From contig NZ_RJVK01000004.1 of assembly GCF_003752135.1 (NCBI RefSeq), forward strand, positions 62,001-126,000: a stretch of DNA of 64,000 bases, in the 5' to 3' direction. A program made the translations under genes and the position numbers. Source of the stretch: Caminibacter pacificus. GTDB lineage: Bacteria > Campylobacterota > Campylobacteria > Campylobacterales > Nautiliaceae. The first letter of the stretch is position 1; each line of letters begins with the position of its first letter. Below the pieces are notes generated by a model. It was not told the DNA's origin, made no database searches, and saw only the letters and a program-made list of their open reading frames with translations. This document shows positions 1 to 64,000 of the stretch, one piece after another.

Positions 1-604
1 CGCTTTTTTTTACGTATAGATTTGAGCTTTCGGCATATTTTTTTAGGACGCTGAAAAAAAATTCTTTGTCTTTTTTGGGATATCTTTTTTCGAATTCCTC
101 GTCGTTTAACTCTTTTTTTAAATTATCTAAATCTTCATGGTTTATAGCGAATATTTTACTTGAAGCGTAGTAATTATTAAAAAACAACTCCGCATTATCA
201 AACAACGAATCGAAAATCTTGGATTTAAAATTTATGGAAAAATTTTTTAAATCGAATAGTAATTTTTGAAATTTTTTGTCGATATCGAAAGAAAAGTAAA
301 TGGGAGCGGAGTAAATTTTATCTTCTCTTGTTTTTGAAACTTCAATAAATTCGTTTACAAACGGAAAAAAAACGATTTTGTATTTATCTTTCTTTTCAAG
401 TTTTTCGAGATGATTTATTAAAATACAGAGGTTGTCTTTAAATGTTTTTTTGTCTTTTTCTCCGTAATTAATTAAAAAGTAATTTATGTCGTTTAGGGAG
501 TTTTTATCTATATGTCCTTGGTTTTTTTGAAATTTAATCGATGTTAGAGACGATTGAATTAAAAAATCGAGATAATAGGTTATTATTTTTCTGTTTTCAA
601 GCAC
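1..604 (-). CDS. unrecognised protein, N-terminal part (runs off the window)
   Basis: A minus-strand reading frame enters at 604 and is still open at base 1, giving about 201 codons of the N-terminal part. It starts with GTG at 604-602, directly after the TGA of pseG and in the same frame. An AAAAAGG ribosome site ends 7 bases before it, inside the last pseG codons, which decides this start. The visible protein is rich in Lys, Phe, Asn and Ile and looks soluble and helical. I see no signal peptide, P-loop or metal motif. It is the last visible member of the operon running from msbA to pseG, so a link to surface glycans is possible, but only by position. It does not look like PseH or PseI, the two missing pseudaminic acid steps. 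Function unknown. Confidence 0.75.
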   Translation of the reverse strand, partial: MLENRKIITYYLDFLIQSSLTSIKFQKNQGHIDKNSLNDINYFLINYGEKDKKTFKDNLCILINHLEKLEKKDKYKIVFFPFVNEFIEVSKTREDKIYSAPIYFSFDIDKKFQKLLFDLKNFSINFKSKIFDSLFDNAELFFNNYYASSKIFAINHEDLDNLKKELNDEEFEKRYPKKDKEFFFSVLKKYAESSNLYVKKS

Positions 605-1456
605 TCAATAGCCTTTTTTGCGAATTATATCAAACACTTTTTTGATTTCTCTTTCACTTAAAACCTTTATGCGTTTTTGTTTTAGGTATTTTGCTATTTC
701 TTTTTGATTGTCGGCTATTTGTACGGCAATAAAAGGCAGTTTCATATACATAGCTTCAAGGGCTATAGTGCTTGGTGTAATTATGCCAAATTCATTTTTT
801 GCCATTGCGAGTGCCACGTCTTCGTTAATATGAAGATGACACCATCTGTTTAAAAAGCAAAATTTTTTTATTTTTTTTAGGTTTTTATTTGCGCTTGTGG
901 TGTAGAGGTGGATAGGTGTTTTGAGTTTATGTTTTTTTAGGATGTTTAGCACTTTCAAGCTCATCTCTTTTGCATCCGTACCTCCGAAACTTATAAAAAT
1001 GCCTTTTCTTTTAAAATGTCTTTTTTTAGCTTTTTTAAAATTTTCACCTACAAGAGGCTTTTTTAGGATTGTTACTTTTACGTTTTTAGGGTATTTTTCT
1101 CTTTTTGCGGCCGGGTTTACGTTGATTATTTCATCGCAGCAGTGTTTTTTATACGTATCGTCAAAACAGATAAGCTTGATATCAGGGAAAAGGTTTTTGA
1201 ATTTTTTTTCTTCTTCGTAAGTGAAGTCGTAATTATCTATGATTACTTTGTCGGGGTGTAGTTTTTTAACTATTTCAAAAAATTCGTTTTCGTCTTTGAT
1301 TTGGATAATAGGCAAATCGGTCTGTTTTTGTTCGCACTCTTTACAAATAATAACAATCTTTTCATTTTTTAATTTTAACTTTTCACTAAAAAGGGTAGCT
1401 CTTTTTAAGTGCCCAAGCCCTATATCGCTTGAAAAATCAACTCTTATCAGAGTCAT
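605..1456 (-). CDS. pseG: PseG, UDP-2,4-diacetamido-2,4,6-trideoxy-L-altrose hydrolase
   Basis: Fourth enzyme of the pseudaminic acid route. It removes UDP from the 2,4-diacetamido trideoxy-altrose nucleotide in the cytoplasm and supplies the substrate of PseI. At 283 residues it has the usual size. The N-terminus carries the glycosyltransferase-B-like motif IGLGHLKR (residues 12-19); His16 lines up with the catalytic His17 known from C. jejuni PseG. A second conserved block, ISFGGTDAKEM, lies near residue 155, and TPSTIALEAMYMKLPFIAVQ forms the nucleotide site near residue 230. It overlaps the end of pseF by 20 bases and ends with TGA immediately before the GTG of the next gene, so translation is coupled on both sides. 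It sits in the same operon as pseB, pseC and pseF. Pseudaminic acid usually decorates flagellin in this phylum; flagellar genes lie elsewhere in the window. Confidence 0.9.
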   Translation of the reverse strand: MTLIRVDFSSDIGLGHLKRATLFSEKLKLKNEKIVIICKECEQKQTDLPIIQIKDENEFFEIVKKLHPDKVIIDNYDFTYEEEKKFKNLFPDIKLICFDDTYKKHCCDEIINVNPAAKREKYPKNVKVTILKKPLVGENFKKAKKRHFKRKGIFISFGGTDAKEMSLKVLNILKKHKLKTPIHLYTTSANKNLKKIKKFCFLNRWCHLHINEDVALAMAKNEFGIITPSTIALEAMYMKLPFIAVQIADNQKEIAKYLKQKRIKVLSEREIKKVFDIIRKKGY

Positions 1457-2117
1457 TCAGCGCCTTAAAAATAAGCTCGGCTCTTATAAAATCTTCAATC
1501 GTGTCGATGTCTTGGACCAAGTATCTCGGAATAAGTATCGGGATATTTCCGTCAAAAGTGAATTTTTCTTGGCAACTTAGTTTTTTCCAATAAAACTGAG
1601 CGGCGTCGTGATAGACTTCTTTTAAATCTTGACTTCTTGTGTTGAGGTATTGGGGCCATAGCATTTTTGCCTTTTGATTTTCAATCTCAAATCCTCTCCA
1701 AATAGGAAAGTCATACGTCGTAGCGCTAAACGAAAAGCAAGAATCGGAATTTTTTAGTTTTTCAAGTCCGGTTTTGAGGTATTTAATATCAAGAAGCGGG
1801 GCAGTGGCATATATCATACAGGCGTATTTGTATTCGCCGTTTTTGTTAAGTTCTTTTATTGCGTGTTCGAAAACCTCCATACTCGTAGAAAAATCATCGG
1901 CAAGCTTTTTTGGTCTGTAGAGTACTTCGGCCCCGTATTTTTTAGCTACATCCGCTATTTCTTCGCTATCAGTCGAGACTACAATTTTTTCAAAAAGTTT
2001 CGAGTTTTTGGCTTTTTCTATGCTGTAGGCTATAAGCGGTTTGCCGTGGAAGAGTTTTATGTTTTTTTTGGGGATTCTTTTGCTGCCGCCGCGTGCCGGA
2101 ATAATGCATAGGTTCAT
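1437..2117 (-). CDS. pseF: PseF, CMP-pseudaminic acid synthetase
   Basis: Last step of pseudaminic acid activation: CTP plus pseudaminic acid gives CMP-pseudaminic acid and pyrophosphate. The 226-residue protein opens with the cytidylyltransferase signature IPARGGSKRIPKKN (residues 6-19), followed by VVSTDSEEIADVAKKYGAEV, typical of CMP-sugar synthetases of the NeuA/PseF type. DYDFPIW-like and DIDTIEDF segments towards the end match the family. The start ATG at 2117-2115 overlaps the TGA of a 28-codon ORF (ATGA), so it is probably translated by coupling. The gene overlaps pseG by 20 bases. PseF is chosen over NeuA or LegF because pseB, pseC and pseG are in the same operon. Confidence 0.9.
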   Translation of the reverse strand: MNLCIIPARGGSKRIPKKNIKLFHGKPLIAYSIEKAKNSKLFEKIVVSTDSEEIADVAKKYGAEVLYRPKKLADDFSTSMEVFEHAIKELNKNGEYKYACMIYATAPLLDIKYLKTGLEKLKNSDSCFSFSATTYDFPIWRGFEIENQKAKMLWPQYLNTRSQDLKEVYHDAAQFYWKKLSCQEKFTFDGNIPILIPRYLVQDIDTIEDFIRAELIFKALNDSDKS

Positions 2118-2200
2118 TGTATTTTATCCAAAGCTTTTTTTACGAAATCTAAATTTTTATTTTCTTCTATCATTTCTTTTATTCTATCTATTTCAGACAT
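2114..2200 (-). CDS. 28-residue ORF linking the nucleotidyltransferase gene to pseF
   Basis: A short frame of 28 codons plus stop. Its ATG at 2200-2198 lies inside the last codons of the upstream nucleotidyltransferase gene (8-base overlap), and its TGA overlaps the pseF ATG as ATGA. Both junctions have the form expected of translational coupling, which is the main reason to call it. The peptide is a charged, helical segment (MSEIDRIKEMIEENKN at the N-terminus) without a membrane span or cysteine. MNT-type nucleotidyltransferases usually have a HEPN partner directly downstream; here only this short frame is found, so it could be a remnant of a partner gene, a small protein, or only a bridge for ribosomes between two cistrons. 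I cannot tell which. Confidence 0.45.
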   Translation of the reverse strand: MSEIDRIKEMIEENKNLDFVKKALDKIQ

Positions 2201-2480
2201 AAATCAAATCCTTTTCAATTCTTTTACGAATAATAGGTCGTATGGAGTCGTAATAGCCCATATCGATTTTTTTATTCAATTTTTCTTCTAAGAAATATTT
2301 TGTATCGATCATTTTGAAATAGTCTTTTTTTCTTGCTTTTATAATTGCAATATCTATATCGCTGCTTTCTTTATAGTCATCCCTTGCCATACTGCCGAAT
2401 ACCGCAAATTCCTCAATACCGAATTTTTCCTTTAAAACAGGCTTTAATTCTCTTAATTTTTCAATGATTTCTTTATTCAT
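2193..2480 (-). CDS. MNT-type nucleotidyltransferase domain protein
   Basis: Small (95 residues) minimal nucleotidyltransferase of the MntA/DUF4062-like antitoxin group. The catalytic pattern GS(x10)DxD is complete: GSMARDDYKESSDID begins at residue 29, giving Asp41 and Asp43, and a third Asp (Asp73, in KKIDMGYY) completes the metal site. ATG at 2480 is preferred over the TTG one codon upstream because AAAAGG lies 6 bases before it. In known systems such proteins AMPylate a HEPN ribonuclease partner. No HEPN gene follows here; the next frame is a 28-residue ORF and then pseF. Its place between pseC and pseF inside a sugar operon is odd. A second, intact MNT/HEPN pair occurs at 34101-34728. 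Confidence 0.8.
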   Translation of the reverse strand: MNKEIIEKLRELKPVLKEKFGIEEFAVFGSMARDDYKESSDIDIAIIKARKKDYFKMIDTKYFLEEKLNKKIDMGYYDSIRPIIRKRIEKDLIYV

Positions 2481-2491
2481 CAAAAGCCTTT

Positions 2492-3670
2492 TTATTTTAT
2501 TATATCAAAAAGCTTTTCTATGACGTATTCTTGTTCTTTTTCATTCAAAGCCGGATACATCGGCAGCGAAAAAGCTTCTTCATAATATTTATACATATTC
2601 GGCAGATTCTCATTTCCATAGCCTAAGTTTTGATAGTAAGGCTGTTTGTTTATCGGAATGTAATGCAGCTGAAGACCGATTTGCGCTTCTCTCATTTTAT
2701 AAAAAAGCTCAGCTTTTGTGATGTTTAGTTTGCTAAAATCGACTCTTACTACGTATAAGTGATAAGCGCTGTTTTTATTAAAAGTATAGAGAGGTTTTAT
2801 TTTCGAATTTTCAAAGGCTTTGTCGTATTTTTTTGCTATTTCGTGTCTTTTTTGGATGAAACTATCGAGCTTTTTTAGCTGAGAAATTCCAAGAGCACAT
2901 TGGATATCGGTTATTCTGTAGTTGTAGCCCAGCATTTGCATTTCATAATACCATGGATTGACATTGCCTTTTTTGTCATAAGCCATATCTTTATTGATGA
3001 AGTTTTCTTTTACCATTCCGTGGTTTCTTAAAATTTGGGCTTTTTTGTAAATTTCTTCGTCATTTGTCAAAATAGCTCCGCCCTCGGCCGTTGTGATATG
3101 TTTTACCGGATGAAAAGAGAATATCGTAATATCGCTGTATTTGCAGTTGCCGATTTTCCCTTCGTCATACACGGCACCTATTGCATGCGCGGCGTCTTCT
3201 AAGATTTTTACGTTGAAATTTTCTCTTATGAATTTAAGTTTTTCCATATCGACCGGATTGCCGCTAAAATGTACCGGATATACGGCTTTTATTTTAGGAT
3301 TTTTTTCGAGTAGTTTTATTGCTTCATCAAGATTTATATTTCCGTCTTGATTTATATCGACAAATATCGGTTTTGCACCTGCGTAAAGGATTGAATTTGA
3401 TGTTGCAAGAAATGAGTTGGGAGTTGTAATTACCAAATCCCCGGGATTTAAAAGAATAAGAGAAGCGATATGAAGTGCAGCCGTGCCGTTACTGACAACT
3501 ACGGCATATTTTGCACCCGTATATTCGCAAAGGGCCTTTTCAAATTCCCTGACTTTTGGACCCGTAGTTAAAAAATCGCTATCAAGTACTTCCAAAACGG
3601 CATTTTTATCGTTTTGATCGATATATTGTCTGCCGTATGGGATAAATTTATTTATTTTTTTATTTTCCAT
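2492..3670 (-). CDS. pseC: PseC, UDP-4-keto-6-deoxy-L-AltNAc C4 aminotransferase
   Basis: PLP-dependent aminotransferase of the DegT/DnrJ/EryC1 family, 392 residues, second step of pseudaminic acid synthesis. It puts an amino group on C4 of the keto sugar made by PseB, using glutamate. The N-terminal segment IPYGRQYIDQNDKNAV, SNGTAALHIAS (residues 60-70), the DAAHA block (159-163) holding the PLP-binding Asp, and the Schiff-base Lys190 in FSFHPVKHITTAEGG are all as in the family. Start ATG at 3670. It follows pseB by 13 bases, in the same operon. The bases just before and at its start contain the recurring TGGAAAA heptamer described under findings. Confidence 0.93.
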   Translation of the reverse strand: MENKKINKFIPYGRQYIDQNDKNAVLEVLDSDFLTTGPKVREFEKALCEYTGAKYAVVVSNGTAALHIASLILLNPGDLVITTPNSFLATSNSILYAGAKPIFVDINQDGNINLDEAIKLLEKNPKIKAVYPVHFSGNPVDMEKLKFIRENFNVKILEDAAHAIGAVYDEGKIGNCKYSDITIFSFHPVKHITTAEGGAILTNDEEIYKKAQILRNHGMVKENFINKDMAYDKKGNVNPWYYEMQMLGYNYRITDIQCALGISQLKKLDSFIQKRHEIAKKYDKAFENSKIKPLYTFNKNSAYHLYVVRVDFSKLNITKAELFYKMREAQIGLQLHYIPINKQPYYQNLGYGNENLPNMYKYYEEAFSLPMYPALNEKEQEYVIEKLFDIIK

Positions 3671-3683
3671 TTTCCACTATCCA

Positions 3684-4673
<990 letters not shown>

Positions 4674-4707
4674 TTAAAATACCCCTTTTTCATAAAAAAA
4701 GCAAAAA

Positions 4708-5688
4708 CTATTCCTTAAGTAGTTTATCCCTTTGATGTTTGATTTCTTCTATAGTTTCGATTATTTCGCATTCTCTTTTTTCATATGGATTATAATAATT
4801 GCTATAAAGAATATATGCTGCTGCAAACACTTCAAGAGGAGTGAGTTTTCTTTGTCTTCTTTCATTTGTCAGTTTATCTTGCGTAATTCCCCAGCCGGCG
4901 TAAAAAGGCATACCGAAAGTCACCACTTCTTTTCCCAAAAACGCCGCTTCAAAGCCCATTTGGGATGTTTGGGTATAGACTTTGTCAAATTCTTCTAGTA
5001 GCATTACGGGGTTTGTGTTTTCAGTTATAACTTTGCAATATTTTTTTGCAAGGTCTATATCTATCGAGCTTTGTCTTTTGCCGGTTAGTACGTCCGGGTG
5101 GACTTTTACAAACACGTCCGCACCTTCATTTTCTTCAAGAGCGCTTAATATTATATCTTTTGGTTCAAATTCGTAAGCTCTACCATATACAAGGGAATTA
5201 TCCCCTGCTGTTTGGGCGATTATTAGCACTTTTTTCTTTTTGGATTTTTTTACCTTCTCAGGTAAAATTAAAGGAGAAAGGTTATATTTTGAAATTTTAT
5301 ATTTTTTAATAAGTTCTATTGCATCACGGGCGGTTTGGAGAAGCTTTTCGTTGTTTTTAAAATCATAAGTTTTTAAAATTCTCTCAATTCTTGTTTCTTT
5401 GCTGGCGTCATAATGCATTCCGGCATCATCCTCCACCACGGAAAAAGCGGGATACCCTTCAACCCCAAGGCCCACGGAGCGTATGAATCCGTCTTCCAAT
5501 AAAAGCCATTTTGGCATTTCCATGGCTTCAAGACCGCTTTTTTTGTACCCCCAGCCTAAAAAAACGGCGTTTTTATCAAAAGCAGGTACGATATGTTTAA
5601 AAAAAGGCGGTACATAAACGACAGGTTGATATTTTTTGTAGTTTTTTGCGCGTCTATTTATGAGTCTGATTGATGTGCTGTAAAACAT
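4708..5688 (-). CDS. single-module KpsC-like capsule beta-Kdo transferase
   Basis: Resembles one module of KpsC, the enzyme that adds Kdo residues to the lipid anchor of group 2 capsules. Seen here: LLLEDGFIRSVGLG (near residue 62), AQTAGDNSLVYGRA (near 158), VKVHPDVLTGKR (near 194) and TSQMGFEAAFLGKEVVTFG followed by PFYAGWG. These are the hallmarks of the capsule_synth/KpsC fold. E. coli KpsC is about twice as long and carries two transferase modules; this 326-residue protein has only one. AAAAGG lies 7 bases before ATG 5688, supporting this start despite a 35-base overlap with the upstream glycosyltransferase. The KpsS-like gene two genes upstream and msbA suggest work on a lipid-linked Kdo glycan. 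Which linkage it makes cannot be read from the sequence. Confidence 0.8.
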   Translation of the reverse strand: MFYSTSIRLINRRAKNYKKYQPVVYVPPFFKHIVPAFDKNAVFLGWGYKKSGLEAMEMPKWLLLEDGFIRSVGLGVEGYPAFSVVEDDAGMHYDASKETRIERILKTYDFKNNEKLLQTARDAIELIKKYKISKYNLSPLILPEKVKKSKKKKVLIIAQTAGDNSLVYGRAYEFEPKDIILSALEENEGADVFVKVHPDVLTGKRQSSIDIDLAKKYCKVITENTNPVMLLEEFDKVYTQTSQMGFEAAFLGKEVVTFGMPFYAGWGITQDKLTNERRQRKLTPLEVFAAAYILYSNYYNPYEKRECEIIETIEEIKHQRDKLLKE

Positions 5689-6523
5689 TCATTGCCTTTT
5701 CATTCGTTAAGATTCCGTATTTTTTCAGTACGTTTATTTCGTTTTGTTTGAAAACCAAGTTATTATAAAATTCTTCTTCAAGTTTTCCAACACTCAGTAA
5801 TTTCACCCATCTTTTGTAATGAGGGCCCATTTTAGCCCCTTTTTCAAGAAGCTTTTTTCTATTTTCTATATTTTTTTTGAATTGCTCGTAACTTCTTATA
5901 GGGTAGTGAAAAACTCTTATTTTTTCAAATCTTTTTATTTTATCATAATGTCTGAAATAATCCCTAAAATCAAGCAGATGAAGCGCCTTATGATTTCCGC
6001 CTCTAATCCATAAAAGTCCTTTTGGCTTTATAATGACTTTAGGAGATATTTTGGTAAGGATTATCGAGATGTTTTCGCTGCTAAGTTGAGTGTTTTTTCT
6101 ATAAAAAATAGGATTTTCGACTCTAATCTCACTCTCCCACCAATTATTTAGCCCTTCATAAAGCAAAAAATTAAATCTATCAACCGTTAAAACAGCCTTT
6201 TTTTGGTTTTTAAGGGCTTCTTTCAGGTTTGTTTCGGCATACCAAAACTCATCCGCGTCGTTTGGAATAAGCCAAGATGGATTATATTTTTTTCTTGCGA
6301 TATGAGTTAGTTTTGTCATCCATTTGGCTTGATTGTAAGTCCCTTTTTCATCAATTATAGTGATTTCGAATTCTTTTTTTAGCTCTTCCAATAATTCTCT
6401 TGTCCCGTCGGTGGAATTATTATCCATTACCACGAAACTATCGACGCCTTTTTTTGCGTGAAAGCGGATATTTTTTTCTATTATGTCTATTTCGTTTTTT
6501 ACTAAAATCGTCATCGTAAGCAT
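5654..6523 (-). CDS. glycosyltransferase, family-2-like (Glyco_tranf_2_4 type)
   Basis: A 289-residue GT-A type transferase without membrane segments. The N-terminus MTILVKNEIDIIEKNIRFHA is followed by the DNNSTDGT nucleotide-binding motif near residue 34 and by the DADEFW metal-binding (DxD) motif near residue 89. GGNHKA near residue 175 and a HYPIRSYEQF segment match the Glyco_tranf_2_4 family. The donor and acceptor are unknown. It overlaps both neighbours (13 and 35 bases) in the msbA-kps-pse operon. A clear paralogue of the same length (289 residues) is encoded at 11885-12754, in the polyol-phosphate block, so both probably act on the same or related surface glycans. Confidence 0.8.
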   Translation of the reverse strand: MLTMTILVKNEIDIIEKNIRFHAKKGVDSFVVMDNNSTDGTRELLEELKKEFEITIIDEKGTYNQAKWMTKLTHIARKKYNPSWLIPNDADEFWYAETNLKEALKNQKKAVLTVDRFNFLLYEGLNNWWESEIRVENPIFYRKNTQLSSENISIILTKISPKVIIKPKGLLWIRGGNHKALHLLDFRDYFRHYDKIKRFEKIRVFHYPIRSYEQFKKNIENRKKLLEKGAKMGPHYKRWVKLLSVGKLEEEFYNNLVFKQNEINVLKKYGILTNEKAMNVLQHINQTHK

Positions 6524-7575
6524 TGAGATATCCTATCTTTTAGTTTTTCAAAGTGTTTAATGTCCGGATTTTTCCATGAGCTTGGTATCAGATATTCGTA
6601 ATAAAGATATCCGAGAAAATTTTTAATAAGTTTTTCATCAATTTTCCATGAATCAAGACTATTTAATATATTTGTCAGCTCTTGAATATTATCGGCGTGT
6701 TTTACTATTCCTTCGATATTATAAAAAGCTTCTCCAAGAGTTATCACTTTTTTATTAAAAAGCAGACTTTCAATTCCAACACTTGAATTGATAGTGATAA
6801 CAGCTTTTGCATTTTTAATAAGCTCGCTTGTGGGGTTTGTGGCGAAATGAACGTTTTTTTTGGCTTTTTTTATTAAATTTTCGTAATTTGTTACTCTATC
6901 GCTAGGGTGTGCTTTGAATATAAAATCAAAATCGAACTTATCGGCAATTGAATTGATAACTTCAAAAAACTGCTGCATCGATTTTATCCAAGGAGAAAAA
7001 TAGATAATTTGAGAATCATAATTTACCTGAAGAGGAATAAAAACGTATTTTCTGTTTAAATCAAGCTCATTTCCTTCAAGCTTTTTAACGGGTGTGCGAG
7101 GAATTAGCTCTTTTGGCAGAGGCTTTTTGTAATATTCTAAGTTTTGATAAAATTTTTTATCTCTTGGTACCGAATTTAGAGCATTTACTCCTTTGCAATC
7201 CGCTTGTGTGGTATTTGGCAAAAAGCCGTTTTCAAAATAGATTTTTTTTGTGTTAAATTCATTGATAATAAACTGAGGATATTTTATTCCGTTCCAGATT
7301 CCTATGAGTTTGGGGTTATATTTTTTGATTATTTTTTTATATTCGCAGTAAATCAGTCGGCTTTCTATTTGGAGGTATTTTTTGTAAAGCTTAAGCCTTC
7401 GACCTGAATATTTGTTGTTTAATTCTTCAAACTTTTTGCTGAGGTCAATTTTGGGGGCGTTGCAAAGCGAAAACTTGGCCCTTATTACTTTTGAGGAAAA
7501 AGGAAGGTTTTCGCTTAATGTTTTGAAGTATTTTTCCTGATGAGTGTTGTGGGCTATGAAAATAATCTCATACAT
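6511..7575 (-). CDS. KpsS-like capsule polysaccharide biosynthesis protein
   Basis: A 354-residue protein with features of the Capsule_synth (KpsS) family. It has IKYPQFIINEFNTKKIYFENGFLPNTTQAD near residues 98-127, FIPLQVNYDSQIIYFSPW near 175, FKAHPSDR near 220, and INSSVGIESLLFNKKVITLG near 261. KpsS proteins start the poly-Kdo linker on phosphatidylglycerol in group 2 capsules; that role is known for the family and is inferred here. It starts 8 bases inside the end of msbA (ATG at 7575), and overlaps the following glycosyltransferase by 13 bases, so expression is tightly coupled to the lipid flippase. No kpsMT exporter genes are in the window. Confidence 0.75.
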   Translation of the reverse strand: MYEIIFIAHNTHQEKYFKTLSENLPFSSKVIRAKFSLCNAPKIDLSKKFEELNNKYSGRRLKLYKKYLQIESRLIYCEYKKIIKKYNPKLIGIWNGIKYPQFIINEFNTKKIYFENGFLPNTTQADCKGVNALNSVPRDKKFYQNLEYYKKPLPKELIPRTPVKKLEGNELDLNRKYVFIPLQVNYDSQIIYFSPWIKSMQQFFEVINSIADKFDFDFIFKAHPSDRVTNYENLIKKAKKNVHFATNPTSELIKNAKAVITINSSVGIESLLFNKKVITLGEAFYNIEGIVKHADNIQELTNILNSLDSWKIDEKLIKNFLGYLYYEYLIPSSWKNPDIKHFEKLKDRISQCLR

Positions 7576-9268
7576 TTTTATTATAAAGCCTTTTAAATTC
7601 TTCGCACGAATCTAAAAGCTCCTCTTTTTTGCCGCGGCATACGATTTCGCCTTCTTTAAAGACGAGTATTTCATCGGCGTTTTCCACGGTTGAAAGTCTG
7701 TGCGCTACTATGAAAATCAGTTTGTCTCTCAGGTTTTCAATTGTTTTCATAATAACCGCCTCGCTTTTATTATCAAGCGCGCTTGTAGCTTCATCAAGAA
7801 TTAAAACATCCGGGTTTGTGTATAAGGCTCTGGCTATTGCAATTCTCTGTCTTTGCCCTCCGCTGAGATTACTTCCGTTTTCCTGAAGTTTTGTGTAAAT
7901 ACCGTCCGGCAGGGATTCTACGAATTCAAGGAGGTTAGCTTTTTTTAGCGCTTCTTTTATTTTTTCTTCGTCTATCTCTTTTCCGTATGCGATATTATGA
8001 GCTATTGTATTATTAAAGATATGAACATTTTGTGGAATATATGCAATTTTTTCTCTTAAATCTTTAATTTTGTAATCTTTTATATCTTTATTATTAATTA
8101 ATAGTTTTCCTTTATTTACATCATAAAATCTTAAAATAAGACTCACAAAAGAACTTTTACCTCCTCCGCTATCTCCCACAAGTCCTACAATTTTAGGCCT
8201 TTGGGCTTTATAGTTTATATTTTTAAGAGCCGTTTTTTTACCATATTTAAGAAAAACTTCTTTAAATTCTATTGTATCTATTTTTTTAAGACTTAATTTA
8301 CCGCTTATTATTTTGGGTTTTTGTTTCATGATTTTTTCAATTCTTTCCTGTGCTGCAATAGCAATTTGAATATTTGAAAGAGTGGTAGAAAGTCTTCTTA
8401 TTGGATCTGTTAACATAAACAGTGCGGTTAAAAATGAAAAAAATGCTCCGGTAGTCATTTCACCGTGTATTACTTCTTTTCCCCCTACATATATTATAAT
8501 TGCTGCCATTAGAGCACTTGTGGTTTCTAATATAGGTATAAGCATAGCTTTTGTTTTGACAGTATGTAAATCTATTTTTAAAAATTCATCATTTCTTGTT
8601 TTAAAAATATTAAGTTCATAAGTATCTGCATTATAAGCTTTTATAGTTTCGATATTTTTGAATATTTCACTTAAATGTCTTGTGAGTGTTGCAGTTTTTT
8701 TTTGAGATTCTTTTGCAATTTTTTTTACTTTTTTTGAAATTTTCTGAACAGGAATTACTATTAGGGGTACAACGATTAATAAGAAAGCAGCAAGACGAGG
8801 ATTTTGGTAAATAACAACTGCACTTAAAAAGATTATACTTAAAAAATTTTTTATAAGATTGGCCATTTGAGTGCTTACTGCTGAAAGTATTTTATCAATA
8901 TCATTTATTGTTCTACTTATAAGTGTTCCTGAATGATTCTTTCTGAAAAAGTCTAAATCCATAGTGAAAAGTTTTGCTAGAAATTGTTCTCTTATTTCTT
9001 TTACAATATCTCTTCCTACATATCCAATATAATATGTACTTAAATAGTTGCCTAGACCTTTTAAAAAATATGATAAAATAATACCGATAGGAAGAATCAT
9101 TAACATATGTTCATTTTTCTTGATAAATATTTCGTCTAGTACTGGTTTTACTAGATAAGCAATTGCTGCAGTTGAAGCAGAAGCTATTATCATACCTAAG
9201 ATTGCAATAATAATTTTAAATTTGTGTTTTTTATAAAATGGTAAATATTTTTTTAAAAAATTAAGCAT
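7568..9268 (-). CDS. msbA: MsbA-type lipid A/glycolipid ABC flippase
   Basis: Half-size ABC exporter of 566 residues: six transmembrane helices in the first 300 residues, then a nucleotide-binding domain with Walker A GDSGGGKS (365-372), signature LSGGQ (468-472) and Walker B VLILDE (488-493). It would flip lipid A-core or a similar lipid-linked glycan across the inner membrane. AAAGGA precedes the ATG. The gene starts only 24 bases from the divergent gene at 9293, and its ribosome site shares a palindrome with that gene. Base composition changes inside the gene: by hand count 27 of 60 bases are G or C at 7861-7920, but 13 of 60 at 8101-8160. About the first 420 residues are therefore in the AT-rich style of the neighbouring block and the rest is not. 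A heterologous flippase role (PglK-like) is an alternative. Confidence 0.85.
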   Translation of the reverse strand: MLNFLKKYLPFYKKHKFKIIIAILGMIIASASTAAIAYLVKPVLDEIFIKKNEHMLMILPIGIILSYFLKGLGNYLSTYYIGYVGRDIVKEIREQFLAKLFTMDLDFFRKNHSGTLISRTINDIDKILSAVSTQMANLIKNFLSIIFLSAVVIYQNPRLAAFLLIVVPLIVIPVQKISKKVKKIAKESQKKTATLTRHLSEIFKNIETIKAYNADTYELNIFKTRNDEFLKIDLHTVKTKAMLIPILETTSALMAAIIIYVGGKEVIHGEMTTGAFFSFLTALFMLTDPIRRLSTTLSNIQIAIAAQERIEKIMKQKPKIISGKLSLKKIDTIEFKEVFLKYGKKTALKNINYKAQRPKIVGLVGDSGGGKSSFVSLILRFYDVNKGKLLINNKDIKDYKIKDLREKIAYIPQNVHIFNNTIAHNIAYGKEIDEEKIKEALKKANLLEFVESLPDGIYTKLQENGSNLSGGQRQRIAIARALYTNPDVLILDEATSALDNKSEAVIMKTIENLRDKLIFIVAHRLSTVENADEILVFKEGEIVCRGKKEELLDSCEEFKRLYNKNV

Positions 9269-9274
9269 AAATAT

Positions 9275-9286
9275 CCTTTATAAAGG
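9275..9286. promoter_or_regulatory. 12-base palindrome holding the ribosome sites of both divergent genes
   Basis: CCTTTATAAAGG is a perfect 12-base inverted repeat centred in the 24-base gap between the msbA start (9268, minus) and the TagF-like gene start (9293, plus). Each arm reads AAAGG on its own strand and lies 6-7 bases from the start codon, so each arm serves as one Shine-Dalgarno site. Promoters must lie within the opposite coding sequences; a TATAAT on the minus strand at 9340-9335 is a candidate for msbA. Confidence 0.7.
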
Positions 9287-9292
9287 CAAACT

Positions 9293-10366
9293 TTGTTATT
9301 TAAAAATAAAAAAAGTTTAAATATTAATAATGAAATTATAATTTATTTTGCTGGAAATAAAAAACAATTATATCAATTATATCAATGGGAAAGGGTTTTT
9401 GAATATATAAACCAATACATTAAAATAGGTATTGTTTTTTCAAATGATAGGACGTATAAGTATGTGAAAAAAAATAACCTTTTTCATAGTTTTACAAAAT
9501 ATTTTATTAAAGATAAAGAAGAATTAATAAAAGCTTATAATGCTTCTAAGAGTTTAAAAATCATTTTATATTTAAATAATAATATAAAAAATTTTTTATC
9601 TTTAATACATAATAAAGCTTTTCATATTCATATTGGACATGGAGAAAGCGAAAAAGACTCTTCGATTTCTAATCAAATAAATGCATATGATTATGTTTTT
9701 GTTTCAGGAAAAGCTTCTATTGATCGTTTTAAAAAAAATTTTTTAAATTATTCTTATAATAAACATAAATATATTGAAATTGGAAGACCAGTATTGGATT
9801 TTATTAAACCTATAAAAATTGAGAATCTTAATAATAAAAAAGTTGTGCTTTATGCGCCTACTTGGGAGGGAAGTTTAGAATTTATGAATTATTCATCTTT
9901 AGAATATGGAAAAGAAATTTTGAAATTTTTTATTAATAAAAAATATTTTATAATATATAAACCACATCCACTTATTGGAAGTAGAAATAAAAAATATAAA
10001 AAAATACAAAAGGATATTATGAAATTTTTAAAAGACTACAAATATTCATATGTACATGATAAAAATGTTTTAGATGTTTTTCCGTTGATAGATTTTGCGA
10101 TTTTTGATAATTCTTCAATTATTATCGATTATTTAAGTTTTGAGAAACCTTATATAATTACTAATTTTGGCAATAAAAGTTCTAATATTTTAATGGAAAA
10201 ATCTGTTGTTTTGAATAGGTTAAATGAGTTAAATAGTAAAGTTGATTTTAATATGAAACCTAATAGATATCTAAAAGAGTATTATTTAGGATGTTTTGAT
10301 TATTCTAATCAAGAAGCAACTAAATATTTTTTAGAAAAATTATTTTTATTAAAAGGAAAAGTATGA
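9293..10366 (+). CDS. CDP-glycerol/CDP-ribitol phosphotransferase, TagF-like
   Basis: A 357-residue protein of the CDP-glycerol glycerophosphotransferase (TagB/TagF) family, which transfers polyol phosphate from a CDP-polyol to a growing chain at the inner face of the membrane. Seen motifs: IHIGHGESEKDSS near residue 113, with the His of the HG motif; LYAPTWEGS near 186; YKPHPLIGS near 222; FDNSSIIIDYLSFEKPYI near 271. Start TTG at 9293, chosen because AAAGG lies 7 bases upstream and no better start exists. The end overlaps tagD as ATGA. It is very AT-rich. It shares the GHGxS..K and ASIDRF blocks with the proteins at 14319-15419 and 13555-14322. Whether it moves glycerol or ribitol phosphate cannot be told. 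Confidence 0.8.
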   Translation: MLFKNKKSLNINNEIIIYFAGNKKQLYQLYQWERVFEYINQYIKIGIVFSNDRTYKYVKKNNLFHSFTKYFIKDKEELIKAYNASKSLKIILYLNNNIKNFLSLIHNKAFHIHIGHGESEKDSSISNQINAYDYVFVSGKASIDRFKKNFLNYSYNKHKYIEIGRPVLDFIKPIKIENLNNKKVVLYAPTWEGSLEFMNYSSLEYGKEILKFFINKKYFIIYKPHPLIGSRNKKYKKIQKDIMKFLKDYKYSYVHDKNVLDVFPLIDFAIFDNSSIIIDYLSFEKPYIITNFGNKSSNILMEKSVVLNRLNELNSKVDFNMKPNRYLKEYYLGCFDYSNQEATKYFLEKLFLLKGKV

Positions 10367-10752
10367 AAACGGTGATTACATATGGAACTTTTGATTTATT
10401 TCACATAGGGCATTTGAAATTAATTGAAAGGTTAAGGAATATAGGAGATAGATTAATTGTTGCTGTTTCAACTGATGAATTTAATGAGATAAAAGGTAAA
10501 AAAACAATTATTCCATATGAAGAACGTGCTGAAATAGTTGCAAATATTAAAGGAGTTGATTTAGTTATTCCTGAGGTTTCATGGGAGCAAAAAATAGAAG
10601 ATATAAAAAAATATAATGTTGATATTTTTGCTATTGGAGATGATTGGAAAGGTAAATTTGATTTTTTAAAAGATTATTGTGAAGTTATATATCTTCCTAG
10701 AACTCATGGAATTTCAACAACTCAAATAAAACAAAAACTTTGTAGGGAATAA
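10363..10752 (+). CDS. tagD: TagD, glycerol-3-phosphate cytidylyltransferase
   Basis: Makes CDP-glycerol from CTP and sn-glycerol 3-phosphate, the activated donor for glycerol-phosphate polymers. The 129-residue length is exactly that of TagD proteins. Motifs: GTFDLFHIGH (residues 8-17, the HxGH nucleotide-binding site), KKTIIPYEERAEI around residue 45, IGDDWKGKFD near 86, and THGISTTQIK at the C-terminus, the ISSTxIK-type element of the family. It overlaps the upstream TagF-like gene by 4 bases (ATGA) and lies 2 bases before the next TagF-like gene, so donor and transferases are made from one message. FAD synthetase or CTP:phosphoethanolamine enzymes share the fold but not this length and C-terminal motif. 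Confidence 0.93.
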   Translation: MKTVITYGTFDLFHIGHLKLIERLRNIGDRLIVAVSTDEFNEIKGKKTIIPYEERAEIVANIKGVDLVIPEVSWEQKIEDIKKYNVDIFAIGDDWKGKFDFLKDYCEVIYLPRTHGISTTQIKQKLCRE

Positions 10753-10754
10753 TA

Positions 10755-11885
10755 ATGGGATTATTACATAAAAAAATTTTTTCTTTTTTTAATTTTTTAA
10801 AAAAAGATGAGAATAAATTTTTATTTGTCGTAAAAAAAAGAACTTATCTTAGTGGAAACTTACTTGCATTTTTAATTTTTATGTTGGATAAGAATAAAGA
10901 ATTAATTGTTTTTAAACATGGAAAATGTGCCATGCAAGTAAAAAATTTTTTAATAAAACAAGGGGTGAAAGTTTATGAAAATTCTTTTAATTTAAAAGAT
11001 GTGGCTACATCAAAGTACGTATTTGTTTCACATTCCCCATATGATGCGTATATTACAGATAATAAAGATCGATATATCATAAATCTTTGGCATGGTGTAC
11101 CTTTTAAAAAAATAGGATTATTAATTCCGGGAATAACAGCTAAAAAAAGGGAGAAAATCATTAAAGAAAATGCATTAATAGATATGGTTATATCATCATC
11201 AGATAAAGATAAGGAAGTTATGGCTGAAGTTTTTGGAATTGATGAAGAAAAAGTAAAAGTTACTGGGCTTCCAAGGTATGAATTTTTATTTAAAAGTTAT
11301 GAGATTACAAAAGATATGGAAAAAAGATTAAAAAAGATTAAACAAAACAAAAAACTTGTTCTTTATGCCCCAACATTAAGGGAGAAAATAAATGATCCTC
11401 TTGAGCAGATTTATGAAGAGGAGTGGAGAAAAATTGATTCTTTTGCCAAAGCAAATGAGATCGTATTTGCTGTTAGGAGTCATTATTACGAACAGCATTC
11501 TTTTAATGAAATCGTAAAAAAATTTGATAATATTGTTTTATTAAACCATAAAGATTTTTTTGAAACTAATACGATTTTAAAATATACTGACTTACTTATA
11601 AGCGATTTTTCTAGTATTTGGATAGATTATTTACTTTTAAATAGACCAATTGTAGGTTTTGCGAAAGATTTTGAACATTTTATGAAGAATGAAAGAGGCT
11701 TTTTATATGATTTTGATTCTACATTCCCGGGTAGCTTTGCAAAAAACGTAAATGAAATGCTTACATACATAAAAAATGATATTGGTAAAAAGATTGAATA
11801 TCCACAAAAAAGACTTTTTCATAAGTATGATAAAAATTTTTCTAATTATGTATATAATGAAGTAAAAAAATTAAAAGGTAAATAA
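10755..11885 (+). CDS. CDP-glycerol glycerophosphotransferase, TagF/TagB-like
   Basis: A 376-residue family member with the most canonical motifs of the four TagF-like proteins here: LWHGVPFKKIG near residue 112, with the catalytic-type His in WHG; VTGLPRYEFLF near 169; LYAPTLRE near 204; RSHYYE near 238; and LLISDFSSIWIDYLLLNRPI near 277. In Bacillus TagF, His residues in such motifs are needed for transfer of glycerol phosphate. It follows tagD by 2 bases and its TAA overlaps the ATG of the next glycosyltransferase gene (TAATG). No signal peptide; TagF-like proteins bind the membrane peripherally. It is likely the partner of the CDP-glycerol made by TagD, by position. Confidence 0.85.
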   Translation: MGLLHKKIFSFFNFLKKDENKFLFVVKKRTYLSGNLLAFLIFMLDKNKELIVFKHGKCAMQVKNFLIKQGVKVYENSFNLKDVATSKYVFVSHSPYDAYITDNKDRYIINLWHGVPFKKIGLLIPGITAKKREKIIKENALIDMVISSSDKDKEVMAEVFGIDEEKVKVTGLPRYEFLFKSYEITKDMEKRLKKIKQNKKLVLYAPTLREKINDPLEQIYEEEWRKIDSFAKANEIVFAVRSHYYEQHSFNEIVKKFDNIVLLNHKDFFETNTILKYTDLLISDFSSIWIDYLLLNRPIVGFAKDFEHFMKNERGFLYDFDSTFPGSFAKNVNEMLTYIKNDIGKKIEYPQKRLFHKYDKNFSNYVYNEVKKLKGK

Positions 11886-12754
11886 TGATTGATTATTTTT
11901 TTCATAAAATAAAAACTCCTGTAAAAATTTGTTTTGTGATGGTTGTTAAAGATGAAGAAGAAAAAATAAGGGAGAGTATAATTTTTCATCATAATTTAGG
12001 CGTGGATAATTTTGTAATAGTAGATAATGGTTCAACCGATAATACTATTGATATAATAAAAGAATTGCAAAAAGATATTTCAATTGAATTATTGCATCAA
12101 CCAGGTATATTGCAACAAGCAAAATTTATGACAAAAGCTATAAAGCTTGCAAAAAGAAAATATAACCCAGATTGGGTTATTAATAGTGATGTTGATGAAT
12201 TTTGGGTGCCTATTGATAAAAATAAGAGTTTAAAAGATATATTGAATTTTAAAGGGGGAGTGCTTTTTGTAAGAAGAAATAATATGGTGATGTATCATGG
12301 GCTTAAGAATTGGAAAGAAGCTAAATATAGAGTGGCTAATCCTATTTGCAGAGAAGAAAATTTTAAAAATAATTTTTTATTAGGAAAAATTGGAAGAAAG
12401 GTTATTGTGAATCCTCATGGATATTTTAAGACTAATACAGGGAATCATAGTGCGGAACATATAGCATTTTGGAAAAAAAAGGAATTAAAAGATTTATTAA
12501 TTTATCATTATCCGATGAGAGGATGGAAATATTTTGAAAATAATGTAAAAAATAGAATAAATGTATTAAAAAATGGGGGTAAATCTGGTGCCCAATATAA
12601 AAAATATATGAAAGCATATGAGGCTGGAAAGTTAAAAGAACTTTATGAATCAATGTTTTTAAGCTTGAGTGAAGTGGAATGTCTAAAAAAAATGAATATC
12701 CTAAAAGAAGATACTACGATAATTGATTTTTTTAAAAAATTTAACCTTTATTAA
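11885..12754 (+). CDS. glycosyltransferase, family-2-like (paralogue of 5654-6523)
   Basis: A 289-residue GT-A transferase with FVMVVKDEEEKIRESI at the N-terminus, the DNGSTDNT motif near residue 48, the metal motif DVDEFW near 104, TGNHSAEH near 190 and HYPMRGWKYF near 205. The same blocks, in the same order and with the same total length, occur in the protein encoded at 5654-6523, so the two are paralogues. It is the last gene of the plus-strand half of the block, starting one base inside the upstream stop codon. Its 3' end overlaps the convergent lpxL-like gene by 14 bases. Sugar specificity is unknown; adding a sugar to the polymer or its linker is a guess from context. Confidence 0.8.
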   Translation: MIDYFFHKIKTPVKICFVMVVKDEEEKIRESIIFHHNLGVDNFVIVDNGSTDNTIDIIKELQKDISIELLHQPGILQQAKFMTKAIKLAKRKYNPDWVINSDVDEFWVPIDKNKSLKDILNFKGGVLFVRRNNMVMYHGLKNWKEAKYRVANPICREENFKNNFLLGKIGRKVIVNPHGYFKTNTGNHSAEHIAFWKKKELKDLLIYHYPMRGWKYFENNVKNRINVLKNGGKSGAQYKKYMKAYEAGKLKELYESMFLSLSEVECLKKMNILKEDTTIIDFFKKFNLY

Positions 12755-13571
12755 TATTTTTCCATCTATTGTGAAACCAATAATATTGATCAGGATATTT
12801 TTTGATCATTTCTTCAATTATATCAGCTTGCCATTGAGTGAAGTCTTGAATTGAGTCATTTTTTGTAAATATTCTTGAAGGTTTGAATTCTATTACGTAT
12901 TTACCTTCTTTTTTATAACTAAAACCAGGGACTACGATTGCTTTTAAACTTTTTGAAAGTTTACTAACAGCTGGATTAAAAGGGGTATTTGGAATAAAAA
13001 ATTTAACTTTAAGTGCTGTTGAAGCATTTGAACGTTGATCTATAAGTACTCCTAAAATTCTTTTTTCGTGAAGAAGTGATTTTACTATTTCACGTGAGCT
13101 TCTTTTTTTATTTATAAGCTTTATATTTTCATTGCCTCTAATTTTTTTAAAGAAATTATTAATTTTAGGGTCTTCTATTTCTCTCATAACGACAGCCATT
13201 GGTTTTTTATATCTTTTTACAATAACTTTGGGGCTAATTTCCCAATTTCCAAAATGAGCAGTTACTAAAATAACAGGTTTATTAGATTTAAGAGCTGTTA
13301 TAATATATTCTTCTCCAATTATTTCTATTTCATTCAGTTTTTCAGGATGTTTTTTAAACTCAATTGTGTCTTCAAAAAAAGTTAAAAAATTCTTATAGGT
13401 ATTTTTTGCAATTTTTATTTTTTCAGGTTTTGATTTATGAGGAAATGCAATATTAAGATTTTTTAAAACTGTTTTTTTTCTGAAAAAATCAAGGTAATAT
13501 ATTAACCACCATATTTTGCTTAAAATTTTTAAGGAAGCTAATGCATAAAATATTCTAAATAGATAATACAT
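12741..13571 (-). CDS. lipid A biosynthesis acyltransferase, LpxL/HtrB family
   Basis: A 276-residue acyltransferase that would add a secondary acyl chain to Kdo2-lipid A or a related precursor at the inner membrane. A hydrophobic N-terminal segment (residues 1-30) anchors it. The HX4E catalytic motif is HFGNWE near residue 106; VLIDQRS near 176 and a DQYYWFHNRWK C-terminus are typical of the family. The start at 13571 overlaps the preceding minus-strand gene by 17 bases. It converges on the plus-strand glycosyltransferase with a 14-base overlap of the coding ends, leaving no room for a terminator between them. Its place in the polyol-phosphate block suggests the polymer or its anchor is tied to lipid A. 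Confidence 0.85.
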   Translation of the reverse strand: MYYLFRIFYALASLKILSKIWWLIYYLDFFRKKTVLKNLNIAFPHKSKPEKIKIAKNTYKNFLTFFEDTIEFKKHPEKLNEIEIIGEEYIITALKSNKPVILVTAHFGNWEISPKVIVKRYKKPMAVVMREIEDPKINNFFKKIRGNENIKLINKKRSSREIVKSLLHEKRILGVLIDQRSNASTALKVKFFIPNTPFNPAVSKLSKSLKAIVVPGFSYKKEGKYVIEFKPSRIFTKNDSIQDFTQWQADIIEEMIKKYPDQYYWFHNRWKNINKG

Positions 13572-14322
13572 CTAATACTTCTTTTTTAAAGTTATTGAGT
13601 TTGAAATTTCCTAAATAATATTCTTTGGCTTGTATTGTATTGATATTAAAATTTAAACTTTTTATTTCATTTAAACTTTGAATTTGTTTAATGAATTTGG
13701 TTGAATATAAGCTTATATTGTTAGGGTTATATATTACAATTTTTTTATTTGTAGAGAATAATTTTGGAGAAAAATTTTTTCTATGAACAATTAGATAATC
13801 TTTATAAGATATTATAATATTTTTATCTAATTTAAATTTTATTAAATTTAAACTATTAAATGTCCTTATGTTTTCAAGAATAGAGATGTTATGATTTTCA
13901 ATTATTGTTCCAATATTTTTTATTATTAGGTGTCTTTTTTCAAAAGTTTTATAAATGTAATCTATTGAAGCTTCATTAGGGACCCAAATTTCATCATATG
14001 CTCTGAAGGATTTATTATATTTTATAAATTCATTTGATTTGTTCCCAATATATATATGTTTTAAGTTATTGAATCTTAATATATGAATATTTTTAGAAGA
14101 GTGTGTAGAGAAAAAAATAGTAGATAAATTTTTTTTATTTACAATGTCTTCTACATCTTGAGGAGATTTTGCATATATAATATTTAAATTTTTTTCAATT
14201 AATTTACAAAACAATGTTTTGTTTCTTATTAAATATAATGTTTTAAGATTTAATTTTTCAAAAATATTTGCCCATTTTAAAAAATTATTTAAATTTTTAT
14301 CGGCATAATAAAATGTAATCAT
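13555..14322 (-). CDS. shortened, degenerate TagF-like protein
   Basis: A 255-residue protein that aligns by eye to the TagF-like proteins at 9293-10366 and 14319-15419. All three have a KNLKH(I/V)(Y/F)IG-type strand, followed by YDE(I/N)WV and EASID or EAHIDRF. Where the others have GHGxS(D/E)K, this one reads GNKSNEF, so the His of the HG motif is missing. The central part with the LYAPTWEG and YKPHP motifs is also absent; the C-terminal AKEYYLGNF resembles LKEYYLGCF at the end of the 9293 protein. The frame is intact and overlaps both neighbours by a few bases, which argues against simple decay. It may be a non-catalytic partner or a recently inactivated copy. Very AT-rich. Confidence 0.6.
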   Translation of the reverse strand: MITFYYADKNLNNFLKWANIFEKLNLKTLYLIRNKTLFCKLIEKNLNIIYAKSPQDVEDIVNKKNLSTIFFSTHSSKNIHILRFNNLKHIYIGNKSNEFIKYNKSFRAYDEIWVPNEASIDYIYKTFEKRHLIIKNIGTIIENHNISILENIRTFNSLNLIKFKLDKNIIISYKDYLIVHRKNFSPKLFSTNKKIVIYNPNNISLYSTKFIKQIQSLNEIKSLNFNINTIQAKEYYLGNFKLNNFKKEVLDVLSI

Positions 14323-15419
14323 TTTGCTATCTTTCTTATTTCTTTAATAAACACATTATTTAATGTCAAATCTTTACTTAAGAAGTAGTCAATTGCCTTC
14401 TCTCTATTATTTGCTAAAAAATCGTTATTATTTAAAATTACTTCTTCAAATTTTTTTTTAAATTCTTTTAAATTAGAAAATGTATATGTATAATCTGATA
14501 ATGAATATTTAGTTTTAGATAATTTAATATTTTTATTTTTTGGATAATAAACAAAAATAGGAGAATTTACACTTAAACATTCAGTTATTACCGCTGAAAT
14601 ATCTGTAATAAATAGATTTGATTGTTTTATGATTTCATTTACAGGATAAATTGCTTCGAAAATTTCTTTTTTATATTTAGTACTTAAGTTTGAAATATCT
14701 TGTTTAATATTTTCAATTTCTTTCTGTGTAGAACCAAGTCTGGGATGGTATTTAATGTGGAGTTTTTCTATAAAGTCATATTGGTTTAAATATTTAAATA
14801 TATCTTTAATAATATATATTGATGAATAATCTTGTTCTTTGAATACTCCTTCCCATGTTGATAAGTATGCAATGTTTAATTTAGGAAATCTTTTTTTCCA
14901 CTGAATTGAACTTAATTTTAAGTTTTCTTTTAAAGTAGGACGACCTACTTTTTTGTGCACTAAACCTTGATAATTAAATCCTGCATTTCTAAATCTATCA
15001 ATGTGTGCTTCTCCTGCAACCCAATTTTCATCATAAATACGAAAAAACTTGTGAGCGCTCGCGGTTTTGTCGCTATCTCCATGACCAATAAAAACATGTT
15101 TTAAATTATTATATTTTAGTGTATGCATATTGTTACCAGTATTTGATAAATAAAAAATTGCTTTTAAAGGTAAAGCTTTGAAAATATTGTTTATATCTGT
15201 TGGGTTTTTTGCATATATTATAGATTCGTTTTTAAATCGTGTTTTTATTAGATCATAAACTTTTTTATGTCTAGTTAATATTGAAAATGAAACTTCACTT
15301 TCTTTAAAAGAGTTATACCACATATTAATATATGCTGATACATCTGTATTTTCACCAATATGTATAATAATTTTAGAATTTTTATTGAATTTATATTTTT
15401 TAAGAGTTTTCCTAAACAT
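14319..15419 (-). CDS. CDP-polyol phosphotransferase, TagF-like
   Basis: A 366-residue TagF-like transferase with VFIGHGDSDKTAS, YDENWVAGEAHIDRF, GRPTLKENL, AYLSTWEG, IKYHPRLGS and ITDISAVITECLSVNSPI in family order. I place the start at ATG 15419, where ATGTTTAG overlaps the stop of the upstream CDP-ribitol gene; a longer TTG start at 15440 is possible but would overlap by 29 bases. The next gene starts 4 bases inside its end. It directly follows the bcs1-like gene, as polymerase genes do in Haemophilus type b capsule loci, so ribitol phosphate is the more likely donor product. That is inference from position. It is closer in sequence to the 9293 protein than to the 10755 protein. Confidence 0.8.
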   Translation of the reverse strand: MFRKTLKKYKFNKNSKIIIHIGENTDVSAYINMWYNSFKESEVSFSILTRHKKVYDLIKTRFKNESIIYAKNPTDINNIFKALPLKAIFYLSNTGNNMHTLKYNNLKHVFIGHGDSDKTASAHKFFRIYDENWVAGEAHIDRFRNAGFNYQGLVHKKVGRPTLKENLKLSSIQWKKRFPKLNIAYLSTWEGVFKEQDYSSIYIIKDIFKYLNQYDFIEKLHIKYHPRLGSTQKEIENIKQDISNLSTKYKKEIFEAIYPVNEIIKQSNLFITDISAVITECLSVNSPIFVYYPKNKNIKLSKTKYSLSDYTYTFSNLKEFKKKFEEVILNNNDFLANNREKAIDYFLSKDLTLNNVFIKEIRKIAK

Positions 15420-16794
15420 TATCCTGAACTTTAATATCAATTATTTGTCCTGTGAAGTTAAAAAGTAAAGTATTAATAGTAGTGTATGCTACATCAATTG
15501 GGTTAAGTAGGGTATTAGGATCTTCTTGTCCAAAATTTTTAACTCTCATTGGAGTTAATGTTCTTTCAGGATTTATACAATTAACTTTAATATTTTTGTT
15601 TTGCCATTCTTCAGCTAAAGCTTGAGTTAAGTTAACTATCGCAGATTTAGTAGAACTATACAAAGAATAAAAAGCTCTTCCTCTTGTATATGAGCTGGAT
15701 GTAAAGTTTATTAAGTGTCCTTGAGTTTTTTCTAAAAATTTATATGATTCTTTTGCTATATAAACTGCTCCTAAGTAGTTTATTGAAGTTATTTTTTGGA
15801 TTTCTTCATATGATGTTTGAGTTAAAGGTTTTTTGATTAAAATCGACGCTGTATTAATTATATAATCAATTCTTTTAGTCTTTTCATATGTTGAACTTAA
15901 AGCATATATAACATCTTCTAATTTCGATACATCTGTATTAGTTTCTGTTCTAGAGAAAGAATAAATTTTTGTTCCATATTTTTTAGCAATTTCTTTTATT
16001 TCTTTTCCAATTCCATATGAACCTCCAAAAATTACCATTACTTTATTTTGCAAGTTTTTAATATATTCTTCATCAGAAAACTTATGTTTTATTTTTATCG
16101 TTTTAAGTTGAAATAATTTATCTGCTATATAAATATCTTGCGGATGGGTGATTTTTATATTTTTAACATGACCTTTTACAACATAAATAGGTTCTTCTGG
16201 CAAATATTTTTTTACTATACCACAATCATCAGTAGGTTTAAAATTGTTGTCTTGCTGTGCTAATTCATAAGCTTTTTTGATTGTTTTAAGTTTAAAAGCT
16301 TGGGGTGTTTGGCCTTGCATCATAGCTGAGCGAGGAGGAATTTTTTTTATATAATTGTTTTCAACTTCTATTATAGTGTCTGTAGCTGGAATTGCTACGT
16401 CTATAGCATTGTAAATATTAAGATTTTCAATACATTCATCAATTATATTTTGGTCTAAAAATGGTCTTACTGCATCATGAAATAGCAAATTTATATCTCT
16501 CTCGTTTTCATAAGCTTTAATAGCTGCTAATGAGGAATCTTTTCTTTCTTTACCGCCATTTAAAATTTTTGAAACTTTTTTAAAATTATTGTTTAAAACG
16601 ATTTCTTCTATTTTATGTTTCCATTCTGGATGAATTACAATACATATTTCGTCAATATTATCATTTTTTTCAAATACATCTATGGTATGCTCTATTATAG
16701 TTTTTCCTGCAAGCTTTGTAAATTGTTTAGGTATATTACCACCAAATCTACTTCCAACACCACCGGCTAAAATAACTGCAATATTCTTAGGCAT
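15412..16794 (-). CDS. bifunctional D-ribulose-5-P reductase / ribitol-5-P cytidylyltransferase (Bcs1/Acs1-like)
   Basis: A 460-residue fusion that would make CDP-ribitol. Residues 1-225 form an IspD/TarI-type cytidylyltransferase: LAGGVGSRFGGNIPKQF (9-25), FHDAVRPFL (105-113) and the MMQGQTPQAF block (158-167). Residues 250-460 form a short-chain reductase with GGSYGIG (257-263) and the catalytic Tyr379-Lys383 pair (YSSTK), which would reduce ribulose 5-phosphate to ribitol 5-phosphate. The same order of domains is known in Bcs1 of Haemophilus influenzae type b and Acs1 of type a. In Gram-positive bacteria the two activities are separate proteins (TarI, TarJ). AGGAG precedes ATG 16794. First gene of the minus half of the block, 24 bases after murG. 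Confidence 0.9.
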   Translation of the reverse strand: MPKNIAVILAGGVGSRFGGNIPKQFTKLAGKTIIEHTIDVFEKNDNIDEICIVIHPEWKHKIEEIVLNNNFKKVSKILNGGKERKDSSLAAIKAYENERDINLLFHDAVRPFLDQNIIDECIENLNIYNAIDVAIPATDTIIEVENNYIKKIPPRSAMMQGQTPQAFKLKTIKKAYELAQQDNNFKPTDDCGIVKKYLPEEPIYVVKGHVKNIKITHPQDIYIADKLFQLKTIKIKHKFSDEEYIKNLQNKVMVIFGGSYGIGKEIKEIAKKYGTKIYSFSRTETNTDVSKLEDVIYALSSTYEKTKRIDYIINTASILIKKPLTQTSYEEIQKITSINYLGAVYIAKESYKFLEKTQGHLINFTSSSYTRGRAFYSLYSSTKSAIVNLTQALAEEWQNKNIKVNCINPERTLTPMRVKNFGQEDPNTLLNPIDVAYTTINTLLFNFTGQIIDIKVQDNV

Positions 16795-16818
16795 ATATCT
16801 CCTCTTTTTTTTTTAAAA

Positions 16819-17820
16819 TTATATCAAAATCCTATCCGCGATATATTTCGCTCCCTCTTTTTTATTGACGTTTTTTAGATTTTTTGACATCTCTTCAAGG
16901 TTTAAGTTCAAAATTTTATCTAAAATCTCAATTTTTAGTTCGTTTTGTCTGATTACCAAAGCGGCGTTTTTATCCGCAAGAAATTTTGCGTTGTGGTATT
17001 GGTGGTCTCCTGCGGCGTATGGATAAGGTACGAAAAGAGTGGGGATTTGGTTTGCCGCAAGCTCGAAAAGAGTCGAAGCGCCCGCACGGCTTATTGCAAA
17101 ATCGGCTTTTTCTATTTTTTCGATGAGGTTTTTATCAAAATCAAAAACATCTGCTTCAATTGAGTTTTTTTCATAGAAATTTTTTACTCTCTCAAAGTCT
17201 CTTTTTCCGCTTTGGTGGATGATTTTTATATTTTTTTGCTTTAATAGGGGAGCTATTCGTATGGCAAAATCGTTGATTGCTACGGCTCCTTGGCTTCCTC
17301 CTAAAAAAATTATGGTTTTTAGCTCTTTTCTGATTCTTGCTCTTTCAAAAAACTTATCTTCAACAGGGTACGGGTCATTGTAGAGGAAAGTATTGAAAAA
17401 CTTTTTTGAAAAAGGTTTTAAGATTTTATTAAGCGAGCCTATGTGGGCGTTTTGTTCGTGGATAAAAAGCGGTGTGTTTGAAAAAATAGCTCCAAAACTC
17501 GCAGGTGCCGCGCTATATCCGCCTACGCTAAATACCGCTTTTACGTTGTGTTTTTTTATTATTTTTTTAGCTTCGAAAGATAGTTTTATTATGTTTGATA
17601 GGGAGTTTATTTTTCCGAGTCCTTTTTTATTAACTACACCGCTTGAATCTAAAAAATATTTTTCACTAAAGCCCTCGTCTTGAGCGAACCACTCTTTGTC
17701 CGCACCTTTTGTCGAGCCGACATAAATCGGTTTTATCCCTTTTTTGTTGAGTTCTTCTTTTATTACTTTTGCGATTTTCAGATGTCCTCCCGTGCCGCCT
17801 CCGGTGATTAAAATATTCAC
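16819..17820 (-). CDS. murG: MurG, lipid II synthase (UDP-GlcNAc transferase)
   Basis: Transfers GlcNAc from UDP-GlcNAc to lipid I on the inner face of the cytoplasmic membrane, completing the peptidoglycan precursor lipid II. The 333-residue protein has GGGTGGH (residues 7-13), the substrate loop SVGGYSAAPA near residue 97, HEQNA near 121, FLGGSQGA near 171, SRAGASTLFELAA near 241 and a PYPYAAGDHQYHNA block near 262. All are canonical. Start codon GTG at 17820, one base after the ftsW stop codon. It is last in a ftsW-murG unit, and its bases are richer in GC than those of the block that follows, so the boundary of the AT-rich block lies near 16.8 kb. Confidence 0.95.
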   Translation of the reverse strand: MNILITGGGTGGHLKIAKVIKEELNKKGIKPIYVGSTKGADKEWFAQDEGFSEKYFLDSSGVVNKKGLGKINSLSNIIKLSFEAKKIIKKHNVKAVFSVGGYSAAPASFGAIFSNTPLFIHEQNAHIGSLNKILKPFSKKFFNTFLYNDPYPVEDKFFERARIRKELKTIIFLGGSQGAVAINDFAIRIAPLLKQKNIKIIHQSGKRDFERVKNFYEKNSIEADVFDFDKNLIEKIEKADFAISRAGASTLFELAANQIPTLFVPYPYAAGDHQYHNAKFLADKNAALVIRQNELKIEILDKILNLNLEEMSKNLKNVNKKEGAKYIADRILI

Positions 17821-17821
17821 T

Positions 17822-18970
17822 CTACTCCTTTATATATTTCGCTCTTTTGCTTATCATCAAAACCATACCTATTGCGGTACAAAGCGCCATAAGAGAACTA
17901 CCTCCGTAGCTTAAAAACGGCACGGTCAAACCTTTGATAGGAATCAAAGAGGTAACCCCAAGGCCGTTTATAATAAATTGAATAGCTATCAAACTGCCGA
18001 CTCCAAGAGCAAAAAGTTGATACTCTTTTTTTTCGCTTCTAAAAGCGATTTTGAAAATTCTATAAATCAGATACCCGATTAAAAACGTAATAAGTCCTAT
18101 ACCGATAATTCCCGTTTCTTCGGCAATTCCGGCAAGTACGAAATCCGTATGCACGTCGCTTAAAAATCCTAACTTGAATATTCCGTTACCAAGGCCAGTG
18201 CCGAATATACCGCCGTGATGAATCGCGTTCATCGATTGAATCACCTGTCCGTAGTTTGCGCTTGAGCCGTCAACTATAGGCTGAGGCAAAAAGTTCGAAC
18301 TTGCCGTATATAGCCAGTCTTTTATACGTTTGAATCTATACGGCGCAAAAAGAATTGCCGGGACAATTATAGAAACTGCGGCAAGCACCATAACCCCGAA
18401 TGTTTTAAGCTTACCTCCCGCAGCCAAAAGCATTAAAATAAAAAGACTTATCATTACGAAAACTTGCCCTAAATCCGAAAGCATAAAAACTATCAAAATC
18501 CAAAAAAGGCCTAAGAAAATCAAATGAGGCAAAAACTGCTTGATATCTTCTTTTAGGTTTCTTGTTTTTTGGATTTTTCTGGTGAAAGACCATGATAAAA
18601 AGAAAATAACCCCGATTTTAAAAAATTCAACCGGAGAAAATTTAAAAGGTCCTATTTTTATCCATCTTTTCGCTCCGTTAATGATAGGAGCTATACTTTC
18701 TGGTAAAAAAGGAAGTACTAAAACCAAAATTCCCGATATGACGAATATTATCCATCCTATTTTGTTAAACCACTTATCAGGGTTTAGGTTTGCAAGGAGA
18801 ATCATTATTAAAAATCCGACACTTCCGAATAAAATGTATCTTCCTAAAAAATGGTATTCGCTTAGATGTCTTCTCATTTCCAAAAACACCGGCAGCGTAA
18901 AGGAAAACACCGCACCTGCAAGCATTAAAACGGCTACGATTATAAAAATTTTATGGTCTACTTTTTGCAA
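17822..18970 (-). CDS. ftsW: FtsW-type lipid II polymerase/SEDS protein
   Basis: SEDS-family membrane protein that polymerises lipid II at the division septum together with a class B penicillin-binding protein. About ten transmembrane segments are visible; conserved blocks include NGAKRWIKIGPFKFSPVE, GNGIFKLGFLSDVHTDFVLA and VTSLIPIKGLTVPFLSYGGSS. I put the start at TTG 18970 (382 residues), with AAAGG 8 bases upstream, because the frame can be extended to an ATG at 19066 only by overlapping the divergent flgB start and its promoter. RodA is an alternative name, but the neighbouring murG favours FtsW. The partner penicillin-binding protein, ftsI, lies just across the divergent junction at 20298. 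Confidence 0.88.
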   Translation of the reverse strand: MQKVDHKIFIIVAVLMLAGAVFSFTLPVFLEMRRHLSEYHFLGRYILFGSVGFLIMILLANLNPDKWFNKIGWIIFVISGILVLVLPFLPESIAPIINGAKRWIKIGPFKFSPVEFFKIGVIFFLSWSFTRKIQKTRNLKEDIKQFLPHLIFLGLFWILIVFMLSDLGQVFVMISLFILMLLAAGGKLKTFGVMVLAAVSIIVPAILFAPYRFKRIKDWLYTASSNFLPQPIVDGSSANYGQVIQSMNAIHHGGIFGTGLGNGIFKLGFLSDVHTDFVLAGIAEETGIIGIGLITFLIGYLIYRIFKIAFRSEKKEYQLFALGVGSLIAIQFIINGLGVTSLIPIKGLTVPFLSYGGSSLMALCTAIGMVLMISKRAKYIKE

Positions 18971-19020
18971 ATTAATAACCTTTGGATATAATATTGATAA
19001 AATTTTAGCATAATAGTTTT

Positions 19021-19036
19021 GGGAATGTTTTTTGCT
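19021..19036 (+). promoter_or_regulatory. candidate sigma-54 (RpoN) promoter of flgB
   Basis: GGAATGTTTTTTGCT shows the GG-N10-GC spacing of sigma-54 promoters: GG at 19022-19023 and GC at 19034-19035, with TTGCT at the -12 side. The predicted transcript start near 19047 leaves a leader of about 13 bases that holds the AAAAAGG ribosome site of flgB. Flagellar rod genes of Campylobacter and Helicobacter are known to be RpoN-dependent, which supports the call. Confidence 0.55.
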
Positions 19037-19059
19037 TGCTATCGTAAAAAGGCTTGAAA

Positions 19060-19488
19060 ATGGCATTTGAAATCAGCAAAAGTTTTGATATTTTAGAAAA
19101 ATCTCTTTACTATCGAAAAATCAGACAAGATATGATAGCAAGCAATATAGCAAACGCTGATACGCCTTATTATCGTCCAAAAGACATCAGATTTGAAGAG
19201 GCGCTCGAAAAAGAAGTTAATCAAAAATTCGGAATTAAAGATAAAACGTTACAATTAGCCGTAACGAATCCTCGCCATTTGGAACCAAAAAGTTTAAGCG
19301 ACTCCGCAAAACCGATAGTTTTCTTTAGAGACGGGCATTTAGCAAGAAACGACGGAAATAGTGTTGATATCGACGTAGAAATGAGCGAAATGGCTAAAAA
19401 CAATATGGCCTATAACGCTTCGATTGCCGCTCTTAGAAAAGATATAGAGCTTTTCAAAGCGGTTATCGATTCTACAAGAAACCTATAA
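19060..19488 (+). CDS. flgB: FlgB, flagellar basal-body proximal rod protein
   Basis: Component of the proximal rod of the flagellum, exported by the flagellar type III system into the periplasm. The 142-residue protein has the conserved N-terminal rod motif DMIASNIANADTPYYRPKD (about residues 25-43) and the matching C-terminal helix. ATG 19060 is chosen over an upstream TTG at 19054 because AAAAAGG ends 7 bases before the ATG. It is the first gene of a flgB-flgC-fliE-ftsI run and lies behind a candidate sigma-54 promoter. The gene diverges from ftsW. Confidence 0.93.
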   Translation: MAFEISKSFDILEKSLYYRKIRQDMIASNIANADTPYYRPKDIRFEEALEKEVNQKFGIKDKTLQLAVTNPRHLEPKSLSDSAKPIVFFRDGHLARNDGNSVDIDVEMSEMAKNNMAYNASIAALRKDIELFKAVIDSTRNL

Positions 19489-19497
19489 GGTTAAAAA

Positions 19498-19995
19498 ATG
19501 GGATTTTTAAATAGTTTCGATATTTCTGGATACGGACTTTCGGCTCAAAGGTTCAGAATCAACATTATTTCCGAAAATATTGCAAATGCCAATACGACAA
19601 GAACGCCGGAGGGTGGACCGTATAGAAGAAAAGAGGTTATTTTTAAAGCCGTGCCTTTTGAGCAACAATTGAATAACGAAATAGAACAAAACGCAAGATT
19701 TCACAAATACGAAAATCCTCTTGATGAAGAGGGTGAAGATTACGCAGTGGCAAAACCGCCTATTGAGACGGTAGTGGTGGATAAAGTCGTTAGAGATGAT
19801 AGCAAACCGATTTTGAAATACGATCCGAGCAATCCTGATGCGGATGCAAACGGATATGTAGCGTATCCGAATATTAATCCGGTGGTGGAAATGGCCGATT
19901 TAATAGAAGCGACACGTGCATATCAAGCAAACGTAGCGGCATTTCAGAGTGCAAAATCGATGGCGCAAAACGCAATAGACATACTTCAGGCATAA
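19498..19995 (+). CDS. flgC: FlgC, flagellar basal-body proximal rod protein
   Basis: Second proximal rod protein, 165 residues. It has the N-terminal rod signature SAQRFRINIISENIANANTT (about residues 14-33), the FlgC-type GGPYRRKEVIFK block after it, and the C-terminal PVVEMADLIEATRAYQANVA helix that assembles into the rod. It follows flgB by 9 bases and precedes fliE by 9 bases, in the usual order. Expression should follow the same sigma-54-type promoter as flgB. Rod proteins have no cleaved signal peptide, and none is seen. Confidence 0.95.
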   Translation: MGFLNSFDISGYGLSAQRFRINIISENIANANTTRTPEGGPYRRKEVIFKAVPFEQQLNNEIEQNARFHKYENPLDEEGEDYAVAKPPIETVVVDKVVRDDSKPILKYDPSNPDADANGYVAYPNINPVVEMADLIEATRAYQANVAAFQSAKSMAQNAIDILQA

Positions 19996-20004
19996 GGATA
20001 GAAA

Positions 20005-20298
20005 ATGGCTTTTATTAATAAAGTTGATAATTTAAATAACTTACAAAATATTTCTAAGACGAATAAAAAAGGCGACTCTTTAGATTTTGAAAAAATGCTA
20101 AAAAACGAGATAGATTCTACTAATAAATTACTTGAAGAGTCGGAAAAAGCACAAGCCGATATCGCAACAGGTCAAGTCGAAGATTTGGCAAGAGCGAGTA
20201 TTACTATCCAAAAAGCCGAAATGAAAATGAAAATGATGCTTGAAGTAAGGAATAAAGCGATTAACGCCTATAAAGAGCTTATGAAAACTCAAATTTAA
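20005..20298 (+). CDS. fliE: FliE, flagellar MS-ring/rod junction protein
   Basis: A 97-residue protein that joins the MS ring to the rod. The C-terminal half carries the family pattern: a DIATGQVEDLARASITIQKA helix followed by EMKMKMMLEVRNKAINAYKELMKTQ, very close to FliE proteins. The N-terminal half is variable and polar, as usual. It ends with TAATG, where its stop codon overlaps the start of the penicillin-binding protein gene, so the flagellar rod genes and ftsI are translationally linked. The same gene order is, as I recall, found in Campylobacter jejuni. Confidence 0.93.
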   Translation: MAFINKVDNLNNLQNISKTNKKGDSLDFEKMLKNEIDSTNKLLEESEKAQADIATGQVEDLARASITIQKAEMKMKMMLEVRNKAINAYKELMKTQI

Positions 20299-22007
20299 TG
20301 AATAACAGAATTCCTGCAATATTTCTATTTTTTATCTTTTTTATCTCCGTTGTTTTCGCCGCTTTTGTGTTTTTGGCGATAGCAAAACCAAAGGGATATT
20401 TCACTCCTAAAATCAAAATCACCCAAAGTGCGGTTAGGGGAGATATCAAAACAAAAGATTATACCGTTGCAAAAAGTGAAAAATTATACGGAGTTTATGT
20501 TTATCCGAAATATTTGGACTCTGATAAAAAACAGCTTTTTTATACTCTTTTTTCAATTTACACGGATATTCCGGTAAGAGAGCTTAAAAGAGCTGTTATT
20601 ATCGGAAAACAAAACGGCCTTAGCCGTATTAGAATAGCTACGGTGGATTTAAAAACCAAACAAAACCTGATATATCTTAGAAAAGTACTTGATAAAAAAA
20701 GAGTGTTTTTAACGGATAAACGTACAGGAATAAGACTTGGATACGAAATAGAGAGTCTTGATTTTAAAAGAGTTTATCCTTACAAAGATACTCTTCAACC
20801 GTTTTTGGGTAGATATAGAAAAGACGAAAGAAGAGGGGATAACGGGCTTGAGCTCTATTACAACGACGTCTTAAGCGCAAAACAAGACGGGTACAAAATC
20901 GGATATAGAGACGTATACGGAAATATCATTTATGACAAAAGCGCTAAAATAAAAAGACCTATCAACGGAAAAGATATCAAACTTAATATAAATTTGGCTT
21001 TACAAAGAAAAATAGAAAAACTTTTGAGTTTTCAAAAACAAAAGCTTCAAGCAAAAGAAGTCCTTGCGGCGGTAATGGATTCTAAAAGCGGGAAAATTTT
21101 AGCCATTGCAAGCTCAAACAGATACGACCCGGCTCACATTACTCCGAGAGATATTCCGAATATGAAAATAAGTGCGGTAAGAGAAGTTTTTGAGCCCGGG
21201 TCCGTTATGAAGCCGATTACTTTTGCCATTCTTTTGGAAAATAACAAAGTAAATCCGTATGAAGTTTTAAACGCTCATAACGGACGCTGGAAACCGGAGT
21301 GGAGAAAAACTCCGATTAGAGATGACGAGCCTTTTAAGTGGTTAAGTGCAGAGGATGCGATAGTCCATTCGAGTAATATCGTTTTATCCGAACTTTCTTT
21401 AAGGTTAACTCCCGATGAGTTTTTTAACGGACTTAAAAAATTCGGTTTTGCAAGCAGAACCGGTATCGATTTGCCTTATGAAGTAAAAGGAAGAATTAGG
21501 AGCAGAAGACTTTTAAACTATCCTATTTACAAATCAACTACGGCTTACGGATACGGAATTCTTGTGACGTTCGTGCAGCTTTTAAAAGCATACAACGCTT
21601 TTAATAACTACGGAATCGAAGTAACCCCTAGACTTGCAAATATGCCTAGTGAATCAAAAAGGGTTATGAGTGCTAAAAATGCCGAAATAATGCTTAAAAT
21701 CTTAAGAAAAGTGGTTTTAAAAGGTACGGGTAAAGCCGCTATCGTAGATGGAATATTTACGGCCGGAAAAACGGGTACCGCTCATGTTTCTATGGGTAAA
21801 AAAGGATATCAGCAAATTTATAACTCTTCTTTTATCGGATTTGCAAACGACAAAAACCACCGTTATACCATAGCCGTTACGTTTTTCGATATCAAAGCCA
21901 AATGGCCTAATTATTTCGCTTCTCAAAGTGCCGTGCCTACTTTTAGAAAAATAATTGATATAATGATAAACGAAAATTTACTGAAGGAGACGAATGCAAC
22001 AAAATAA
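20298..22007 (+). CDS. ftsI: FtsI/PBP3-type penicillin-binding transpeptidase
   Basis: Class B penicillin-binding protein that cross-links septal peptidoglycan in the periplasm. One N-terminal membrane anchor (residues 7-29), a pedestal domain to about residue 230, then the transpeptidase domain with SVMK (catalytic Ser302, Lys305), SSN (358-360) and KTG (491-493). The 569-residue length fits FtsI without a PASTA domain. It shares its start with the fliE stop (TAATG) and overlaps the mscS gene by 14 bases. Together with ftsW, located across the divergent promoter, it forms the septal synthase pair. PBP2/MrdA is less likely from neighbours and length. Confidence 0.9.
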   Translation: MNNRIPAIFLFFIFFISVVFAAFVFLAIAKPKGYFTPKIKITQSAVRGDIKTKDYTVAKSEKLYGVYVYPKYLDSDKKQLFYTLFSIYTDIPVRELKRAVIIGKQNGLSRIRIATVDLKTKQNLIYLRKVLDKKRVFLTDKRTGIRLGYEIESLDFKRVYPYKDTLQPFLGRYRKDERRGDNGLELYYNDVLSAKQDGYKIGYRDVYGNIIYDKSAKIKRPINGKDIKLNINLALQRKIEKLLSFQKQKLQAKEVLAAVMDSKSGKILAIASSNRYDPAHITPRDIPNMKISAVREVFEPGSVMKPITFAILLENNKVNPYEVLNAHNGRWKPEWRKTPIRDDEPFKWLSAEDAIVHSSNIVLSELSLRLTPDEFFNGLKKFGFASRTGIDLPYEVKGRIRSRRLLNYPIYKSTTAYGYGILVTFVQLLKAYNAFNNYGIEVTPRLANMPSESKRVMSAKNAEIMLKILRKVVLKGTGKAAIVDGIFTAGKTGTAHVSMGKKGYQQIYNSSFIGFANDKNHRYTIAVTFFDIKAKWPNYFASQSAVPTFRKIIDIMINENLLKETNATK

Positions 22008-23085
22008 TTTCGAGTCGTTACTTAATATATTGAATTATAAATTTTTGTCTCTGCCACTTTATAAAATCATTTTGGCTTTTGTAGTTTTATTTCTTTTTTT
22101 GGCTTTAAGAAGAGCTTTTACGTTATATATTTTGAAATTTTTTCGTTTTTTGGTTAGAAAAACAAAAACAGAACTTGACGATAAATTTTTAAAAGCCATT
22201 AAAAATCCTTTGAGGTTCGTTTTTGTTATTGCGGGACTTTATTTTTTCTTTTTGCTTTTGGAAGTCGATTATGGAATTGTAAATCATATATTAAAAGGCC
22301 TTTTGATTTTCGATATTTTTTGGGCGCTTTATAATATCGTAGGAGAATTCGAAGAGTATATTTATAAAGCTCTTGGGAAATTCGGAAGAGCTTCAAGGGA
22401 GTTCGTATCGTTTATTATTAAGCTTTTGAAAATTTTTATCGTATCTATCGGAATAATCGCTTTACTTCAGGATTGGGGTATAAATGTAACCGGTTTTTTG
22501 GCTTCATTGGGGCTTGGTGGTCTTGCTTTTGCGCTTGCGGCAAAAGATACGGCTGCTAATATTTTCGGAGGAATAGCGATTTTAACCGACAATATTTTTA
22601 AAATCGGAGAGTGGGTTAAAGTCGGAAACGTCGAGGGAATAGTGGAAGATATCGGTATGAGAACTACAAAAATCAGAGCTTTTGATAAAAGACTTATTAT
22701 TTTACCGAACGCGACAATCGCAAATAGTGCCGTGGAAAATTACAGCAGACGCGATAAAAGAAGAATAATGATGAGAATCGGGCTTGTGTATAATACGCCT
22801 ATAGAAACAATAAAAAAGATAACCGATGAAATAAGAGATATGCTATTAAATCATCCGGATATCGCAAAAGACGAGAGTTTATTAATCTATTTTGATCAAT
22901 TCGAAGATTCGAGTTTGAGTATTTTTTGTTACTTTTTTACGAATACGGCTGTTTGGAAGGATTATTTGAGAATAAGAGAGGATATCAATCTGAAAATAAT
23001 CGAAATCGTAGAAAGAAACGGAAGTGCTTTTGCATTTCCTAGCAATAGTATTTATTTTGAAACTCCATTAAAGATTGAAAAATGA
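21994..23085 (+). CDS. MscS-family mechanosensitive channel
   Basis: A 363-residue small-conductance mechanosensitive channel. Hydrophobic segments lie near residues 20-45, 65-105 and 140-185; the pore-lining third helix reads GFLASLGLGGLAFALAAKDT with the small-residue pattern of MscS TM3, followed by ANIFGGIAILTDNIFKIGEWV, the family's most conserved block. A soluble beta/alpha vestibule domain follows. Such channels release solutes from the cytoplasm upon osmotic down-shock. The gene starts 14 bases inside ftsI and ends overlapping the next gene by 4 bases, so it belongs to the same transcription unit as the rod genes and ftsI. Confidence 0.9.
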   Translation: MQQNNFESLLNILNYKFLSLPLYKIILAFVVLFLFLALRRAFTLYILKFFRFLVRKTKTELDDKFLKAIKNPLRFVFVIAGLYFFFLLLEVDYGIVNHILKGLLIFDIFWALYNIVGEFEEYIYKALGKFGRASREFVSFIIKLLKIFIVSIGIIALLQDWGINVTGFLASLGLGGLAFALAAKDTAANIFGGIAILTDNIFKIGEWVKVGNVEGIVEDIGMRTTKIRAFDKRLIILPNATIANSAVENYSRRDKRRIMMRIGLVYNTPIETIKKITDEIRDMLLNHPDIAKDESLLIYFDQFEDSSLSIFCYFFTNTAVWKDYLRIREDINLKIIEIVERNGSAFAFPSNSIYFETPLKIEK

Positions 23086-24383
23086 AAAAAAGACAAGTTA
23101 TTATAATTGGCGTTGTAGTTTTTTTATTATTGAGCGGCTTTTTGGTTTATAAATCACCTGTGGGTGCGGGGATTGTAAAAGAGTATATTTTTTCGAAAAT
23201 TTCTTTTTTAAAAAACTTTGAAATTAAAAGTTTTAATTATTCTTTTAACAATTTTTCCATAGATTTGGAAAAAGATAACAATAAAGTTAGTATTTTCGGA
23301 AATCTTTTTCCTTTTAATGCGGTGTATGAAGCCAAACTCCTTGATTTGGAAAAGGTAACCAAAGATTTTAGAGGAAGTGTTTTATCAAGCGGTAATATTA
23401 AATACGAAGATGCGGTAAATATTTCGGGAAACGCTATTTTAGCTGATGGTTACGGAGAGTTTTTATTAAAACTTACAAACTCTTTAGGAGGTAATTTTAA
23501 AGGTAGCGGTTTTAATATTCAAAAACTTTTTTATATGGTTAAATTAAATTTTCCTTATCTTTTAGGAAATGTCGATTTGGATATCGATTTTGTGAATAAT
23601 ATGGCGAAAACCAAATTTATTCATAAAGGAAAACTTCAATTTAAAAATCTCACTATTCCGATTGAGCTTAACGGTAATGTTTTTATAATGGATAGGGAAA
23701 ACTATAATCTCCAATCAAAATTCAAATCCGATTCCGGAAGCGGAGATATTTTCGTGACTTCAAAAAACGGAGTGCTTAGCGTAAAAGGTAATATTAAAAA
23801 AATGAAATTTATAAATTTAAAAGAGCTCACTTTATATCCTTTTCATTATCACGCGGATATAAGTTTTAATTATTCACAAAGCGATGATATTTTAAATTTT
23901 AAATCGGATACGTTTGAGGGATATTACAACAAAGAGATATATATTCAACTAAAAAATCAGCCTTCAAGCGATTTCTTTAAATATGTAAATATTACCCCTT
24001 TTATTGAAGGTGTGGTTACGGGAAGCATTTCTATCGGAGATAAAGGCAATTACGATATTTTATTTAATAATGCTAAATTTTTACCTAACAATTATACGAG
24101 ATATATTTTAAGAACGTCCGGAGCTAATTTGGCTCAAAATCAGACTATTTTCGTAAAAGGCACTTTTGATAAATATCATTTAGTATTTAATCTTCTTTCA
24201 AAAACGAAAGATTATTCCTTAAGTGTAGAGGACGGGCTATATTCATATAACGGAAGTTTTAATTTTACGTTGTCTATCGTAAGACATAACAGATATTACA
24301 AATACGAAATAAACAATGCCGGAATAAAACTTATAAAAACTAAAAGTTTAGATACAACATCGTCAGAAACTTTAGTCTTTTAA
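23082..24383 (+). CDS. membrane-anchored, beta-rich periplasmic protein (AsmA/TamB-like by appearance)
   Basis: A 433-residue protein with one N-terminal membrane segment (residues 5-23) and no lipobox. The rest consists of many short alternating strands with phrases such as NISGNAILADGYGEF, LQFKNLTIPIELNGNVF and GSISIGDKGNYDILF. This resembles the repetitive beta architecture of AsmA-like lipid-transfer or assembly proteins, but I see no diagnostic motif, so the family label is a guess. It overlaps mscS by 4 bases (ATGA) and is last in the flgB-to-mscS unit; the consensus hsp20 promoter begins right after it. Function unknown. Confidence 0.65.
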   Translation: MKKRQVIIIGVVVFLLLSGFLVYKSPVGAGIVKEYIFSKISFLKNFEIKSFNYSFNNFSIDLEKDNNKVSIFGNLFPFNAVYEAKLLDLEKVTKDFRGSVLSSGNIKYEDAVNISGNAILADGYGEFLLKLTNSLGGNFKGSGFNIQKLFYMVKLNFPYLLGNVDLDIDFVNNMAKTKFIHKGKLQFKNLTIPIELNGNVFIMDRENYNLQSKFKSDSGSGDIFVTSKNGVLSVKGNIKKMKFINLKELTLYPFHYHADISFNYSQSDDILNFKSDTFEGYYNKEIYIQLKNQPSSDFFKYVNITPFIEGVVTGSISIGDKGNYDILFNNAKFLPNNYTRYILRTSGANLAQNQTIFVKGTFDKYHLVFNLLSKTKDYSLSVEDGLYSYNGSFNFTLSIVRHNRYYKYEINNAGIKLIKTKSLDTTSSETLVF

Positions 24384-24394
24384 TATAAAGATAC

Positions 24395-24423
24395 TTGACA
24401 AGATTGAATAAATTTGTTATAAT
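24395..24423 (+). promoter_or_regulatory. consensus sigma-70 promoter of hsp20
   Basis: TTGACA at 24395-24400 and TATAAT at 24418-24423 are separated by exactly 17 bases, a perfect match to the housekeeping sigma-70 consensus. Most epsilonproteobacterial promoters lack a clear -35 box, so this one should be unusually strong. Transcription should start near 24430, just before the hairpin of the leader. Confidence 0.85.
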
Positions 24424-24433
24424 TCCTCCAGAA

Positions 24434-24464
24434 TTTGATAGATAAAAAATCTATCAAAAGGAGG
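24434..24464 (+). promoter_or_regulatory. leader hairpin abutting the hsp20 Shine-Dalgarno site
   Basis: TTTGATAGAT (24434-24443) and ATCTATCAAA (24449-24458) form a perfect 10-base-pair stem with an AAAAA loop. The 3' arm runs directly into the ribosome site AAAAGGAGG (24456-24464), so the stem includes its first bases. CCTCC at 24425-24429 could pair with GGAGG as well, if the transcript starts early enough to include it. The placement suits an RNA thermometer for a small heat-shock protein, or alternatively a repressor operator. Confidence 0.6.
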
Positions 24465-24469
24465 GGAAA

Positions 24470-24892
24470 ATGTGGCCAATGGTATTTGATCCGTTTAGAG
24501 AATTACAAGATATCGAAAGAAGAATCGGAGCTGTACTTCAAGCAAACAAACCTATTCAAAAAGTAGAAACATTTACACCTGCCGTTAACGAAAAAGTTGA
24601 TGAGAAAGGTTATTATTTAGAAATCGACCTTCCGGGCGTTAAAAAAGAAAATATTGAAATCTCAGTAAACGACGGAGTTTTGACAATTTCCGGTGAGAGA
24701 AAACTTGAAAAAAAAGAAGAGGGAGAAAACTATACGAGAATCGAAAGCTTTTTTGGAAGATTCGAAAGAGCTTTCAAATTACCTGCTGATGCGGATTTAG
24801 ACAATATCGAAGCTAAATACGAAGACGGTGTATTAAAAGTTTTCATTCCTAAAAAACAAAAACCGGAAGGTAAAAAAATCGAAATCAAATAA
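24470..24892 (+). CDS. small heat-shock protein (Hsp20/alpha-crystallin family)
   Basis: A 140-residue ATP-independent chaperone that holds unfolding proteins in the cytoplasm. N-terminal arm with FDPFRELQDIERRIG, then an alpha-crystallin domain from about residue 42: EIDLPGVKKENIEISVNDGVLTI, FGRFERAFKLPADADLDNIEA, and the A-x-x-x-n-GVL motif YEDGVLKVFIPK. The C-terminal tail is short and lacks an obvious IxI motif. The gene stands alone behind a perfect sigma-70 promoter and a leader hairpin that touches its strong AAAAGGAGG ribosome site. This suggests control at translation. Confidence 0.95.
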   Translation: MWPMVFDPFRELQDIERRIGAVLQANKPIQKVETFTPAVNEKVDEKGYYLEIDLPGVKKENIEISVNDGVLTISGERKLEKKEEGENYTRIESFFGRFERAFKLPADADLDNIEAKYEDGVLKVFIPKKQKPEGKKIEIK

Positions 24893-24910
24893 CCTTTCTC
24901 TCGCCTTCTT

Positions 24911-24930
24911 TTAGCACTTTCTTAGCACTC
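24911..24930. repeat. direct repeat of a CIRCE-like half site
   Basis: TTAGCACTT (24911-24919) and TTAGCACTC (24922-24930) repeat with an 11-base period. TTAGCACTC is the left arm of the CIRCE operator bound by HrcA, but the right arm GAGTGCTAA is absent. The pair lies between hsp20 and the purine permease, just upstream of a TAAAAT (24949-24954) that could be the -10 box of the permease gene. Confidence 0.5.
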
Positions 24931-24971
24931 TTTTTTGTTATTATCGTTTAAAATCCCTAAAAGGCGTTGTT

Positions 24972-26255
24972 ATGTTTGAGAGAATATTTAAATTAAGCGA
25001 ACACGGCACCAATGTTTCTACCGAAGTTAGAGCCGGATTTACTACGTTTCTTGCAATGATGTATATCGTACCTGTAAACGCCTCTATTATGAGTCTTACC
25101 GGAATGCCTTTTGATGCTTTAATCACAGCGACAGCCGTTGTTACTATTATTTCGACGATTTTAAACGGGTTTTGGTCAAATACTCCTGTTGCTATGAGTG
25201 TAGGTATGGGACTGAATGCTTATTTTACGTTCGGACTTGTAAAAGGAATGCATCTGCCTTGGCAAACGGCTCTTGGAATCGTAATGATTTCGGGGCTTAT
25301 ATTTTTAGCGCTTTCTTTGACAAGATTTAGAGCTTGGGTATTCGAATCCGTTCCCATTGATTTAAGACGAGCAATAAGTGCCGGAATAGGTGCTTTTATC
25401 GCCTTTATAGGTCTTAAGGGAATGGGTGTGATAGTCTCAAACCCCGCAACTTTCGTAACTCTTGGCAATCTTCATAATCCCGAAGTTTTGCTTGGAGTCG
25501 AAGGTTTTATATTGGCTGCTCTTTTTTATTCGTATAGAATAAAAGGTGCTTTTATTTTATCGATTGCATTGACTTCTATTACAGCATGGGTGTTCGGACT
25601 TGGAAAGTTGCCCGAGGGTATTATTTCTATGCCCGCAAGTATTGCTCCTATCGCTTTTAAATTTGATATTTGGGATGCTTTGAAACTTTCGTTAGTTCCC
25701 GTAATCGTTACGTTTTTGGTAACCGACCTTTTCGATACTATCGGTACTCTTGCCGGAATCGGTATGAGAGCCGGTCTTTTCAAAGACCCGAAAGAGCTTG
25801 AAAAAACCCTCCAAGCCGACGCTGCCGCTACGGTAATCGGTGCGAGTTTGGGGACTTCGACTACAACTTCTTTTATCGAAAGTGCAGCGGGTGTTGAAGA
25901 AGGAGGAAGAACGGGGCTTACGGCAGTTGTGACAGGGTTATTGTTTATTACGACTCTGTTTTTCTTACCTATATATAAAGCAATACCCGATAATGCGATT
26001 TATCCTATCTTGGTAATGGTGGGCGTTTTGATGTTCGGAGAGCTTAGAGATGTAGATTTTTCCGATATTACTACAAGTGTTAGCGTCTTTTTGACGGTAA
26101 TATTGATGCCGCTTACTTATTCGATAACATTAGGGCTTAGTGCAGGTTTTGTTGTTTATTTCATATTGGCTTTACTTAGAGGTGAAAAAGAAAAAATTAC
26201 TTTCGGTACCGCTTCTATAGCACTTATCGGGCTTTTGATGTTTATAGTGCACTAA
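24972..26255 (+). CDS. NCS2-family purine permease (AzgA/PbuG type)
   Basis: A 427-residue inner-membrane transporter with about a dozen hydrophobic segments. Conserved features of the AzgA/PbuG branch: EVRAGFTTFLAMMYIVPVN at residues 18-36, NTPVAMSVGMGLNAYFTFG near 75, VTDLFDTIGTLAGIGMRAG near 255, and GASLGTSTTTSFIESAAGV near 290. Members take up adenine, guanine or hypoxanthine by proton symport; which base is used here cannot be read from the sequence. It is monocistronic, with a possible promoter at 24949 and a clear terminator after the stop codon. purA, a purine gene, lies further on at 38508. Confidence 0.88.
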   Translation: MFERIFKLSEHGTNVSTEVRAGFTTFLAMMYIVPVNASIMSLTGMPFDALITATAVVTIISTILNGFWSNTPVAMSVGMGLNAYFTFGLVKGMHLPWQTALGIVMISGLIFLALSLTRFRAWVFESVPIDLRRAISAGIGAFIAFIGLKGMGVIVSNPATFVTLGNLHNPEVLLGVEGFILAALFYSYRIKGAFILSIALTSITAWVFGLGKLPEGIISMPASIAPIAFKFDIWDALKLSLVPVIVTFLVTDLFDTIGTLAGIGMRAGLFKDPKELEKTLQADAAATVIGASLGTSTTTSFIESAAGVEEGGRTGLTAVVTGLLFITTLFFLPIYKAIPDNAIYPILVMVGVLMFGELRDVDFSDITTSVSVFLTVILMPLTYSITLGLSAGFVVYFILALLRGEKEKITFGTASIALIGLLMFIVH

Positions 26256-26278
26256 AATTCCTTCTTAAAAGGAAATAT

Positions 26279-26312
26279 CGTGACTAAAATTTTTGGTCAC
26301 GAGCCTTTTTTT
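26279..26312 (+). terminator. rho-independent terminator after the purine permease gene
   Basis: CGTGAC (26279-26284) pairs with GTCACG (26296-26301) and the inner AAAATTTTT can extend the stem. A run of seven T follows at 26306-26312. It lies 23 bases after the permease stop codon and before the leader of the ribosomal operon. It is the clearest intrinsic terminator in the window. Confidence 0.8.
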
Positions 26313-26347
26313 ACTACGTTTTCACTTTTCACATTTTAATTATATGG

Positions 26348-26440
26348 TATAATTTCGTCCCCCTAAACTGCAAAGAGGCTTTGCAAATGTCAAAAGGCAC
26401 TTGCAAGGGCTGGTCTTTGAACCTATGGGGGCGTTTTTTT
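26348..26440 (+). promoter_or_regulatory. promoter and structured leader of the rpmJ-rpsM-rpsK-rpsD-rpoA-rplQ operon
   Basis: TATAAT at 26348-26353 predicts a start near 26360. The next 80 bases are highly structured. CCCCC (26359-26363) can pair with GGGGG (26427-26431), directly followed by CG and seven T. Inside, TGCAAAG/CTTTGCA (26369-26375 with 26379-26385, loop AGG) forms one hairpin. TTGCAA at 26381-26386 can instead pair with TTGCAA at 26401-26406, so the two hairpins exclude each other. GGT...ACC at 26412-26423 closes a third. The layout suggests a switchable attenuator or an S4-binding leader like that of the E. coli alpha operon, but I recognise no known family. A separate 80-base RNA is also possible. 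Confidence 0.6.
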
Positions 26441-26471
26441 AAGCGGTCAAGAAGTAACCTAAGGAGATATT

Positions 26472-26585
26472 ATGAAAGTTAGAGCATCAGTTAAGAAAAT
26501 TTGCCCTAAATGCAAAATCGTTAAAAGAAAAGGTATTGTTAGGGTAATTTGTGAAAATCCAAGACACAAACAAAGACAAGGATAA
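26472..26585 (+). CDS. rpmJ: 50S ribosomal protein L36
   Basis: A 37-residue protein with the L36 zinc ribbon: CPKC at residues 11-14, then Cys27 and His32. It starts [15 protein letters not shown] and ends RHKQRQG, as in bacterial L36. AAGGAG lies 6 bases before the ATG. It opens the rpmJ-rpsM-rpsK-rpsD-rpoA-rplQ operon and ends 3 bases before rpsM. The presence of all four metal ligands marks the zinc-binding form. Confidence 0.97.
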
Positions 26586-26588
26586 AAC

Positions 26589-26957
26589 ATGGCGAGAATT
26601 GCAGGTATAGACTTACCAAAAAAGAAAAAAATTGAGTACGCTCTTCCATATATTTACGGAATCGGACTTACAACAAGCAGAAAAATTCTAAAAGACACTG
26701 GAATTGACCCTGAAAAAAGAGTTTACGAACTTACTGAAGAAGAAATTTCAATCCTAAACAAAGAAATCCAAAACAACTACATCGTTGAGGGTGAACTAAG
26801 AAAAATCGTTCAACTTAACATTAAAGAACTTATGGATTTAGGATGCTATAGAGGGCTAAGACACAGAAAAGGTCTTCCTGTAAGAGGTCAAAGAACTAAA
26901 ACAAATGCCAGAACAAGAAAAGGCAAAAGAAAAACTGTCGGTGCAAAAGCGAAATAA
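26589..26957 (+). CDS. rpsM: 30S ribosomal protein S13
   Basis: A 122-residue S13, located at the head of the small subunit where it contacts tRNA and the large subunit. Starts [20 protein letters not shown], contains the helix-two-turns-helix block [13 protein letters not shown] near residue 23, and ends with the conserved basic tail [20 protein letters not shown]. The tail (last 20 residues) is rich in Lys and Arg, as usual. It begins 3 bases after rpmJ and is in the same operon. Confidence 0.97.
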
Positions 26958-26967
26958 GGGGTAGATG

Positions 26968-27360
26968 ATGGCAAAAAGAAAACTTACTAAAAAGAAAAAA
27001 ATTAAAAAACAAGTAGGACGTGGAGTAGTATATATTTCTGCGACATTCAATAACACTATGATTACTGTTACTGACGAAATGGGTAACGCACTTTGCTGGA
27101 GCTCTGCGGGAGCATTAGGTTTTAAAGGAAGCAAAAAATCAACTCCTTTTGCAGCTCAACAAGCGGTAGAAGACGCTATGGCAAAAGCCAAAGAATACGG
27201 AATTAAAGAAGTAGGTATTAAAGTACAAGGACCAGGTGGTGGTAGAGAAACTGCAGTTAAAACTGTAGGTGCAATCGAAGGAATTAAAGTATTATGGTTA
27301 AAAGACGTAACTCCTCTACCACACAACGGATGTAGACCAAGAAAAAGAAGAAGGGTGTAA
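26968..27360 (+). CDS. rpsK: 30S ribosomal protein S11
   Basis: S11 sits on the platform of the small subunit. The 130-residue protein has a basic N-terminal tail ([14 protein letters not shown]), then [35 protein letters not shown] and the C-terminal [18 protein letters not shown], which are diagnostic. Two ATG codons are adjacent (26965 and 26968). I choose the second because AGGGG at 26957-26961 is then 6 bases away and not 3. It follows rpsM by 10 bases. Confidence 0.97.
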
Positions 27361-27362
27361 CG

Positions 27363-27989
27363 ATGGCAAGATATACAGGACCTGTTGAAAGAATTGAAAG
27401 AAGATTAGGCGTTAGCTTAGAGCTTAAAGGTGAAAGAAGATTAGCTGGTAAATCAGCACTTGACAGAAGACCTTACGCACCTGGTCAACACGGACAAAGA
27501 AGAGCGAAAATTTCTGAATACGGACAACAATTAAGAGAAAAACAAAAAATCAAATACTATTACGGTGTACTTGAAAAACAATTTAGAAAATTCTTTAAAG
27601 AAGCTAACAGACAAGAAGGAAGTACAGGGGAAAACCTTATTAAACTTCTTGAAAGAAGGCTTGATAACGTAGTTTACAGAATGGGATTTGCGACAACAAG
27701 AAGATTCGCAAGACAACTTGTAACACACGGACACGTTTTAGTTAACGGAAAAAAAGTAAATATTCCTTCTTACCTTGTAAAAGAAGGTGATAGAATCGAA
27801 ATTAAAGAAAAATCTAAAAACAACCCTCAAATTCAAAGAGCGCTTGAGCTTAGCGCACAAACAGGTATCGCTCCGTGGGTTGACGTTGATAAAGAAAAAG
27901 TAGTTGGCGTATTCCAAAGAGTACCTGAGAGAAGTGAAGTAAATATTCCAGTAGACGAAAGATTAGTAGTTGAGTTATACTCTAAATAA
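27363..27989 (+). CDS. rpsD: 30S ribosomal protein S4
   Basis: Primary 16S rRNA-binding protein that starts small-subunit assembly. The 208-residue protein begins [16 protein letters not shown], has a central [14 protein letters not shown] helix and an S4 RNA-binding domain with [20 protein letters not shown] and [20 protein letters not shown]. It lacks the Cys zinc knuckle found in some S4 proteins. In E. coli S4 represses its own operon by binding the leader RNA; the structured leader at 26356-26440 is a candidate target here. Confidence 0.97.
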
Positions 27990-28002
27990 TAGGGGCTAAA
28001 AA

Positions 28003-29007
28003 ATGAATAAAATTAAAACAGAAATTTTGATTCCAAGTGAATTTTCATACGAAAAAAAGGATAACTTCGCAAGAATAGAAGTTTATCCTTTTGAAGCTGG
28101 TTTTGGAGTTAGCGTAGCCCATCCTATCAGAAGAACACTTATCGCTGCGACTACGGGATATGCTCCCGTTGCGCTAAAAATTGAAGGTGTTAAGCACGAA
28201 TTCGACAGCCTAAAAGGTATGCTTGAAGACGTTGCGAGTTTTATTATTAATCTTAAAAATATCAGATTCAAAATCAAAGATTCTGAAAAAGACGAAGTGA
28301 CTGTAGATTACACGTTCGTAGGACCAAAAGAGATTAAAGGCGAAGATTTAATCAATGACGACGTTGATGTCGTTACACCTGATGAGTATATTGCTACTCT
28401 AAACGAAGAGGGTGAGCTTAAATTAACTCTTATTATTAAAAAAGGTATGGGATTCGTAGCGGTTGAGAACTTTAGAGACCAACTTCCTGAAGGTTTCATC
28501 GGACTTGACGCATATTTCAGCCCGATTAAAAAAGTTGTATACAATATCGAAAATATGCTTGTAGAAGACGACCCGAATTTCGAAAAAGTGATATTCGAAG
28601 TTGAAACTGACGGACAAATCGACCCTATCGACGCGTTTAAAGACGCTATTAATAACTATTTGAACCAATTCAGCGTATTTTCTAAAGAATTTAAACTTGA
28701 AACTAAAAAAGTTGAAAACGTAGAATTACCTGAAGAATATAACGTATTATTCGAGCCAATCGATACGTTGAATTTAAGAAGCAGAAGCTTCAACGCCCTT
28801 GATAGAGCCGGAATCAGATTTATCGGTGAGCTTGTATTAATGGGTAAAGAAAAAATTGCTAATATCAAAAATCTCGGAACTAAATCTTTAGAAGAAATTT
28901 TTGAAAAACTTGAAGAAATCGGATTTAGTTTATCTAAGCCGCTACCTCTTGATATTAAAAAGGCAATTGAAGAGAAACTTTCTAAATTAAAGGAGACTGA
29001 GCAATGA
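28003..29007 (+). CDS. rpoA: RNA polymerase alpha subunit
   Basis: The alpha subunit nucleates core RNA polymerase assembly and its C-terminal domain touches UP elements and activators. At 334 residues it has normal length. N-terminal domain to about residue 230: [25 protein letters not shown] and [12 protein letters not shown] are clear. C-terminal domain from about 255: [20 protein letters not shown] and [21 protein letters not shown], the helix-hairpin-helix part. It overlaps rplQ by 4 bases (ATGA). Confidence 0.97.
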
Positions 29008-29378
29008 GACATAGACACGGATACAGAAAGTTAGGTCGTGACAGCGAGCACAGACAAGCGCTTTTAAGAAACCTTGCTTGCGACTTAATTGAAAACGGTA
29101 GAATCGAAACAACTGTTCCAAAAGCAAAAGAACTTAGAAAATATATCGAAAAAATCGTAACAAGAGCTAAAAACGCGGATTTCAACACTCACAGATACGT
29201 ATATTCAAAACTTGGAAGTAACGCAAGAGCTAAAGCGGCAACTCAAAAAGTTATCGAAGAAATCGCACCTAAATTCGAAAACAGAAAAGGTGGATATACA
29301 AGAATTATCAAAACAAGATTCAGAAGAGGTGATGCGGCTGAAATGTGTATCATCGAATTCGTAAGCGAAGAAGCTTAA
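29004..29378 (+). CDS. rplQ: 50S ribosomal protein L17
   Basis: A 124-residue L17, part of the large subunit near the exit tunnel. Begins [20 protein letters not shown], followed by [23 protein letters not shown] and the C-terminal [19 protein letters not shown] block; all diagnostic. Last gene of the operon, coupled to rpoA by ATGA. No hairpin terminator is visible after it; only T-rich runs follow. Confidence 0.97.
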
Positions 29379-29423
29379 TCCTCTTTTTTTCTCCTCTTTT
29401 TTCATTAAAAACTAACAATTTTA

Positions 29424-29432
29424 TGCTATTAT
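29424..29432 (+). promoter_or_regulatory. extended -10 promoter before the NifU-like gene
   Basis: TGCTATTAT (TG at 29424-29425, TATTAT at 29427-29432) matches an extended -10 element. No -35 box is visible. It lies about 22 bases before the ATG of the NifU-like gene at 29455 and after the end of the ribosomal operon. The leader would be short and holds AAAAAGGA. Confidence 0.5.
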
Positions 29433-29454
29433 AAGGCTAAAAAAAGGATAATGA

Positions 29455-29754
29455 ATGGCTGATAACATTCCATTTTCAAACGAAGAATTAAAAGAAGCGG
29501 TTAGCGCAGTACTTGAAGAAGTTAGACCTATGCTTCAAATGGACGGAGGAGACGTAACTCTTATTGATGTTAGAAAACCTGTAGTTTTCGTACAGCTTCA
29601 AGGCGGATGCGTAGGTTGTGCGAGTGCGGGTGCGACATTAAAATACGGAATCGAAAAAGCATTAAAAGAAAAAATTCATCCTGAACTTGTAGTAATGAAC
29701 GTACCACACGGATATGAGGATCAGCTTGATGAGCTCGTTAAATATTCGTTCTGA
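29455..29754 (+). CDS. NifU C-terminal-domain iron-sulfur scaffold protein
   Basis: A 99-residue protein of the Nfu/NifU-C type, which carries a [4Fe-4S] or [2Fe-2S] cluster between monomers and delivers it to apoproteins in the cytoplasm. LEEVRPMLQMDGGDVTLID near residues 18-36 and the cluster motif GGCVGCASAGATLK, with CxxC at Cys57 and Cys60, are clear. Only the C-terminal domain is present, without the NifU N-terminal scaffold. As I recall, the same gene precedes a hypothetical gene and murE in Campylobacter. The next gene overlaps its end. Confidence 0.93.
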   Translation: MADNIPFSNEELKEAVSAVLEEVRPMLQMDGGDVTLIDVRKPVVFVQLQGGCVGCASAGATLKYGIEKALKEKIHPELVVMNVPHGYEDQLDELVKYSF

Positions 29755-30068
29755 TATAAAAGAATTATTAGAAGACGCAATCGCTAAAAAGGATTATCAA
29801 AGAGTGATGAAAATCCTAAGCGAGATATTAAAAGAAGAAACTATTCCTAATAATAACGAATTCGACGGTATTTTATTCAAAGACGTAAAAGAAATCGTCA
29901 AGAAAAAAGAGGATTTGGAAAATATTTTATTATCGACAAAAGTAATTTTCGAAACGAAAGAAGATTTATTAGAGTTTTTTGAAATGCTTTTAAAATATGG
30001 ATTCAAAGAAAACGCAATAAGCTATTTTGAAGAGCTTTTACCGCTAATTAACGACATCGAGATAATTG

Positions 30069-30094
<26 letters not shown>
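29729..30094 (+). CDS. conserved small acidic protein of unknown function
   Basis: A 121-residue soluble, helical protein rich in Glu, Leu and Ile. I start it at ATG 29729, where GAGGAT lies about 9 bases upstream; an earlier ATG at 29714 has no ribosome site. It overlaps the NifU-like gene by 26 bases and murE by 26 bases. No motif is recognised. Repeated Leu/Ile-rich helices (DLLEFFEMLLKYGFKENAIS) could form a helical-repeat fold. Its steady position between nifU-like and murE in this phylum suggests a conserved, undescribed role. Confidence 0.75.
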
Positions 30095-31280
<1,186 letters not shown>

Positions 31281-31338
31281 AATTGTGATAAAATATCTAA
31301 TAAAATATTTGATTTAATATTAATTTAATTTATTAAGA

Positions 31339-31344
31339 TATAAT
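31339..31344 (+). promoter_or_regulatory. -10 box before the ferredoxin-panD gene run
   Basis: TATAAT at 31339-31344, 26 bases before the start codon, with AAAGGAG at 31357-31363 as ribosome site. The upstream bases are almost pure A and T and could act as an UP-like element; there is no -35 consensus. This is the only promoter seen before the long co-directional run to 45553. Confidence 0.65.
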
Positions 31345-31369
31345 CCGTTAAAAAACAAAGGAGTTAAGT

Positions 31370-31705
31370 ATGCAAATGCCAAAACCAAAAAATATAATCT
31401 TTATGTGTCAGGTAAAAAGACCGCCGAACTTCCCAAAACCAAGTTGTGTTAGGGAAGGAAAAGAAGATTTGTTCCCTTATACTCAACAAAAAATGATGGA
31501 AATGGGAATCGACCCTATGACGAATTGGATAGTACCTACGGGGTGTCTAAACAGATGTAATTTCGGGCCGGTAATGCTTGTGGAGCCGGGAAGCTATATG
31601 TATGTAGACCTTGATAAAGCGAAGATTGACAGAATCTTAGAAGAGCATATCAAAAACGGAAATCCGGTAGAAGAGTATCTGATTCCTAAGGAATTCTGGG
31701 CGTAA
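31370..31705 (+). CDS. (2Fe-2S) ferredoxin domain protein, thioredoxin-like fold
   Basis: A 111-residue protein with four cysteines spaced as in thioredoxin-like [2Fe-2S] ferredoxins: Cys13 (FMCQVKRP), Cys26 (KPSCVREG), then Cys59 and Cys63 ([17 protein letters not shown]). These four would hold one cluster. The C-terminal helix [22 protein letters not shown] is also typical. It carries electrons in the cytoplasm; the partner is unknown. It is preceded by a good promoter and followed 10 bases later by panD. Between murE and ybaB, where Campylobacter as I recall has no such genes. Confidence 0.85.
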
Positions 31706-31715
31706 AGGTTTAAAA

Positions 31716-32090
31716 ATGACAATTGAAATGCTTTATAGCAAAATCCATAGAGCCACTGTAACGGATGCCAATTTGAATTATGTTGGCTCCATTACTATCG
31801 ATGAAGAGCTTATGGAAGAAGCTAATTTATTTGTCGGCCAAAAAGTCGATATAGTAAATATAAATAACGGAGAGAGATTTTCCACTTACGTAATCAAAGG
31901 CGAAAGAGGAAAAAGAGACATCTGCCTAAACGGTGCGGCGGCAAGAAAAGTTCATCCGGGAGATAAAATTATTATTATCGCATATGCGAATATGACGCTT
32001 GAAGAAGCAAAAAAATTTAAGCCGGCTGTCGTTATTGTCGATGATAATAACAACGTAATTGAAAAAACAACCTATTTACAGGAGGGGTAA
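31716..32090 (+). CDS. panD: PanD, aspartate 1-decarboxylase
   Basis: Makes beta-alanine from L-aspartate for pantothenate and coenzyme A. The 124-residue proenzyme cleaves itself between Gly24 and Ser25 (NYVGSITID), leaving a pyruvoyl group on the new N-terminal serine. Other family elements: [17 protein letters not shown] at the N-terminus, [22 protein letters not shown] near residue 61 and [20 protein letters not shown] near 89. It follows the ferredoxin gene by 10 bases and its last base is shared with the ybaB start (TAATG). Confidence 0.96.
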
Positions 32091-32377
32091 TGTTCGGAAA
32101 TATCGATTTAAACGAAATGATGCAAAAACTGCAAGAGCAACTTCAAGAAGCGGACAATAAAACATATACCGCAAAAAGCGGCGGCGGGCTTGTTGAGGCT
32201 ACGGTTAACGGAAAATTCGAAGTTATAGATATTAAAATTGACGATTCTTTGCTTGAAGATAAAGAGTCTCTTCAGATTTTGCTTATGAGTGCGATTAACG
32301 ATGCGATTAAAATGGCAGTTGATGATAAAAAAGCGCAAGCGATGAATATGTTCGGAGGAATGAATTTAGGACAATGA
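32090..32377 (+). CDS. YbaB/EbfC nucleoid-associated protein
   Basis: A 95-residue DNA-binding protein of the YbaB/EbfC family, a dimer that coats DNA. The typical MMQKLQEQLQEADNKT N-terminal helix, then SGGGLVEATVNGKFEVIDIKID and LLMSAINDAIKMAVDDKKAQ, and a short C-terminal MNMFGGMNLG tail. In many bacteria ybaB follows dnaX and precedes recR; here it is linked to panD by TAATG and overlaps the next gene by 4 bases. Confidence 0.93.
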   Translation: MFGNIDLNEMMQKLQEQLQEADNKTYTAKSGGGLVEATVNGKFEVIDIKIDDSLLEDKESLQILLMSAINDAIKMAVDDKKAQAMNMFGGMNLGQ

Positions 32378-33267
32378 AAAAACTTTTTTTACTAATACCG
32401 CTCTTTGCTTTTGCTCTGAATCTTGATTTTTCCGCGTGTTATAAGAAATTTTCTTTCATAAAATATTCAATCCCCGTTTCTAAAACAAAAAGCGTAACTT
32501 TTTATAAACCTAAAAAATATATTTATTACGACCCTTTTACGGGGCTATATGTATTTAGAAATTCGAATGCGAAAGTCGTAAAATTTTATGAAAATCCCAA
32601 ACTCGGCTGGTGGATGGCGGGGATTAAGCAAAACGGAGTTTATGCTGGCAGCTATGCAAAAGCTCCTATTTTTTTAAATATGGGAGAGCTTAGTGTAAAA
32701 GCACCTAAGACTGCGGTAGTAAGCGATCTTTTTTGTAGAGCCTACGGAGTGGCAAACGGCTTTTTTATGCCGAGCAGTTATCTTTTACATTTCGTAAAAT
32801 ACGGATATTGGGGAGATGTCGGTATTGATGTCGATGAAGATATGGTCGTAAAATATGTCGATCCTTTCTATGCAAAAGGAATAAAACCGGGAGATAAAAT
32901 CCTAAAAATCAATCTAAAACCGGCAAATCCTAAAACTTTTACGAAATATGTTATATTGAATAAAGTAGGAAGAGCCGTTACCATCAAGACAAGAAGAGGC
33001 GTTTATGTTTTGAGTGTTAGAAAAAAGATATATAATTTTACGCCTTTGATGCATTTCGGGATATATGTGGATAAAAATTTGTATGTAAAACTGCCGCCGA
33101 AATATAAAAATAAATTTTTTGCAAACAAACCGATAAAAATCTATGCGATTAATTCAAAAAGAGTTTATTCTTTTGAACAATTAAAACGAGTGTTTTCGTA
33201 TAACAAAAATGTTACAATTACGTTTATACAAAACGGACTTAAAGTTAAAATTCCACTAAGGAAATAA
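32374..33267 (+). CDS. exported PDZ-domain protein
   Basis: A 297-residue protein with a signal peptide (residues 1-14, LLIPLFAFA) and no lipobox. The N-terminal half contains many aromatic residues, with two Cys (22 and 117) that may pair. A PDZ-like stretch follows near residue 170: VVKYVDPFYAKGIKPGDKIL. A second possible PDZ-like part lies near 250 (FFANKPIKIYAINSKRVYSF). It is probably periplasmic. As I recall, Campylobacter has a PDZ protein at the same place between ybaB and ispA. No protease motif is seen; an adaptor or chaperone role is a guess. Confidence 0.8.
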   Translation: MKKLFLLIPLFAFALNLDFSACYKKFSFIKYSIPVSKTKSVTFYKPKKYIYYDPFTGLYVFRNSNAKVVKFYENPKLGWWMAGIKQNGVYAGSYAKAPIFLNMGELSVKAPKTAVVSDLFCRAYGVANGFFMPSSYLLHFVKYGYWGDVGIDVDEDMVVKYVDPFYAKGIKPGDKILKINLKPANPKTFTKYVILNKVGRAVTIKTRRGVYVLSVRKKIYNFTPLMHFGIYVDKNLYVKLPPKYKNKFFANKPIKIYAINSKRVYSFEQLKRVFSYNKNVTITFIQNGLKVKIPLRK

Positions 33268-34104
33268 ATGGAAGAGTTTATAAAAAACAATCTGATAAAA
33301 GCGGAATCTTTTCACCCGTATTACGAAAAAGCTCTTAATGAGATGTTATTAGCCGGAGGTAAAAGATTCAGACCGAAACTCCTCTTATCGGTCGTAAAAG
33401 CCTATAATCCTCTTCTTTTAGAAAATGCCAAATACGCGGCTTTTGCGCTTGAGCTTATTCATACTTATTCTTTAATTCACGACGATTTGCCTGCTATGGA
33501 TAATGCGGACCTAAGACGCGGACATCCGACTCTTCATAAAACATATGACGAAGTTACTGCTATTTTGGTAGGAGACGCCCTAAATACTTACGCTTTTGAA
33601 GTCTTAAGCAAAGCTCCTATGCATAACGACGTAAAAATAGAGCTGATAAAAATATTGGCTCAAAACGCGGGGCCTGCTGGTATGGTGCTTGGGCAGGCGA
33701 TAGATTGTTATTTTGAAGATAAAAAGCTGAATTTGGAAGAATTAAAAACACTTCATCTAAACAAAACCGCAAAACTCATAGCCGCAAGTCTTCAAATGGG
33801 AGCTGTTATAGTAAATAAACCCGAACTTGCCCAAAAGCTTTATGATTTCGGACTGAAACTCGGACTTTTATTTCAAATACAAGATGATTTGCTTGATTTG
33901 CTTGATAGTGAAGAGACGGGTAAAACCACGGGAGTCGATACTAATAAAAATACTTTCGTAACACTCTTAGGCGAAGAAGAAGCAAAAAAAGAAGCCGATA
34001 AACTTGCGAGTGAGCTTTCAAACGAACTTGATTCTTTTGATGAGAACTTAAAAACGGAACTTAAAAAACTTCTTGATAATTATCTTTTTAGGCATAAAAG
34101 ATGA
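33268..34104 (+). CDS. ispA: polyprenyl (farnesyl/geranylgeranyl) diphosphate synthase
   Basis: Condenses isopentenyl diphosphate with allylic diphosphates to give the C15 precursor for undecaprenyl phosphate and quinones. The first Asp-rich motif is DDLPAMDNADLRRG (near residue 71) and the second is QDDLLDLLDSEETGK (near residue 209); the GGKRFRPKL block at 31-39 binds pyrophosphate. Length 278 fits short-chain synthases. Farnesyl diphosphate is the usual product for this subgroup. It starts directly after the PDZ gene stop codon and overlaps the mntA gene by 4 bases. Confidence 0.92.
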   Translation: MEEFIKNNLIKAESFHPYYEKALNEMLLAGGKRFRPKLLLSVVKAYNPLLLENAKYAAFALELIHTYSLIHDDLPAMDNADLRRGHPTLHKTYDEVTAILVGDALNTYAFEVLSKAPMHNDVKIELIKILAQNAGPAGMVLGQAIDCYFEDKKLNLEELKTLHLNKTAKLIAASLQMGAVIVNKPELAQKLYDFGLKLGLLFQIQDDLLDLLDSEETGKTTGVDTNKNTFVTLLGEEEAKKEADKLASELSNELDSFDENLKTELKKLLDNYLFRHKR

Positions 34105-34403
34105 GCATTAAAGATGAAGTTTTAAGATACATAAAAGAAAACAAAAATCGTTTTGAAAAAGAGTACGGAATAAAAAAAATATATCTTTTCGGCAGTGTTG
34201 CAAGAGGCGAAGATAATGAAAATAGCGATATCGATTTGATGGTTGAATTTGATACCGATAAAAATATAACGATTTTCGAATTGATGATGTTTGAAGAAGA
34301 AATGAAAAACAAATTCGGTAGAAAAGTGGATGTTGCGACTAAGGATATGTTAAAGCCGATAGTTTATAATTACGTTCAAAAAGATTTGCTAAATGTTAAA
34401 TAG
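34101..34403 (+). CDS. mntA: MntA-type antitoxin, minimal nucleotidyltransferase
   Basis: A 100-residue nucleotidyltransferase of the MNT/HEPN toxin-antitoxin class. The GS(x10)DxD motif is complete: Gly31-Ser32, Asp43 and Asp45 within GSVARGEDNENSDIDL, and Asp77 in GRKVDV as third metal ligand. The ARG after GSx matches the MntA consensus. MntA proteins are known to add AMP groups to a Tyr of the HepT toxin and so block it. It overlaps ispA by ATGA and overlaps hepT by 11 bases, so the toxin is made only after the antitoxin. Confidence 0.9.
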   Translation: MSIKDEVLRYIKENKNRFEKEYGIKKIYLFGSVARGEDNENSDIDLMVEFDTDKNITIFELMMFEEEMKNKFGRKVDVATKDMLKPIVYNYVQKDLLNVK

Positions 34404-34728
34404 GGATAAAGAGCTTTTTTTACGTGATATAATTGAGAGTATCGATGCTATTCATATTAAAGGGTATGAGTTAGAAGATTTTAAAAATGACAGAAAAACG
34501 TATCAAGCTGTAGTGAAAGAATTTGAAATAATAGGTGAAGCAACGAAAAACGTTTATGAGTTGTTAAAGGAAAAATATCCGAATTATCCGTGGAGGTTGA
34601 TAATTGATTTTAGAAATAAATTAACCCATGAATATTTCGGAGTGGATTTTGTATTGATTTGGAATACGATATTTTTAAAATTACCTGAATTGAAACAGAT
34701 GATAGAAAAACTAATAAAGGAGCTTTAA
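34393..34728 (+). CDS. hepT: HepT-type HEPN ribonuclease toxin
   Basis: A 111-residue HEPN-domain protein (DUF86 group). The RX4HxY active motif is complete at Arg74, His79 and Tyr81 (RNKLTHEYFG); the Tyr is the residue that MntA modifies with AMP in the Shewanella system. GEATKNVYELLKEKYPNYPW before it is also typical. HepT proteins cut RNA when freed. It overlaps mntA by 11 bases and shares one base with the tkt start (TAATG). The pair lies between ispA and tkt, genes that are adjacent in Campylobacter as far as I recall. Confidence 0.9.
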   Translation: MLNRDKELFLRDIIESIDAIHIKGYELEDFKNDRKTYQAVVKEFEIIGEATKNVYELLKEKYPNYPWRLIIDFRNKLTHEYFGVDFVLIWNTIFLKLPELKQMIEKLIKEL

Positions 34729-36596
34729 TGGATTTACAAATGAAAAAAAAGATGGCCGATACGATAAGATTTTTAGCGGCTGATATGGTGCAAAAAGCAA
34801 ATTCGGGTCACCCGGGAGCGGCTTTGGGGCTTGCCGATATTATGGTGGAACTTAGCGAAGTTATTAATATCACTCCTCATAATCCTCAGTTTATCAATAG
34901 AGACAGAATCGTTTTTTCAGGCGGACACGCAACGCCTCTAATATACTCTATGCTTTATTTGTGGGGATATGATATTTCTCTTGATGATTTGAAAAACTTC
35001 AGACAACTCGGAAGCATTACTCCGGGACACCCTGAATACGGTCATACTCCGGGAATCGAAGTAACTACGGGACCTCTTGGACAAGGTGTCGCAAACGCCG
35101 TAGGTTTTGCGATGGCTAAAAAATTTATGCATAAAAAATTCCCTGAAATAGACCATAAAGTTTGGTGTTTGTGCGGTGATGGTGATTTGGAAGAGGGAAT
35201 TTCTTATGAAGCTTGCAGTATTGCCGGAAGTCTCGGGCTTGAAGATTTGATTATTATTTACGATAGCAATAATATTTCGATTGAAGGGGAAGTGGAGCCT
35301 GTATTTAAAGACGATATTAAAAAAAGATTCGAAGCTCAAAACTTCAGAGTGCTTGAAATGAACGGGCACGATTACGAAGAGATTTCAAAAACTCTAAAAG
35401 AAGCGTTAAAAAGTGACGGCAGACCGACTCTTATTATTGCAAAAACCATTATTGCAAGAGGTGCTGTAGGGCTTGAGGGTAGCGAAAAAACTCACGGTGC
35501 TCCTCTTGGAGAAGAAGTTATCAAAAAAAGTAAAATCGCAGCAGGATTCGACCCTGAAAAGACGTTTTTCTTACCGGATGACGTGCTTGTTAGATTCAGA
35601 TGTGTAAAAGAAAGAGGCGAACTTTTGGAAAAAGAGTGGGAGAAAAAAGCAAGAGTTGATGAAATTAAAGCCTTTTTCGAAAAAGATTTCTCAAAAATCA
35701 AATGGCCTGAATTTGAAGAGGGAGCGAGTATCGCTACAAGAAAAAGTAACGGAGAAATTTTAAACGCTATTGCAAAAGCGATTCCGAGTTTCCTTGGAGG
35801 AAGTGCGGATTTGGCGCCGTCAAACAACACTTGGCTAAAAGACGAAGACAAATTCCCTCACGGAAGAAACGTACAATTCGGGATTAGAGAACATGCGATG
35901 GCGGCTATTAACAACGCTTTTGCGGCATACGGATTTTTGCCTTATGCGGCAACATTCTTGGTGTTTAGCGATTATCTAAGAGGAGCTCTTAGAATCGCGG
36001 CTCTTAGCAGTCATAAAAACTATTGGATTTTCACTCACGATAGTATCGTAGTCGGAGAAGACGGACCTACTCATCAACCTGTAGAGCATATTACGTCTCT
36101 TAGAGCTATTCCGAATCTTTATGTTTTCAGACCGGCGGATGCGAATGAAAACGTAAATTGCTGGAAAGCGGCTTTAGATATCGACGCACCGGTTGCTTTT
36201 GCACTTAGCCGCCAAGGTTTGAAAAACATCACACCTAAAAACGCGGATGTAAGCAGAGGTGCTTATTTGTTAAGAGACGGCGATGAAAAACTGACGTTAA
36301 TAGCAAGCGGCAGTGAGGTTAATTTGGCTATGGAAGTAGCGGAAAAACTTAACGCAAGAGTTGTTAGCGTGCCGTGTTTCGAGCTTTTTGATAAGCAAAA
36401 TAGCGAATTTAAAAAAGAGCTTTTAAAAGGAAGAGTGGTAGCAATCGAAGCCAATAGAGGATTCGAGTGGTATAAATATGCCGATGAGGTAATCGGAATG
36501 GAGACTTTCGGTGCAAGCGGCAAAGGGCCGGAAGTTTACAAACACTTCGGTTTTGATGCAGAGACTATAGCAAATAAAATAAAGGGTGAAAAATGA
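34728..36596 (+). CDS. tkt: transketolase
   Basis: Thiamine-diphosphate enzyme of the pentose phosphate and Calvin-type sugar exchanges. At 622 residues it is close to the usual 630-660. Seen: NSGHPGAALGLADI at residue 25, HPEYGHTPGIEVTTGPLGQG near 97, the ThDP/Mg motif GDGDLEEGISYEA near 146, GGSADLAPSN near 347, NVQFGIREHAMAAI near 379 and HDSIVVGEDGPTHQP near 435. It starts by coupling to hepT (TAATG) and overlaps the aminotransferase gene by 4 bases. Confidence 0.95.
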   Translation: MDLQMKKKMADTIRFLAADMVQKANSGHPGAALGLADIMVELSEVINITPHNPQFINRDRIVFSGGHATPLIYSMLYLWGYDISLDDLKNFRQLGSITPGHPEYGHTPGIEVTTGPLGQGVANAVGFAMAKKFMHKKFPEIDHKVWCLCGDGDLEEGISYEACSIAGSLGLEDLIIIYDSNNISIEGEVEPVFKDDIKKRFEAQNFRVLEMNGHDYEEISKTLKEALKSDGRPTLIIAKTIIARGAVGLEGSEKTHGAPLGEEVIKKSKIAAGFDPEKTFFLPDDVLVRFRCVKERGELLEKEWEKKARVDEIKAFFEKDFSKIKWPEFEEGASIATRKSNGEILNAIAKAIPSFLGGSADLAPSNNTWLKDEDKFPHGRNVQFGIREHAMAAINNAFAAYGFLPYAATFLVFSDYLRGALRIAALSSHKNYWIFTHDSIVVGEDGPTHQPVEHITSLRAIPNLYVFRPADANENVNCWKAALDIDAPVAFALSRQGLKNITPKNADVSRGAYLLRDGDEKLTLIASGSEVNLAMEVAEKLNARVVSVPCFELFDKQNSEFKKELLKGRVVAIEANRGFEWYKYADEVIGMETFGASGKGPEVYKHFGFDAETIANKIKGEK

Positions 36597-37693
36597 TATT
36601 GGCAACTCCGGGACCTGTTGAAATTCCTCTTTTTGTAAGAGAGACGTTTCTTAAAGAAACGATTCATCACAGAACGCCTGAATTTAAAGAGATTTTGCTT
36701 GAAGCGCTTGAGAGATTCAAAAAAATTACGCACCTACCAAACGCGGTGTTTTTAAGCAGCTCGGGTACGGGTGCTATGGAAGCTGCGGTAATAAACAGCG
36801 TAAAGAAAAAAGCTCTAACTATTAATGCCGGAAAATTCGGTGAGAGATGGGGCAAAATCTGTGAAGCTCACGGAATCGAATTCAAAGAGATAAAATACGA
36901 TTGGGATACTCCGGCAAGCGTTGATGAAGTGATAGCTGCTATCGAAGAAGACAAAGATATCGATACGTTTTTTATTCAAATTAGTGAGAGTGCCGGCGGA
37001 CTTAGACATCCCGTAGAAGAAATCGCAGCCGAAATTAAGCTGATAAACCCTGATATTGTCGTTGTTGCGGACGGGATTACCGCTCTTGGCGTTGAAGATA
37101 TCGATACGAGCAATATCGATATTGTAATCGGAGGAAGTCAAAAGGCGTTTATGTTGCCTCCTGGTCTTGCGATGCTCGGGCTTAGCGATAAAGCTGTGGA
37201 GAGAATCGGCAAGGGAAGAGGATTTTATTTTAACCTCGCAAACGAAATTAAAAAACAAAAAGAAGGTACGACGGCATTTACTCCGGCTACGAGTTTGATT
37301 ATCGCATTAAATGAAGTTATGAAAAAATTAGAAGAAATCGGTCTTGATAAACATTACGAAACCACTGCAAAAAGACACAAAGCCGTAATTGCCGCCATAG
37401 AAGCTATAGGACTTAGTATTTTCCCTCAAGTTCCGGCACTTTCGATGGCTGCCGTATATTTTGAAAAAGCCGAAGAGCTTAGAAAAATCCTAAAAACGAA
37501 ATACGAAGTAAACGTAGCGGGTGGTCAGGATTTTATGAAAGGTAAACTGTTTAGAATCAACAATATGGGACTTATTGAGGATTATAAAATGGAGCATATT
37601 CTAAATAGCGTCGAGCTTGCTCTTGACGAGCTTGGTATCAGAAAATACGACGCTACGGCCGTAAAAGTTTACAGCAATGAAAAATTAAGGTAA
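36593..37693 (+). CDS. class V aminotransferase (alanine/serine-glyoxylate type)
   Basis: A 366-residue PLP enzyme of the class V fold. N-terminal ATPGPVEIPLFVRETFLKET with HHRTPEFKEI, SSSGTGAMEAAV near residue 55, the PLP Asp in VVADGITALG near 160, and the Schiff-base lysine in GGSQKAFMLPPGLAML near 180. The family contains alanine-glyoxylate, serine-glyoxylate and phosphonate transaminases; substrates cannot be decided here. It overlaps tkt by 4 bases and is followed after 3 bases by hisZ. Confidence 0.85.
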   Translation: MILATPGPVEIPLFVRETFLKETIHHRTPEFKEILLEALERFKKITHLPNAVFLSSSGTGAMEAAVINSVKKKALTINAGKFGERWGKICEAHGIEFKEIKYDWDTPASVDEVIAAIEEDKDIDTFFIQISESAGGLRHPVEEIAAEIKLINPDIVVVADGITALGVEDIDTSNIDIVIGGSQKAFMLPPGLAMLGLSDKAVERIGKGRGFYFNLANEIKKQKEGTTAFTPATSLIIALNEVMKKLEEIGLDKHYETTAKRHKAVIAAIEAIGLSIFPQVPALSMAAVYFEKAEELRKILKTKYEVNVAGGQDFMKGKLFRINNMGLIEDYKMEHILNSVELALDELGIRKYDATAVKVYSNEKLR

Positions 37694-37696
37694 AAA

Positions 37697-40154
<2,458 letters not shown>

Positions 40155-40165
<11 letters not shown>

Positions 40166-40598
40166 AAAAATCTATTTGACTCAAACCGATACGACGGTCG
40201 GTTTTTTGTCTCAAAACAAAAAGAGACTGAACGAATTAAAAAATCGTCCTTTAAATAAACCCGTTTTAAGAGAAGTTGATTCTTTAAAAACCTTAAGAAA
40301 ATTTGTAAGAGTCCCGAAAAAGTTTAGAAAAAGGGTCAGAAGAGCGGAAAAAACGACTTTTATCTATCCGAACTCAGAGAGTTTTAGAGTTGTAAAAGAT
40401 AAAAATCATCTCGAGTTTTTAAAAAAATTTTCGTGGATGTATTCTACTTCGGCAAATTTACACGCCAAAAAGTTTGACGAAAAATGGGCTAAGAGCGTCG
40501 CCGATGTGGTTGTCGAGAATAAAAACGGGCTTTTTGAGGGAGAAGCTTCAAAAATTTATAAAATTTCAAAATCAAAAATCAAAAAAATAAGAGGTTAA
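40155..40598 (+). CDS. short Sua5/YciO/YrdC-family protein
   Basis: A 147-residue member of the YrdC family, whose full-length members make threonylcarbamoyl-AMP for the t6A modification of tRNA. The N-terminal strand KIYLTQTDTTVGFLSQN matches the usual TDTVYGL motif, and KFSWMYSTSANLH near residue 92 matches the SxxTSAN motif. It is about 40-50 residues shorter than standard YrdC. Because TsaC/YrdC is essential, either this short form is enough or another copy exists outside the window. It starts 11 bases inside the fliJ-like gene. Confidence 0.75.
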
Positions 40599-40599
40599 T

Positions 40600-41058
40600 A
40601 TGAAAAAAATTATTTTGTTTTTTATAGGGGTGCTTTTTTTTGCGGGTTGTAGCGTAAAGACAACTCCGGTGTATGTGACTTTTAAGTCTCCGAAATTAAA
40701 AATATCCGACCAAGGTTTTTTAAAAGAAGGTCCGGGATATAAAGAATTTGAACTTTATAAAGGAGGAGTCGGATATAAGCTCACACTCAAAAACTCAGTA
40801 GTTTGCATAAACGGGCAGTGTATGGATAAGGGAAAATTTATAAAAGAGTATTTGGGAGAAGAGTATCCGAGCGATTTCTTTGACAAAGTGATAGAAGGAA
40901 AACCGATTGAAAACTTTGGTAAAATTATAAGAAAGGGTGATGGTTTTATCCAAAAAAAAGGGAATATTTTATATAGTGTAAAAAAGAACGGTGTTTTATT
41001 TAAAGATAAATCTAAAAATATCATTTTATTAATAAAAAAACTAAGGGAGAAAGGATGA
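40600..41058 (+). CDS. small lipoprotein of unknown function
   Basis: A 152-residue protein with a clear lipoprotein signal: KKIILFFIGVLFFAGC, with lipidation at Cys17. After cleavage it would sit in the inner or outer membrane facing the periplasm. Two more cysteines (CINGQC, about residues 70-75) may form a disulfide. The rest is Lys- and Gly-rich without a recognised domain. One base separates it from the yrdC-like gene, and it overlaps galE by 4 bases. It therefore joins the housekeeping run to the sugar-nucleotide genes. Confidence 0.8.
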   Translation: MKKIILFFIGVLFFAGCSVKTTPVYVTFKSPKLKISDQGFLKEGPGYKEFELYKGGVGYKLTLKNSVVCINGQCMDKGKFIKEYLGEEYPSDFFDKVIEGKPIENFGKIIRKGDGFIQKKGNILYSVKKNGVLFKDKSKNIILLIKKLREKG

Positions 41059-42056
41059 ATATATTAATCACGGGCGGAGCCGGATATATAGGAAGTCATG
41101 TAGTTAAATTATTGCTTGAAAACACTGATAGTGATGTAACGGTGATAGATAATTTGGTTACGGGATTCGAATCGACAATAGATGAGCTTAAAAAAATAAG
41201 GGATTTTGATTTTATAAAAGCCGACCTTAGCAATTGGAATGAAATCGAAGGCATTTTTAAAGCAAGAAAATTTGAGGCGATTATTCATTTTGCGGCTTCT
41301 TTGATTGTTCCGGAGAGTGTTGAAAATCCTCTTAAATACTATCTTAATAATACGGCAAATACTGCAAATCTTGTAAAACTCGCGAATGATTACGGAGTAA
41401 AAAAGTTTGTTTTTTCTTCTACGGCGGCAACATATGGCGAGCCTGATATCAGTGAGATAGGGAATGGAATAAAAGAAGATTTTCCTACAAATCCTATTAA
41501 TCCGTACGGTCAAAGTAAGCTTTTTAGTGAAAAGATAATTCAAGATACCGCAAAGGCGAATCCTGAGTTTAAATATGTGATATTTAGATACTTTAACGTA
41601 GCAGGTGCGGCTCCTGATTTAAGTATCGGTCAAAAGACTAAAAATGCTACTCATTTAATCAAAGTGGCAAGTGAATGTGCTTGTGGAAAAAGAGATGGAA
41701 TGTATATATTCGGGACGGATTATCCGACACCTGACGGGACTTGTATAAGGGATTATATTCACGTAATGGATTTGGCTGATGCTCATATCAAAGCGCTTGA
41801 ATATTTGGAAAATAACGAAAGCGATATTTTTAACGTTGGATACGGAAAAGGTGCGAGCGTAAAAGAGGTGATTGATACGGTAAAAAAGGTTAGCGGAGTT
41901 GATTTTAAGGTACAGGACGCTCCAAGACGTGCGGGAGACCCTGCTATGCTTATTTCAAATTGTGATAAAATTAAACAAAAAATGAATTGGACTCCTAAAT
42001 ATGACGATTTGGAGTTTATTTGTAAAACCGCTTATGAATGGGAGAAAAAAATATGA
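41055..42056 (+). CDS. galE: UDP-glucose/UDP-GlcNAc 4-epimerase
   Basis: NAD-dependent epimerase of the extended SDR family, 333 residues. [11 protein letters not shown] at residues 7-17, [11 protein letters not shown] near 79, STAATYGEP near 120 with catalytic Ser/Thr, and YGQSK near 146-150 (Tyr and Lys of the active site). [10 protein letters not shown] near 178 is typical of GalE. Whether it also accepts N-acetyl sugars cannot be decided. It overlaps the upstream lipoprotein gene and the ugd gene by 4 bases each. First of four sugar-nucleotide genes supplying galactose and uronic acids to the polysaccharide cluster. Confidence 0.92.
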
Positions 42057-43222
42057 AAATTGCAATTGCGGGAACGGGATATGTAGGGCTTAGCAATGCC
42101 GTACTTTTAGCTCAGAATAATGAAGTAGTGGCACTTGATATAGTGCCTGAAAAAGTGGAGCTTATAAATAAAAGAATAAGTCCTATAGAAGATAAGGAAA
42201 TTACTGAGTTTTTTCAAAAAAAAGATTTGAATCTAAAAGCTACGACGGATAAAAAAGAAGCATATGAAGGGGCGGAATACGTAGTAGTAGCGACTCCGAC
42301 AGATTATGACCCGGTTACTAATTATTTCAATACCAAATCGGTCGAGAGTGTAATAAAAGATGTAATAGAAATAAATCCTAAAGCTACAATCGTAATCCGT
42401 TCAACTATTCCTATCGGATATACTGAAAGAATAAAGAAAGAGTTTAACTATGAAAATATATTTTTCGTACCTGAATTTTTAAGAGAGGGGAAAGCTCTTT
42501 TTGACAGTCTGTATCCGAGTCGTATAATTGTCGGAGAAAAATCCACAAAAGCCGAAATATTCGCAAATCTTTTAAGAGACGGGGCTTTTAAAGAGACAAT
42601 TCCTATTTTATTTACGAATAATACCGAAGCCGAAGCGATAAAACTTTTTGCAAATACCTATCTTGCGATGAGAGTGAGCTTTTTTAACGAGCTTGATACG
42701 TTTGCCGAAATGAAAGGTCTTAATACAAAAGAGATAATCGAAGGTGTTTGTCTTGACCCTCGAATCGGGAATTATTACAATAATCCGAGTTTCGGATACG
42801 GAGGATATTGTCTGCCAAAAGATACGAAACAACTTCTTGCAAATTATACTCTTGAAAATATTCCGCAAAGACTTATCGAAGCTATAGTGGATAGCAATAC
42901 TACAAGAAAAGAGTTTATAGCAAAAAGAGTGCTTGATAAAAACCCTAAAGTTGTAGGGGTTTACAGGCTAACGATGAAAGCCGGAAGTGATAATTTCAGA
43001 AGCAGTGCTATATTCGATGTAATGGAGATGCTAAAACCTTTTGTAAAACTTATCGTATATGAACCGATGGCAAAGGGTGATGAAATTGAAGGTGTTGAGT
43101 TTGTGAATGATTTTGAAGAATTTGTGAAAAAAAGCGATGTTATTTTGGCAAACAGAATTGATGAAAAACTTCAAAAACACAAAGAAAAAGTATATACGAG
43201 AGATATTTATAGCAGGGATTGA
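42053..43222 (+). CDS. ugd: UDP-glucose 6-dehydrogenase
   Basis: Oxidises UDP-glucose to UDP-glucuronate with two NAD. The 389-residue protein is of the short E. coli Ugd type: [15 protein letters not shown] at the N-terminus, [15 protein letters not shown] near residue 115, [20 protein letters not shown] near 138, and the active-site Cys253 in [20 protein letters not shown] at 42053 is chosen, overlapping the galE stop as ATGA, with GGAG 8 bases upstream; an earlier in-frame ATG at 42038 is not needed. It precedes the UDP-glucuronate epimerase gene, so the product feeds UDP-galacturonate. Confidence 0.92.
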
Positions 43223-43224
43223 GT

Positions 43225-44268
43225 ATGAAAATATTAATAACAGGAACAGCCGGATTTATCGGATTTCATTTGGCAAACAGACTTCTTGAGCGTGGTGATG
43301 AGGTAGTAGGTCTTGATAATATAAACGATTATTATGATGTAAATTTGAAATACGGTAGATTAGAACAAGCCGGAATTGATAAAGATAAAATAGAATATGG
43401 AAAAGTTGTAGAGAGCAAAAAATATCCGAATTATAAATTTATTAAACTAAATCTCGAAGATAAAGAGGCTGTTGATAAACTTTTTAAAGAAGAAAAGTTT
43501 GATAAAGTCTGTCATTTGGCGGCACAAGCCGGAGTTAGATATTCTCTTACAAATCCGGATGCTTATATTCAAAGCAATATCGTAGGACATATGAATATTT
43601 TAGAAGCTGTGAGACACAATGGGGTAAAAGCTTTAAGTTATGCAAGTAGTTCGAGTGTTTACGGGCTTAATAAAAAGCAGCCTTTTTCGACTGACGACAA
43701 CGTGGACCATCCTATAAGCCTTTATGCCGCGACGAAAAAAGCGGATGAGCTTATGAGCCATACTTATTCGTATCTTTATAATATTCCGACTACGGGTCTT
43801 AGATTCTTTACCGTATACGGACCTTGGGGAAGACCCGATATGGCTCTTTTTAAGTTTGTAAAAAATATCCTTGAAGATAAACCTATTGATGTTTATAATT
43901 ATGGAAATATGCAGAGAGATTTTACGTATATAGATGATATTATCGAAGGGGTAGTGAGGGTTATTGACAATTCTCCAAAAGGAAATCCAAACTGGGACGG
44001 GCGACCGAGTGAGAGCGTAGCGCCTTATAAAATTTATAACATTGGGCGCGGTAAGCCTGTAAAACTTATAGATTTTATAGAAGCTATTGAAGAGACTCTC
44101 GGGAAAGAAGCCAAAAAAAATCTGCTTCCGATGCAACCCGGAGACGTACCGAGTACTTGGGCTGATACGAGCGCACTTGAAAAAGAACTCGGTTATAAAC
44201 CGAAAGTGGATGTAAAAGAGGGAATTAAAAAGTTTGTTGATTGGTATAGATGGTTTTATAAAGTTTAA
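43225..44268 (+). CDS. UDP-glucuronate 4-epimerase
   Basis: A 347-residue extended SDR enzyme, close to the Cap1J/LspL/GlaE group that interconverts UDP-glucuronate and UDP-galacturonate. TGTAGFIGFHLANRLLERG at residues 6-24, DNINDYYDVNLKYGRLE (the group signature) near 33-49, LAAQAGVRYSLTNPDAYIQS near 92, and YAATKKADELMSHTYSYLY with the catalytic Tyr/Lys near 162. ATG 43225 has AGGG 7 bases upstream; an in-frame TTG at 43219 is an alternative. Its place right after ugd supports uronic acid rather than GlcNAc epimers. Confidence 0.88.
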   Translation: MKILITGTAGFIGFHLANRLLERGDEVVGLDNINDYYDVNLKYGRLEQAGIDKDKIEYGKVVESKKYPNYKFIKLNLEDKEAVDKLFKEEKFDKVCHLAAQAGVRYSLTNPDAYIQSNIVGHMNILEAVRHNGVKALSYASSSSVYGLNKKQPFSTDDNVDHPISLYAATKKADELMSHTYSYLYNIPTTGLRFFTVYGPWGRPDMALFKFVKNILEDKPIDVYNYGNMQRDFTYIDDIIEGVVRVIDNSPKGNPNWDGRPSESVAPYKIYNIGRGKPVKLIDFIEAIEETLGKEAKKNLLPMQPGDVPSTWADTSALEKELGYKPKVDVKEGIKKFVDWYRWFYKV

Positions 44269-44278
44269 AGGAAAACAT

Positions 44279-45553
44279 TTGAAAAAGATTTGTATAATAG
44301 GTTTAGGGTATGTAGGACTTCCGCTTGCTGTTGCATTTAGCGAAAAATATGATGTCATAGGTTTTGATATATCCGAACAAAGAATTAAAGAGCTAAATTC
44401 GGCCTATGATAGAACTCTTGAAGTTAGTGAAGAAGAGTTAAAAGCAGCACTTGATAGAGGAATAAAATTTACAAATAAACTTGATGAAATTAAAGATGCG
44501 AATGTTTATATAGTAACCGTACCGACTCCTATAGATAAGCATAAAAATCCTGATTTGAATCCTTTACAAAAAGCGAGTGAGTCAGTCGGAAAAGTACTTA
44601 AAAAGGGCGATATCGTAATATACGAATCTACAGTATTTCCAGGATGTACCGAAGAAGTTTGCGTACCTATTCTTGAAAAGATGTCAGGACTTAAGTTTAA
44701 TGAAGACTTTTTCGTAGGATATTCACCTGAGAGAATAAATCCGGGAGATAAAAAACATACCGTTAAAAAAATACTAAAAGTCACTTCAGGAAGCACACCT
44801 GAAATCGCAAAAGAGATAGATAAAATATACGCTTCTATTATAGAAGCGGGGACTCATCTTGCTCCTTCGATAAAAGTAGCAGAAGCTGCAAAAGTAATAG
44901 AAAACGCCCAAAGAGATATCAATATCGCTTTTGTAAATGAACTTGCACTTATATTTGATAAGCTTGGAATCGATACAAAAGCGGTACTTGAAGCTGCGGG
45001 TACTAAATGGAACTTTTTAAAATTCAATCCCGGACTTGTAGGAGGGCATTGCATAGGAGTCGACCCGTATTATCTTACATATAAAGCAAAAGAGATAGGA
45101 TATCATCCTGAAATAATATTAGCGGGTAGAAGACTTAATGACAATATGGGAATATTCGTTGCAAATAAACTTGTTAAATTAATGATACAAAAAGGCCATA
45201 CGATAAAAGGCTCGAAGGTTTTGGTGCTTGGTATTACTTTTAAAGAACACACGCCGGATATTAGAAATAGTAGAGTTATTGATGTAATAAAAGAATTAAA
45301 AGAATTTGGTATGGAAGTTGATGTTTTCGATCCTTGGGCCGATGAAGATGATGTTAAAAAAGAGTATGGGTTCGGATTGATAAATAAAAAAGATATGAAT
45401 ATCGAAAATTATGACGGAATAGTACTTGCGGTTGCTCATAAAGAATTTAAAGATTTGGAAGACTCTATTAAAAAAGCAAAACAAAATTCAAATCTTGTAG
45501 TTTATGATATTAAAAGTTTTTTTGATGAAAATATAATTGACGGTAGATTGTGA
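44279..45553 (+). CDS. UDP-N-acetylhexosamine 6-dehydrogenase (WbpO/TviB type)
   Basis: A 424-residue nucleotide-sugar dehydrogenase that oxidises an N-acetylated UDP-hexosamine (GlcNAc or GalNAc) to the uronate. GLGYVGLPLAVAFSEKYDV at residues 8-26, VPTPIDKHKNPDL near 76, STVFPGCTEEVC near 117, FFVGYSPERINPGDKKHTV near 146 and active-site Cys258 in GGHCIGVDPYYLTYKA. PDLNPLQKA and the VDPYY form separate it from plain UDP-glucose dehydrogenases. The TTG start at 44279 has AAAGGA 7 bases upstream; earlier starts would overlap the preceding gene. Last gene before the leader at 45576. Confidence 0.88.
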   Translation: MKKICIIGLGYVGLPLAVAFSEKYDVIGFDISEQRIKELNSAYDRTLEVSEEELKAALDRGIKFTNKLDEIKDANVYIVTVPTPIDKHKNPDLNPLQKASESVGKVLKKGDIVIYESTVFPGCTEEVCVPILEKMSGLKFNEDFFVGYSPERINPGDKKHTVKKILKVTSGSTPEIAKEIDKIYASIIEAGTHLAPSIKVAEAAKVIENAQRDINIAFVNELALIFDKLGIDTKAVLEAAGTKWNFLKFNPGLVGGHCIGVDPYYLTYKAKEIGYHPEIILAGRRLNDNMGIFVANKLVKLMIQKGHTIKGSKVLVLGITFKEHTPDIRNSRVIDVIKELKEFGMEVDVFDPWADEDDVKKEYGFGLINKKDMNIENYDGIVLAVAHKEFKDLEDSIKKAKQNSNLVVYDIKSFFDENIIDGRL

Positions 45554-45575
45554 TATTAAATAAAAATGAATTTTA

Positions 45576-45652
45576 TGATAAAATTTCATAACATGTTTTA
45601 GGGAAAGGGAAAAAGGGGGAGTTAGCTTCAATTTGCTTCGAAGTGCTCCTCT
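45576..45652 (+). promoter_or_regulatory. promoter and hairpin leader before manC
   Basis: An extended -10 box, TGATAAAAT at 45576-45584, predicts a start near 45591 and a leader of about 120 bases. A purine-rich run (GGGAAAGGGAAAAAGGGGG, 45601-45619) leads into a stem: GGAG (45618-45621) with CTCC (45646-45649), and GCTTC (45625-45629) with GAAGT (45640-45644). No U-run follows at once. It could tune expression of the manC-to-wecG unit. The whole gap 45554-45711 holds no gene. Confidence 0.45.
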
Positions 45653-45711
45653 TTATAGTAAATTATTTATTAATTCGTTGTTTATTTTATTTTTAATGTT
45701 TGGGAGAGAGG

Positions 45712-47079
45712 ATGAAAAACGTCATATTATGTGGAGGGAGTGGAACTAGGCTTTGGCCGTTGAGTAGGACACTTATGCCAAAGCAGTTTTTGAAATTATT
45801 TGAAGAAAAGAGTTTATTTCAAAAAACGATAGATAGAAATAGTGAATATTGTGAAAAGTGTATAATTATTTCTAATATAGAACAATATTTTATTGCTTTG
45901 GATCAACTTGAAGAGATTAATAATAAAAAATTTAATATTAAAAATACTGTGTTTTTACTTGAAGAAATTGCTAGAAACACTGCCCCGGCAATAGCATTTG
46001 CAGCACTTGAAAGTGATGAAGAAGAGATTCTTTTTGTTACACCGAGTGATCATTTGATAAAAGATGAGGATAAATATAAAGAGGCTATAGAAAAAGCAAA
46101 AGAACTTGCTGAAAAAGATTATTTAGTAACTTTCGGTATTACCCCGAGTGAACCTCATACGGGATATGGGTATATTGAAGCAAATGGGGAAGATGTAATA
46201 AAGTTTCATGAAAAACCAGATTTAAAAACGGCTCAGGAATATTTAAAAGAAGGGAATTATTACTGGAACAGCGGAATGTTTATGTTTAAAGCCGGAATTT
46301 TTTTAGATGAGCTTAAAAAACATTCTCCTGAAGTTTACGAGGAAGTATTAAAAAGCTACGAAAAAAGACAGACAATAGGTAAGAATCAGATAAGACTAAA
46401 AGAAATGCAAAATATTCCTGATAAAAGTATAGATTATGCTGTAATGGAAAAAAGTGACAAAATAAAAGTAGTTCCAAGTGAATTTGACTGGAACGACGTG
46501 GGAAGTTTTGACTCTTTAATCGAGGAGATTTCTTCACAAGAAGCAATTGAAATAGATTCAAAAAATAACTTTTACTATAAAGATAATCCTAAAAAAGTTA
46601 TATCCACTATCGGACTTGAAGATTTTATAGTAGTGGATACAAGAGATGCTTTACTTATCGCTAAAAAAGGATTGTCTCAAAAAGTAAAAGATGTTGTAAA
46701 AGTATTAAAAAGTAAAGAAAATGAAATTACTCATCATCATACTATAGTGCATAGACCATGGGGTGTTTTTGAAAATCTTATTGATGAAAACGGATATAAA
46801 ATAAAAAGAATAATTGTAAAACCAGGAAAAAGATTGTCTCTTCAAAAACATTTTCATAGAAGTGAACATTGGGTAGTGGTAAGCGGTACGGCTGAAGTAC
46901 AAGTAGGAGATAAAACTTATTTAGTAAGGCCAAATGAATCAACTTATATAAAAATGGGAGAAATACATAGGCTTTCAAATCCTGGAAAAATTCCGGTAGT
47001 ATTAATTGAAGCTCAAGTTGGTGAATACACAGGTGAAGATGACATAGTGAGAATTGAAGATGATTTTAAGAGGGTATGA
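45712..47079 (+). CDS. manC: mannose-1-phosphate guanylyltransferase / mannose-6-phosphate isomerase
   Basis: Type II enzyme of 455 residues with two parts. The N-terminal nucleotidyltransferase makes GDP-mannose: CGGSGTRLWPLSRTLMPKQF (7-26), FVTPSDHLIKDEDKY near 105, and FGITPSEPHTGYGYIE near 139. The C-terminal cupin (from about residue 340) would isomerise mannose 6-phosphate: RPWGVFE, KRIIVKPGKRLSLQKHFHRS and EHWVVVSGTAEV. ATG 45712 is chosen, with GGGAGAGAGG just before; an upstream TTG is less likely. It starts the GDP-sugar part of the cluster and overlaps gmm by 4 bases. Confidence 0.95.
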   Translation: MKNVILCGGSGTRLWPLSRTLMPKQFLKLFEEKSLFQKTIDRNSEYCEKCIIISNIEQYFIALDQLEEINNKKFNIKNTVFLLEEIARNTAPAIAFAALESDEEEILFVTPSDHLIKDEDKYKEAIEKAKELAEKDYLVTFGITPSEPHTGYGYIEANGEDVIKFHEKPDLKTAQEYLKEGNYYWNSGMFMFKAGIFLDELKKHSPEVYEEVLKSYEKRQTIGKNQIRLKEMQNIPDKSIDYAVMEKSDKIKVVPSEFDWNDVGSFDSLIEEISSQEAIEIDSKNNFYYKDNPKKVISTIGLEDFIVVDTRDALLIAKKGLSQKVKDVVKVLKSKENEITHHHTIVHRPWGVFENLIDENGYKIKRIIVKPGKRLSLQKHFHRSEHWVVVSGTAEVQVGDKTYLVRPNESTYIKMGEIHRLSNPGKIPVVLIEAQVGEYTGEDDIVRIEDDFKRV

Positions 47080-47516
47080 TGAGGGTAAGTAGTGAAATAT
47101 TTGAATGTATTGTAAAACATACACCATTAGTTTCAATAGATTTTATTATAGAAAATGATGGAAAAATTTTACTTGGAAAAAGAGTAAACGAACCTGCAAA
47201 AGGATATTGGTTTACAATAGGCGGAAGAATTTATAAAAACGAAACAATCAAAAATGCTCAAAAAAGGATTCTAAAAGAAGAGCTTAATTACGAAGACGAA
47301 TTTAATCCTGAGTTTATAGGTATATTTGAGCATTTTTATGATACGGGATTTAATGGAATAGAAACGCATTATGTCAATATTGCTTATAAACTAAAAAATA
47401 TAAACTTAATAGAACTTCCAAAAGTTCAGCATAATGAATATAAATGGTTTGGTTTAGACGAGTTACTAAATGCCAAAGATGTACACGAATACGTAAAACA
47501 ATATTTTAGGAGTTAG
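47076..47516 (+). CDS. gmm: GDP-mannose mannosyl hydrolase-like Nudix protein
   Basis: A 146-residue Nudix-fold protein of the Gmm/WcaH type that hydrolyses GDP-mannose or GDP-glucose. Starts with a segment like E. coli Gmm ([20 protein letters not shown]), then [20 protein letters not shown] and [14 protein letters not shown], the altered Nudix box of this group, which lacks one of the usual Glu residues. It overlaps manC by 4 bases and lies 1 base before gmd, as in colanic acid loci. Two adjacent ATG codons (47076, 47079) are possible starts. Confidence 0.85.
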
Positions 47517-47517
47517 A

Positions 47518-48696
47518 ATGAGTAAGAAAAAAGCATTAATAACAGGGATTACAGGTCAAGATGGGAGTTATTTAGCAGAGTTGTTGTTGGAAAAAGGGTA
47601 TGAAGTTCATGGAATAAAAAGAAGAACTTCACTTTTTAATACGGATAGAATAGATCATTTATATAAAGATCCTCATGAAGAAGATGTAAATTTCTTTTTG
47701 CATTATGGAGATATGACAGACAGTATGAACCTAACTAGAATTATTCAAGAAGTTCAACCGGATGAAATATATAACTTAGCAGCTCAGTCACATGTAGCGG
47801 TAAGCTTTGAAGAGCCTGAATATACGGCAAATGCTGATGGTATTGGGACACTTAGAATACTTGAGGCAGTAAGACTTCTAGGACTTACAGATAAAACAAA
47901 AATATATCAAGCGTCAACTTCAGAGCTTTATGGGCTAGTACAAGAAGTACCTCAAAGTGAAAAAACACCTTTTTATCCGAGAAGTCCTTATGCGGTAGCT
48001 AAACTATACGCTTATTGGATTACAGTAAATTATAGAGAAGCGTATAATATGTTTGCTGTTAATGGAATTCTTTTTAATCACGAAAGTCCAAGAAGAGGTG
48101 AGACATTTGTAACCAGAAAAATTACAAGAGGTATGGCAAGAATCCTTTTAGGACTTGATAAAAAGCTATATCTTGGAAATCTAAGTGCCAAAAGAGACTG
48201 GGGACATGCAAAAGATTATGTAAGAATGATGTGGATGATACTTCAGTATGAAAAACCTGAAGACTGGGTAATAGCTACTGGTAGAACTACAGAAATTAGA
48301 GAATTTGTAAGACTTACCGGAAAATATTTAGGTCTTAATATAAAATTTGAGGGTGAAGGTGTTGATGAAAAAGGAATAGTAGAAGGTATAAATGAAGAAA
48401 AATTACAAGAAGTTTTAAAAGAGGCAAATGTTTCTCATCCTGAGAGTATAATAGAGCATGCAAAAAGTTTAATCGGAAAAGATATTATTAACGTAGACCC
48501 GAAATATTTTAGACCGACAGAAGTAGATTTACTTCTTGGTGATGCGACAAAAGCTAAAGAAAAGCTTGGATGGGAACCGAAAATTACTCTTGAAGAGATG
48601 ACAAAAGAAATGGTAGAGAGTGATTTAAAAGAAAACTATCAAGAACTTGTTCTTAAAAAATGCGGATTTGAAGTACCAAGCAGTTGCGGTATTTAA
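47518..48696 (+). CDS. gmd: GDP-mannose 4,6-dehydratase
   Basis: Turns GDP-mannose into GDP-4-keto-6-deoxymannose, on the path to GDP-fucose. The 392-residue SDR protein has [20 protein letters not shown] at residues 6-25, [18 protein letters not shown] near 33, [20 protein letters not shown] near 86, [20 protein letters not shown] near 132 and [11 protein letters not shown] with catalytic Tyr/Lys near 157. [17 protein letters not shown] near 183 is diagnostic. AGGAG precedes ATG 47518. fcl follows 9 bases later, so both steps are in one unit. Confidence 0.96.
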
Positions 48697-48705
48697 GGGG
48701 TTAAA

Positions 48706-49848
48706 ATGGATAAAAACTCAAAGATTTATGTGGCCGGCGGTACTGGACTTGTAGGAAGTGCTATTATTAGAAAGCTTAAAGAAAAAGGATATAAAAATAT
48801 TGTATCTACTTATCATAACAGAAAACCAATAGATAATGAAGTAGAATGGCATAAACTTGATTTAACAAATCAAGAAAATGTAAAAGACTTTTTTGAGAGT
48901 GTGAGACCTGAATACGTTTTTCTTGCCGCGGCAAAGGTTGGGGGAATAGTTGCAAATAATACTTACAGGGCTGATTTTATATACGAAAATCTCCAAATCC
49001 AAAATAATGTAATTTATAACGCATATAAATATAATGTAAAAAAACTGATGTTTCTTGGAAGCACCTGTATTTATCCAAAAAATTGTCCTCAGCCTATAAA
49101 AGAAGAATATCTTTTAACGGGTGAACTTGAATATACAAACGAACCTTATGCAATAGCAAAAATTGCCGGGATTAATATGTGTGAGAGTTTTAATCTTCAG
49201 TACGGCACAAACTTTATATCTGTAATGCCTACAAATCTTTACGGAGAAAATGATAATTTCGACCTTGAAAAATCTCACGTATTACCGGCACTTATTAGAA
49301 AGATACACCTTGCAAAAGCACTAAGTGAAGAAAACTTTGATGAAATAAGAAGAGATTTAAATAAAAATCCAATAGAAAACATAAGTGGAAATGCAAGTGA
49401 AGAAGACATCTTAAAGATACTAAAAAAATACGGAGTTACTAAAAATCAAGTAGAAATCTGGGGAAGCGGAAAGCCAAAAAGAGAATTTTTATATTCTGAT
49501 GATATGGCAGATGCGTGTGTGTTTTTAATGGAAAATGTGGATTTTAAAGATATTGTAAACATACATTATGGCAAAAACACTACATGTGACATTACCGAAT
49601 ACAAAACCAAAGAAATCAGAAAAACTCAAATAAATATAGGAACAGGAAAAGATATAAGCATAAAAGAACTTGCAGAAATGATAAAAGACATTATTGGATT
49701 TAAAGGTGAGTTTTATTTTAATACATCAAAGCCTGACGGAACTATGAGGAAAGTTACTGATGTTAGTAAACTTCATTCTCTTGGGTGGAGACATAAAGTT
49801 GAGCTAGAAGATGGTATTAAAAAAATTTATGAGTGGTATAGGAAGTAA
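48706..49848 (+). CDS. fcl: GDP-L-fucose synthase
   Basis: Epimerase/reductase that makes GDP-L-fucose from the Gmd product with [23 protein letters not shown] at residues 11-28, [20 protein letters not shown] near 75, [20 protein letters not shown] with the Ser/Cys active site near 110, and [14 protein letters not shown] with Tyr/Lys near 146. At 380 residues it is about 60 longer than the E. coli enzyme. The extra part lies near residues 205-250 ([13 protein letters not shown] onward) and another near 285-305. As I recall, such insertions also occur in Campylobacter-type Fcl proteins. It closes the GDP-fucose set. Confidence 0.92.
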
Positions 49849-49851
49849 TAA

Positions 49852-51165
49852 GTGATAAACAAACTTAAGAAAAATTTTCATTATATAGAAATTTTAAAAA
49901 AAGGAAGTATAAATTTTATTTTTCAAATCATTGGGATAGGATTGGGATATCTATTTATTTTCATGCTTGCTAAATATTTTAATGCAGAAGGTGTAGGTTT
50001 ATTTTCTTTAACTTATTCTGTTCTTACTATTTTTTTATTATTTGCAAAATTTGGTTTTGATTTGGCAATTGTAAAATTTGTATCAGAATATAAAGATGAC
50101 TTTTCTAAGTTAAAGGATTTGTATATAAAAACATTGTTTTTTTTAATTCCTTTAAATCTTTTATTGATTAGTATAATGTTTTTTTTGAGCAAATATATTG
50201 CGATATATATTTTTCATAATGAAGAAATTATAAGATATTTAAAACTTTTTTCTCTTTTGCTGTTTCCAATAACTTTAAGATTTATTAATGCTAATTTTTT
50301 AAGAGGACTAAAATCAATTGCTGAATACTCTTTTATTCAAAGCATAAGTGTATATTTGTTTAGTGTAATTGTTTTATTTATCATAGTACAATTCTTTAAT
50401 TATAACATGTTAGATTTGTTTGTGGCTTATTTTTTAGGAGTTCTAATTGCTTTTTTTATTAGTTATTGGTTTTTAATAAAAAAAATAAATTTTTTTAGAA
50501 TATCAAGGGATTATTTTTTTAATTTAAAAACTCTTATAAAAGTTGCTTTTTCTATGCTTTTGGCAAATTCTTTAATGTTAGTAATCACTACATCTGATTC
50601 GATAATTCTTGGATATTTTACTTCTTCAAAAAATGTAGGTATATATAATATTGTAATTAAAATAGCTGTAGCTACATCTATATTTATGACGGCAATTATG
50701 AGTATTGTTTCATCAAAGTTAATTGAACTGAATAAAGAAAATAAACTTTCACAAACTATGCAATTTGTAAATACAATTGTTTTTTCTTTAAGTGGAATTA
50801 TAATAATATTTATTTTTATTTTTAAGGAAAAAATATTAATGCTTTTTGGTAAAGAATTTATAGCCGGAAGTGTTGCTCTTAGTTTGTTACTTTTTGGTAG
50901 GTTGATTGAGTCTATGAGTGGTACTGGTAATTATGTTTTACAAATTTTAGGATATGAAACAATTGTAAGAAATATAATGTTTATTGCAGCTTTTTTAAAT
51001 ATTGTTCTTAATTTTATATTGATTCCTATATATGGAATAAATGGTGCGGCATTTGCAAGTATGATTAGTATTGTGTTTTGGAATCTAATGTATATATTTT
51101 ACATTAAACAAAAATTAGGCTTTTGGAATTTACCTAATTTATTAAGGTTGAAAAGTGGAAAATAA
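49852..51165 (+). CDS. wzx: Wzx-type oligosaccharide flippase
   Basis: A 437-residue integral membrane protein with 12-14 hydrophobic segments, of the MOP/polysaccharide-transport family. It flips undecaprenyl-linked repeat units to the periplasm. The N-terminal GSINFIFQIIGIGLGYLFIF, KYFNAEGVGLFSLTYSVLTI and the central TTSDSIILGYFTSSKNVGIY blocks are typical of Wzx. GTG start 4 bases after fcl. It is strongly AT-rich (8 G or C in 60 bases at 50461-50520, by hand). Its 3' end overlaps the wzy-like gene by 11 bases, at a junction reading GTGGAAAATAA. Confidence 0.85.
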   Translation: MINKLKKNFHYIEILKKGSINFIFQIIGIGLGYLFIFMLAKYFNAEGVGLFSLTYSVLTIFLLFAKFGFDLAIVKFVSEYKDDFSKLKDLYIKTLFFLIPLNLLLISIMFFLSKYIAIYIFHNEEIIRYLKLFSLLLFPITLRFINANFLRGLKSIAEYSFIQSISVYLFSVIVLFIIVQFFNYNMLDLFVAYFLGVLIAFFISYWFLIKKINFFRISRDYFFNLKTLIKVAFSMLLANSLMLVITTSDSIILGYFTSSKNVGIYNIVIKIAVATSIFMTAIMSIVSSKLIELNKENKLSQTMQFVNTIVFSLSGIIIIFIFIFKEKILMLFGKEFIAGSVALSLLLFGRLIESMSGTGNYVLQILGYETIVRNIMFIAAFLNIVLNFILIPIYGINGAAFASMISIVFWNLMYIFYIKQKLGFWNLPNLLRLKSGK

Positions 51166-52414
51166 AAAAGTAAGTTTTAAAATAATGTTTCCGTTATATT
51201 TAATTTTCTTTTCACTATTGTTATTTTCCACCAGAGATTATTCACAAGTGCAATCTTCACCTATAAATATTTCTAATATAAATAGGATTATAGGTATTTT
51301 ATTAGCATTTGCTTTTGTTTTTATCTTTTTTTTAAAAAACTTAAAAATCCGAAAGCTATCATTTCTTTTTATTTTATATTTTAATTATATTTTAGTGAGT
51401 TTTATCTCAATAATTTTATTTTCAAATAATTTTTTATATTCTTTTTGGAAATTATTTGAAATTTTAGTGGTTTTTTTAATAGGAGTATATTTTTGGAGTT
51501 TAAGTTTTTACTTTGAAAAAATGGCATATATATTATATAATAGTTTTTTAATGTTTTTTAAATTATTATTAATTTCTGTAGTGTTAAGTATAGTATTTTT
51601 TCCTTCTATGGCACTAGAATCAGCTTCTTCAATTGGTAGTGCGTTAATTTCATTTAGAGTAAATGGAGTTTTTCCTGTTATTAATGCAATAAGTGTTGGT
51701 ACTATAAGTTCAATAGTTTTTTTTGATTCATTTATAAATTATATTTTTAAACTTAATTCTAAAAAGAAAAATTTATTTTGGATGATTCTTTCATTTATTT
51801 TATTAATTACTTCACAAAGTCGAACATCTTTATTAGGTCTTTTTGCTGCTTTATTTTTAGTATTTCTTTTAAGTAAAAAAATTAAATTATTGTGGAAAAT
51901 TTTTGCGCTAATTTTTGTTTTAATTATAGCAATTATCTTTAATAATATTATAGTGGAACTTTTTGTTCGGGGAAATAATGAAAATACATTAATTACAATC
52001 AGTGGTAGAACATATTGGTGGAATTATATATGGAATAAAATTCTTAATGATAATATATGGCATCAATTATTTGGTTATGGTTATGCATCAGGTGTTAGAG
52101 AATTAGCATTGATTCCTTCAAATGGATTGATGCAAACTTTTGACTCAACTTATTTTTCATCATTAGCAGCAACTGGATTTATTGGTACATTTCTTATTTT
52201 TATAATTTTTGTTTATTTAATATTAAGTTCATTAAAGAAATTAAATAAAGGTTTGGACAAAATGATGTATATAAGTAATATTAAGGTATTAGGAATCACG
52301 ATTATTTTATTTATTAAATCTTTTACTACAGATACAATCAATGTATTAACATTTTATTTACCTTTTTTGTTTTGCATAGTAATATTAGGAAAGTATAAAA
52401 ATGAAGAGTTTTAA
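51155..52414 (+). CDS. wzy: Wzy/O-antigen ligase-like polymerase
   Basis: A 419-residue protein with about 11-12 membrane segments and a large periplasmic loop (about residues 265-330) containing SGRTYWWNYIWNKIL, GYGYASGVREL and DSTYFSSLAATG. This is the layout of Wzy polymerases and WaaL ligases; SQSRTSLLGLFAALF before the loop is typical. Polymerase is preferred because wzx and chain-export genes are in the same cluster. GTG start (MENKK) overlapping wzx by 11 bases. Such proteins diverge fast, so the call rests on topology and context. Confidence 0.75.
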   Translation: MENKKVSFKIMFPLYLIFFSLLLFSTRDYSQVQSSPINISNINRIIGILLAFAFVFIFFLKNLKIRKLSFLFILYFNYILVSFISIILFSNNFLYSFWKLFEILVVFLIGVYFWSLSFYFEKMAYILYNSFLMFFKLLLISVVLSIVFFPSMALESASSIGSALISFRVNGVFPVINAISVGTISSIVFFDSFINYIFKLNSKKKNLFWMILSFILLITSQSRTSLLGLFAALFLVFLLSKKIKLLWKIFALIFVLIIAIIFNNIIVELFVRGNNENTLITISGRTYWWNYIWNKILNDNIWHQLFGYGYASGVRELALIPSNGLMQTFDSTYFSSLAATGFIGTFLIFIIFVYLILSSLKKLNKGLDKMMYISNIKVLGITIILFIKSFTTDTINVLTFYLPFLFCIVILGKYKNEEF

Positions 52415-53612
52415 AAATTTTATTATTATTAATGGATATAAAGAATTGAACAGTAAAGATTCAGATATTGATATTTTATTACGAAAATCTGATTTTAAAA
52501 GAGTTGAAAAGCTTTTAAAGGAAAATTTTAAAAATGAAAAATTAGTTCAAATATATCATCATGATTTATATGCTAAGAATTGTTTCTTATGGAATAAAGA
52601 AAAAAAAGAACTGTTAAATTTAGATATTTACGGAAGGCTTGAAAGAAGAAAAGTAGTGTTTTTTAATGAAGATGAGATTTTTGAAACTCTTAGATTTTAT
52701 AAAAAAATTCCAATATTGTCATCGGAAAAGGAATTTATTTATTATTTAATAAAAAAACTTGATAAAAATGATTTTAATGAGAAAGTTTTTAATTATTTAA
52801 AAGAGCTTTATTTTGAATCAGAAGAAAAATCTATAAAAGTAATTAAAAAATTTTTAAAAAATGAAGCGGTGAATATAATAAAAGCATTTGAAAAAAATAA
52901 TATTAATTTAATTAATAGGGAAAAAATTTTAAAGGAATTTGATAAAAATAAAAAGACTAATTTTTTTGAAAAAATTTTAAATTTTTTTAGAATAATAAAA
53001 AGAATTATAAGACCAACTGGGATTAGTATTGCATTTTTAGGACCTGATGGAAGTGGAAAATCCACTATTATTAATGAATTAAAAAAAAGGCAGTTACCTT
53101 TTAGAAGAATTGATTATTTTCATTTAAAACCTTTAAAAAGAAGAAATAATGATCTACAAATTGTGGAAGAACCTCATAAGTATCCTCCATATAGCAAAAT
53201 TAAATCGTTTGTTAAATTAGTTTATTTTGTTTACCAATACAATATAGGCTGGATAAAAAATATTTTGCCTCTAAAAATTAGATCGTCTCTTATTATTTTT
53301 GATAGATATTATGATGATATTTTGGCGGATAAAAAAAGATATAGAATTAGTTTGGGTGACTTTTGGATTAAATTTTTTAGAAATTTTATTCCAAAGCCTG
53401 ACTTATATTTTATATTGGTAACTGAGCCTGAAATTGTTTATAACAGAAAACAGGAAGTTTCTTTTGAAGAATTAAAAAACCAAGTAAAAAAATATGAACG
53501 ATTAGTAGATAATAAAAAATATATAAAAATCGATGTAAATAAAAAGCCTGAGGAAATTGTAAATGAAATAATAAATATTTTAATGGAGAAAATGAGTGAA
53601 AGATATAAATAG
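52401..53612 (+). CDS. nucleotidyltransferase-like domain fused to a thymidylate-kinase-like P-loop domain
   Basis: A 403-residue two-domain protein. Residues 1-110 resemble a minimal nucleotidyltransferase: SDIDIL (21-26) gives the DxD pair and LLNLDIYGR (Asp75) a third acid, but the usual GS motif is replaced by NGYKELN. Residues 205-400 form a thymidylate-kinase-like NTPase with Walker A GPDGSGKST (214-222), an IIFDRYYDD motif near 298 like the DRY/DRH motif of Tmk, and a LVTEPEIVYNRKQE lid-type segment. True Tmk is not expected in a polysaccharide operon, so the phosphate acceptor is probably something else. It overlaps wzy and the next kinase-like gene. Function unknown. Confidence 0.7.
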   Translation: MKSFKNFIIINGYKELNSKDSDIDILLRKSDFKRVEKLLKENFKNEKLVQIYHHDLYAKNCFLWNKEKKELLNLDIYGRLERRKVVFFNEDEIFETLRFYKKIPILSSEKEFIYYLIKKLDKNDFNEKVFNYLKELYFESEEKSIKVIKKFLKNEAVNIIKAFEKNNINLINREKILKEFDKNKKTNFFEKILNFFRIIKRIIRPTGISIAFLGPDGSGKSTIINELKKRQLPFRRIDYFHLKPLKRRNNDLQIVEEPHKYPPYSKIKSFVKLVYFVYQYNIGWIKNILPLKIRSSLIIFDRYYDDILADKKRYRISLGDFWIKFFRNFIPKPDLYFILVTEPEIVYNRKQEVSFEELKNQVKKYERLVDNKKYIKIDVNKKPEEIVNEIINILMEKMSERYK

Positions 53613-54552
53613 TTTTTTTTCAATCAATAAATATATTGTTTTACCTTCGCCGAAAAAACCAAAAGTATTTTTGGTTGTTGATAATGATTTAATTGCTGAC
53701 AATTCATTTAGGTTATATAATCCGTTTAGTAAAAAAGCTAAATTTTTGAAAAGTTCTGTATTTAAAATATTGCCTTTTATTAGGCCTTTTTTAAAAAGAA
53801 AAAAAAGGGGTGATTTTATTGAATTTTTAGAAAATGAATTTAAAAAGCCGTTGATTTCATCTGTTTATATTGCTACGGATAATAATAAAGTTGTTTTGCA
53901 GCTTCAAAATAAGGGTATTTTAGGATATGTGAAAGTTCCTTTAAATAATGAAGGAGAAAAAAATATTATAAATGAAATAAAAGCTTATGAAATTTTAAGA
54001 GAAAAAGAAATTTTAAATTATAAATTTTTTCATTTGAAATATAACCAAAAAAATTGTTTGTTTATTGAAAATATTGAAGGGCATAGCGAATTTATACCTA
54101 TTGATTTGGACTTTGAATTTTTAAAAAGACTTAAAAGAAATAAAAAATATGTCCTTAATAAACATCCGAGAATAAGAGGTCTTTTAGAAAATAGTGAAGA
54201 GTGGTTAAAAGAGGTAATTTTAAAAATTATAAATAATTCTAAAAATGAGTATGAGTTGGTGTATGAACACGGAGATTTTGCTCCTTGGAATATTAAGTTT
54301 AAAAATAATAGGTTTTATATATTTGATTTTGAATATTTTATTGAAGATGGCATAGAATTCTTTGACTTTATAAAATACTATTATCAATATCTAAAACTTC
54401 TTGAAAATAAGCAAATTGATGAAATTTATAAATTTCTAAATAAGAAATTTAAAATTCCAAAAGAGATTTTTGAGCTGTTTGTAATTAAGGAATATTTACA
54501 AGAAAGGGGAGAAATGGAATTAAAATATTTAAGGGGGCTTAGTGGAAAATAA
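53596..54552 (+). CDS. aminoglycoside-phosphotransferase-like kinase
   Basis: A 318-residue protein whose C-terminal half has the small-molecule kinase pattern: VYEHGDFAPWNIKFKNN (catalytic HGDxxxxN, near residue 222) and IFDFEYFIEDG (metal-binding DFE). The N-terminal lobe is divergent, with VYIATDNNKVVLQLQNKGIL and GYVKVPLNNEGEKNIINE, where the Lys in YVKV may bind ATP. Such kinases phosphorylate sugars, choline or antibiotics; in this context a sugar or lipid-linked glycan is likely. GTG start, overlapping the NTase/TMPK-like gene by 17 bases, so the two are probably coupled. The end overlaps the next gene by 11 bases. Confidence 0.7.
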   Translation: MKDINSFFSINKYIVLPSPKKPKVFLVVDNDLIADNSFRLYNPFSKKAKFLKSSVFKILPFIRPFLKRKKRGDFIEFLENEFKKPLISSVYIATDNNKVVLQLQNKGILGYVKVPLNNEGEKNIINEIKAYEILREKEILNYKFFHLKYNQKNCLFIENIEGHSEFIPIDLDFEFLKRLKRNKKYVLNKHPRIRGLLENSEEWLKEVILKIINNSKNEYELVYEHGDFAPWNIKFKNNRFYIFDFEYFIEDGIEFFDFIKYYYQYLKLLENKQIDEIYKFLNKKFKIPKEIFELFVIKEYLQERGEMELKYLRGLSGK

Positions 54553-55777
54553 AAATATTTTGCTTATTGCTTATGCTTGTGAACCTGATAATGGAAGTGA
54601 GCCTGAAGTTGGATGGCAAGTAGTAAATCATATTGCAAAGCAACTACCAAAGTCAAATATTTATGTAATTACAAAAGCAAACAATAAAGAAAAAATAGAG
54701 CAAAAGCCATATCCCAAAAATATAACTTTTTTATATTATGAACTTCCGAAATGGGCATCATTTTGGAAAAAAAAGCAAAGAGGTATCAGAACATATTATT
54801 ATTTGTGGATGATTGGTGCTGTTAAGTTTCTTAAAGGTAAAAATATAAGATTTGATTTAATTCATCATGTGACATTCGTAAATGATTGGCTTCCTTCTAT
54901 TTTTATTTTATTGAAAAATCAAAGAAATAAATTTATTTGGGGACCGATAGGAAGTCATGATTTTATAGATTTTAGATTTTTAAAAACAAAAAAACAAAAA
55001 ATTGTGGAATTTATAAGAAGAAGTTTGCAATTATTTTTTAGAAATTTTGATCCGTTTTTTTATATGTGTAAGAAAAAAAGCGACTGTGTAATTGGCATAA
55101 ATCAAAATGTAAAAGAGAAAATTGGATTAAAAAATAAATGTTTTATAGCTGAACCGGCAATAGGGGTTGAGAGGGAATTGGTAGAGAGTATCAAGTGTAA
55201 AGAAAAAGATGAGTTTAATATTATTTCAGTAGGGAGATTAATATATATTAAAAATTTTGAGATGAGTATAAGAGCGTTTAGTGAATTTATAAAAAGAAAT
55301 AAGTTATCAGATATTAAACTTAATATTATTGGAGATGGTTCGGATAGAAAATATTTAGAAAATTTAGCAAAAGAATTAAATATTGAAAAACAAGTGGTTT
55401 TTAAAGGAAAAATTCCTTTAAAAAAGGTTTATGAGGAGTTTTCAAAATCTTCTGTTTTTATTTTTCCGACTTTTGAAAATGCAGGTTTTGTGTTTTTGGA
55501 GGCTATGATGAATTGCTTGCCTGTTGTGGGATTGGACTATGGCGGAGCTTCTCAGTTTGTTATTTCTAAGAAAGAAAAACAATTAGTAGATATAAATCAA
55601 CCATATGAAAAAATAGTAAAAGATTTGTCATTAAGGCTTGAAGATTTTTATAAAAATGAAAATTTAAGAAAAAAAGTAGGGCAAAAAAACAGGGAAGATG
55701 TTTTAAATAATTTTACATGGGATAAAAAAGCACAAAAATTTATTGAAATTTACAAAAAGGTTTTAAATGAAAAATAA
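54542..55777 (+). CDS. glycosyltransferase family 4 protein
   Basis: A 411-residue GT-B transferase. The N-terminus IAYACEPDNGSEPEVGWQVV is typical of GT4 enzymes, VGRLIYIKNFEMSIRAF begins the C-terminal domain near residue 229, and FPTFENAGFVFLEAMMNCLP (near 312) contains the EX7E-type retaining motif. It uses a nucleotide sugar and works on the lipid-linked repeat unit in the cytoplasm. GTG start (MENKN) at the recurring GTGGAAAATAA junction. It overlaps the next glycosyltransferase gene by 11 bases. Confidence 0.88.
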   Translation: MENKNILLIAYACEPDNGSEPEVGWQVVNHIAKQLPKSNIYVITKANNKEKIEQKPYPKNITFLYYELPKWASFWKKKQRGIRTYYYLWMIGAVKFLKGKNIRFDLIHHVTFVNDWLPSIFILLKNQRNKFIWGPIGSHDFIDFRFLKTKKQKIVEFIRRSLQLFFRNFDPFFYMCKKKSDCVIGINQNVKEKIGLKNKCFIAEPAIGVERELVESIKCKEKDEFNIISVGRLIYIKNFEMSIRAFSEFIKRNKLSDIKLNIIGDGSDRKYLENLAKELNIEKQVVFKGKIPLKKVYEEFSKSSVFIFPTFENAGFVFLEAMMNCLPVVGLDYGGASQFVISKKEKQLVDINQPYEKIVKDLSLRLEDFYKNENLRKKVGQKNREDVLNNFTWDKKAQKFIEIYKKVLNEK

Positions 55778-56855
55778 GATACTTTTTATTTTACATTTAC
55801 CTCCTCCAAATCATGGAGCTTCAAAAGTTGGTGAATTTATAAAAAATTCAAAGATTAATAATGTTGCAAAATGTGAATTTATCCCGATAAAATCATCTGA
55901 AAACATTGGAGAAATAGGGAAATTTAATTTCAAAAAAATCTATTATATGGCTGAGCTTTATTTTAAGACTTTAATAAATATCTTGAAGTTTAGACCAAAC
56001 AAGGTTTATTATACGGCTTCGATGGGGAAAATTGCTTTTTTTAGAGATTATTTAGTTACATCTCTAATAAGAATTTATCAAGAAATAAATCCAAGTGTAG
56101 AAGTATATTATCATTATCACACAAAAGGTCTTGATAGATTAAAAAATAATAAGTTGACAAAATTTTTATTAAGAAGATTTTTGAAAAACAGTAATTTAAT
56201 TTTACTTAGTCCTTTATTAAAAAATGAATTTGAAGAGTTTGAATATAAAGAAGTTTATTATTTACCAAACGGGGTGGAAAATAATTTAAGTGAAGAAGAA
56301 TTTGAAAATATTTTGGAAAATAGATTTAATAGTGAAAAAATTCAAGTTTTATATCTTAATCATTTAATTGATATGAAGGGATATATGGAAACACTTTTTT
56401 TGGCAAAAGAGTTTCGAGATGTAATTTTTAACTTTGCTGGAAAGTTTGGTACTAAAGATGATGAAAATTATTTTTATGATTTTTTGAAAAAAAATAATAT
56501 GGAAAACGTAATATATCATGGGTTTGTGATTGGAGAAAAGAAAGAGGAGCTTTTAAAGAAATCACATGCTCTTTGTTATATAAGTAAAAATGATGCTTTT
56601 CCTTTGACATTACTTGAAGCTTTTTCTTATGGTATTCCAGTTTTTACTACAAATGAAGGTTCAATTTCTTATATTGTTGATGAAAAAAGCGGGATGATAG
56701 TTAATAGTTTGGATGAAGAAAATTTAAAAAATAAATTCAGAGAATTTTTAGATAAATATATAAATAAAGAAACTTCACAATATTGTAGGAAAAGATATTT
56801 AGAAAACTTTACATTGGAAAAATTTGAAAAAAATTTAATAAGGATACTTGGATGA
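55767..56855 (+). CDS. glycosyltransferase family 4 protein
   Basis: A 362-residue GT-B transferase. The N-terminal LHLPPPNHGASKVGEFI loop is of GT4 type, the C-terminal domain starts near residue 190 (IQVLYLNHLIDMKGYMETLF), and the donor site reads SKNDAFPLTLLEAFSYGIPV near residue 272, with the two Glu/Asp of the retaining motif. It is coupled to both neighbours by overlaps of 11 and 4 bases. Sugar specificity unknown. Confidence 0.85.
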   Translation: MKNKILFILHLPPPNHGASKVGEFIKNSKINNVAKCEFIPIKSSENIGEIGKFNFKKIYYMAELYFKTLINILKFRPNKVYYTASMGKIAFFRDYLVTSLIRIYQEINPSVEVYYHYHTKGLDRLKNNKLTKFLLRRFLKNSNLILLSPLLKNEFEEFEYKEVYYLPNGVENNLSEEEFENILENRFNSEKIQVLYLNHLIDMKGYMETLFLAKEFRDVIFNFAGKFGTKDDENYFYDFLKKNNMENVIYHGFVIGEKKEELLKKSHALCYISKNDAFPLTLLEAFSYGIPVFTTNEGSISYIVDEKSGMIVNSLDEENLKNKFREFLDKYINKETSQYCRKRYLENFTLEKFEKNLIRILG

Positions 56856-57577
56856 AATTAATGGGGTATGAAGTTTATGATAAAACTCTGGATAAGTTAA
56901 ATTTGGATATTAAAAAATTGAATAGATTTATTATAAATACTATTAATCCACACTCTTATGTGGTAGCAAAAGATGATGAGTTATTTCAAAAAGCTTTAAA
57001 AAGAAGTGATGTATTAGTGCCTGATGGCAGTGGAATTGTACTTGCGGCTAAATTTATTAATGGAAAAAGAATACAAAAAATAGCAGGAGCGGATGTTCAT
57101 AAATTTTTGCTTGAAAAAGCCAACAAAGAAAGTATTAAGGTTTTTTATATGGGTTCAAGCCAAAAAACACTTGATAAAATAAAAGAAAAATTAAAAAAAG
57201 AATATCCAAATATACAAGCCGGTTTTTATTCTCCTCCTTTTAAACCAGAGTTTGATGAAGAAGATAACAAAAAAATAATTGAAGCAATAAACAATTTTAA
57301 CCCTGATATTTTATTTGTCGGTATGACGGCTCCAAAACAAGAAAAATGGCTTTATACACATAAAGAAAAAATTAATTTTAAAGTGGCTTCATGTATTGGA
57401 GCTGTATTTGATTTTTATGCCGGGAATGTAAAGAGACCTCCTGAATATATTATAAATTTGCATTTGGAGTGGTTATTTAGATTTATACAAGAGCCAAAAA
57501 GACTTTGGAGAAGGAATTTTATTTCTACTCCTTTGTTTTTGTGGGATATGATTAAATATAAATTTAAAAAATCATAA
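56852..57577 (+). CDS. WecG/TagA/CpsF-family glycosyltransferase
   Basis: A 241-residue transferase of family GT26 that adds the second sugar (ManNAc or ManNAcA type) to an undecaprenyl-diphosphate-linked sugar at the membrane. VAKDDELFQKALKRSDVLVPDGSGIVLAAK near residues 38-67, QKIAGADVHKFLLEKA near 76, MGSSQKTLDKIKEKL and the diagnostic FVGMTAPKQEKWLY near 152. C-terminal GAVFDFYAGNVKRPPEY also fits. It is last in the manC-to-wecG unit and converges on the priming enzyme with 6 overlapping bases. A TagA role fits a polyol-phosphate linker as well. Confidence 0.9.
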   Translation: MKLMGYEVYDKTLDKLNLDIKKLNRFIINTINPHSYVVAKDDELFQKALKRSDVLVPDGSGIVLAAKFINGKRIQKIAGADVHKFLLEKANKESIKVFYMGSSQKTLDKIKEKLKKEYPNIQAGFYSPPFKPEFDEEDNKKIIEAINNFNPDILFVGMTAPKQEKWLYTHKEKINFKVASCIGAVFDFYAGNVKRPPEYIINLHLEWLFRFIQEPKRLWRRNFISTPLFLWDMIKYKFKKS

Positions 57578-58453
57578 CCCCTTTCTCCCAAGCATTACCA
57601 AAATAGTTTTAATAATAGTTTTTATTTCAAGAGCTAAATTCCAGTGTTTTATGTAGTAAAAATCGTACATTAGTTTTTGTCTTGTATCTTCGATATTTCT
57701 GCCGTAAGGATAATTCACCTGAGCCCATCCTGTAATTCCGGGAGCCACTTTATGTCTTTCGTGATAAAACGGGAACGTTTTTTCGTATTCTTTTACGAGT
57801 TCGTCCCATTCAGCTCTTGGTCCTATCATATGCATTTCGCCTTTGAATACGTTGATTAGCTGAGGTAGTTCGTCGATGCGCGTTTTTCTCATGAATGCAC
57901 CCCAAGGAAAGATTCTCGGGTCGTTATCTTGTGTGTAATGACTAAAAAACTCAACATCCGTTCTCATTGAGCGGAACTTGTAACATTTAAATGGCTTGCC
58001 GTCTTTTCCTATTCTGTATTGAGTAAAAAATATTGGTCCGTCCGGGGATTCTTTTTTTATTCTAAATGCCGAATATGCCATAATAGGAAATGCCAAAATA
58101 AAAAGAGTTCCGCCTGTCAAAAAATCTATGATTCTTTTTTGTAAATATTGAAATTTTGTGTATGGTTTCATAACGGGAAAGTATTTTTCACTTTTGAAAG
58201 GTACGTAGTATTTTTGAAATTCTTTTTCTAAATATTCTTCAATAGTTATGACATTGGGATGATCTATTTGAGATAATATTTTTTGAGTAAATTGATAAGG
58301 AGTATTTAAAATTATTGTTTCATCAGGATTTTGTTTTATTATCTCTAAAACCTCTTCTTCACTGTAAAAAATCTGTTTTTTTAATCTTTCTTTTTTTTCG
58401 ATTATATTTTTTTCGTGTTCTAAAAAGCAGTATTTATTACCTATTACTATCAT
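57572..58453 (-). CDS. undecaprenyl-phosphate sugar phosphotransferase (priming enzyme)
   Basis: A bacterial sugar transferase of 293 residues, which loads the first sugar phosphate onto undecaprenyl phosphate. Residues 1-90 are a soluble N-terminal part; a single hydrophobic segment lies near 108-130 (LTGGTLFILAFPIMAYS), followed by the catalytic domain: YRIGKDGKPFKCYKFRSMRT near 147, RKTRIDELPQLINVFKGEMH near 186 and VAPGITGWAQVNYPYGR near 235. It is the monotopic type without the multi-spanning N-terminus of WbaP. It is transcribed against the rest of the cluster, from the gap it shares with wza. Composition returns to the host style here. Confidence 0.9.
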   Translation of the reverse strand: MIVIGNKYCFLEHEKNIIEKKERLKKQIFYSEEEVLEIIKQNPDETIILNTPYQFTQKILSQIDHPNVITIEEYLEKEFQKYYVPFKSEKYFPVMKPYTKFQYLQKRIIDFLTGGTLFILAFPIMAYSAFRIKKESPDGPIFFTQYRIGKDGKPFKCYKFRSMRTDVEFFSHYTQDNDPRIFPWGAFMRKTRIDELPQLINVFKGEMHMIGPRAEWDELVKEYEKTFPFYHERHKVAPGITGWAQVNYPYGRNIEDTRQKLMYDFYYIKHWNLALEIKTIIKTILVMLGRKGL

Positions 58454-58491
58454 CCACCCTCTTTTTCATCCTTTTTTCATTGAAATTATAT

Positions 58492-58497
58492 TATAAT
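58492..58497 (+). promoter_or_regulatory. -10 box of the wza operon
   Basis: TATAAT at 58492-58497, about 38 bases before the wza start codon, in the 82-base divergent gap between the priming enzyme gene and wza. No -35 box is obvious. GGTGGGGG near 58525 is the ribosome site. T- and C-rich bases at 58458-58478 read as a purine-rich ribosome site for the divergent gene. Confidence 0.6.
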
Positions 58498-58535
58498 TTT
58501 ATGAATTTTTGTTTAGATGAGAAAGGTGGGGGTAT

Positions 58536-59279
58536 ATGAAAAAATATTTTTTATTTGTAATTGGGACTATTTTATTTTTAGGTTGTAGTGCGAAAAAAGA
58601 ATATCTTCTTTTTCAAGATGTCAATAAAACCACCAAGCAACCTCAAAAACCAATAAAAAAATCGACTACAAAATATATTTATGAATATAAAATTTTGCCT
58701 GGCGATAGATTAAGTATTACAGTCTTTAATCATCCGGAACTTAGTACCGATAATAAAACCGATTTGAGTGGAATTAATGTTTTTCCTGACGGTACTATTA
58801 ATTTACCTCTTGTAGGAAATGTAAAAGTTGCAGGTTTGACAGAAGAGCAAGCTACGAAAAAGCTCGAAAAATTATATTCCGAATATCTTAAACATCCTTA
58901 TATAAAACTCGAAGTTTTAACTAAAAAAGTATATGTTTTAGGAGAAGTAAAACAGCCGGGAGTTGTGCAAATCAGCGGGAATTACACTACTTTGATAGAA
59001 GCGATTTCTCAAAGAGGCGGTTTTAACGATATGGCGAGGAGAAATAATATTTTGATTATAAGCGGGGGGCTTAATAATCCTCAAATTCGTCAGATTGATT
59101 TGACTAAAATTTCTTCGTTAAACTACAAAAATCTTGTATTAAAACCGAATGATATCGTATATGTACAACCTATGAATATGAAACCGCTTGACGTTCAAAT
59201 TCAAGGAGTTAGTCCTATTGTTAGTTTTGTGAATTCAATATTATCTACATTTGTTAATGTGAAAATTTTAAGTCAATAA
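58536..59279 (+). CDS. wza: Wza-type polysaccharide export outer-membrane lipoprotein
   Basis: A 247-residue secretin-like export protein. Lipoprotein signal peptide with FLGC (Cys17). Polysaccharide-export domain: YEYKILPGDRLSITVFNHPE near residue 48, INVFPDGTINLPLVGNVKVAG near 84, then an SLBB repeat, VYVLGEVKQPGVVQISGNYT near 129, and NDIVYVQP near 206. It would form the outer-membrane channel for the polymer. E. coli Wza is longer (379 residues); this one has only one clear SLBB repeat and a weakly hydrophobic end rather than an amphipathic barrel helix. First gene of the wza-wzc-phosphatase-flippase unit. Confidence 0.9.
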   Translation: MKKYFLFVIGTILFLGCSAKKEYLLFQDVNKTTKQPQKPIKKSTTKYIYEYKILPGDRLSITVFNHPELSTDNKTDLSGINVFPDGTINLPLVGNVKVAGLTEEQATKKLEKLYSEYLKHPYIKLEVLTKKVYVLGEVKQPGVVQISGNYTTLIEAISQRGGFNDMARRNNILIISGGLNNPQIRQIDLTKISSLNYKNLVLKPNDIVYVQPMNMKPLDVQIQGVSPIVSFVNSILSTFVNVKILSQ

Positions 59280-59287
59280 GGTGAATA

Positions 59288-61564
59288 ATGAGTAGAGAAA
59301 TTCAAAATACTGAAGAGATAGATTTAAGGGAACTTTTTTCTATTCTTAGAAATAATAAACTTTTAATTTTTTTATTTTTGTTTTTGGGAGTTTTGTTTAG
59401 TGCGATTTTTGTTTATTTTGCTACACCTCAATATAAAACAAACGCTACCATAGAAGTTACTCCGGCACCTAAACAATTGAATGCGCAGGATTTAATATCT
59501 CAGGCATTAGGTATGGATAATTCTGCATCTTTAGAAACGGAGCAATATATTATTACATCACGTTCTATGATAGCAAAAACTCTTGATAAAGTGAATTTTA
59601 CTAAAAGATATTATATAACTAAAAATTTGAAAACAACCGAAATATATTATAAAAATTCTCCGTTTAAAGTCGAAATAAAAAAAGGGAAAAATTTAGTATT
59701 TAAAATTGTACCTTTAAATGATGTAACGTTTGTTTTGAAAGTAAAAAATGATAAATTGAATATTGATTTTAATAATGAATATAAATTTAATGAATGGATA
59801 AAAACTCCATATTTTGAATTAAAAGTTATAAAGTTAAAACCTCTTGACGATAGTGCTACTTATAAATTTGTATGGCTTGATAAGATTGAAACTGCAAAAA
59901 ATTTACAAAAAAAATTGTCGGCTTCTCCCGTATCAAAAAATGCTGATATTTTAAATATAATTTTTAGTGACAATATTCCGCAAAGAGCGGCAAATTTTGT
60001 AAATGAGCTTATTAATATTTATATTCAACAAAGTGTAAAATTAAAGACAGCTCAAGCAAATCAAACTTTAAAATTTATTGATAATCAATTGAAAATCATT
60101 TCAAAAAAACTTGCAGAATCCGAACTTGCTCTTGAGAATTTTAAAAAGAAAAACAAAGTTGTTGATTTAACGATAGAAGCTCAAGGAATTATTCAAAAAC
60201 TTAATGATTTGGATACGAAAATTAATGAACTTATATTAAAAGAAAACACTATTGACTTTATTGAAAAACAGATTCAGGGAAATAATGATATAAAATTAAT
60301 TTCTTCAGGACTTGTTGATGATCCGATTTTAAGTGATTTGATTACTCAGCTTCAACAGTTGATTTTGAAAAAAGAGACTCTTTTAATAGAATATACTCCT
60401 AAACATCCGGATGTAATAAAAGTAAATGATCAGATAAGAAGTCTTGTTGAGATGATTAAAAATAGAATTAACTCTATAAGAGTATCTATTCAAAATCAAA
60501 TGCAAACTCTTCTTAAAATAAAAAAAGAATATACAAAAATGCTTGAAAATCTGCCTCAAAACGAAAGAAAACTTGCAGACTTGCTTAGAACATACCAAGT
60601 AAATGAAAAAATTTATTCATATCTTCTTGAAAAAAGAGCTGCTACAGCAATAGCAAAAGCGAGTATTGTAAGTAATAATAGAGTAATTGATCCGGCACTT
60701 GTTCCACAAAAACCTTATAAACCTAAAAAAGTTTTAATTCTTGTAATAGGATTTATTTTAGGACTTATTTTAGGAATTGTAGTAGCATTAGTAAAAGAAT
60801 TTTTAAGTACTAAAATAAAATCAAAAGAAGATGTTGAAAAATTAACTGATGTACCGATTGTAGGTACCGTGCCTCATTTTAAGAAAAAAGATACCGTGTT
60901 AAAAACTCTAAATGCTCCTAAATCCGCGGTTGCAGAAGCTTTTAGAGCAATTAGAACTAATTTGAAATTCATATCCCCTGAAAAACTTCAAGTGATTGTA
61001 GTTACATCAACTATCAGTGGAGAAGGAAAAACTACAGTGGCATCAAATTTAGCAGGTATTTATTCGTTGAGTGGTAAAAAAACGCTTTTGGTTAATCTTG
61101 ATATGAGAAAACCTACTCTTCATAAAGTTTTTAATGTTGATAATAATATAGGTATCAGTAGTGTACTTGTTAATGAAAAAACAGTTGATGAAGTAATTAA
61201 AAAAACTAAATATTCTAATTTAGATATTATAACTTCCGGACCTATTCCGCCAAACCCTGGAGAACTTATTCAAAGTAGAAAAATGGATGAGGTAATAGAA
61301 GAATTGAGAGGAAAATATGATATCGTAATATTCGATACGCCGCCGGTCGGACTTGTAGTGGATGCTATGCATTTGTTGGAAAAGTCGGATGCAAATATTT
61401 ATCTTTTTAGAGCTGAGTATTCAAAAAAAGATTTTGTAAAAACACTTAATGATTTAAAACAAAAAGGCTTTAAACATCTTTCAATTGTAATAAATGATAT
61501 CAGTAAAAAACACGGAAATTATTACGGATATGGATACGGATACGGAGGGTATGTGGAAGAATGA
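59288..61564 (+). CDS. wzc: Wzc-type chain-length regulator and tyrosine autokinase
   Basis: A 758-residue BY-kinase. Wzz domain with a first membrane span near residues 27-47 and the second near 480-500; between them a long periplasmic coiled coil. The cytoplasmic kinase domain follows, with FRAIRTNLKF near 550, Walker A SGEGKTT near 577, the A' motif LLVNLDMRKPTLH near 600 and Walker B IVIFDTPPVG near 680. The C-terminus is a Tyr cluster (YYGYGYGYGGYVEE), the substrate of autophosphorylation in trans. It controls polymer length and export with Wza. The start follows wza by 8 bases; the stop codon overlaps the phosphatase gene by 4 bases. Confidence 0.95.
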   Translation: MSREIQNTEEIDLRELFSILRNNKLLIFLFLFLGVLFSAIFVYFATPQYKTNATIEVTPAPKQLNAQDLISQALGMDNSASLETEQYIITSRSMIAKTLDKVNFTKRYYITKNLKTTEIYYKNSPFKVEIKKGKNLVFKIVPLNDVTFVLKVKNDKLNIDFNNEYKFNEWIKTPYFELKVIKLKPLDDSATYKFVWLDKIETAKNLQKKLSASPVSKNADILNIIFSDNIPQRAANFVNELINIYIQQSVKLKTAQANQTLKFIDNQLKIISKKLAESELALENFKKKNKVVDLTIEAQGIIQKLNDLDTKINELILKENTIDFIEKQIQGNNDIKLISSGLVDDPILSDLITQLQQLILKKETLLIEYTPKHPDVIKVNDQIRSLVEMIKNRINSIRVSIQNQMQTLLKIKKEYTKMLENLPQNERKLADLLRTYQVNEKIYSYLLEKRAATAIAKASIVSNNRVIDPALVPQKPYKPKKVLILVIGFILGLILGIVVALVKEFLSTKIKSKEDVEKLTDVPIVGTVPHFKKKDTVLKTLNAPKSAVAEAFRAIRTNLKFISPEKLQVIVVTSTISGEGKTTVASNLAGIYSLSGKKTLLVNLDMRKPTLHKVFNVDNNIGISSVLVNEKTVDEVIKKTKYSNLDIITSGPIPPNPGELIQSRKMDEVIEELRGKYDIVIFDTPPVGLVVDAMHLLEKSDANIYLFRAEYSKKDFVKTLNDLKQKGFKHLSIVINDISKKHGNYYGYGYGYGGYVEE

Positions 61565-62280
61565 TATTTTTTTTTAAAAAAATAGAACCTTTAAAATTGA
61601 AAGTGGATATTCACTCTCATTTACTTCCTGGTATTGATGACGGAAGTAAAGAGATGAGTGAGAGTCTTGAAATAATCGAAAAATTCTTAGAATTGGGGTA
61701 TGAGAAGTTAATAATAACTCCTCATGTTATGGAAGATAGTTATAATAACTCTACCGATATTATTTTAGAAAAATATAAAAAACTACAAAAAGCCGTAAAT
61801 GAAAACGGTATGAATATTAAGCTCGAGGTTTCTGCGGAATATTATGTGGATGAGGAGTTTTTAAAAAGACTTGAAAATAACGATTTATTACCGATTGGCG
61901 GAAAATACATTCTTTTTGAGACATCTTATTACGAAAAACCTTTAAATTTGGAATTTATAATTTTTCAAATTCAATCTAAAGGGTATGTTCCTATTTTGGC
62001 TCATCCGGAAAGATATAGATATATCGAAGATATGAAGTATTATGATTTGCTAAAAGAAAAGGGTGTGCTTTTTCAGTGTAATATTAACTCTTTTGGAAAC
62101 TTTTATGGGAAAACAGCTTTTAAAAAGGCTAAATATCTTGCAAAAAATAATATGATTGACTTTTTGGGAAGTGATTGTCATTCAATGAAATATATGGATT
62201 CATTGAGTAAAGTGTTAAATGAAAGAAGTTTTATTAAATTAATCGAAAAAAATAGCATTAAAAATATAGAACTTCTATAA
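61561..62280 (+). CDS. PHP-type protein-tyrosine phosphatase (CpsB/YwqE family)
   Basis: A 239-residue metal-dependent phosphatase that removes phosphate from the Tyr cluster of the kinase. Metal motifs of the PHP fold: DIHSHLLPGIDDGSK at residues 16-30, IITPHVMEDSYNN near 58, ILAHPERYRYIED near 149 and GSDCHSMKYM near 208. This manganese-dependent type is usual in Gram-positive capsules (CpsB of Streptococcus) and replaces the low-molecular-weight phosphatase Wzb of E. coli. It overlaps wzc by ATGA, so kinase and phosphatase are made together. Confidence 0.9.
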   Translation: MIFFFKKIEPLKLKVDIHSHLLPGIDDGSKEMSESLEIIEKFLELGYEKLIITPHVMEDSYNNSTDIILEKYKKLQKAVNENGMNIKLEVSAEYYVDEEFLKRLENNDLLPIGGKYILFETSYYEKPLNLEFIIFQIQSKGYVPILAHPERYRYIEDMKYYDLLKEKGVLFQCNINSFGNFYGKTAFKKAKYLAKNNMIDFLGSDCHSMKYMDSLSKVLNERSFIKLIEKNSIKNIELL

Positions 62281-62290
62281 AAGGTTTTAT

Positions 62291-63991
62291 TTGAAAAATT
62301 TCTTTAATAAGCTTTTTTCTCTTTTATCTAAACGTGATAAGCAATATTTGTTGTTTTTAATGCTTTTATCGATTGTTTTGTCTTTTATAGAAACTATCGG
62401 AGTCGGGATTATAATGCCGTTTATTTCTATTGCTACTGATTTCAATAAAATTTTTACAAATCAATACATTTACTATTTTTATAATCTTTTTGACTTTAAA
62501 AGTTCTTTGTATTTTGTTGTTTTCTTTGGTGTGGTATTAATATTTTTTTATATTTTCAGAGCAATTTTTACACTTTTTTATTTTTATATGCTTAGTCGTT
62601 TTGCTCAAAGTAGATATCATATTATCGCCTATAGATTGTTTGAAAATTATATAGGGTTGGAATATAAAAAATTTATTGATATGAATAGCTCTTTAATGAC
62701 AAAAAATATTATTACCGAAGCTAATAATTTAGTGGAGTTGATAACAAAATTACTTTTTTTATTAAGTGAAAGTTTCGTTTTGATTTTTATTTATTCCATG
62801 CTTTTATATGTGAATTGGAAAATGACAATTTTATTGACTATTTTATTGGGAATGAACGTTTTATTTTTAAAGCTTTTCGTATCCAAAAAAATTAAAAAAG
62901 CCGGTATCGATAGAGAAGCTTTTCAAAGCAGATTTTATAAAATTATCTCTTCTGCATTCGGTAATTTTAAAATTATAAAGCTAAAATCCAAAGACGAAGT
63001 AATTTTAAACGAATTTGAAAATGCAAGTATTAATTTTGTAAAGGCTAATATTAAAGCCCAAACTCTTTTTCACTTTCCAAGAGTTTTTCTTGAAATGATA
63101 GGTTTTAGTTTGATTGCATTTATTGTTATATATTTGGTATTGAAATATCATACAGATATTAAGGCTGCTTTGCCTATATTGATGGTGTTTGTTTTGGGAC
63201 TTTATAGGCTATTGCCAAGTGTTAATAGAATTTTTGGGGCTTATAATGAGATACTTTTTAAGCTTCAGGCTTTGAATATTATTCATAACGAACTGATTTA
63301 TGAAAAAGAGAATTTAGGTGATGAGAAAATTGATTTTAAAGAAAAAATAGAATTAAAAAACGTCAATTTTGCTTATAATCCGAAAAAATCCGTGCTTAAA
63401 AATATAAATTTAACTATAAAAAAGGGTGAAAAGTTAGGAATAATAGGAGAAAGCGGAAGCGGAAAATCTACTTTAATCGATATTATATCCGGCCTTTATA
63501 AACCTGTAAGCGGAGAGGTATTGATAGATGAAGAGCTGTTGAATGATAAAAATGTAAAATCATGGCGTAAAAAAATAGGATATATTCCTCAAAATATCTA
63601 TCTTATCGACGGAACTGTGGCGGAGAATGTTGCGTTTTTGGAAGAAATTGATGAAGATAGGGTAAAAGAGGCGTTAAAAAAAGCGAATATTTTGGATTTT
63701 TTGGAAAAACATCACGAAGGTATTTATACTAAAATAGGAGAAAACGGAATTAAGCTAAGCGGAGGTCAAAGGCAGCGTCTTGCTATTGCCAGAGCTTTAT
63801 ATCACAATCCGGAAGTTTTAATTTTAGACGAAGCGACAAGTGCTCTTGATAGTGAAACCGAGAAAAAAATAATGGAAGAGATTTATAAAATCGGAGAAAA
63901 TAAAACGATGATAATAATCGCTCATAGAATCTCAACGCTTGATAAATGCGATAGAATCGTAGAAATAAAAAACGGAGAGATTAATAATTAA
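62291..63991 (+). CDS. PglK-like ABC transporter, lipid-linked oligosaccharide flippase
   Basis: A 566-residue ABC half-transporter with six membrane helices in the first 310 residues and a nucleotide-binding domain: Walker A GESGSGKST near residue 387, signature LSGGQRQRLAIARAL near 487, and Walker B VLILDEATSALDSE near 511. The opening KRDKQYLLFLMLLSIVLSFIETIGVG matches PglK/WlaB of Campylobacter, which flips the N-glycan precursor. Start TTG 62291, with AAAAGG 5 bases upstream. A second flippase next to wzx is notable; it may serve another glycan. The stop codon is 9 bases before the window end. Confidence 0.85.
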   Translation: MKNFFNKLFSLLSKRDKQYLLFLMLLSIVLSFIETIGVGIIMPFISIATDFNKIFTNQYIYYFYNLFDFKSSLYFVVFFGVVLIFFYIFRAIFTLFYFYMLSRFAQSRYHIIAYRLFENYIGLEYKKFIDMNSSLMTKNIITEANNLVELITKLLFLLSESFVLIFIYSMLLYVNWKMTILLTILLGMNVLFLKLFVSKKIKKAGIDREAFQSRFYKIISSAFGNFKIIKLKSKDEVILNEFENASINFVKANIKAQTLFHFPRVFLEMIGFSLIAFIVIYLVLKYHTDIKAALPILMVFVLGLYRLLPSVNRIFGAYNEILFKLQALNIIHNELIYEKENLGDEKIDFKEKIELKNVNFAYNPKKSVLKNINLTIKKGEKLGIIGESGSGKSTLIDIISGLYKPVSGEVLIDEELLNDKNVKSWRKKIGYIPQNIYLIDGTVAENVAFLEEIDEDRVKEALKKANILDFLEKHHEGIYTKIGENGIKLSGGQRQRLAIARALYHNPEVLILDEATSALDSETEKKIMEEIYKIGENKTMIIIAHRISTLDKCDRIVEIKNGEINN

Positions 63992-64000
63992 AAAATTGCT

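Follow-up and report, generated by a model that had tools for sequence, protein, structure and literature searches.

The window, a 64,000-nucleotide stretch of a Caminibacter pacificus contig (NZ_RJVK01000004.1, positions 62,001 to 126,000 of the forward strand), carries a Wzx/Wzy exopolysaccharide locus, in which genes were named from their sequence and from Pfam matches of their homologues. Ahead of wzx the operon contains galE, genes for UDP-sugar dehydrogenases, manC, gmd and a fucose-synthase-like gene, and a polytopic membrane ORF for a Wzx-like flippase (49852..51165, + strand) is followed by a gene for a Wzy-like polymerase (51155..52414, +). The next two ORFs are P1 (52401..53612, +; 403 aa, ATG at 52401) and P2 (53596..54552, +; 318 aa, GTG at 53596, with a GGAGA-like ribosome site ahead of the start), which overlap by 17 bp and lie, exactly as the first-pass annotation had placed them, between wzy and two GT4 genes. 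P1 overlaps wzy by 14 bp, and P2 overlaps by 11 bp the first GT4 gene (54542..55777, +), a member of the 'ACEPxxGSEPxVGW' family (cluster 1) that we refer to as the partner GT4. Downstream are the second GT4 gene and a WecG/TagA glycosyltransferase gene (55767..57577, +), both recurrent neighbours; a priming sugar-1-phosphate transferase gene, assigned by sequence, on the opposite strand (57572..58453, −); and genes for a Wza-like export protein, a Wzc-like co-polymerase/kinase and a CpsB-like phosphatase (58536..62280, +), homologues of clusters 15 and 5. The GC content of P1 is 21% vs 31% for the window.

P1 consists of a nucleotidyltransferase (NTase) domain, a helical linker and a thymidylate-kinase-like domain (TmkL). 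Within the NTase domain (approximately residues 1-125), the D-x-D motif and the third carboxylate on a neighbouring strand that define the pol-beta-like NTase superfamily are present as D22, D24 and D75 and show 98-100% conservation across 63 aligned sequences. Residues 21-118 score 24.0 bits for the whole protein and 27.2 bits for the domain alone against NTP_transf_5 (PF14907), below the gathering cut-off of 31.2, and this match is clear in the P1 of the window alone, other members giving weak or zero Pfam matches. In a fold search with the whole P1 model, the matches were taken up by the kinase domain, and the NTase assignment stands at the sequence level.

TmkL (approximately residues 206-401) contains a Walker A motif (GPDGSGKS, 214-221), D301-R302-Y303 and R349-K350-x-E352, and residues 214-390 match Pfam Thymidylate_kin with 35.8 bits, above the cut-off of 27. 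The AF2 model of P1 (pLDDT 95.4) places TmkL in the Tmk fold, with a Z score of 18.6 to 5x7j over 173 residues (rmsd 2.9). In the alignment, the ATP-site residues, D301-R302 and the core of Walker A hardly vary or do not vary at all. TmkL shares with Tmk the fold, the Walker A and DR motifs and the LID arginine. It differs in the acceptor signature, as the SxxAYQ-type sequence of Tmk is exchanged for DxxxDxxRxR (DRYxxDxxxDxxRxR in TmkL relatives) and the SGxAY residues of Tmk structures in the PDB align with non-matching residues. In Tmk structures, the arginine of the DR motif makes contact with the acceptor phosphate, and the residues lost from TmkL bind thymine. Against the dTMP kinase equivalog TIGR00041, P1 reaches 38.3 bits, under the cut-off of 83.25. 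P1 is not the housekeeping Tmk, since the genome has its own on another contig (117.7 bits).

P2 contains HGDFAPWN followed by D-F-E, and the Lys-Glu pair, HxDxxxxN and D-x-E/D motifs characteristic of APH/choline kinases are all found (K113, E127, H225-x-D227....W231-N232 and D244-x-E246), with K113, E127, H225, D227, N232, D244 and E246 98-100% conserved among 52 sequences. Its AF2 model (pLDDT 95.5) has the APH/choline-kinase fold (Z 13.6), and by fold small-molecule kinases are nearest to it. P2 itself scores 16.5 bits against APH (PF01636), below the gathering cut-off of 23.2; 25 of 47 members match PF01636 at E<0.01. The domain architecture read in the first-pass annotation, an NTase lacking the GS motif joined to a Tmk-like P-loop kinase with Walker A and DRY motifs and followed by an HGDxxxxN kinase, is borne out: the GS motif is indeed missing, with D-x-D and the third Asp nonetheless there, TmkL is recognised by motifs, Pfam and fold, and P2 has all its catalytic residues. 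An aminoglycoside resistance gene was rejected as a reading: it would fit the fold of P2, but P2 sits with P1 in glycan operons in nearly all loci.

Scanning a single genome for each species returned 196 P1 relatives, and the 79 loci closest to the query were kept, a sample biased towards the type found in the window. These 79 span about a dozen phyla; record titles name Bacteroidota, Alpha-, Beta- and Gammaproteobacteria, Campylobacterota, Nitrospirota, Nitrospinae, Acidobacteria, Verrucomicrobia, Desulfobacterota, Cyanobacteria, Actinobacteria, Anaerolineae, Dadabacteria and Calditrichota. P2 is encoded at 69 of the 79, and at 57 of the 60 loci (95%) that are flanked by 5 kb or more on each side; it lies downstream of P1 in 55 of the 69 and is adjacent or fused to it in 51. 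Loci L081, L084 and L088 have P1 without P2. Glycan genes accompany P1 at 78 of the 79 loci, in clustered form at 75; inspection of the other four revealed a flippase-like ORF (L072), the start of a GT4 gene (L090) and a GT2 gene (L100), and L095, which is a contig end, alone has none. Plasmid loci in Leisingera, Agrobacterium, Legionella and Hymenobacter give the same picture, and the plasmid records annotate the module genes as 'hypothetical protein' and 'phosphotransferase'. Co-occurrence in surface-glycan loci had been put forward with the original observation as a check of the pair; the pair passed it strongly, with fusions as independent evidence, and the opposite outcome, a pair found chiefly away from glycan loci, was not seen. 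Viral contigs made up 2 of 464 pattern matches, and we reject a phage origin.

Within the phylum Campylobacterota P1 is sporadic, and it is absent from 59 near relatives. Among 397 genomes of the phylum, the three with the best matches to P1 are also the three with the best matches to P2, and the two lie within 4 kb of each other, in a search that scored few candidates per genome and may miss weaker copies. The divergence of P1 and P2 is correlated in a mirror-tree comparison, which lends the pair weak support because WecG from these loci behaves much alike (r 0.88 vs 0.86).

The partner GT4 also travels with the pair. A member of its family is encoded at 71 of 86 loci, and in 54 of 72 cases this gene lies within 300 bp and on the same strand, unlike the recurrent WecG and Wzc clusters, which are almost never adjacent. 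In Campylobacterota, it occurs in the three genomes with the P1/P2 pair and in one further genome (G062), where the sequence beside it is an unreadable run of N. The sugar-nucleotide genes around the module vary, with dTDP-rhamnose, GDP-fucose and UDP-uronate types represented. With the partner GT4 this frequent, the unit extends beyond the P1/P2 pair and comprises three enzymatic domains, NTase, TmkL and APH, plus a specific GT4.

Fusions and split forms tie these components to one another and to the export machinery. NTase, TmkL and APH form a single ORF in that order at L060 and L064 and in the order APH-NTase-TmkL at L032; the APH domain of P2 is fused to a GT4 of the partner family at L089, and NTase-TmkL to GT11 at L110 and to a hexapeptide acyltransferase at L081. 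In G222, a 651-aa protein joins NTase-TmkL to a YrbL-type kinase (PF10707, 126.5 bits), which looks as if one protein-kinase-like enzyme had been replaced by another. All three domains are encoded by separate genes of the same locus in G369, L049, L050 and L053, indicating that the NTase need not act directly in sequence with TmkL, and in G251 TmkL and APH are paired but the NTase is missing. Two different kinase domains are fused to the flippase, APH at L058, L066 and L071 and TmkL at the single locus L101. These Wzx fusions would assign the reaction to the lipid-linked intermediate, just before flipping, and argue against a purely soluble precursor pathway.

We propose, at about even probability, that P1 and P2 constitute a three-domain module that acts at the cytoplasmic membrane face and modifies the lipid-linked repeat unit of a Wzx/Wzy polysaccharide with a phosphate-type group. 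In such a scheme the partner GT4 would add a particular sugar, a hydroxyl of which could be phosphorylated by P2; TmkL might then take this phosphate as its acceptor or, alternatively, re-supply or recycle NMP/NDP, and the DxD...D NTase would transfer a nucleotidyl or phospho-substituent. The repeat unit would consequently bear a phosphomonoester, diphosphate or phosphodiester when flipped by Wzx. We favour this reading on the basis of the co-occurrence of P1 and P2, their glycan context, the fusions, the YrbL swap in G222, the three conserved active sites and the precedents discussed below. For the early suggestion of a modification system, the support is confined to gene association, and the two chemistries proposed with it, an activated unusual sugar or alditol and a terminal phosphate cap, are candidates.

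The main rival, which we consider possible though rather doubtful, is that the module makes a soluble nucleotide-activated donor of an unusual sugar, cyclitol or alditol, with P2 phosphorylating the compound, NTase and TmkL activating it and the GT4 transferring it. APH-fold kinases include the small-molecule kinases for choline, ethanolamine and methylthioribose, and the variability of the surrounding sugar-nucleotide genes suggests a self-contained module. Moreover, a dedicated GT4 that travels with the module is equally expected under nucleotide-activated sugar synthesis, and donor synthesis therefore keeps substantial weight. However, known sugar-1-phosphate nucleotidylyltransferases have a different fold, donor synthesis gives no reason to expect APH or TmkL fused to Wzx, and the surroundings of the module lack any additional conserved epimerase, dehydrogenase or CDP-alditol gene.

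The same fusions to Wzx and GT proteins could be taken to mean that the module is regulatory and controls export by phosphorylating or nucleotidylating assembly proteins such as Wzx, Wzy or a GT, and some NTase-fold enzymes are known to modify proteins, while BY-kinases regulate this very pathway. We consider such a role improbable, as it sits uneasily with three different active sites conserved over a dozen phyla and with the proximity of P2 to small-molecule kinases by fold, leaves the constant GT4 partner unexplained and has no defence match in PADLOC. Hitch-hiking, by which unrelated accessory genes would share variable glycan loci without joint function, agrees with a locus that is horizontally variable, AT-rich and missing in the 59 near relatives, but is already disfavoured, and to us very improbable, in view of fusions that recur independently, of the 95% co-occurrence and of the conservation at the catalytic sites. 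We also reject a toxin-antitoxin or defence pair, as PADLOC models gave zero matches to the pair at E<0.1 and the context is glycan throughout.

Modification of lipid-linked glycans by a kinase has a precedent in WbdD, the kinase-methyltransferase of E. coli O9a, a protein-kinase-like enzyme at the cytoplasmic membrane that phosphorylates the terminal mannose of a polyprenol-linked surface glycan (PMC3482155). WbdD differs in having a methyltransferase in place of NTase and TmkL, in terminating chains and in belonging to an ABC-transporter pathway rather than the Wzx/Wzy pathway found here; a domain search revealed no methyltransferase domain in P1 or P2, and a WbdD-like chain-terminating cap fits poorly to a Wzx/Wzy locus. 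LicD-type proteins of the NTase superfamily work in phosphocholine and phosphomannan pathways (PMC5681524), and LicA/LicD resembles our pair in combining an APH-fold kinase with an NTase-superfamily protein acting on glycans, P2 matching LicA (4r7b) with a Z score of 13.0. TmkL is without counterpart there, no LicD match was seen for P1, and among the recurrent neighbour clusters neither CDP-choline synthesis genes nor LicD genes were seen. A third parallel is PsmK/PsmN, a kinase and an annotated nucleotidyltransferase, in which a lasso peptide is phosphorylated and a sugar then placed on the phosphate, that is, phosphorylation followed by extension on the phosphate (PMC9266682). There the substrate is a peptide and TmkL is absent, and P1 falls under the PF14907 cut-off. 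The kinase family of PsmK also differs from that of P2. Lasso-peptide tailoring was rejected for the present locus, as ORFs of 100 aa or more between 40 and 64 kb of the window form a glycan operon that has no lasso B or C genes among them, and the recurrent neighbours elsewhere are glycan genes.

In the Actinoplanes wps-1 cluster, deletion of the kinase-like wpsI caused the same defect as deletion of the wzx-like gene, and in Actinoplanes missouriensis the loss of wpsI or of AMIS_7390 disturbs sporangia (PMC13390465). This cluster may offer an experimental handle, with WpsI and AMIS_7390 as candidate relatives of P2 and TmkL, respectively. The paper on Akkermansia cps1 lists an aminoglycoside phosphotransferase among the conserved genes flanking cps1. 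A 'thymidylate kinase' of B. pseudomallei was set aside because the text places the gene in no glycan locus (PMC4275268), and the passages considered from the paper on promonan of freshwater Sphingomonas show no such genes. The first-pass description of the pair as undescribed is consistent with our searches, which returned no account of the module in the open-access literature; one may exist behind a subscription.

Each component belongs to a known family, and we see a reasonable chance of genuinely new chemistry. In its most specific form, which we put forward tentatively and hold to be unlikely in full, bacteria of many phyla would use a protein-kinase-like enzyme, a TMP-kinase-like enzyme phosphorylating a sugar phosphate and an NTase to equip the undecaprenyl-linked repeat unit with a nucleotidyl- or pyrophosphate-linked substituent, in direct coupling to flipping by Wzx. 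If the modification reading holds, many Wzx/Wzy exopolysaccharide and capsule loci would bear a phosphate-type decoration that locus annotation has missed, and the charged group would be expected to alter metal binding, adhesion, antigenicity and phage recognition. We anticipate that the module could then serve as a marker when the structures of these glycans are predicted, and could lead to new glycan-modifying enzymes.

The unit formed in P1 by its nucleotidyltransferase (NTase) and thymidylate-kinase-like (TmkL) domains is also joined to another kinase: in the Campylobacterota genome G222 it is fused to a YrbL-PhoP_reg kinase (locus L138, 7780-9732), and a match resembling this fusion was found in G387. 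The G222 genome holds no match to P2, the APH-fold kinase whose gene overlaps that of P1; the fusion is a variant of the NTase-TmkL unit with a different kinase.

Two loci each hold a pair of P1 relatives: in Thiomicrorhabdus (L105) both are full-length; in Zobellia (L045) one is full-length and the other belongs to a separate TmkL and P2 pair. In Polaribacter sp. MSW5 (L055, 9866-11206), P1 is split into three ORFs beside intact P2 and GT4, the partner glycosyltransferase, reflecting either a decaying copy or sequencing errors. The window P1 starts (52401) about 14 residues downstream relative to most relatives; its N-terminal helix, preceding 'YxxxxG', is either absent or begins at a different codon. 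Relatives also occur on two IMG/VR viral contigs, L112 (nearly full-length, 4748-6061) and L113, which could be wrongly called viral or represent a virus carrying glycan genes.

In Beta/Gammaproteobacteria loci (L058, L062, L066, L071, L079 and L105), a common block including an export protein, the co-polymerase/kinase Wzc and a ParA/BcsQ-like ATPase, among others, lies upstream of the module, and these are possibly exosortase-type EPS loci. In the window itself, manC and gmd are separated by the gene for a Nudix protein (47076-47516), probably GDP-mannose mannosyl-hydrolase-like.

In Actinoplanes missouriensis wps-1, severe sporangium defects are reported both for the kinase-like WpsI and for its neighbour AMIS_7390, whose annotation places it in the sulfate adenylyltransferase/APS kinase family (PMC13390465). 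These two proteins may be related to P2 and TmkL.
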